Below are positions 1 to 35,672 of a DNA stretch of 35,672 nt, piece by piece. Location: the NCBI GenBank assembly GCA_029939135.1, contig JAOZTP010000003.1, forward strand, positions 1 to 35,672, read 5' to 3'. This stretch comes from Desulfobacterales bacterium. GTDB lineage: Bacteria; Desulfobacterota; Desulfobacteria; Desulfobacterales; JAFDMD01. The number at the start of each line of letters is the position of its first letter. Position 1 is the stretch's first letter. The notes below the pieces were generated by a model. That model had not been told where the DNA came from, searched no databases, and was given only the letters and a program-made list of their open reading frames with translations. Position numbers and translations under genes: made by a program.

Positions 1-1
1 T

Positions 2-2905
2 TCCCCTGAAGACGGAGCAAAAATGGGGCTTCAAGGAATGATAAATCATATGATGAGTCTCCTTGATTTTTCGACCCTAAAAGAAAACATAGAAAAAAGG
101 ATAAACGAACTTAACCCGGACAACAAACTTCTTACGGCAAACTTTATTACCGCAATAGAGCAGTTTAAAAAAACCGACAAAGCAAAAAGCGATTCTTTGG
201 CTGCGGCGCTTAAAGAAAAAGCCTCCGATAAAAAAATTCCGGTAATAGGAATTACAGGCACGGGCGGCGCCGGCAAATCCTCTTTAACGGACGAATTAAT
301 TCTTCGTTTTTTACGCGACGTTAAAGACATAAAAATAGCGATAATATGCAGCGATCCTTCCAAACGTAAAACCGGCGGCGCGCTTTTGGGCGATAGAATA
401 CGAATGAACGCCATAGACGACAACAGGGTTTATATGCGCTCCCTTGCGACAAGAGAATCTTTAACCGAAGTTTCCGAAATGCTTTACGAGGCTATACAGG
501 CGGCAAAAGCCTCAGGGTATGATCTTATTATTACCGAAACCGCAGGCATAGGACAAGGCGATTCCAGAATTACCGATATATCCGATATATCCTTATACGT
601 TATGACAAGCGAATTTGGCGCCGCATCTCAGCTTGAAAAAATAGACATGCTTGATTACGCCGACCTTATAGCAATAAACAAATTTGAAAAAAAAGGAGGC
701 GAAGACGCTCTTAGAGACGTCCGAAAACAGTTTTTAAGAAACCAAGACGCATGGGATCAAAAGCCGAAGGACATGCCGGTTTACGGAACCATAGCTTCAA
801 AATTCAACGACGACGGAGTTACCGCTTTATATTCTGCGCTGATAGAGGCAATAAACAAAAAAACAGGCGTAGCCTTTAAATCGAATATAACTCCGCCTAA
901 CATAAAATATTCAACATCAAAAACCATAATAATACCGCCAGAAAAAATTCGTTATCTTGCAGAAATAAGCGATACCGTTCGCAAATACCATGATCAAACC
1001 GAAACAAATAGAAAAAATATAGAAAAAGCATGGCATCTTAAAAAGGCTGCGGAAATAATCGAAAAAGAGAATAAATCTTCCGAATTATCGGAAACGCTTA
1101 AAAATCAAATTAAAACAGCCGAAGAAAAGATAGACAAAGAAACGGAAAACCTTCTTAAAGATTGGGACAAAATCCGACAGAATTATAAAAAAGAGGAGTT
1201 CGTCTATACTGTTCGAGATAAAATAATAAAAATACCTCTTTATAAAACCTCCTTATCTCAAAAGAAAATACCTAAAATATCGCTGCCTAATTTTAAATCC
1301 AAGCCCGAAATATATCAATGGCTGCGAAAAGAAAACCTTCCGGGACGCTTTCCTTTTACCGCCGGAGTTTTTCCATTAAAAAGAGCGGACGAAGACCCCA
1401 CAAGAATGTTCGCGGGCGAAGGAGATCCCGCAAGAACAAACAGACGATTCAAGCTTTTATCCGGAAACTACAAAGCAAAACGCCTTTCCACCGCATTTGA
1501 TTCGGTTACTTTATATGGACGCGATCCGGAAATAAGACCGGACATATACGGCAAAGTAGGAACCTCCGGGGTAAGCATATGCACATTGGAAGACGTAAAA
1601 GTTCTCTATGACGGGTTCGATCTTGCCTCGCCAAACACCTCCGTATCAATGACAATAAACGGACCCGCTCCCATAATGCTCGCTATGTTTTTAAATGCCG
1701 CAATAGATCGGCAGATAGACAAATTTAAAGCGGAACAGAAAAAAGAGCCTTCAGCCGAAAAAATCGAAAAAATAAAAGCTGATACCCTATCCAAAGTAAG
1801 AGGCACGGTTCAGGCAGACATATTAAAAGAGGATCAAGGGCAGAATACCTGCCTGTTTTCTACGGACTTTGCTTTAAAAATGATGGGAGACATACAGGAA
1901 TACTTTATACAAAAAAATGTCCGTAACTTTTATTCCGTATCAATATCAGGCTACCACATAGCCGAAGCCGGGGCAAACCCGATTACCCAGCTTGCCTTTA
2001 CCCTTGCAAACGGATTTACCTACGTTGAATACTACCTTTCAAGAGGAATGGACATAAATGCGTTCGCCCCCAATCTTTCATTTTTCTTTTCAAACGGAAT
2101 GGATGCCGAATATACGGTTATAGGCAGAGTAGCCCGAAGAATATGGGCGATTGCGCTTAAAGAAAAATATGGTGCTTCCGTCCGTTCTCAAATGTTAAAG
2201 TATCATATACAAACCTCCGGTAGATCATTACATAGTCAGGAAATACAATTTAACGACATACGAACGACATTACAGGCGCTTTGCGCAATATACGACAACT
2301 GCAACAGCTTGCATACAAACGCATTTGACGAGGCAATTACAACGCCGAGTCAAGAATCAGTCCGCCGCGCCCTTGCAATACAATTAATAATAAACAGGGA
2401 ATGGGGGCTTGCAATAAATGAAAACGTCCTACAAGGAAGCTTTATAGTAGAAGAGCTTACAAGTCTTGTAGAAGAGGCGGTTCTATCAGAATTTGACAGA
2501 ATAACGGAACGAGGCGGGGTTTTGGGCGCTATGGAAACCGGTTATCAGCGAAATAAAATACAAGACGAATCATTATATTACGAACATCTGAAACATACGG
2601 GAGAGCATCCGATAGTAGGAGTCAATACATTCCGAGAAGCCGATGCGGACGAAGATCAGTTAAGCGAAAACATAGAGCTTGCAAGAGCCACAGAAGAGGA
2701 AAAAAATTCTCAGCTTACAAGGCTTGCGGAATTTCACAATAAAAATCAAGAGCATGCGCCGGAGGCTTTAAAAGGGCTTCAGCAGGCGGCTTTGGCAAAC
2801 CAAAACGTTTTTGAAGAGCTTATGAACACAGTTAAATACTGCTCGCTTGGGCAGATTACAAAAGCGCTTCATAACGTAGGCGGAAAATACAGAAGAAACA
2901 TATGA
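2..2905 (+). CDS. icmF: Fused isobutyryl-CoA mutase type protein (IcmF; MeaB-like GTPase + mutase large domain), 5' end truncated by the window
   Basis: P-loop [17 protein letters not shown], MeaB-like GTPase region, mutase motifs [57 protein letters not shown]. The frame is open upstream of the called ATG ([14 protein letters not shown]), which looks like the end of the N-terminal B12-binding domain. Confidence 0.9.
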
Positions 2906-2959
2906 TAGAGAAAAATTGACAAATAAAACCGTCGTAATCATAAGTAAAGGATGACATAT

Positions 2960-3196
2960 ATGAAAACAGTTTCTTTAATTGAATCAAAAGTAAATATATA
3001 CAATCTGTTTGACGAAGTATTACGCACAGGAATGCCGATTGAAATAGATAAGCAAGGTAAAAAGTTAATAATTATGCCTTCAGGCAAGGCAAAAAAACTT
3101 CAAAACCTCGTCTTGCGACCAGACGCAATAAAAGGAAACCCTGACGAGCTTGTAGATATTACATGGGAAAAGGAGATGAATTTTGATTTACCTTGA
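2960..3196 (+). CDS. Phd/YefM-like antitoxin
   Basis: ~78 aa, MKTVSLIESKVNIYNLFDEVLRTGMPIEIDKQGKKLIIM; overlaps a PIN-domain ORF. ORF track starts at 2951, but AAAGG abuts that ATG while it is well spaced from the ATG at 2960. Confidence 0.7.
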   Translation: MKTVSLIESKVNIYNLFDEVLRTGMPIEIDKQGKKLIIMPSGKAKKLQNLVLRPDAIKGNPDELVDITWEKEMNFDLP

Positions 3197-3557
3197 TACG
3201 CACATAGTTGTATGGCTGTATGCAGGTCAAATAGAAAGGTTAAGCGAATATGCTAAAGAACTAATAAATGATCACGAAATTTTTATTTCTCCTGCCGTGA
3301 GGTTGGAGTTGCAATATCTATTTGAAATTAAACGCATTACATACGAAGCTAATGATATTGTATTTGATCTGTTCAATAAAATAGGATTAAAGGTATGTAA
3401 TAAAAGCTTTAATACTATTATAAGCGTTGCATTGGATTTTTTTTGGACAAGAGATCCATTTGATCGAATTATTGTCTCGAATGCAGCTGCAAATCGTAAT
3501 ATTCTATTAACAAAGGATAAAAATATTTTAAAAAATTATGAAAAAGCAAAATGGTAA
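3183..3557 (+). CDS. PIN-domain toxin (VapC-like)
   Basis: MIYLDTHIVVWLYAG start, conserved acidic residues, late TRDPFDRIIVSNA motif; 14-nt overlap with the antitoxin. Confidence 0.85.
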   Translation: MIYLDTHIVVWLYAGQIERLSEYAKELINDHEIFISPAVRLELQYLFEIKRITYEANDIVFDLFNKIGLKVCNKSFNTIISVALDFFWTRDPFDRIIVSNAAANRNILLTKDKNILKNYEKAKW

Positions 3558-3593
3558 ACGCCATTTTCAATTAAAGGATATTTTAGCTAAACA

Positions 3594-4173
3594 ATGTCAG
3601 TTATAGCGCCGGATTTAGATTGGTATAAGAAAAAAAGTTTAGACCAAGAAGTGAACATTCGCTGCCCTTTTACTTACGTGGAGGCCTGCCCGCGATATTA
3701 CCAGAGTTTGCCTCTGATGGGAGAAGCCAGAGCTATCAAGATCGAACCTCGTGGAAGATAAGCGATTATTGAAGTTTTGGGAAAAAAGTGATTTATGTCC
3801 ACAAACAATGGAAGAGAAAATATCAATTTTCGGCAAGGGACAGATATTTGATAATTTTTGTCCGGAAGTTGTCTTTAAAAAATTTGGCTACTTTGCTTCT
3901 TATATAAGCCGATTCTCCGATGAAACAGATCAAGATATTAGACATAAAATGCTTGAAGAGGAGAAGCAAATTGAAAATGATCGGAGATGGCTATTCTCAA
4001 GCCTATCTCCACAACATTATACAGAATGCGATCTTTATTCGGCTCTAAAGCAACGCAGCAAAAATTATAAGAAATTATGGTATAAAAAACCTGTGGGAAT
4101 AATAATTTTAGGGGTAATGATTACAGTAATTGGCGGGTTAATTTTTTTTATAATTGGGAAACAATTTGACTAA
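3594..4173 (+). pseudogene. Frameshifted conserved hypothetical gene: 55-codon ORF (3594-3761) continued in another frame (3751-4173), C-terminal TM helix
   Basis: First ORF ends ...ARAIKIEPRGR*, overlapping ORF begins EDKRLLKFWEKSDLCPQT; dropping one nucleotide near 3750 gives a continuous ~190-aa protein. Confidence 0.5.
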
Positions 4174-4240
4174 CAACCGCATTAATCTCAATATTAGTAG
4201 AAATATAAAAAAATAACAATAAAGAAAGGGGAAATAAAAA

Positions 4241-5023
4241 ATGAATCTAATAGTATTATTAAAACAGGTTCCTTCTACCGAATCTTTTGTAAGCGTAGGA
4301 GAGGATAAAAAATCGGTAAAGACCGAAGATGTTAAATGGGTTATAAACCCGTATGACGAATTTGCCGTTGAAGAGGCATTAAAAATAAAAGAAGCTCTCG
4401 GCGGAACAGTAACAATATTAACCGTGGGAAACGATAAAGCGGTAGAAGCCGTAAGAACCGCTTTGGCTATGGGAGCGGACAACGGCATACTTATAAACGA
4501 CCCCGATGCTTACAATTGCGACGGAGCAGGAATTGCCAAAATACTTGCGGCGGCGCTTAAAAATATTGAATATGATCTTATAATTGCGGGGCAAAGAGCG
4601 GTTGACGACGACAACTACTATGTAGGAGCGGCGACTGCGGAGTTTTTAAATATTCCTCATGTTTCGATGGTAATAAAAGAGGAAATAACCGATAAAACAA
4701 TTAAATGCACAAAAACAATAGAAGGCGGCTCATTTGTATTTGAAGCAAAATTGCCCGCTCTTATAACAACCCAGCGCGGATTAAACGAACCGAGATATGC
4801 ATCTTTGCCCGGCATAATGAAAGCAAAGAAAAAACCGTTAGATACCAAAACATTGGCAGATATAGGAATAAGCGCGGCAGATTTGGGCGAGCCTATGCTT
4901 ACAATAAAAGAGGTTAAAAAGCCTTCTCAAAGAGAAGCCGGAGTTATGATACAGGGAGATACGCCCGCGGAACTTGCGGCGGCTCTTGTAAAGGCTCTTC
5001 ATGAAGAGGCTAAAGTAATATAA
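4241..5023 (+). CDS. etfB: Electron transfer flavoprotein beta subunit
   Basis: MNLIVLLKQVPSTE, WVINPYDEFAVEEALKIKE, IIAGQRAVDDDNYYVGAATAEFL; RBS AAAGGGG upstream. Confidence 0.95.
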   Translation: MNLIVLLKQVPSTESFVSVGEDKKSVKTEDVKWVINPYDEFAVEEALKIKEALGGTVTILTVGNDKAVEAVRTALAMGADNGILINDPDAYNCDGAGIAKILAAALKNIEYDLIIAGQRAVDDDNYYVGAATAEFLNIPHVSMVIKEEITDKTIKCTKTIEGGSFVFEAKLPALITTQRGLNEPRYASLPGIMKAKKKPLDTKTLADIGISAADLGEPMLTIKEVKKPSQREAGVMIQGDTPAELAAALVKALHEEAKVI

Positions 5024-5083
5024 ACATAAGATAGGAAGAGAGAGGGATAGTAATAAAAATATTTAATCCCCAAAAAAATGATA

Positions 5084-5167
5084 AAATTTTGCAGGATAAC
5101 AAAGAATTTTGTTTATTTTAGTATAACAAAGAAAACGGGCAAAATATGAAGTTAGACGGTAAAATTT
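5084..5167. repeat. Short (internally deleted) copy of dispersed palindromic repeat family A, in etfB-etfA gap
   Basis: ttttgcaggataacaaag ... aaaacgggcaaaatatgaagtt matches the reverse complement of the outer arms of the 9901-10038 copy. Confidence 0.55.
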
Positions 5168-5198
5168 AATAAAAAGTTTAATAATATAGGAGAAAAAA

Positions 5199-6158
5199 AT
5201 GAGAGTGCTTGTAATTACGGAACAAATAGACGGTATATTCAGAAAAGTCAGCTATGAGGCTTTAAGCGAAGGCAGACGAATAGCGGACGCTATGAATTGC
5301 GAAATGACGGCGGCAATACTCGGAAGCGGCATTGATAATCTTGCCGAAGATATAAAAAAATACGGGGCGGATAAAATAATACTTGCAGACGATCCCGCCC
5401 TTGCGGAATATATCACTGATAAATACGTACTAACCCTTGCGGATATAATAGAAAAAGAGAAACCGGAAGTTATAATACTCGGTTCTACAAGCATTGGAAA
5501 GGATATAGCGCCTCGTCTTTGCGCAAAATTCAACGGCGCAATAGCTACAGACTGCATAAGCGCTTCAATCGAAGAGGGCAAAGTCTGCGCCTCAAGATAC
5601 ATATACGGAGGCAAATTAATAACGGATGTAATATTAAACAGAAAACCTGCGTTTATTGCTTTAAGGGCAAACTCCGTATCGATTAAGGAGGCGGACGGCA
5701 AAGGAGAAATAGAAAAAATTCAAGCGAATATGCAGGATGCGTCCCTTACTTTTATAGAGAAAAAAATGGATGCAGGTAAAAAAGAGCTTACAGAGGCGGA
5801 TATTATAGTGGCGGGCGGCAGAGGCGTAAACGAAGGCGATTTTTCCGCTATAGAGGAGCTTTCCGAAATATTGCAAGGGGCGGTAGGGGCTTCAAGAGCG
5901 GCTGTGGACGAAGGATGGAGACCCCATTCGGATCAGGTGGGACAAACAGGCAAGGTGGTTTCTCCGAACCTTTATATAGCCTGCGGCATATCCGGCGCAA
6001 TACAGCACTTTGCAGGAATGGCGTCCTCTAAAGTTATAGCGGCTATAAACAAGGATGAAGAAGCGCCGATATTTGCTAAATCGGATTATGGCGTAGTAGG
6101 AGACCTGTCTAAAGTTATGCCAGAAGTAATCAAAGAGGTTAAAAAAATTAAAGGGTAA
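5199..6158 (+). CDS. etfA: Electron transfer flavoprotein alpha subunit
   Basis: C-terminal FAD domain GASRAAVDEGWRPHSDQVGQTGKVVSPNLYIACGISGAIQHFAGM. Confidence 0.96.
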   Translation: MRVLVITEQIDGIFRKVSYEALSEGRRIADAMNCEMTAAILGSGIDNLAEDIKKYGADKIILADDPALAEYITDKYVLTLADIIEKEKPEVIILGSTSIGKDIAPRLCAKFNGAIATDCISASIEEGKVCASRYIYGGKLITDVILNRKPAFIALRANSVSIKEADGKGEIEKIQANMQDASLTFIEKKMDAGKKELTEADIIVAGGRGVNEGDFSAIEELSEILQGAVGASRAAVDEGWRPHSDQVGQTGKVVSPNLYIACGISGAIQHFAGMASSKVIAAINKDEEAPIFAKSDYGVVGDLSKVMPEVIKEVKKIKG

Positions 6159-6164
6159 GCCCTA

Positions 6165-7544
6165 TTGGAAAACAAATCAAACATAAAAAATAACTCCCCG
6201 CGTCGGCATGCGGGGAGTTTATATCTTTTAAGTCTCGGCTGCGCTAAAAATTTAGTTGAAAGCGAATTTTTACTATGGCGTTTAAAAACGGACGGATGGA
6301 ATATAATATCCGATCCCGCCAAAGCCGAAGTAATAATAATAAATACCTGCGCTTTTATAACTCCGGCAATAGAAGAATCAATAGACGAAATATTGTCGCT
6401 TGCGGAAAATAAAAAAAACGGAGCTTGCAAAAAGCTAATAGTAGCGGGCTGCTTGCCTCAACGGTTTGAAAAGGAAATATCGGAAAGCATGCCGGAAGTA
6501 GATTATTTTGTCGGAACCGGAGCGTTTCATAAAATACCGGAAATTGCGAGTATAAATAAGAGAAAGAAAATTTTTTTTCCGGACCCAAATCTAAGTCCTT
6601 TTCCAAAACCGAATCAAAAAAGAATTATTCAAAACAAAAAAAGCGTATATCTAAAAATAGCCGAAGGCTGCAATAGAAGATGCTCATACTGTATAATACC
6701 GAAGCTAAAAGGGAAATATAGAAGCAGATCGGTTTTTGATATATGTTCCGAAGCCGAAGCCTTAACAAAGGAAGGGGCAAAAGAGATAAGCTTAATAGCG
6801 CAGGAAACCACCATTTACGGAAAGGATTTGCGAGTCGCCTCTGATTTTTCGGAATTATTAAAACGGATTTCCGAAAAAGCTTTTTTATATTCAAAGGATA
6901 TAATAATAAGGGTTCTTTATACCCATCCTGAAAGCCTTGATGAAAAAATAATTAAAACCATAGCTCAAACCAAAAATATAGCCTCCTATTTTGACCTCCC
7001 GATTCAGCATGCAAGCGATAATATATTAAAAAAAATGGGACGAGGATATAATGCAGAAAAGTTATATGAGATTATCAATACCATAAGAGATTACGCTCCG
7101 AATGCGGTTTTGCGCACAAGCCTTATAGTAGGATTTCCGAATGAAACCGAAAAAGATTTTAAACGGCTTTACGATTTCATTAAAAAGGTAAAGTTCGATC
7201 ATCTCGGAGTTTTTACATATTCTGGTGCGAAGGATATACCTTCCGGCAAGATTAAAAAGAAGGTAACCAAAAAAATTGCGGAAAAACGTTATAAAACCCT
7301 TATGAAAAAACAGGCGGAAATATCTTTTGAAAAAAACCAAAAACGTATAGGAGAAACCTATAAAGTTTTAATCGAAGAGGAGGAAAAAGGTGTTTTTACC
7401 GGCAGGACTTGGTTTCAGGCGCCGGAGGTTGACGGAATAGTTTATGTTAACGCATTGGCGGATAATAAGCTTGAAAAAGGGGATGTCGTATCGGTAAAAA
7501 TAAACGAGGCTGCGGAATATGATCTGTTCGGAACGCCGATATAA
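6165..7544 (+). CDS. rimO: Ribosomal protein uS12 methylthiotransferase RimO
   Basis: YLLSLGCAKNLVESE; radical SAM CNRRCSYCIIPKLKGKYRSR; C-terminal TRAM-like region. TTG start is the only conventional in-frame start upstream of the conserved core. Confidence 0.9.
   Translation: MENKSNIKNNSPRRHAGSLYLLSLGCAKNLVESEFLLWRLKTDGWNIISDPAKAEVIIINTCAFITPAIEESIDEILSLAENKKNGACKKLIVAGCLPQRFEKEISESMPEVDYFVGTGAFHKIPEIASINKRKKIFFPDPNLSPFPKPNQKRIIQNKKSVYLKIAEGCNRRCSYCIIPKLKGKYRSRSVFDICSEAEALTKEGAKEISLIAQETTIYGKDLRVASDFSELLKRISEKAFLYSKDIIIRVLYTHPESLDEKIIKTIAQTKNIASYFDLPIQHASDNILKKMGRGYNAEKLYEIINTIRDYAPNAVLRTSLIVGFPNETEKDFKRLYDFIKKVKFDHLGVFTYSGAKDIPSGKIKKKVTKKIAEKRYKTLMKKQAEISFEKNQKRIGETYKVLIEEEEKGVFTGRTWFQAPEVDGIVYVNALADNKLEKGDVVSVKINEAAEYDLFGTPI
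6192..6219 (+). terminator. Terminator-like hairpin (10-bp GC-rich stem) inside the 5' end of the rimO ORF
   Basis: aactccccgc gtcggcat gcggggagtt followed by tatatctttt; lies just after the etfA stop. Confidence 0.6.
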
Positions 7545-7635
7545 CGAAAAATTGTAACAGATATCATAAAGGGATTTTTTGCTTTGCTTGAAATAATGGG
7601 AAGCAACTTTTTTTGCCGGTTATTTATACAAATCA

Positions 7636-7682
7636 AATGTTATTTTTGTTTGTCATTTCGACGAGCGAAGCAAGGAGAAATC
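7636..7682. repeat. Repeat family B copy (aatgttatttttgtttgtcatttcgacgagcgaag...)
   Basis: 28-nt core matches the reverse complement of 27624-27651 with 2 mismatches; related tgtcatttcgagcgaagcgagaaaccc at 27670. Confidence 0.6.
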
Positions 7683-7905
7683 CCTTATTAAAAAAAATAA
7701 ATAGACAAAAGAATGATTACAAAGGTTAGAGGCGTTCAAACTTGTTTGCTCCGCTTTTGCTTGTCTCTTGGGATTTTTGACAGGGCTTTTCTAACAACTA
7801 TACAAAAAAAATGAACATCTCCAAATCGAATATAATCATAGGAAAGTCTCGTTATTAACACAATCTAAACAGAAGAAAGAATTTAAAAAAACAGTATAAC
7901 AAATT

Positions 7906-8358
7906 ATGAAACCTATAATAAAATTTTTACGTTTAAATCCTGAAGCGGATAAGGATATAGAGCTTCCGAAGTATATGACCGGTTTGTCTGCGGGAATGGA
8001 TATAAGAGCCGCCATAAAAAAAAGTTTAACCCTTAAACCGCAAGATATAACTTTAATTCCTACGGGCTTTGCAATTGCGATTCCCGAAGGCTTTGAAGCC
8101 CAAATAAGACCCAGAAGCGGACTTGCCATAAAGCATGGCATAACGATTATAAACTCTCCGGGAACCATAGATGCGGACTATAGAGGCGAAGTTAAAATGG
8201 GGGTTATAAATTTAGGCAAAGCAGAATATAAAATCAAGCGAGGCGATAGAATAGCCCAGATGGTTATTAAAAGGGTATATCAGGCGGTTATTGAGGAGAC
8301 GGATAGATTGGATTCCACAAAACGAGATGCGGGCGGTTTTGGGCATACCGGCGTTTAA
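7906..8358 (+). CDS. dut: dUTP diphosphatase (trimeric)
   Basis: [39 protein letters not shown] motifs. Confidence 0.96.
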
Positions 8359-8415
8359 AATTTTGAGAGGCATTTTGTTTCTATGCCGCGCTGTTGCGAA
8401 GCGTCGGTATTCTTC

Positions 8416-8481
8416 TTATTTTACGCTGTTTTCAACGATTTTTATTTCCTCTTTTGTTAGCTCGTAAAGTATATTGCGTCC
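8416..8481 (-). pseudogene. Possible 3' remnant of a gene (GRNILYELTKEEIKIVENSVK*), perhaps a DNA-methyltransferase C-terminus
   Basis: Minus-strand translation gives a protein-like tail with a stop and no full ORF upstream. Confidence 0.3.
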
Positions 8482-8564
8482 AAAAGTCAAGACAGTAAAA
8501 AATAATTTTATAATTTTTTATTGTATGCTCATTCTGAAAAGACAAATTTAAAAGATTGTCTTTT

Positions 8565-9881
8565 TCAATACATGAGATTCGGCAGCCATAAGACTATGTT
8601 CGGAAATATCATAAGCAATATTATGCCTACTATTACCGCGCATAAAAAGGGGATTATTCCTTTAAATATGGATTCTAAAGGGACTCCTCCTTTTATTACC
8701 TTTTGAGACACCCCGTAAACTACATAAACGTTGATACCTACGGGCGGGGTTATTACTCCCATTTCCGTTACCAAAACTATAATTATTCCGAACCAGATGG
8801 GGTCGTAACCCAGATTTTGCACTATAGGAAAAAAGATTGGTATGGTAAGCATTATTAAAGCAAGCGAATCCATAAAACATCCGCCGAGAAAGTATATTAT
8901 TATGATTAATCCAATTATCATATAGGAGGGGAGATCAAAGCCGCTTACCCAGTTTGCTATGTTAAAGGGTATTCTTGTAACCGCCAGAAATTTTCCGAAT
9001 ATAACTGCGCCTGCAACTAAGAATAGCACCATGCAAGAGGTTCTTATGGTTTCGTATAATGATTTCACAAAACCTTTCCATGTAATTTGACGTTTTATTA
9101 CGGATATTGCCAAAACCCCGAAGGCTCCTACGCCTGCGGCTTCGGTAGGGGTAAATAATCCCTTAAATAGTCCGCCCATAACCAGAATGAAAACCAAAAG
9201 AGTATCCGCCAGATTTTTTAAGGAGATTAGTTTTTGTTTTAAAGTGAATTTGTCTCCTTTTGGTCCTTGTTTCGGAGATACGGAACATGTAACGTATATG
9301 CATGTAATAAAAAGAAAGGTCAGCAGCAAAGCCGGAAATATTCCGGAAACAAATAAAGCGCCTATTGATTGCTCGGTTAGTATTCCATAGACTATTAGCA
9401 CTACGCTGGGAGGCATTATCATTCCGAGTCCGCCGCCGGCGGAAACGGAGCCTGCCGCAAGTCTGTTTGTGTAACCGTAGCGTTTCATTTCGGGCATTCC
9501 TACGGTAGCCATTGTAGCCGCTGTAGCGGGGCTTGATCCGCATACGGCTCCGAATGCGGTGCAAGAGCATACCGTAGCCATAGCAAGACCGCCTCTGATT
9601 GCTCCGAGAAATTTATAAGCTGTATCGTATAGCCTTCGACTTATGCCGCCGTTGAACGCAAATTGTCCCATTAGTATAAAAAGGGGGATTGTAGTAAGGT
9701 CGTAGGATGAAAATGCTGAGTATATTTCTCTTGAAAGCAGGTTTAGTCCGCCTTTAAAAGATATTAACAGGCTGAAACCTATAAAGCCTATTAAAGCCAT
9801 AACATAAGCTACGGGCATTTTGGTCATAAATATGGCAATCATTATAATTATGCCGATTATGCCGAGTAATGTGGGATCCAT
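8565..9881 (-). CDS. dctM: TRAP transporter large permease (DctM family)
   Basis: 438 aa, many TMs; SSPATAATMATVGMPEMKRYGY, GMIMPPSVVLIVYGILTEQSIGALF, FTPTEAAGVGAFG. Confidence 0.95.
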   Translation of the reverse strand: MDPTLLGIIGIIIMIAIFMTKMPVAYVMALIGFIGFSLLISFKGGLNLLSREIYSAFSSYDLTTIPLFILMGQFAFNGGISRRLYDTAYKFLGAIRGGLAMATVCSCTAFGAVCGSSPATAATMATVGMPEMKRYGYTNRLAAGSVSAGGGLGMIMPPSVVLIVYGILTEQSIGALFVSGIFPALLLTFLFITCIYVTCSVSPKQGPKGDKFTLKQKLISLKNLADTLLVFILVMGGLFKGLFTPTEAAGVGAFGVLAISVIKRQITWKGFVKSLYETIRTSCMVLFLVAGAVIFGKFLAVTRIPFNIANWVSGFDLPSYMIIGLIIIIYFLGGCFMDSLALIMLTIPIFFPIVQNLGYDPIWFGIIIVLVTEMGVITPPVGINVYVVYGVSQKVIKGGVPLESIFKGIIPFLCAVIVGIILLMIFPNIVLWLPNLMY

Positions 9882-9900
9882 TTGGTTTTCCTTTGTTTAA

Positions 9901-10038
9901 ATTTCGATTTACAACTTCGTATTTTGCCCGTTTTCCGCGTTATGCTCAAATTTTCATCCTCGAAATACATTAGTACTCCGGCGGTGAAAATTTTTTTTGC
10001 CTTGAAAATGAACAAACCACTTTGTTATCCGGCGAAAT
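9901..10038. repeat. Dispersed palindromic repeat family A, copy in dctQ-dctM gap
   Basis: ~138 bp; shares acaacttcgtattttgcccgtttt, tcctcgaaata...tcc.gcgg and gaacaaaccactttgttat with 27331-27470; imperfect palindrome. Confidence 0.7.
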
Positions 10039-10068
10039 TGTTTTTCATATTTTTATGATTAACCGTTT

Positions 10069-10587
10069 TTAAATTGTTTCCGGTCTTTGCTCTGGCGTCT
10101 CCGTTTTATGATTTTTTTTTTTAAAGAAGTTGAAGATGTCCTTAAGGATAAAGAGAGAAAATATTAAAAAACATAAGGAGAGTATATAGATAACATAATA
10201 TTCCGGAAGCTGAAGATTCATGGAAACTTCGCCGGTTTGCTTCATTGTATAAGCATAAACTGCTATTCTCCAAGTTACGAATATAAATAGTATAAAGGAT
10301 ATAATGTTTGTTATTACTTTTATGATTGAGCGGGTTTTTGCCGTAAAAAGTCTTACGAGTATTTCTACTCCTATATGAGCATCTTCTTTATGAGCGTAAG
10401 GAAGGCTCATAGCTACAACAAAAGCGGCAAGAAAACCGATTATTTCTTCGGTTCCGAAAATCGGATAATTGAAGAATCTACCCGCTACATTTATGCAGGT
10501 AAGAAATACCATTGCCAAAAGGCATACGGCGCCGGTTATTTTCATTTTATTTTGTATGTATTCTAATATGTGCCAAAATTTATTCAT
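10069..10587 (-). CDS. dctQ: TRAP transporter small permease (DctQ family)
   Basis: ~172 aa four-TM protein; PIFGTEEIIGFLAAFVVAMSLPYAHKEDAHIGVEILV. ORF track starts at 10632, but that extension lies in a palindrome; the ATG at 10587 follows AGGAAA. Confidence 0.85.
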   Translation of the reverse strand: MNKFWHILEYIQNKMKITGAVCLLAMVFLTCINVAGRFFNYPIFGTEEIIGFLAAFVVAMSLPYAHKEDAHIGVEILVRLFTAKTRSIIKVITNIISFILFIFVTWRIAVYAYTMKQTGEVSMNLQLPEYYVIYILSLCFLIFSLFILKDIFNFFKKKNHKTETPEQRPETI

Positions 10588-10594
10588 TTTCCTG

Positions 10595-10636
10595 AATTTT
10601 GCCAGATAACAAAGTAGTTTGTTATCTGGCAAAATT
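10595..10636. repeat. 19-bp perfect inverted repeat with 4-nt loop, minimal member of repeat family A
   Basis: aattttgccagataacaaa gtag tttgttatctggcaaaatt. Confidence 0.85.
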
Positions 10637-10709
10637 TCCTCTTTGCAATTAAAAAATTAAAAATCGCTTCCTTTATTCTTTTGCCCTTTTGTTACTCTGT
10701 AACTTTAAA

Positions 10710-11738
10710 TTATTGCAGGCTTTTTAATGTTTTTTGGGTAAAGTTGATTATTTCTTTTCCGTTAAACCCTTTTTCAGCCAATTCTTTTTGATAAGCCTCT
10801 ATGATGGGTAGAGCCGCTTTTCTCCATTTTTCGGCTTCTTTTTTATCTATTCCTATTATTTGATTGCCTTCGTTTAAAAAGAATTTTATGCCTTCCACAT
10901 CGCTTGCGTCCCATGCTTGCCCATGTTTCTCCGCCCATTCGATATTAATTTCTTCTATGATTTTTTTGGCGTTATCCGGCAAAGAGTTCCATTTGTCTTT
11001 ATTCATCACCACAAAAAATACCGTAGTATATGCGCATGAAAATGCGGCGGTAGAATAATCAGTTACCTCTCCGAGTTTCCATCCTTTGTTTGATTCCAAA
11101 GGATACATGCCGCCGTCAACTGTTCCTTTTTGTATGCTTTGGTATGCTTCTGGCATTGGAGTGGCTACGGGAGTCGCTCCAAGCGCTCGAACAAGCGCTG
11201 CGCTGTTGCCGGTAGCTCTTAATTTAACGCCTTTTAGGTCTTCAAGTTTTTTTATCGGCTTTTTTTTGGTATGGATCAGTCCTGGTCCATGAGCATGGAA
11301 GTATAAAATTTTGGTATCGTCAAATTCTTTAGGCTGAAATTTTTTATAGATTTCGTTTGCAACTTTTGTGGCGGCAATTCCGCTGGTATAGCCGAGAGGA
11401 AGATCAACCGTTCCTAAAACGGGAAATCTGCCTTTTGAATATGCAAGAACCGAAAATCCTATATCCGAAAGCCCTTCTACTACTCCGTCGTAGCACTGAT
11501 TGGCTTTTGTGAGGGTTTGCCCCGGATAGTATTGAATTTTAACCTGTCCGTTTGTTTTTTTTTCAACCTCTTTGCACCATTGTTCCGCAAGCTGCGATTG
11601 AATGTGGGTCGGAGGGAAAAAATTGCTGTATGTAAATGTAAGGGTTTTTTCGGAGGCGGCGGTTGAATAGGTTGTAAAAAAACCGGTTATAAAGAATAGA
11701 ATTAGTAAAGATGTAAAGATTGTTGTTAATTTTTTCAT
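10710..11738 (-). CDS. dctP: TRAP transporter substrate-binding protein (DctP family)
   Basis: Signal peptide MKKLTTIFTSLLILFFITGFFTTYSTA; LRATGNSAALVRALGATPVATPMPEAYQSIQKGTVDGG. Confidence 0.95.
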   Translation of the reverse strand: MKKLTTIFTSLLILFFITGFFTTYSTAASEKTLTFTYSNFFPPTHIQSQLAEQWCKEVEKKTNGQVKIQYYPGQTLTKANQCYDGVVEGLSDIGFSVLAYSKGRFPVLGTVDLPLGYTSGIAATKVANEIYKKFQPKEFDDTKILYFHAHGPGLIHTKKKPIKKLEDLKGVKLRATGNSAALVRALGATPVATPMPEAYQSIQKGTVDGGMYPLESNKGWKLGEVTDYSTAAFSCAYTTVFFVVMNKDKWNSLPDNAKKIIEEINIEWAEKHGQAWDASDVEGIKFFLNEGNQIIGIDKKEAEKWRKAALPIIEAYQKELAEKGFNGKEIINFTQKTLKSLQ

Positions 11739-11880
11739 TGTTTTGTTTCCCGCTTATTTTGTTTTCTTATAAAAAAGTTTTCTTTTGCCAGATGTGAATT
11801 CTGAAATAGTATTGAACTGCAATGAAGATTTTTTCCGCTATTAATTTAAGCGTAATGAAACCTTTTTCATAAGGCATTAT

Positions 11881-11914
11881 AACCGCCGTTATAATACTGC
11901 TTATAACGGCGGTT
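11881..11914. terminator. 13-bp perfect inverted repeat between the M20 peptidase and dctP genes
   Basis: aaccgccgttata atactgct tataacggcggtt; T-rich flank on the + strand. Confidence 0.5.
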
Positions 11915-11986
11915 TTATATCTTGTTTTCTCGGTTGCGGTTTATTTAAAGGAGTATTCGGCGCAAGTATGAGTCGGGTCGGGATAA

Positions 11987-13192
11987 TTAGTCTGAAATGG
12001 TTAAATAAACGTTAGGCAAAGCCGCATAAAGAGCTGCGCATTTTACAAGGTCTTCTTTCCATGTTTTCTCATTCGGGGCATGCGCTTCCGCCTCTTTTCC
12101 GGGTCCAAAACCTATGGTGGGGATGCCGAACATGCCTGTTATGGCAACTCCGTTTGTAGAGAATGTCCATTTGTCTATTCTCGGCTCTTTATTAAATAGG
12201 TTTTTGTATGTTTTAACTACCGCCTCGCATGCCGTATTCTTTTCTTCCGTTATCCAAGAAGGAAAATAGCACTCCGTAGGATAAACGAAACCTGTATATG
12301 ACGGTTTTTGATATTTATATAATTCAACTTTTGCTCCGGCTTTTTTTACGGAGGTCAATTCTTTTATTTGGTTTAAAGCTAATTTTTTATTTTCTCCTTT
12401 TGTAAGGCGTCTATCGATCGATATGCTGCATTCGTCTGCAACAGCGCATCTTGACGGAGAAGAAAAAAATATTTCGGATACCGTAAGGGAGCCTTTGCCT
12501 AAAAATTTATCTTCCGCCAGCTTTGTATGAAGCTCTTGCAGCTCGATGAGTATCGGAGCCATTTTAAATATGGCGTTGTCTCCTCGTTCTGGAGCGGAAC
12601 CATGAGCGCTTATTCCAGAAGTTGAAACTTTTATTTCCATTCTTCCTCTTTGTCCTCTATAGACGCCGCCGTCCGTAGGTTCGGTTGAGACGACAAATTC
12701 CGGTTCTATCCCGAGCTCTTTAATAATATACTGCCAGCAAAGCCCGTCGCAGTCTTCTTCTTGAACCGAGCCTACCATAATAAGAGTATAATCATCTTGC
12801 AGGCCGAGCTCTTTTATTATTTTGCCCGCATAAACCATTGACGCCATACCGCCTTCCTGATCGCTGGCGCCCCTACCTACTATGATGTTATCATCTTCGT
12901 ATCCTTTATAAGGATCATATTTCCAATTTGCGACATTTCCTATTCCTACAGTATCAATATGGGCGTCGTAGGCTATTATTTTTTTGCCGTTTCCTATGGT
13001 TCCGTGGATGTTTCCCATTTTGTCTATTTTGGTTTTATCAAAGCCGACTTTTTCCATCTCTTCTTTGATGCGTAAAACCACTTTTTTTTCATCTCCGCTT
13101 TCGCTAGGGATGCTTATCATATCTCTTAAAAATCGGGACATATCTTTTTTATACGCCTCCGCCTTTAGTTTGATTTCATTAAAGTCTAACAA
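11987..13192 (-). CDS. M20-family metallopeptidase (ArgE/DapE/YgeY-like)
   Basis: [82 protein letters not shown]. Confidence 0.85.
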
Positions 13193-13325
13193 TTACTACC
13201 TCCGAACTTTTCAGTTGCATTTTACTATTAAAAGATTAAAAACCAATTCTTTTGTTGCTTTATCGTTAATAGATTGTCTGAATTTTTTTCGCAAACCCTT
13301 TTATTATAAAACCAATAGAATTGCA

Positions 13326-13365
13326 AATATAGATTTTTATTTTTTTAAAAATAAAAATCTATATT
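13326..13365. repeat. 40-nt perfect AT-rich palindrome (19-bp arms) upstream of the relA/spoT-like gene
   Basis: aatatagatttttattttt tt aaaaataaaaatctatatt, all 19 pairs checked. Confidence 0.9.
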
Positions 13366-13440
13366 GACTATATCTGTTATTATGTAAAAAATAATAATAA
13401 AATTCGTCTTATTTTTTAATTCCGTAATAAAAGATTTTTT

Positions 13441-15591
13441 ATGATTAGAATAACCGACATATTAGATAAAATTCAACAATATAATCCGAAAGCGGATCTT
13501 AATATTATAGATAAAGCTTATATTTTTTCCGCGCGCTCTCATGCAGGGCAGGTAAGACTCTCTGGCGAACCTTATCTTTCTCATCCGTTGGAGGTGGCGG
13601 GTATTCTTGCGGATATGAAGTTAGACACAGTTAGTATAGCGGCAGGTCTTCTTCATGACGTTATAGAGGATTCCAAAGCCGAAAAGAAGGAGATAGCCGA
13701 GATTTTCGGAGCAGAAGCGGCGCATATCGTAGAAGGCGTTACAAAATTAAGCAAATTGAAATTTAGCAGCGCTCAAGAAAGAGAAGCCGAAAGCATAAGA
13801 AAGATGATTCTTGCAATGGCTGACGATATAAGGGTTATATTGATTAAGCTTGCAGACCGTATTCATAACATGAGAACTTTGGATTATCATCCTACGGAGA
13901 AGAAAAAAAAGAAGATAGCCAAAGAAACTCTTGATATTTACGCTCCTATTACGGCAAGGCTAGGCATTAAGTGGATGAAGATAGAGTTGGAAGATACGGC
14001 TTTTAAATATCTTCAGCCGGAAGAATATGCGATGATTAAGAGTATGGTCGTTAAGAGTAAAGAGGAAAGAAAGGAATATGTAGAAAAAGTAAAAGGTTTA
14101 ATTGAAAAGAAAATAGAGGCGGCGGGTTTGAAATGCGAGGTTCTCGGAAGATTTAAATATTTTTACAGTATATATAATAAGATGGCTCAGCAGAATCTCG
14201 AATTTGAAGAGGTGTATGATATAATAGCTTTTAGGATTATATTGGATACGGTTCATCAGTGTTATGAAGCTTTGGGTATTATTCATTCTCTTTGGAAGCC
14301 TATTCCGAAAAAATTTAAAGATTATATAGGGTCTCCGAAACCTAATATGTATCAGTCTCTTCATACTACGGTTGTAGGTCCTTACGGAGAAAGAGCGGAG
14401 ATACAGATAAGAACAAGGGAGATGGACGAAACCGCAAGACTCGGCATTGCGGCTCATTGGAGTTATAAAGAAGGAGTAAGGGGGGACGAAAAAACCGAAA
14501 AAGCTTATGCGTGGCTGCAAGAGATTATAGAAAATCAGAAGAATATAAAAGATTCTAATGAGTTTATGGAGAATATAAAGATAGATCTTTTTCCGGACGA
14601 GGTCTATATTTTTACTCCTATGGGCGAAATAAAATCTTTTCCTAAAGGATCCACTCCGATTGACTTTGCCTATTCGATTCATACGGAGGTAGGCAACGAA
14701 TGCGTAGGCGCTAAAATAAACGGTAGGATGGTTCCTTTAAAGTATGAGCTTAATACCGGAGATATTGTTACTATTTCAACAAAAAAAGGCGGTAAACCGA
14801 GTAAAGACTGGCTTGGGTTTGTAAAAACCGTCCGAGCTCGTTCCAAGATAAGACAAAGCATTAAAACTGAAGAAAGGGAAAGAAGCGTTACATTAGGCAG
14901 AGAGATGTGCGAAAAGCTTTTTAGGAAAAATAAGCTTAACTTTAATTCTTTTGCCAAATCGGAAGATATGGAAAAGGCGGTTGAAACTTTAGGGTTTAAA
15001 ACTTTAGATGATTTAATAGCAAGCGTAGGTTACGGCAAAACAACTTCTGCTCAGATAATCGGAAGGCTTCAAGCCATTGACGAAGCAAAGAACGAGGATA
15101 AACAGGACGCTATTTTAAGCAAGGTAGCGGAGCGTCCTAAAAAAAGAAAGGATAAAAGCGGAATAATCGTAAAAGGGTTAGACGATATTCTTATTAGATT
15201 CGGAAATTGCTGCCAGCCCGTTCCAGGGGAGCCTATTGTAGGTTATATTACGCGCGGATACGGGGTTACAATACACAGAGCCGATTGCGTTCATGCCTTG
15301 AATATGAATCCGGAAAGACAAATCGAAGCGGATTGGGGCAAAGAGGATAAGCGGGGAAGGTATCCCGCAAAATTAAAGATTGTATCTTACGACAGAGTAG
15401 GGCTACTTGCAGACCTTACGGCAGGTATGAAGAAAAATGATTCTTCGATAGAGGATATTAAAATATATAAATATCCTAATAAAACGGCGGATTGTATTTT
15501 TTTTATAATGGTTAGAGATAACAAGCATTTAAAGGAGATAATGGCGGATCTTAAAAGAGTTAAGGCTGTGCAGCATGTTCGCAGATTATAA
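13441..15591 (+). CDS. RelA/SpoT bifunctional (p)ppGpp synthetase/hydrolase
   Basis: HD motif LLHDVIEDS, synthetase region DIIAFRIILDTVHQCYEALGIIHSLWKPIPKKFKDYIGSPKPNMYQSLHTTVVG, TGS TPIDFAYSIHTEVG, C-terminal ACT. Confidence 0.96.
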   Translation: MIRITDILDKIQQYNPKADLNIIDKAYIFSARSHAGQVRLSGEPYLSHPLEVAGILADMKLDTVSIAAGLLHDVIEDSKAEKKEIAEIFGAEAAHIVEGVTKLSKLKFSSAQEREAESIRKMILAMADDIRVILIKLADRIHNMRTLDYHPTEKKKKKIAKETLDIYAPITARLGIKWMKIELEDTAFKYLQPEEYAMIKSMVVKSKEERKEYVEKVKGLIEKKIEAAGLKCEVLGRFKYFYSIYNKMAQQNLEFEEVYDIIAFRIILDTVHQCYEALGIIHSLWKPIPKKFKDYIGSPKPNMYQSLHTTVVGPYGERAEIQIRTREMDETARLGIAAHWSYKEGVRGDEKTEKAYAWLQEIIENQKNIKDSNEFMENIKIDLFPDEVYIFTPMGEIKSFPKGSTPIDFAYSIHTEVGNECVGAKINGRMVPLKYELNTGDIVTISTKKGGKPSKDWLGFVKTVRARSKIRQSIKTEERERSVTLGREMCEKLFRKNKLNFNSFAKSEDMEKAVETLGFKTLDDLIASVGYGKTTSAQIIGRLQAIDEAKNEDKQDAILSKVAERPKKRKDKSGIIVKGLDDILIRFGNCCQPVPGEPIVGYITRGYGVTIHRADCVHALNMNPERQIEADWGKEDKRGRYPAKLKIVSYDRVGLLADLTAGMKKNDSSIEDIKIYKYPNKTADCIFFIMVRDNKHLKEIMADLKRVKAVQHVRRL

Positions 15592-15625
15592 CTTTGTAAC
15601 CGGCAACATAATAAGGAGTAAGTTT

Positions 15626-15757
15626 ATGAGAAAAAATTTGGATTATATTATTTCAATTGCCTGTGTATTCTGTTTATGTCATTCCATAAATGCAATAAAT
15701 GAGATAATAGCCGATATTAAAAGGGTTAAGGACGCGCAGTATGTCCGAAGGCTCTGA
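15626..15757 (+). CDS. 43-aa small ORF: hydrophobic N-terminus fused to a copy of the RelA/SpoT C-terminal tail
   Basis: RBS aaggag at 15613-15618; MRKNLDYIISIACVFCLCHSINAINEIIADIKRVKDAQYVRRL*; last 18 aa match RelA tail EIMADLKRVKAVQHVRRL. Confidence 0.5.
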   Translation: MRKNLDYIISIACVFCLCHSINAINEIIADIKRVKDAQYVRRL

Positions 15758-15767
15758 TTGGCTATAC

Positions 15768-16046
15768 TTAAATTTTGCCGTTATATAAATCCCATATCGG
15801 AAAAATCAGGTCGTAATCGTTCCAATTCAGATTGCCGTCAATTATTTTGAAATTGGTAAAATAATTTTTGTCTGTATACTTTTTAATCGAAGGATGAATT
15901 GATTTTGATAGGAAAGGTTTAAAATCAACTAATCTTGCTGTTCCGTCGCTGAATTTTATTTTGATGACAAAATCGGAAAGACATTGAGCGGAATCCACTT
16001 TTAAAATTTCATTATTCGTTTCTTTGTAATTAACTGATATTTTCAT
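15768..16046 (-). CDS. DUF2442-like protein
   Basis: MKISVNYKETNNEILKVDSAQCLSDFVIKIKFSDGTARLVDFKPFL; ATGA overlap with the upstream DUF4160-like frame favours the start at 16046 over 16073. Confidence 0.6.
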   Translation of the reverse strand: MKISVNYKETNNEILKVDSAQCLSDFVIKIKFSDGTARLVDFKPFLSKSIHPSIKKYTDKNYFTNFKIIDGNLNWNDYDLIFPIWDLYNGKI

Positions 16047-16237
16047 TTTATTCTTTTTGAAATACGTTCGCATTTAATACCTTTATGATATACAAAATAA
16101 TCAATCCATTTTTCAATCAAGCGGAGCGACTCCGCTTTATTCTCAAATTCGCTTTTTTTTGCATGGACATGGATTGGTTCATGTTCGTTTGAGTAAAAAA
16201 AAATTAAAATTCAAAAATATTCAAAAATTTTTGGCAT
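16043..16237 (-). pseudogene. DUF4160-like gene with an in-frame TGA and apparent internal deletion
   Basis: Minus strand 65 codons: MPKIFEYF*ILIFFYSNEHEPIHVHAKKSEFENKAESLRLIEKWIDYFVYHKGIKCERISKRIK*. Confidence 0.6.
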
Positions 16238-16302
16238 ATTTTTTTTTGCAAGATTAGAAATTTTTAAATAATTATGTATTCGATTACTTAAAAATAAATT
16301 TA

Positions 16303-17487
16303 TTAAGTTCTATAATCCGCATTTATTTTTACATAATCAACCGATAAATCACAGGTATATACGGTTTCGGAAGCTTCGCCTCCCATGTTTATATCAAGCA
16401 GAATAACAAATTCGTTTTTTTTAATAATTTCCGAAGCCTGTTTCTCCGCCTCCTCGCCGCAAGGCTGAGAGTTTTCCATTATCATAACATCGTTAAAAAA
16501 TAGGTCTATACGGTTCGGGTTAAAGTTTACTCCGGCTCGTCCTGCTGCGGCAAGTATTCGTCCCCAGTTTGCATCCTCTCCGAAAACGGCGGTTTTAACC
16601 AAAGGAGAGCTTGCTATTACGTCTGCTATTTTTTTTGCATCGTCTCTTGTAAGCGCCCCGACTACTTTTATTTCAATAAGTTTTGTAGCGCCCTCTCCGT
16701 CTTTAACAATTTTTTTTGCAAGGGTTAATAATATTTCGTTAAGACTTTTTTCAAAAGCCTTTTTTACTTCCTTATTATCTACGCTTAACCCTGAATCTCC
16801 GTTTGCAAGAAGTAAAACCGTATCGTTTGTGCTTGTATCTCCGTCTATCGTAACTTTATGGAAAGAGTTTGCTATGGCGTTATTTAATATTGTTTTAAGT
16901 TGATCCTGTTCCGCTTTAATATCCGTACATACAAAGCAGAGCATAGTAGCCATATCGGGATGTATCATTCCGGCTCCTTTTGCCGCGCCGGAAACGGTAA
17001 AAGATACGCCGTTTATTTTTTTTGATACGGACGCCAGTTTAAAAACCGTATCCGTAGTCATTATAGCTTCCGCAAGATTTTTGCCGTTGGAATCATTTAA
17101 ATTTTCTACAAGTTTCGGTATTGCACATTTAATTTTTTCTTTGGGAAAGGGCTGCCCTATTACTCCGGTTGAAGATATAAAAATTAAACTCGAATCGATT
17201 TGCAGGCGTAAGGCAAGAGAATTTATAACATCTAAAGCGTCTTGCAGCCCTTTTTTGCCGGTGCAGCAGTTGGCGTTTTTACTATTTATAATAACCGCTT
17301 GAGCATAACCCGCTTTTATTTTTTCAATATTGATAATTACCGGAGCGGCTTTTACAATGTTTTTTGTAAAGACTCCCGCAATAGAAGCCGGAGTTTTGCT
17401 ATATATTAAGCCCAAATCCTTTTTGTCGTCTTCTTTAAGCCCAGCGCTTATTCCGGCGGTTAAAAATCCAGGACAAAATTTACTCAT
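16303..17487 (-). CDS. argJ: Bifunctional ornithine acetyltransferase / N-acetylglutamate synthase
   Basis: SGAAKGAGMIHPDMATMLCFVCTD autocleavage region; TIDGDTSTNDTVLLLANG; GEDANWGRILAAAGRAGV. Confidence 0.96.
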   Translation of the reverse strand: MSKFCPGFLTAGISAGLKEDDKKDLGLIYSKTPASIAGVFTKNIVKAAPVIINIEKIKAGYAQAVIINSKNANCCTGKKGLQDALDVINSLALRLQIDSSLIFISSTGVIGQPFPKEKIKCAIPKLVENLNDSNGKNLAEAIMTTDTVFKLASVSKKINGVSFTVSGAAKGAGMIHPDMATMLCFVCTDIKAEQDQLKTILNNAIANSFHKVTIDGDTSTNDTVLLLANGDSGLSVDNKEVKKAFEKSLNEILLTLAKKIVKDGEGATKLIEIKVVGALTRDDAKKIADVIASSPLVKTAVFGEDANWGRILAAAGRAGVNFNPNRIDLFFNDVMIMENSQPCGEEAEKQASEIIKKNEFVILLDINMGGEASETVYTCDLSVDYVKINADYRT

Positions 17488-18197
17488 TATATTTCGCCTT
17501 TCAAATATTTTTTTCTTTTATTCTCTTCAAATTTTTCTATGGCATATCGAAGCATTGTTCGCGGCATACTTTTGTATTGATTTTTTAAAAAAAATTCTTC
17601 GGTTTCAAGGCTTCGTTTGCCTACCTCCCTTATTGTCCAACCTACCGCCTTATGAATAAGATCCTCTTTATCCGTCAATAATATATCCGATATGTTTAAG
17701 GCGTCTTCAAAGCTATTCTTTTTAATAAAATGATGGGTTGATATTATTGAAATTCTCCGCTCCCATAAATCTTTTGATAGAGCGAGATCATAAAGCGGTT
17801 TTTTATCTTTATCCTCCAAATAAGCGCCCGCTATATTAGAAGCGGATATATCGACTATATCCCAGTTATTTATAAATTCGGTATTGTTAAGATAAAATTT
17901 GTATATGGTTTTTTTTATATTTTCGTCTCCTTTTTTAAAAGCGTTTATTATTATTAAAACGGCAAGAAGACGCTGTTCATGATACTTTGAGTCAATAAGT
18001 TTCGATATATCGCTAATGGAAATATCTGGATATGTTTTGGCGATTTTTCTTAATACGGGAACTCTTATGCCGAAAAACTCATCTCCTTCTCCGTATTCTC
18101 CCTTTTTTGTTTTGAAAAATTTTAGAGCATGGAGAGCGATTTTTTTATCTCCGGTTTTTTCAAGTTCCATTTTTATCTTTGTTACTATCGCGCTCAT
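17487..18197 (-). CDS. AlkD-like DNA alkylation repair protein
   Basis: GIRVPVLRKIAK, NNWDIVDISASNIAGAYL, WERRISIISTHHFIKK, HKAVGWTIREVGKR; stop overlaps argJ start (TAATG). Confidence 0.88.
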   Translation of the reverse strand: MSAIVTKIKMELEKTGDKKIALHALKFFKTKKGEYGEGDEFFGIRVPVLRKIAKTYPDISISDISKLIDSKYHEQRLLAVLIIINAFKKGDENIKKTIYKFYLNNTEFINNWDIVDISASNIAGAYLEDKDKKPLYDLALSKDLWERRISIISTHHFIKKNSFEDALNISDILLTDKEDLIHKAVGWTIREVGKRSLETEEFFLKNQYKSMPRTMLRYAIEKFEENKRKKYLKGEI

Positions 18198-18351
18198 ATT
18201 ATTTCCTTTTTTAATGAAAGTATTTAAAACGGATAACTGACATAATTATAAGATAATTGTCAAATATAATTATCTTTACTTAATTATTTTTTTTCCGTTT
18301 AACTATTTTTCGACAAACAGGTTTCGTCCAACATATAACTATAAAATTAGT

Positions 18352-18380
18352 TTGACAATAAATTAAGAATACTTGATAAT
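18352..18380 (+). promoter_or_regulatory. Sigma70-like promoter upstream of the giant S74 gene
   Basis: TTGACA - 17 nt - GATAAT. Confidence 0.65.
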
Positions 18381-18493
18381 TATGCAAAAGGATATTTTTT
18401 TGCTTCTCTTTGTTTGAGTTGACGCCTTTGATCTTGAATCGGAATCGTTTTATGAATTCGCATTAAAATTTTTTTTAAGGATTGGAGGATACT

Positions 18494-21400
18494 ATGAAGA
18501 AGTTCTTCATATGTTTCATAAGCATGCTGTTTATATTTTTATTATTTAACATATATGCCCAAGCTGCAAAAAATAACAATGAGAATAAAACGCCTTCATC
18601 CACAACGGATAAGCCGAAGCCCGAGCTGCCCTATTTGCCTAAAATCAAACCTTTAAAATCAAAGATTTTTAAAAAAACCTCTCTTGAAATAGCGGCGTTG
18701 AAAAAAGCGGCTATCTCCTATTATGAAGAAACAGGCGCATGGCCACTTGACGCTGAAAGACTTAAAGCTTTTGGTCTTAAAAAATGGAACGGCAAAAGCT
18801 CTTGGGGAACGCCGATAAGCTTTTATGTGAAAAACGGAGAGTTTATAATATCTAATAAAGTGCCAGATAATTTACATGCGGCTTTTGAGGGTTTCGGAAG
18901 AATTGAAAAAGATAAAAAAACAGGAAAAGTTAATATACATATTGCCCCGCCGAATTCGATTCAAATTAGAGACAACGCCAAATTATTCGAACAGGATATA
19001 ATTATAAGCAAATCCGAGCCTATATTACGCTTGGAAGACACAAATATATCCGATCTAAACTTAACGGACTCAAATATATCCGATTCTAACCTATCAGACG
19101 CTAATAATTCCTTATCTGTTTTTATTATGAATAAAAATGGGGAGTTGGTTTTTTTAGACAATAAAAAGCTCCCTAATATTCGGGTAAAACAGAAAGGAGA
19201 TGTAGAAATAAAAGGAAACTTAAGCGCGGTTTCCAATAGCATCCGATTAAAAAATATCGAAAACGAGGGTTCCTCTCTTATAGAGATGGCGGACGCCGCT
19301 AATAAATATAAAGCCGTATTAAGAGTCGGGGACAAATACAAAAATGATAAAGAAGAGGTAATACCGGAAGGTTTTCAGATGGGCACCATCTCGAAGCATC
19401 CGGTAACTATGCTTGTAAACAATTCCCCGCGCGTTATTATAGATGAAGAGAATTTAAGCTCTCCGAATATTAACGCCATTAATATTCACTCTGGCAATAT
19501 TGCCGCAGATAATATCAAAATAAATAAAACAATAAACGGCGAAGATATTACCAAGCTTCTTGACGGGCTTATAGTTTTAATCAACTCTAAAGAGTTGTCC
19601 GACATTGTTAATAGAAACGTAAAACTTATGACCGAAACAAATATAGAGGACTATGCAATATCCATAGCCGGAACAAAAGCGCTTGTAGGCGATATAATTC
19701 CGGCGATATCAAGCAAATATATTATAGGCTCTTCAGCCCGCTCCTTTAAAGCGGGATATTTTGACAGTCTATACATTTCAGGCTCCTCGCTTTATATGGA
19801 CGGAGTAAAAGTGCTAAGCTCGGAAGGAGCGATTTTAAACGGCGACATTTCCGGCACAGGCGTTAAAGCCGTTATTGACGAAAATAATCCGAGCGATGTT
19901 AAACTTGCTTCCGAAAAAGCGATTACAGATTATGTCCAAGAGAAAGTCGCAAACATATCAGGCATTCCGGGCAAACTTCAACTCGGAGGAGATTTTATAA
20001 CTACCGGAGATATGACGCTTAATGTTATGGGCGGCGGAACAACCGAAATTACCCTTCCGGTAACCGGAACTTTGGCTACTCGCGAGTGGACGCTGGCGCA
20101 AAATTTATCAGCTAATATTGCCTTGTCCGATTTAACAAACGTAGCCGATAATCTGCCAGATACGGCGGGCAATATGTTAATATGGGATAACAGCGGAATA
20201 TTGCAAAGCAAAGCTTTAACAAGAGACGTATCCGTAAATCAATATGGCGTCGCTACGGTTAATAGCATAGACGGCGAACCTATAACTTTAGGCGGAGCTT
20301 TTGAAACTGTTAATCCGATAAAATTAGAGGCTTCAAAGGATGTAACCGTTAAAATAGAAGACAGCGGAACTCTTGCCACGCAGGCTTATGTAGTTAGTCA
20401 AATAGTAGGTTCCAATATGTCGGCGGCTACTACGTTGGCAAGTCTTACGGATACGGACATAACCGCTTCCGACTCTTCCGGCGATATAATAATATGGGAT
20501 GCCGGCAGCAATACATGGATTAACAAAAAAATTTCGCAGGATGTTAGCTTGGAAAAGACAGGCGCTGCAACGGTTACAAGCATAGGCGGAAAATCTATAA
20601 GTTTGGAAGCGCCATTTAAAACTACCGGCGATAAAATTATAGAGTTAAAGGCTTCCGCTCAAAACGTCATGCTTACAATAGAGGATACCGGCATTGTTGC
20701 AACCAAAGGATATGTAACGGAACAGATGAAAGATGTTATGCCTAACGAGATAAGCTCTCCTGTTACCGGCAATCTCGTAATTTGGGACGGAGACAAAAAT
20801 AAGTGGGTTAATAATTCGCTTTATCAGGACGTTAGTTTGGAAAAGGACGGCAAGGCAACGGTTACGCACATAGGCGGCAAGACTATAAGTTTGGGAGCGG
20901 GATTTAAAACTAACGGAGCCGGCGGCAATATAGAATTAAACGCATCCGCTCCGGTATCCGTTGAAATACACAGAAGCGGAGTATTGGCTACCATTGACGA
21001 CATTAACGATTATATTATAGCCGCAGGCGAGGCTGCGAGATTAGAAGATCTTACGGATGTCGCCATAACTACTTCCGGCGTTTCCGGCGATATAATAATA
21101 TGGGATGCCATAAGCAATAAATGGGTTAACAAAAAAGTTTATCAGGATGTTGAGTTGGCAAAAGACGGCAAAGCGACGGTTACGCACATAGGCGGCAAGT
21201 CTATAAGTTTGGGAGCGGGATTTAAAACTAATTGGGGCGGCAATATAGAATTGAACGCATCCGCTCCGGTATCCGTTGTAATAACAGACAGCGGGACACT
21301 TGCCACTAAAGAATATGTCGATAAAGAAATATTTGCCGCAAGCGGATCCGCCAAATTAAAAGATTTATCGGATACGGTTATTTCTGATACAATAAGCGCC

Positions 21401-24400
21401 GGCGATTTATTAATATGGGACGGTTCGTCCGAATGGGTTAGCCGATCAATATCCGGCGATATTAATTTGGATGCGGGCGGAGCCGCAATCATAAGCAAAA
21501 TAGGCGACAAGCCTATAAGTTTGGAGGCGGAATTTAAAACTACCGGCGGAGGCAATATAGAGTTGAAAACTCCTAATACTTCTCCGGTATCAGTCGAAAT
21601 AAGAGACAGCGGAATTCTTTCTACAAGAACCTATGTTGACAAGCAGATACTTGCGGCAAACAGAGCCGCAACATTGGCAAACCTATTAGATGCCAATATT
21701 AGCTCCCCTATTGGAGGCAACATATTAATATGGGACAGCGTCAGACAGCAATGGGCAAACCGAAAAATGATGGGAGATGCCTCTTTAGAAGCAAACGGAG
21801 CAATAGAGGTGGCTAAAATAAAAGGGAAAAGTATTACTTTGGGAGGGACTTTTGAAACTTCGGACGCTATAAAATTAAACGCCCCGAATTCAGTAATAAT
21901 AGACATACCCAAAAGCGGCACATTAGCCACAATCGCAGACGTCGATAGATACATAGAAGCGGCAAACAGTTCGGCTACTTTGGGTAATCTTATAGATACA
22001 AATATTTCCGACGCTATAGCTTCCGGCGATATGCTTTTATGGAATGACATGGAAGAGCAATGGTATAATAAGTCGATAACCGGAGACGCTTCTATAGATA
22101 AAGACGGAAATACCACGGTTACCAGCTTAAAGTCTGGGACAATAGAATTCAACTCTGCAAATCCGGTTAATATCGAAATAGTCAAAAGCGGAGAGATGGC
22201 TACGCTTGCAGACATAGATATAAGTTTAGAGGCGGCAAACAGATCTGCCACTTTGGAGAATCTTATAGATACAAACATTTCCGGCTCTATAGCTTCCGGC
22301 GATATGCTTTTATGGAATAATATAGAAAAACAATGGTATAATAGGCAGATAATCGGAGACGCTTCTATAGATAAAGACGGAAATATTACCGTTAACAGCC
22401 TTAGAGCGGGAATGGTAGAATTTAACGCGTCTTCGCCGATCAGCATTGAGATAACCAAGAGCGGAAGGCTTGCAAGAATGGAAGATTTGGACGCCTACAT
22501 AATAGCGGCAAACGCTACCGCTACATTATCGAATCTTGTAGATACCGATATAAATTTGGCTGCTGCGGGCAATATTGTAATATGGGACGATAGCGCCGAA
22601 AAATGGATTAATAAAGGGCTTTCGCAAGATGTAACCATAGATAAAGGCGGTGTAGCCACAGTTCATAGTATAAACAACAAGCCTGTAAGTTTGGGAGCCG
22701 GTTTTAGTACCGACGGAGAAGGAACAATAGAATTCAAAGCATCCTCGCCCGTATCAATTGAAATAAAAAATAGCGGGGTATTGGCTACGCAGGATTATAT
22801 AGCAGGACAAATAGAGGCTGCAAATAAGGCGGCGGAACTTAGACATCTTGTCGATACCAATATTTCCAATACGCCGGTTAACGCTGATATATTAGTATGG
22901 GACAACAACCAGTGGTTTAACCGCTCAATAAGCGGCGATATTGTTTTAAATAAAACCGGCGAAGTTACTATAAGTAAGGTGGGCGGCGAGTCTATAAGTT
23001 TGGGGGGCGGTTTTCAGACCACAGGCGACGGAACAATCATTCTCGGCGGACCCGTTGAAAGCAGCGAATCCGTGAATGTAATAATAGAGGATAGCGGAGT
23101 ATTAGCTACAAAAGATTATGTCAGCGAAATGATGATCGCCGCAAACAATTCGGCTACTTTGGAAAACCTTACGGATACCGAAATTTCGGATACAATAGCT
23201 TCTCGAGATATATTAATGTGGGACGGAGCTAAATGGGTTAGCCGTAGCGTATCCGGCGATATTCAGTTGGCGGCGGACGGCGGTTCCGAAGTGAAACGTA
23301 TAGGCGGAATGAATGTTGATTTAAGCGGACATTTTGCAACTACAGGCGCGGGAACCATCACATTAAACAATCCGGCGACCAAAGATATATCCGTCAACAT
23401 AAACAAAACCGGCACGGTGGCAATGGTAGATGATCTTAATAACTACATAGGAAATGCGATCGGCGAGGCGCAGTTAAACAAGCTTACGGATACCAACATT
23501 TCGGACGCAATACCTTTGGAGTCCGGAAATATATTGGTATGGGAGGATAACGATCAAAAATGGTTTAATCGCAAAGTTTCCGGCGACGTTAGTTTGGCGG
23601 CAAGCGGCGAGATTATCATAAACAAAGTAGCGGGTAAATCTATAAGCTTGGGAGCCGACTTTAAAACTCCCGGCGCGGGACAAATTGAGTTGAACGCATC
23701 TTCGCCGGTATCAATCAAAATAGCGGAGAGCGGAATAATGGCGACGCAAAATTATGTAAACGCCAGAATAAACGATTCCGGCACGCTTAAAACCCTTATA
23801 GATACCGAAATTTCGGATACAATAGTTTCTCGAGATATATTAATGTGGGACGGAACTAAATGGGTTGACCGTAGCATATCCGGCGATATTCAGCTCACCC
23901 AAGAAGGCAAAGCTACAGTAAGAACGTTAGACGGCGTTTTTATTAATCTGGGCGCCGCTTTCGAGACAAGAGGACCCGGCGCCATCAATATAACCGCTCC
24001 CTTGAATGTGGCGGTTACAATGGATGAAAGCGGAATATTAGCCACTAAAAATTATATTGCCGAACAAATAGATGAGGTTAATAATTCCGGCACATTGAGC
24101 AACCTTAACGATATACAGCTTGCATCGGAAGGGGTTATGATAAACGGAAGTTTATTAATTTGGGATAACGTTCAGAAAAAATGGTTTGATAGAGAGATCG
24201 GACTCGATGCAAGCCTTACAGAAGACGGCAGGCTAACCGTTAAAAGCATAGGCGGAAAATCTATTAGTTTGGGCGGCGAACTTAATACATCAGGCGGAAA
24301 ATTTATTACAAACGGCGGAGATATTACTTTTAACGCCGAAGGCCCCACAATTTTAACATTGCCTACAACCGGCACATTAGCTACTAAGGAGTATGTGGAC

Positions 24401-26269
24401 GATAAAGATCACGCTCTGGCATCTTTGTCGAACGTAATAATAGATAGCGTAAACGATGGCTCAATATTAGTATGGGATGTGGACGGAGGAGCCGACGGAA
24501 CCGGAGTTTGGAAAAGCAAGTCTTTAAGCGGAGACGGCTCTGTTGACGCCGAGGGAAAACTTACCATAACCCACATAGGCGGACAGCCTATAAATTTAGG
24601 AGGCGAATTTAGAACTGCCGGCAAATTTATTACATACGGCGGCGATATAAGATTACGCGCAACAAGCGGCTACGCGGATCTGATTTTGCCTCAAAGCGGA
24701 ACTTTGGCTACGTTAGATAATATAACCGATATGATAAGAGCCTCTAATTTAACCGATTTAAATGACGTTGATCTTGACTACGACACGTTAGAGGGCGGAC
24801 AAATTTTAGTTTGGGACGCCGCCGTTGCTAAATGGAGAAATAAAGGCTTAACAGGAGATATAAGTTTAAACAACTCCGACGGAAATGCAACCGTTAAAAG
24901 CATAGGCGGGCATCCGGTTACATTAGGAGGCAATTTTACCACTGACGGCAACCTAACCTTTAACGTTGCCGGTGGCGAAGCAACTCTTACCCTTCCCGTA
25001 GAGGGAGTTTTGGCTACGCTTAAAGGAAACGAAACTTTTTTTAATAAAATAATAAAAGATAGCAACGCCAGTTTCAATAAGCTTTCATTAGATTTTGAGG
25101 ATAACAAATACGGAGATAAGAGTTTTGACGAAAATGAAACCGAAAGATGGGTTATGACCTTAAAAGATCAAAACGGAACAGCAGAATGGAGAAGAGCTAC
25201 CGATATAGGCGCCGTTTGGGTGGCGGGAAAAGATTCGCAGTATGAGGAGTTGGCATATTATGACGATAATAAAACGGATAATAGAAGTTTAGGCATAGGA
25301 TTCAGTTTTAATCTGATAAACGAAGACGAATCCCCCTACCCTGTAAGAGATAATCAGAGTTTTGATATTTCCGAAACAGGAGATGAAGATACTATTTTAG
25401 ATTATCAGCTTTATGTGGGCAGAAAAGAGCCTCTTGGAGGCAGCATATATGCTTACGGACATATAATGGCTAAAGATTATTATGAATTCAGCGACGAACG
25501 CTTAAAAGAAAACATCGCAAGCATATCTTCTTACGCGCCTATAATGGATAAAATAAGAAATATAGAAGGGGTTTATTACGATTGGAATTCCTTATATTAT
25601 GATAAGAATAAAATAAATAAAAAGCAAAGACGCCAAATAGGATTTATAGCGCAGCAATTGGAAAAAGAATTTCCGGAACTTGTTCAAACCGAAACAGACG
25701 GTTTTAAATCGGTTACATATTCAAAATTCGTTCCGGTGCTTTTAGAAGGCATAAAAGAATTAGATAGGCAGATTAATCATAGAGAAAATTCCATTTTTAT
25801 AGATCCGGACGGAAATATAAACCTTAAAGGAATCGTAAAAATAGACAATATCGCTATTATAGATAAAAAAGGAAATATTGCCGCAAACAACCTTAAAGTA
25901 AAAGAGGATATCCAAACATCCAATACCTTCTCGATACTTCGGTCCGATACGCTATCGGCTTTAATTGCAGTTTCAACCGAAAAAAGAGCGAATAAAAAGG
26001 TAGAGGGTTATATCTCGGCAAAAGACATATACATTGCGGATAAAGACAGATGGGCTTCCGAATTCGATTCTAGGATAAAAATCGTTTCCGAAACTCCGGA
26101 GGATACAAGCTGCTCCGCCGAAAACGTCGGGGAGATGCGTTTCGTTTCAAAAGATTCAACCCTGTGCATATGCGACGAAAAAGGGAGTTGGTTAAAATTT
26201 AATACATCCGAAAAGGAAAAAAAGCTTGCCGCTTCGACTCCGATAGATATTGACGCTTTTTTCGATTAA
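18494..26269 (+). CDS. Giant secreted repeat protein with C-terminal peptidase S74 intramolecular chaperone domain (tail-fibre-like)
   Basis: Signal peptide MKKFFICFISMLFIFLLFNIYAQA; ~16 repeats with GDILIWD...KW.NRSISGDV and SGTLATKDYV; S74 motif FSDERLKENI ... IGFIAQQLEKEFPELV ... VTYSKFVPVLLEGIKEL. ORF track uses TTG 18482; ATG 18494 follows GGAGG. Confidence 0.9.
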   Translation: MKKFFICFISMLFIFLLFNIYAQAAKNNNENKTPSSTTDKPKPELPYLPKIKPLKSKIFKKTSLEIAALKKAAISYYEETGAWPLDAERLKAFGLKKWNGKSSWGTPISFYVKNGEFIISNKVPDNLHAAFEGFGRIEKDKKTGKVNIHIAPPNSIQIRDNAKLFEQDIIISKSEPILRLEDTNISDLNLTDSNISDSNLSDANNSLSVFIMNKNGELVFLDNKKLPNIRVKQKGDVEIKGNLSAVSNSIRLKNIENEGSSLIEMADAANKYKAVLRVGDKYKNDKEEVIPEGFQMGTISKHPVTMLVNNSPRVIIDEENLSSPNINAINIHSGNIAADNIKINKTINGEDITKLLDGLIVLINSKELSDIVNRNVKLMTETNIEDYAISIAGTKALVGDIIPAISSKYIIGSSARSFKAGYFDSLYISGSSLYMDGVKVLSSEGAILNGDISGTGVKAVIDENNPSDVKLASEKAITDYVQEKVANISGIPGKLQLGGDFITTGDMTLNVMGGGTTEITLPVTGTLATREWTLAQNLSANIALSDLTNVADNLPDTAGNMLIWDNSGILQSKALTRDVSVNQYGVATVNSIDGEPITLGGAFETVNPIKLEASKDVTVKIEDSGTLATQAYVVSQIVGSNMSAATTLASLTDTDITASDSSGDIIIWDAGSNTWINKKISQDVSLEKTGAATVTSIGGKSISLEAPFKTTGDKIIELKASAQNVMLTIEDTGIVATKGYVTEQMKDVMPNEISSPVTGNLVIWDGDKNKWVNNSLYQDVSLEKDGKATVTHIGGKTISLGAGFKTNGAGGNIELNASAPVSVEIHRSGVLATIDDINDYIIAAGEAARLEDLTDVAITTSGVSGDIIIWDAISNKWVNKKVYQDVELAKDGKATVTHIGGKSISLGAGFKTNWGGNIELNASAPVSVVITDSGTLATKEYVDKEIFAASGSAKLKDLSDTVISDTISAGDLLIWDGSSEWVSRSISGDINLDAGGAAIISKIGDKPISLEAEFKTTGGGNIELKTPNTSPVSVEIRDSGILSTRTYVDKQILAANRAATLANLLDANISSPIGGNILIWDSVRQQWANRKMMGDASLEANGAIEVAKIKGKSITLGGTFETSDAIKLNAPNSVIIDIPKSGTLATIADVDRYIEAANSSATLGNLIDTNISDAIASGDMLLWNDMEEQWYNKSITGDASIDKDGNTTVTSLKSGTIEFNSANPVNIEIVKSGEMATLADIDISLEAANRSATLENLIDTNISGSIASGDMLLWNNIEKQWYNRQIIGDASIDKDGNITVNSLRAGMVEFNASSPISIEITKSGRLARMEDLDAYIIAANATATLSNLVDTDINLAAAGNIVIWDDSAEKWINKGLSQDVTIDKGGVATVHSINNKPVSLGAGFSTDGEGTIEFKASSPVSIEIKNSGVLATQDYIAGQIEAANKAAELRHLVDTNISNTPVNADILVWDNNQWFNRSISGDIVLNKTGEVTISKVGGESISLGGGFQTTGDGTIILGGPVESSESVNVIIEDSGVLATKDYVSEMMIAANNSATLENLTDTEISDTIASRDILMWDGAKWVSRSVSGDIQLAADGGSEVKRIGGMNVDLSGHFATTGAGTITLNNPATKDISVNINKTGTVAMVDDLNNYIGNAIGEAQLNKLTDTNISDAIPLESGNILVWEDNDQKWFNRKVSGDVSLAASGEIIINKVAGKSISLGADFKTPGAGQIELNASSPVSIKIAESGIMATQNYVNARINDSGTLKTLIDTEISDTIVSRDILMWDGTKWVDRSISGDIQLTQEGKATVRTLDGVFINLGAAFETRGPGAINITAPLNVAVTMDESGILATKNYIAEQIDEVNNSGTLSNLNDIQLASEGVMINGSLLIWDNVQKKWFDREIGLDASLTEDGRLTVKSIGGKSISLGGELNTSGGKFITNGGDITFNAEGPTILTLPTTGTLATKEYVDDKDHALASLSNVIIDSVNDGSILVWDVDGGADGTGVWKSKSLSGDGSVDAEGKLTITHIGGQPINLGGEFRTAGKFITYGGDIRLRATSGYADLILPQSGTLATLDNITDMIRASNLTDLNDVDLDYDTLEGGQILVWDAAVAKWRNKGLTGDISLNNSDGNATVKSIGGHPVTLGGNFTTDGNLTFNVAGGEATLTLPVEGVLATLKGNETFFNKIIKDSNASFNKLSLDFEDNKYGDKSFDENETERWVMTLKDQNGTAEWRRATDIGAVWVAGKDSQYEELAYYDDNKTDNRSLGIGFSFNLINEDESPYPVRDNQSFDISETGDEDTILDYQLYVGRKEPLGGSIYAYGHIMAKDYYEFSDERLKENIASISSYAPIMDKIRNIEGVYYDWNSLYYDKNKINKKQRRQIGFIAQQLEKEFPELVQTETDGFKSVTYSKFVPVLLEGIKELDRQINHRENSIFIDPDGNINLKGIVKIDNIAIIDKKGNIAANNLKVKEDIQTSNTFSILRSDTLSALIAVSTEKRANKKVEGYISAKDIYIADKDRWASEFDSRIKIVSETPEDTSCSAENVGEMRFVSKDSTLCICDEKGSWLKFNTSEKEKKLAASTPIDIDAFFD
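19973..25035 (+). repeat. ~16 degenerate tandem in-frame repeats of roughly 90-110 codons
   Basis: Recurring LTDT.IS...GDILIWD...W.NRSISGDVSL...G...V..IGGKSISLG..F.T.G.G.IEL.....PVSV.I..SG.LAT.DYV...I.AAN. Confidence 0.9.
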
Positions 26270-26302
26270 GGAACAGAGCCGCAATAAATTTAATATACCT
26301 TT

Positions 26303-26330
26303 TTAATCCCCTTTTTTAAGAGGGGATTAA
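26303..26330. terminator. Stem-loop between the S74 gene and aroQ
   Basis: ttaatcccc ... ggggattaa, 9-bp stem. Confidence 0.5.
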
Positions 26331-26343
26331 AGGGAAATAACAT

Positions 26344-26799
26344 ATGAAAAAAATAGTAATAATCAACGGACCAAACCTTAATATGCTCGGCAAAAGAGAG
26401 CCGAATATATACGGAAACGCAACCCTTGAGCAGATAAACGCAGAACTTTGCGCAATAGGAAAAGAAAAAAAAGTATCCGTTGAAACCTTTCAATCAAATC
26501 ATGAAGGGGCGATAATAGATAAGATACAGGAAGTATCGGATAAATGCGCCGGATTAATAATAAACCCCGGCGCATTTACCCATACAAGCATAGCCATAAG
26601 AGACGCTCTTCTGCTTATTCAGGCTCCCATAATAGAGGTTCATCTTTCAAACATATACAAAAGAGAAGCCTTCCGTCATAAATCTACAATATCCGATATT
26701 GCAGCCGGAAAAATAACAGGCTTTGGAGCGGCAGGATATTTCTTTGCCTTAAAAACCCTTATAGCCGAAATGTCCGTTAAAAACGGTTATAATGAATAA
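26344..26799 (+). CDS. aroQ: Type II 3-dehydroquinate dehydratase
   Basis: INGPNLNMLGKREPNIYG, FQSNHEGAIIDKIQ, INPGAFTHTSIAIRDAL, EVHLSNIYKREAFRHKS. Confidence 0.97.
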   Translation: MKKIVIINGPNLNMLGKREPNIYGNATLEQINAELCAIGKEKKVSVETFQSNHEGAIIDKIQEVSDKCAGLIINPGAFTHTSIAIRDALLLIQAPIIEVHLSNIYKREAFRHKSTISDIAAGKITGFGAAGYFFALKTLIAEMSVKNGYNE

Positions 26800-27316
26800 A
26801 CTCATCAACCTCTTTTCTTTTAGGCGGTTTAGGAGATTGAGCTGGATACCCCGCGCAAATCAAAGTCGCCAATTCGTAGCTTTTTGGAACAGATAAAATA
26901 TCTTTTGCCTTATCATGATCAAAAGAGCCTATAATTAAGGTTCCAAGCCCCATATCATGAGCCGCAAGAGCAAGACTTTGAGTCGCAATTCCCAAGTCAT
27001 GCATAAACCAGTCTCCGAATATAGTGGTTGCTTTGCCTTTATAATATCCAGCGACTTCCAACTTTCCGCATAGCGCAAAAAGAATCGGAGCGCTTACGAC
27101 AGCTTCGGTTGCCGGATTTTTAGGACTTATAATCGCTTTCAGCGCCTCCCTTATTTTATTATCCGAAACCGATATTATCTCCCAGCATTGAGTATTTGCC
27201 CAAGAGGGCGACCATCTTACCGCTTTCAAAAGTTTTTGGACATTCTCTTTGGATACCTCTTTGTTTTCATATTTTCGGATACTTCTTCTTGTTTCTATTA
27301 GTTGGGTTGAATTCAC
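26777..27316 (-). CDS. Nitroreductase family protein
   Basis: ETRRSIRKYENKEV, AVRWSPSWANTQCWEI, DLGIATQSLALAAHDMGLGTLIIG; 3' end overlaps aroQ by 23 nt. Confidence 0.92.
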   Translation of the reverse strand: MNSTQLIETRRSIRKYENKEVSKENVQKLLKAVRWSPSWANTQCWEIISVSDNKIREALKAIISPKNPATEAVVSAPILFALCGKLEVAGYYKGKATTIFGDWFMHDLGIATQSLALAAHDMGLGTLIIGSFDHDKAKDILSVPKSYELATLICAGYPAQSPKPPKRKEVDEFIHYNRF

Positions 27317-27330
27317 TTTTCCTCCTTTAA

Positions 27331-27470
27331 ATTTTGGCGCATAACTTCGTATTTTGCCCGTTTGCGGCGTTAAAAAACTTTTTTAATCCTCGAAATACTC
27401 CATGTATTCCTGCGGTTAAAAAAGTTTTTCGCCTTGCAAACGAACAAACCACTTTGTTATGCGCCAAAAT
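27331..27470. repeat. Dispersed palindromic repeat family A, full-length copy with 15-bp perfect terminal inverted repeats
   Basis: attttggcgcataac ... gttatgcgccaaaat; interior shared with 9901-10038. Confidence 0.8.
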
Positions 27471-27497
27471 TTATTCATTCTTTTTATGATTAAAAAA

Positions 27498-27580
27498 ACA
27501 AACTCCTTTGTTATGCGCCAAAATTTTATTCGTCTCAAAACCGAACAAATTATTTTGTTACCCGCCAAAATTTTATTATT
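27498..27580. repeat. Two further partial right arms of repeat family A
   Basis: acaaactcctttgttatgcgccaaaattttatt and gaacaaattattttgttacccgccaaaattttatt. Confidence 0.6.
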
Positions 27581-27623
27581 TTTTTATAATTAGATATTTT
27601 TAAATTACCTCTAAAAAAATATT

Positions 27624-27696
27624 CGTCGAAATGATAAGCAAAAATAACATTCGGCAAAAATAAGAAGTCTGTCATTTCGAGCGAAGCGAGAAACCC
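27624..27696. repeat. Repeat family B, inverted 28-nt copy plus related tgtcatttcgagcgaagcgagaaaccc
   Basis: cgtcgaaatgataagcaaaaataacatt is the reverse complement of 7636-7663 with 2 mismatches. Confidence 0.6.
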
Positions 27697-27871
27697 ATTA
27701 ATTCTTTTTATGATTAACTTTTTTTAATATTTTAATAACGGGCGTTCTTTTGTTTATATTTTAAAATATTTAATTAAAAAACTTATCAAAAAAAAAGAAA
27801 AAATTAAAGCAAAAGATTCTATTTTTTCCTTGCAATTATTAAAATCATTGAGTATTTATGCTTGCAATGGC

Positions 27872-27959
27872 GCCCGGGTGGCGGAACTGGTAGACGCAAG
27901 GGACTTAAAATCCCTCAGCCCTTGTGGCTGTACGAGTTCAATTCTCGTCCTGGGCACCA
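27872..27959 (+). tRNA. tRNA-Leu (UAA anticodon), CCA encoded
   Basis: Acceptor gcccggg/cctgggc, anticodon arm aggga-ctTAAaa-tccct, long variable arm, T-arm gagttcaattctc, 3' acca. Confidence 0.95.
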
Positions 27960-28102
27960 TCTTCTCTTTTTCAAATCCATTAAAAACCTATTTTGTAAAT
28001 TTTTTTTTATTTGCGATTTATTTGCGTTATATAAAATAAAAGAGTATCTCGCCAAACATATAATTAAAACATATTCCAAAATAATTTTACGGCGTATAAT
28101 TA

Positions 28103-29490
28103 ATGACAATTTTTTTTAGTATAATTGCAATTTTTACGGCTTGCATAATAGCCGCTTTTAATCATTCCTATAAACTGCTTAAAGAGGAGGCTGGAGCAAA
28201 AAGATATATAGAGATATTAAGAGAAACCCGCCCGAAGTTTGCAAAAGAATATAAAAAATATTTAAAAGCAGGGTTGGATAAACTTGATTCTATTTTCGGA
28301 AAGCCTTTTAGCGATCAGGCTTTAACTATTAATACATCCTTTGCGGTTTTCTATGCAATATCCTTTTTTGCGTTATCTTGGCTTATAGGCGGAAGCGGTA
28401 AAATAGGCTCTATAATCATACTGTCGGAAAACCTTTCCATTCCTTTAAGGTTTTTCTCCGTTTTTATTTTTATACTTGTCTTTATTTTAATCTTTTATCT
28501 AATTTTTAATTACAAAAAATTTGACATAGCAGCCGAAAATATTCTTTCAAAAATAGTCCCGAAAAATTTTCAAGATGGATTTATCGCCTATTTTTTGCTC
28601 TGTCATTTCTTGCTTCAGCCTTTGTTTTAGATAATTATTTTATTTTATTTTTTTCAGCTTTGTTAAGCCCTGCATTCGTATCCGTATTCATATTCGCAGC
28701 CATATTCGCAGGAGCAGGAATGGGAATATTTTCATTATTATATGTCGCAGCCTTATTATTATATAAAAAAAGATTTTTATTATATTATATATCATCCGTT
28801 ATTATTATTTTATTCTTTACGGTTTTGGGTTTGGAGATAAAAAATATTAAAGTTGATAATGAATCGGTCTCATCTTTATTCTTTTTTATTATCCTTCCTT
28901 GCACAAACGGAGCTATGGACTTTATATCCTTTTTGATAAGCAGAATTTTGGGCAGAAAGATAGAAAAGGATGAAAAAATTTGCTCTTTTCTATGGCATTT
29001 TGCAATTGATTTTATTGCGGCTGTAACTTTGCTCGTGCTGTTGATTTTCGGAATAACCTTTTTAACCGAAATTTTTAATATTTTAATTATAAAAAATCCG
29101 AAATTGATGATAAATCTGCCTGAAATCATAGAGAATGCAAAGGCGGAGCCTTGGGGCGCAAAAGGTTTATGGATAACCTTAATGTTAATAAGCACCCTTA
29201 TCCCCACCTTTTCTCATTTTATAATAGCATTTGTCGGAGCTTATACCCTCTATTTTACGCCGGCAAAAATAAGAGAAGCTATTGCTTTAAAAATAGAGCA
29301 AAAAAAGAGCCCGCAGGATTTAACTTTGTCCGCCCTTTATTTTGCGCTTAAATATCCGTTATGCGTAGCTGTTGGAATTGGCTTTTGGACGCTTTTAATA
29401 TTTTTTTTAAATAAATTTATGCATGTTGCGGCAAAATTATCAGACGTAGCCTATGCGGGAATAGATTTTGCCGAATATATTATTCGTTAA
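28103..29490 (+). CDS. Polytopic membrane protein in two frames (28103-28630 and 28660-29490), probably one gene joined by a -1 frameshift or split by an indel
   Basis: Downstream frame is open well upstream of 28660 (FSRWIYRLFFALSFLASAFVLDNYFILFFSALLSPAF); heptamer A AAT TTT at 28564-28570 joins the frames into ~462 aa. Confidence 0.6.
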
Positions 29491-29624
29491 GTTAAAGGAA
29501 GCCGCTTTAACTGGTTTTTTCTTGACAAAAAGCTCCTGCCAATATAGACAAATAAAATTATTTTGTGGAAAATCAGATTAACCGGTAATTTTTATAAAGT
29601 TTTATATCACAATACGGAGTCTTT

Positions 29625-30257
29625 ATGAGCGAAACTCAGAAAGTTTCCGCCTCCGATAATAAAAAAAAAGATGCGGGCGGTACTACAATTTTGTTTTTTT
29701 TGATAGGCGTTGCAATAAGCCTTGCCCTCGGATGGATCATATTTCCGAAACTCCTTTACTCTAAAAAAAGTCAGCCTATAGATTTTAGCCATGTCGTGCA
29801 TAGCGAGGCTGTGGGCGATTGCGACAGTTGTCATTTTTTTCGAGAAGACGGAACATTTTCGGGTGCTCCTACGCTTGCCGAATGTATAGATTGTCATGAA
29901 GAGGCGCAAGGGGATACCGAAGATGAAAGAATATTTGTAGAGGAGTATGTCGCTCAGAACAAAGAGGTTCCATGGCTTATATATTCGGAACAGCCGGACT
30001 CCGTTTTCTTTTCTCATGCCGCTCATGTTAAAAAAGCGAAAATGTCTTGCGAAAGCTGCCATGGCGAAATTGGAACATCCGACGCCTTGCCGATTTACGA
30101 GGAAAATAGAATTACGGGTTACAGTCGTAATATATGGGGCAAAAATATAGCCGGAATTAAAAAGCATACATGGGACCGTATGAAAATGAACGACTGCGGC
30201 GAGTGTCATGAAGAAGAGATCGGCGATAAAGGCTCCTGTTTTCAGTGTCATAAATAG
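29625..30257 (+). CDS. qrcA: Membrane-anchored multihaem cytochrome c, QrcA-like
   Basis: N-terminal TM anchor; five CxxCH motifs (CDSCH, CIDCH, CESCH, CGECH, CFQCH); first gene of a four-subunit cluster. Confidence 0.8.
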   Translation: MSETQKVSASDNKKKDAGGTTILFFLIGVAISLALGWIIFPKLLYSKKSQPIDFSHVVHSEAVGDCDSCHFFREDGTFSGAPTLAECIDCHEEAQGDTEDERIFVEEYVAQNKEVPWLIYSEQPDSVFFSHAAHVKKAKMSCESCHGEIGTSDALPIYEENRITGYSRNIWGKNIAGIKKHTWDRMKMNDCGECHEEEIGDKGSCFQCHK

Positions 30258-30300
30258 GTTATAGTATTTGACTTGAAAGTTATACGCGAGGAAGATTTTT

Positions 30301-32508
30301 ATGAAGATAGACAGACGAAGTTTTTTATCGCTTGGAGCGGGCGCAACCGCGGGGCTTGCATTTTCGCCGCTTCCTTGGAAATTAATGGACGATTCGTCAA
30401 TATGGACGCAGAATTGGCCTTGGGTTCCGGTTCCTACGGACGGAGAGGCGAGTTATGTAGATACGGTATGCTCCCTTTGTCCGGGAGGCTGTGGAATTAC
30501 CATAAGAAAGATAGACGATAGAGTAGTTAAGGCGGAAAAGAAAGATAGCGATAACGCTAACTCTGGCATTTGCATTTTGGGGCTTTCATCTCCTCAACTT
30601 CTTTACAGTCCTTCCCGTATAAAAACTCCTTTAAAAAAGATTGAAGGCAAATGGGTTAAAATAAGCGTAAAAGAGGCGGTTGCCGAAATTGCGGAAAAGC
30701 TTAAAGATTTACGAAAAGACAAATTGTCTCATACTTTGGCTTGCATTTCTGGCTCCTCTTCGGGAACGGTTCCGGCTCTTTTTGAAAGATTTCTTAAAGC
30801 TTACGGATCGCCTAATTTTATAACGGTTCCTTCGGTTAAAGATGTTTATAAGCTTGTTTTTTCTTTGTCTCTCGGTTCGCCTTATGTTCCCGTATTTGAT
30901 ATTGCAAACTCCGATTTTGTAGTAAGTTTCGGGACCGGACTTTTAGACGGATGGGGAAATCCGGCTCAAGCATTTAAAGCCCATAGTATTTTAAAGGATA
31001 ATAAGAAAAAATTAATTCAGATAGAGGCGCGTCTTTCCAATACCGCCGCAAAAGCGGATAAATGGATACCTATAAAGCCGGGCACCGAAGGGGTTTTGGC
31101 GTTGGGCATGGCGAATATAATAATTGAAAAACGGCTTTATCTTAATAAAAATATTTTATTCGATAGCGTTACCGAGGGTTTTGAAGAATTTAAAGCCCTT
31201 GTAGCAAAAGATTATTCGGTTAAAGCGGTCGCCGAAATAACAGGCGTAAAACAGGAAGATATAACCGCTTTGGTGGAAGATTTTATGAAGGCTCAAAGCC
31301 CTGTCGCATTATTCGGCAGAGGCGAAGGCACTATACCAGGAAGCCTGCATGAAATGATGGCGGTAAACTTTTTAAATGCGCTTGCAGGCAACTTTAATAA
31401 AGCAGGAGGCGTTCATCTTCTTTCGGATAATAGCTATATTAATTGGACAGAGCCTATTTTAGACGATACGGCTTATTATGGCATAAACAAAAAAAGATTA
31501 GACGGCGCCGGAGACGGAAAATACTTTTTGGCAAAACATCTTTTAAATCGCCTGCCGGAAGTTCTTAATTCTTCCGAAACCTCTCCGATAAACATGCTTT
31601 TTGTAACGGATTCAAATCCGTTTTATACTATGGCGGATACAAAACTTGTTCGGGAGGCATTCGAGAAAATACCGTTTATAGTATCCTTTTCATCTTATAT
31701 GGACGAAACCGCATCTATGGCGGATATTATTTTGCCAAATCATTTCTTTTTGGAACGTTATCAAGACGTAGTCGCTACATGCGGGCTTAAACCTGCGGTA
31801 GGGCTATCCAAACCTGTAGTTAATCCTATTTTTGACACAATTCATTCTGGAGACGCCGTAATATTTATTGCAAAGGCTTTGGGCGGAACCATAGCCGAGT
31901 CTTTTGCTTGGGATGATTACAAGGCTTGTCTTGACGAAACGTTAGAGGCAAAAAAAGATATTATGGATAAAGAGCTTTTCTGGGTAGACGAAAGCGGAGT
32001 TTTTAACGCTTTTGCCGACGCCGAAAGCTCCGGAAAGTTTGAATTTATAAACGATAAAATCAGACAAACAAAGCCTTATACCTTTGTTGAAGCCGAAGGG
32101 GAAAAGAAGCAATATCCTCTTACCCTTATCCGATTCGATTCAATGAGAATCGCATCCGGTTACACGGCTAATTCCCCTTTTATGACAAAAACGGTAGCCG
32201 ATACAGTCATTAAAGAGAATGATATTTTTGTAGAGATTAATCCGAAAACGGCGGCGGAATATAATCTAACCGACGGAAGTAAGGCTCTTTTGACCACTCC
32301 CAAGGGAAAGGCTCAAGTTAGAGTTCATCTTTACGAAGGCATAATGCAGGGTATTATATCAATGCCGAGCGGACTTGGACATTCCGGCTATGATAACTAT
32401 TTGGCGGGTAAAGGTATAAATATTAATGAACTTATCGGGCAAATCGAAGATCCTGCATCCGGTTTTGATGCCGCATGGGGAATCCGAGCGGTATTGGTTC
32501 GTGTCTGA
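30301..32508 (+). CDS. qrcB: Molybdopterin-oxidoreductase-family subunit, QrcB-like
   Basis: Tat-like DRRSFLSLGAGATAG; CSLCPGGCGITIRKIDDRVVKAE...GICILG; ADIILPNHFFLERYQD. Confidence 0.8.
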   Translation: MKIDRRSFLSLGAGATAGLAFSPLPWKLMDDSSIWTQNWPWVPVPTDGEASYVDTVCSLCPGGCGITIRKIDDRVVKAEKKDSDNANSGICILGLSSPQLLYSPSRIKTPLKKIEGKWVKISVKEAVAEIAEKLKDLRKDKLSHTLACISGSSSGTVPALFERFLKAYGSPNFITVPSVKDVYKLVFSLSLGSPYVPVFDIANSDFVVSFGTGLLDGWGNPAQAFKAHSILKDNKKKLIQIEARLSNTAAKADKWIPIKPGTEGVLALGMANIIIEKRLYLNKNILFDSVTEGFEEFKALVAKDYSVKAVAEITGVKQEDITALVEDFMKAQSPVALFGRGEGTIPGSLHEMMAVNFLNALAGNFNKAGGVHLLSDNSYINWTEPILDDTAYYGINKKRLDGAGDGKYFLAKHLLNRLPEVLNSSETSPINMLFVTDSNPFYTMADTKLVREAFEKIPFIVSFSSYMDETASMADIILPNHFFLERYQDVVATCGLKPAVGLSKPVVNPIFDTIHSGDAVIFIAKALGGTIAESFAWDDYKACLDETLEAKKDIMDKELFWVDESGVFNAFADAESSGKFEFINDKIRQTKPYTFVEAEGEKKQYPLTLIRFDSMRIASGYTANSPFMTKTVADTVIKENDIFVEINPKTAAEYNLTDGSKALLTTPKGKAQVRVHLYEGIMQGIISMPSGLGHSGYDNYLAGKGININELIGQIEDPASGFDAAWGIRAVLVRV

Positions 32509-32535
32509 AATATTATTTAATCTATTGAGGTAGTA

Positions 32536-33312
32536 ATGAGTAAAGGATCTAAACATAAAGATAAAAAATTCGGAATGGTCATTGATCTTGATAAATGCAC
32601 CGGTTGCGGCGCCTGTATGGTCGCCTGTATGTCCGAAAATAACGTGCCCTTTAAAGAGAATGAATCCAACAAATTAGATTCTATAACTTGGATGAGGGTT
32701 TATAAATTGGAAAACGGCAAATCTTTTCCTGATGCGGATATTTGCTTTTTACCGAGACCATGTATGCACTGCGAAGGGGATCACGGGCATGCCCCATGCG
32801 TTTCTGTCTGCCCCGCCATTGCTACCGATTATGATCATAAGACCGGAATTGTAAGCCAAATATATACAAGATGCTTTGGCTGCCGATATTGTATGGCGGC
32901 TTGTCCTTATCATGCTCGCTATTTTAATTGGTGGGATCCTGTATGGCCGGAAGGCATGGAAAAGTTGTTAAACCCGAATGTTTCTCCTCGTATGCGCGGA
33001 GTAGTTGAAAAATGTAGTTTCTGCCATCATAGGTATCAACTTGCGCTTGATAAGGCTTATGCGGACGGCAGAGATAAGATAGAAGAGGATGAATATCAGA
33101 CTGCATGCACTCAAGCCTGCCCCGCAAATGCAATAATTTTCGGAGACTTGGATAATAAAAAGCATGCAGTTTACAGCTTAAAAAAGAATCCTAATACTTT
33201 TAGGCTTCTTGAAAGACTCGGAACCAACCCGAAAGTATATTATCATTCAAGTAGAGAATGGGTTCGAAGAGCGGGCGATAATTATTTAAAACATGAAACT
33301 ACAAAGGCATAG
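32536..33312 (+). CDS. qrcC: 4Fe-4S ferredoxin-type subunit, QrcC-like
   Basis: CTGCGACMVAC, CMHCEGDHGHAPCVSVCP, CFGCRYCMAACPYHARYFNW, CSFCHHR, CTQACPANAI. Confidence 0.88.
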   Translation: MSKGSKHKDKKFGMVIDLDKCTGCGACMVACMSENNVPFKENESNKLDSITWMRVYKLENGKSFPDADICFLPRPCMHCEGDHGHAPCVSVCPAIATDYDHKTGIVSQIYTRCFGCRYCMAACPYHARYFNWWDPVWPEGMEKLLNPNVSPRMRGVVEKCSFCHHRYQLALDKAYADGRDKIEEDEYQTACTQACPANAIIFGDLDNKKHAVYSLKKNPNTFRLLERLGTNPKVYYHSSREWVRRAGDNYLKHETTKA

Positions 33313-33385
33313 CCGCTGCATTTTATAAATTAAATAAAGTAAAAATTTTATAATATATTATGAAAATATTAGGAGCATAAGGTCT

Positions 33386-34624
33386 ATGGATTCGGCATTA
33401 ATACCCAAAGGAGTTAAACGTTGTTCGTTAGGACGGTTTTCATTATGGATGATAGCGCTTACCGCCATTCTGTTGTGGGGCGTTATTGCCATGCTTTTAT
33501 GCTGGTTTAAAGGACTTAATCAGACTAATATGAATGATGCTTACGGTTTTGCATTATGGATATGGGCTGATTTGGCGGTTATTGCTTTGGGCGGCGGAGC
33601 TTTTTTTACAGGTTTTTTAAAATATATAGTCGGTAAAGACGAACTTAAAAATATTATCAATTATGCGGTTGTAATAGGGGTTGTCTGCTATGTTTCCGCT
33701 TTATTGATATTGGCTATAGACGTAGGGCAGCCTTTAAGAAGCTGGTTTATCTTTTGGCATGCAAATGTTCATTCTATGCTTACGGAAGTTGCTTTTTGTC
33801 TTTCCTGCTATCTTGTGGTTCTTATTATCGAGTTTTTGCCACTGTTATTTGAAAATCCCAAATTGGATAGAAAACCTTTTTTCCATCATTTAAGCCATAA
33901 CATGCATGAAATAATGGCTATATTTGCCGCTACCGGAGCCTTTTTATCTTTTTTCCATCAAGGTTCCTTGGGCGGAGTATCTGGCGTTCTTTTCGGACGC
34001 CCCTTTGCTTTTAGAGAAGGATTATTTATTTGGCCTTGGACATTCTTCCTATTTACTTGGTCTGCGGCGGCATGCGGTCCCTGTTTTACCATTTTAATTA
34101 CTCGCATAACCGAAAAAATAGCGAAGAAAAAGTTGGTAAAAGATAATGTTATAGATCTTCTTGCCAAAATATCCGGTTGGATGCTCGGTACATACATTAT
34201 AGCGAAAATATTCGACACATGGTATTGGGCGGCATATACTCTTCCGAAACAAGGATTTTCTTTAATCGATTTTTATTCCAATAATCCTTTTTACGGAATA
34301 TGGATATTAATTGTCGAAATATTCGTATGCGGCATTATTCCCGCCGTAATACTTATAAGCTCCAAAGGGCGCAAAAATAAGAGATTATTTATGACGGCAA
34401 TAATTCTTGCGGTTATCGGAGTTTGTATAAACAGATGGGTTATGGTGATGCAAACTATGGCGGCGCCGGTAATGACATTTGAAGACTGGTTTATGTATTA
34501 CCCAAGCTGGCAAGAGGTGGCGACTACAATTTTACCTGTTGCTTTTGGCGCTATTTTTATATCTTTTGCATACAGATATTTACCTATATTTCCACAGGAA
34601 AGCGAATTAAATCCAATAGATTAA
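33386..34624 (+). CDS. qrcD: NrfD/PsrC-family integral membrane subunit, QrcD-like
   Basis: 412 aa polytopic protein; SHNMHEIMAIFAATGAFLSFFHQGSLGG; follows the FeS subunit. Confidence 0.85.
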   Translation: MDSALIPKGVKRCSLGRFSLWMIALTAILLWGVIAMLLCWFKGLNQTNMNDAYGFALWIWADLAVIALGGGAFFTGFLKYIVGKDELKNIINYAVVIGVVCYVSALLILAIDVGQPLRSWFIFWHANVHSMLTEVAFCLSCYLVVLIIEFLPLLFENPKLDRKPFFHHLSHNMHEIMAIFAATGAFLSFFHQGSLGGVSGVLFGRPFAFREGLFIWPWTFFLFTWSAAACGPCFTILITRITEKIAKKKLVKDNVIDLLAKISGWMLGTYIIAKIFDTWYWAAYTLPKQGFSLIDFYSNNPFYGIWILIVEIFVCGIIPAVILISSKGRKNKRLFMTAIILAVIGVCINRWVMVMQTMAAPVMTFEDWFMYYPSWQEVATTILPVAFGAIFISFAYRYLPIFPQESELNPID

Positions 34625-34649
34625 TCTTTTTTTAGAAGGGATAAACAAT

Positions 34650-34808
34650 ATGTTTCCATTTTGTTTTGAATGGGTTTGGGATATGTCTCATATAGTGTTC
34701 ATGGGCGGTTTATGGTATGCTTTGGGAATAGTCGGAGCGGGTTTAACATACTGCATTGTAAAAGCCGCAAAAGAATCGTCCGATAATCATAGCAATGGCG
34801 ATCATTAA
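34650..34808 (+). CDS. 52-aa single-TM microprotein at the end of the qrc-like operon
   Basis: MFPFCFEWVWDMSHIVFMGGLWYALGIVGAGLTYCIVKAAKESSDNHSNGDH*; upstream agaaggg RBS; below the ORF-track length cutoff. Confidence 0.75.
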   Translation: MFPFCFEWVWDMSHIVFMGGLWYALGIVGAGLTYCIVKAAKESSDNHSNGDH

Positions 34809-34824
34809 AAATAAATTTTTTGTA

Positions 34825-34848
34825 TAGGATATAACCGGTTATATCCTA
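34825..34848. terminator. 24-nt perfect palindrome after the qrc-like operon
   Basis: taggatataaccggttatatccta. Confidence 0.5.
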
Positions 34849-35039
34849 ATATTATTTATAATAATTCTTTTTCCATCTTCAAAGGCTTTGCTTCTCTTTT
34901 TACTTTCTTGAAAATTTTTTCTGCGTTCTTAACGGTTCCGATTTTTGCTTCTGATCCTTGTTTCTCAATTATTTTATAATATTTTTATAATAAAGGGCTT
35001 AAGCGTTTTTTAAAGGTGAACATATAATGGTTTTAAAGC

Positions 35040-35672
35040 ATGACTTTTAATATTTTAAATGGGAGATTATATAACGGCTTTTATATAGGAGATAGACAAA
35101 TAGTCGTTTGCCAGCTTGCAAAAAGCAGAAAAGGCTTTAGTCTTAAAAAAATTCTTTTTTTTGAAATAGAGCCGGAACTTATAGATAGAAAAGGAGTTAT
35201 AACGGAGCCGACGCGTTTGGCTTATCTGATAAAAAAAGGGTTTTCCGATAATAATTTCAAACCTAAAAAAGCGGCGTTAAGTTTGGGGGGATTTTTTGTA
35301 AGCTTTAAAAAAGTATTAATAGAAAACCCTTTGGATACTGATTTGAAAAAGCGGGTATTTGCGGAAGCGCAAAAGCATATTCCTTTTGATTTAAAAGAGG
35401 CTTATTTTGATTTTAATATGTTAGAAACAGGCGATAACAAAGGGAAAGCAAAAGAGGCTCTGATTGTTGCGGCAAAAAAGGATATTGTAGATTCTTATAT
35501 TCTGCTTTTAAAAAAAATATCGGTTGAGCCTACGGTTATAGACGTTGATATTTTTGCTTTATATAATGCTTATATATTAAATTACGGAATATCGGATAGA
35601 ATAATTCTTCTTATGGATATTAATTATAAAAGAACTCTTTTTATTATTATAAAAGGTAAATATCCTTTATGT
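35040..35672 (+). CDS. pilM: PilM-like type IV pilus assembly ATPase, truncated by the window end
   Basis: ATG at 35040, open to the end; HIPFDLKEAYFDFNMLE, EALIVAAKKDIVDSYILLLKKISVEPTVIDVDIFALYNAYILNYG; not in the ORF track. Confidence 0.7.
   Translation, partial: MTFNILNGRLYNGFYIGDRQIVVCQLAKSRKGFSLKKILFFEIEPELIDRKGVITEPTRLAYLIKKGFSDNNFKPKKAALSLGGFFVSFKKVLIENPLDTDLKKRVFAEAQKHIPFDLKEAYFDFNMLETGDNKGKAKEALIVAAKKDIVDSYILLLKKISVEPTVIDVDIFALYNAYILNYGISDRIILLMDINYKRTLFIIIKGKYPLC

Follow-up and report, generated by a model that had tools for sequence, protein, structure and literature searches.

A giant S74-domain protein, probably a cell-encoded surface fibre, at a conserved housekeeping locus in a genus of Desulfobacterales

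The stretch of DNA analyzed here (the window) is an entire contig of 35,672 nucleotides from the draft genome of an uncultured Desulfobacterales bacterium (2.05 Mb in 204 contigs), and it carries a giant fibre gene at positions 18494 to 26269 of the forward strand, the strand of all features described below. The gene was recognized by its reading frame, by Pfam, and by orthologues in two relatives (L012/L019 and L011/L020); its 7.8-kb frame is single, as reported in an initial annotation, and intact. Measured between stop codons it spans 2,596 codons, and it may start at a TTG at 18482 or at an ATG at 18494; counted from the ATG, which has a GGAGG ribosome-binding site on its 5' side (18484 to 18488, with GGAG kept in relatives), the product has 2,591 amino acids. 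The promoter-like sequence ascribed to the gene was located as a sigma-70-like TTGACA-17-GATAAT at 18352 to 18380 (11 of 12 matches); such a site is expected by chance in a single sequence of this region, but both hexamers are unchanged across three species of the genus. The leader of about 110 nt between this site and the ATG (18381 to 18493) is strongly conserved in the same three species.

The third-position GC content (GC3) of the fibre gene, 0.39, lies inside the range of its neighbors (0.33 to 0.40). Ten window proteins were scanned with Pfam: eight belong to cellular families, two have no family, and none belongs to a phage family, in keeping with the earlier observation that no other phage genes are present. 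The description of the gene as standing alone among housekeeping genes holds for the flanks but not for the isolation, as aroQ (type II dehydroquinase; 26344 to 26799; PF01220, E 4e-60), a conserved downstream neighbor, follows closely. The gap between the two genes is 74 nt in the window and 3 nt in L012, the genes overlap in L011, and no terminator was found between them; with a gap so small or absent and no terminator, the fibre gene and aroQ may be cotranscribed. Farther downstream, at 29625 to 34624, translations and one Pfam scan revealed a row of multihaem-cytochrome-like, molybdopterin oxidoreductase, ferredoxin, and NrfD-like genes that resembles the Qrc complex of sulfate reducers. 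The contig ends in pilM (35043 to 35672), and the corresponding region of L011 (10043 to 13222) runs on into genes read as pilN, pilO, pilP, and pilQ.

The predicted protein opens with a putative Sec-type signal peptide, called by eye at residues 1 to 23 (AQA|A; 18494 to 18562). Residues 1 to 25 are the sole hydrophobic segment of the chain, and an A-x-A motif comes after them in each of the three species, in keeping with the signal peptide proposed initially. An N-terminal domain of about 110 residues (amino acids 55 to 166; 18656 to 18991) is 85 to 92% identical within the genus and has no relevant match in Pfam, NCBIfam, or the PDB. Among 396 genomes of the phylum, relatives of this domain were found in the source genome only, barring two matches in G273 and G430 that we judged to be chance, the open frames there reading as unrelated proteins. 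A fibre-like neck (amino acids 167 to 539; 18992 to 20110), read from the sequence, contains one partial repeat at residues 484 to 531; AlphaFold2 modeled residues 24 to 470 with a pLDDT of 28.9.

The bulk of the chain consists of 16 tandem repeats of 90 to 113 residues (about 105; amino acids 540 to 2187; 20111 to 25054), with starts from residue 540 to residue 2083 and a mean pairwise identity of 39%. In leave-one-out profiles the repeats scored 73 to 133 bits each; when each repeat was shuffled 200 times, the top-scoring shuffle reached 4.9 to 13.4 bits. The real scores thus lie well above chance, and the estimate of about 16 degenerate repeats stands. Neighboring repeats are the most alike (R7/R8, 64%; R3/R4, 61%), which suggests that the array grew by local duplication. 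The repeats are weakly similar to phage families of unknown function (E about 4e-7), matched nothing in 50,697 phage records, and, as a profile across 297 phylum genomes, matched the source genome alone. Pfam matches to HZS_alpha and PIF1 within the repeats were below the cutoff, covered short stretches, and were rejected.

Behind the repeats lies a segment placed before the S74 domain (amino acids 2188 to 2332; 25055 to 25489), the probable fibre tip; dN/dS over residues 2171 to 2332 is about 0.21. The S74 intramolecular chaperone/protease follows at residues 2333 to 2434 (25490 to 25795). A Pfam profile search corroborated its identification: PF13884 (Peptidase_S74) matches residues 2333 to 2397 with an E value of 1.1e-14 and 54.8 bits, against a curated cutoff of 22 bits; phage structural families in PHROGs match at the same position, and there are weak PDB matches to 8jov and 6f45. 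The catalytic motif SDERLK (25490 to 25507) begins with the serine codon at 25490, as first noted; this residue, the putative nucleophile, is Ser2333 in ATG numbering and Ser2337 in the TTG numbering used earlier. Ser2333 and its partner Lys2338 are both present and are invariant in the three species. Their spacing (serine, +5) is identical to that of S911/K916 in endoNF and S587/K592 in MyRF, two pairs that are equivalent; in MyRF, S587A and K592A each abolish cutting (PMC8326128). By profile and dyad, the protein is thus classed as an S74/ICA protein. The same Ser-Lys pattern occurs in S74 proteins from other sampled bacteria, but because the motif used to select these proteins demanded that pattern, it is not independent evidence. 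An AlphaFold2 monomer of residues 2130 to 2591 reached a pLDDT of 33.8.

The chain does not end with the S74 domain: a tail of 157 residues (amino acids 2435 to 2591; 25796 to 26266) lies beyond the S74 coiled coil, close to the 160 or so residues estimated at the outset. The tail is 79 to 82% identical within the genus, with a dN/dS of 0.28, has no transmembrane segment, and holds every cysteine of the mature protein, in a cap with the pattern C..G.mRF.....LCIC...G.WLKF (26105 to 26200) whose cysteines (Cys2540, Cys2558, and Cys2560) are invariant in the three species. From the serine to the end there are 259 residues, compared with 101 to 168 in the other S74 loci read, except for L047 with 291; an extension behind S74 is therefore uncommon, not unique. 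A tail profile run across 297 phylum genomes matched only the source genome.

Searches of related genomes identified the fibre gene at the same site in two further species of the genus, in genomes G002 (L019 and L012) and G001 (L020 and L011). In both, the gene is interrupted by contig ends within the repeats; the upstream half has argJ and a gene for DNA alkylation repair as its neighbors, aroQ lies beside the downstream half, and since these flanking genes are those of the window, we infer that the halves form one gene. The fibre gene thus occupies one site, with the same two neighbors, in three species. The N-terminal 520 residues have one match per genome in the three genomes. Repeats of G002 pair one to one and in order with those of the window at both ends, and repeats of G001 are rearranged, its second being closest to R3 and its third to R14. 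Near the contig end in L011 (positions 1 to 420) the frame breaks within the repeats, which may be an assembly error or a real frameshift. Beside the conserved locus in G002, behind aroQ and a nitroreductase gene (L012, 4305 to 8406), integrase/recombinase-like and restriction-modification-like genes replace the Qrc-like genes, a rearrangement. The fibre gene is under purifying selection, with dN/dS between 0.15 and 0.49 across its parts: 0.17 to 0.24 for the N-terminal 520 residues, 0.31 to 0.49 for the last repeats, and 0.15 for S74, the most constrained part; the values for aroQ are 0.10 to 0.24.

Of 297 phylum genomes, 24 gave a match to S74, the next longest S74 frame being 842 amino acids; S74 domains also occur on plasmids, as in Aureibacter, Hymenobacter, and Bacteroides. 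Other bacterial proteins labeled "tail fiber domain-containing" share the S74 domain with the giant fibre protein but do not exceed 842 residues in our sample, and no other genome of that sample has its repeats, its N-domain, or its tail. On one Patescibacteria contig (L013), two short secreted-looking proteins are encoded at 5327 to 5923 and 9200 to 9769, one with an S74 domain and the other with the same motif start, SDIRLKEN.

The closest known kind is the S74 group of mosaic adhesive trimer (MAT) proteins of the predator Bdellovibrio, which have been observed at the cell surface (Caulton et al. 2024, PMC10769870). Bd3182, a member of this group, has a signal peptide, a trimeric beta-helix tip, and an S74 domain with self-cleavage at S782, which the S782A change prevents; a fibre of about 550 Å arises from its 922-residue precursor (PMC10769870). 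Cell encoding, a signal peptide and a fibre (both predicted for the giant protein), and an S74 domain with an SDxxxK dyad are common to both, and the conserved N-terminal domain of the MATs (about 130 residues, beta rich) can be likened by description to the 112-residue stretch reported here. MATs are typically about 1,000 residues long, with 21 paralogues, 13 of which end in S74 (PMC10769870), whereas the giant fibre is the product of the one S74 gene in its genome, is 2,591 residues long, and has 16 tandem repeats and 157 residues behind S74; the MAT trait of many paralogues with different tips was not found. Most likely the giant fibre works like a MAT fibre, and it is a possible member of the MAT family. 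The earlier suggestion of an undescribed system was therefore too strong, since bacterial S74 surface-adhesin fibres have already been described in Bdellovibrio (PMC10769870); judged from sequence, what is new is the size, tandem repeats confined to the genus among the sampled genomes, an N-domain with no recognized family, and the conserved stretch that follows S74.

We suggest that the gene is probably a cell gene for a Sec-secreted, phage-fibre-like, homotrimeric, and self-cutting surface adhesin fibre. The signal-like N terminus would direct Sec secretion of the chain; three chains would then wind into one long beta-structured fibre, with the N-domain toward the cell and the 16 repeats as the shaft. 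The S74 domain, acting as an intramolecular chaperone, would align the C termini in register and then, through the Ser2333-Lys2338 dyad, cut the chain before Ser2333. Cleavage would expose residues 2188 to 2332 as a tip able to bind a surface or another cell, and the released piece of 259 residues would comprise the chaperone and the conserved cysteine-bearing tail. Trimerization and self-cleavage are attributed here by analogy with the S74 family, and surface display, adhesion, and the fate of the tail are likewise presumed. Extrapolation from Bd3182 (PMC10769870) and T4-type fibres would give a fibre about 140 to 170 nm long. Points against this scheme are that the tail fits poorly if the released piece is a chaperone only, that both AlphaFold2 models scored too low to be used, and that no outer-membrane anchor or exporter for the fibre was identified; GspG (T2SSG pseudopilin) was not found in G000, G001, or G002 and was present in 17 of 17 other relatives searched, and the genus has two secretins, one PilQ and one lipoprotein secretin.

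That the cell itself encodes such a fibre is supported by the S74 homology and dyad and by the housekeeping flanks, and the retention of one site in three species together with the lack of phage neighbors makes it the best reading. The S74 domain and the repeats do resemble phage proteins: in phage fibres and spikes such as endosialidase NF, the T5 L-shaped fibre, and the S16 long tail fibre (6f45), an S74 domain with a Ser-Lys dyad also follows an upstream fibre. Yet a phage or prophage tail-fibre gene, whether live, remnant, or recently captured, that serves virus particles is very unlikely, given the signal-like N terminus, the nonviral locus held in the same slot in three species under purifying selection, and repeats that are absent from the phage records. 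Phage tail fibres are assembled in the cytoplasm and, to our knowledge, carry no signal peptide. Nor was a contractile phage sheath found in the three genomes with one Pfam family, by which divergent sheaths of extracellular contractile injection systems (eCIS) may be missed. S74 domains are known from the fibres of some eCIS (PMC12923769), but with no sheath of the phage type, a signal-like N terminus, and a locus devoid of eCIS genes, a receptor-binding fibre for an eCIS encoded elsewhere in the genome is extremely improbable.

Other alternatives concern the two ends of the protein. The S74 domain might no longer cut, or might not mark the fibre end, so that the whole protein would form one fibre with S74 as an internal trimerizing joint and the cysteine-bearing tail as the true tip. 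The long stretch behind Ser2333 and the selection acting on a tail that holds all the mature cysteines favor this arrangement. Among known proteins, MyRF has an internal S74/ICA domain, a further part behind it, and the dyad at the same spacing (PMC8326128); it differs in being a eukaryotic membrane-bound transcription factor, and the tail of the giant fibre has no transmembrane segment. The invariance of both catalytic residues, in the most constrained part of the gene, is as expected for an active protease, and we regard the S74-as-joint arrangement as unlikely. At the other end, the N-domain could be a pilin- or pseudopilin-like module by which the fibre docks onto the machinery of a type IV pilus: its helix is followed by G-x-[WY]-P ... 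WG-x-P, reminiscent of GspG, and pilM lies at about 35.0 kb of the same contig, with pilMNOPQ in L011 and the two secretins noted above. An hhalign comparison of the N-domain with GspG pseudopilins gave a marginal P value of 0.03, with 3 of 50 shuffled profiles scoring higher. Set against this, the protein has no prepilin leader, its N-domain has no Pfam or PDB match, and pilM is about 9 kb away with other genes between; a pilus-linked adhesin is thus decidedly unlikely. Somewhat speculatively, the protein could represent a distinct class of surface fibre, presented through a database-new N-domain. S74 would then serve as a processing joint inside the chain, and self-cleavage would yield two products, the very long fibre and a conserved cysteine-bearing piece that has a function of its own, perhaps as a cap that remains bound or as a released ligand; we hold this only tentatively.

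In summary, a giant cell-encoded adhesin fibre remains our preferred reading, and the finding indicates that a phage-fibre architecture with a self-processing chaperone has been kept as a stable cell gene beyond Bdellovibrio, in a much larger form. The conserved part behind S74 raises the question of whether the released piece is waste or a second product.
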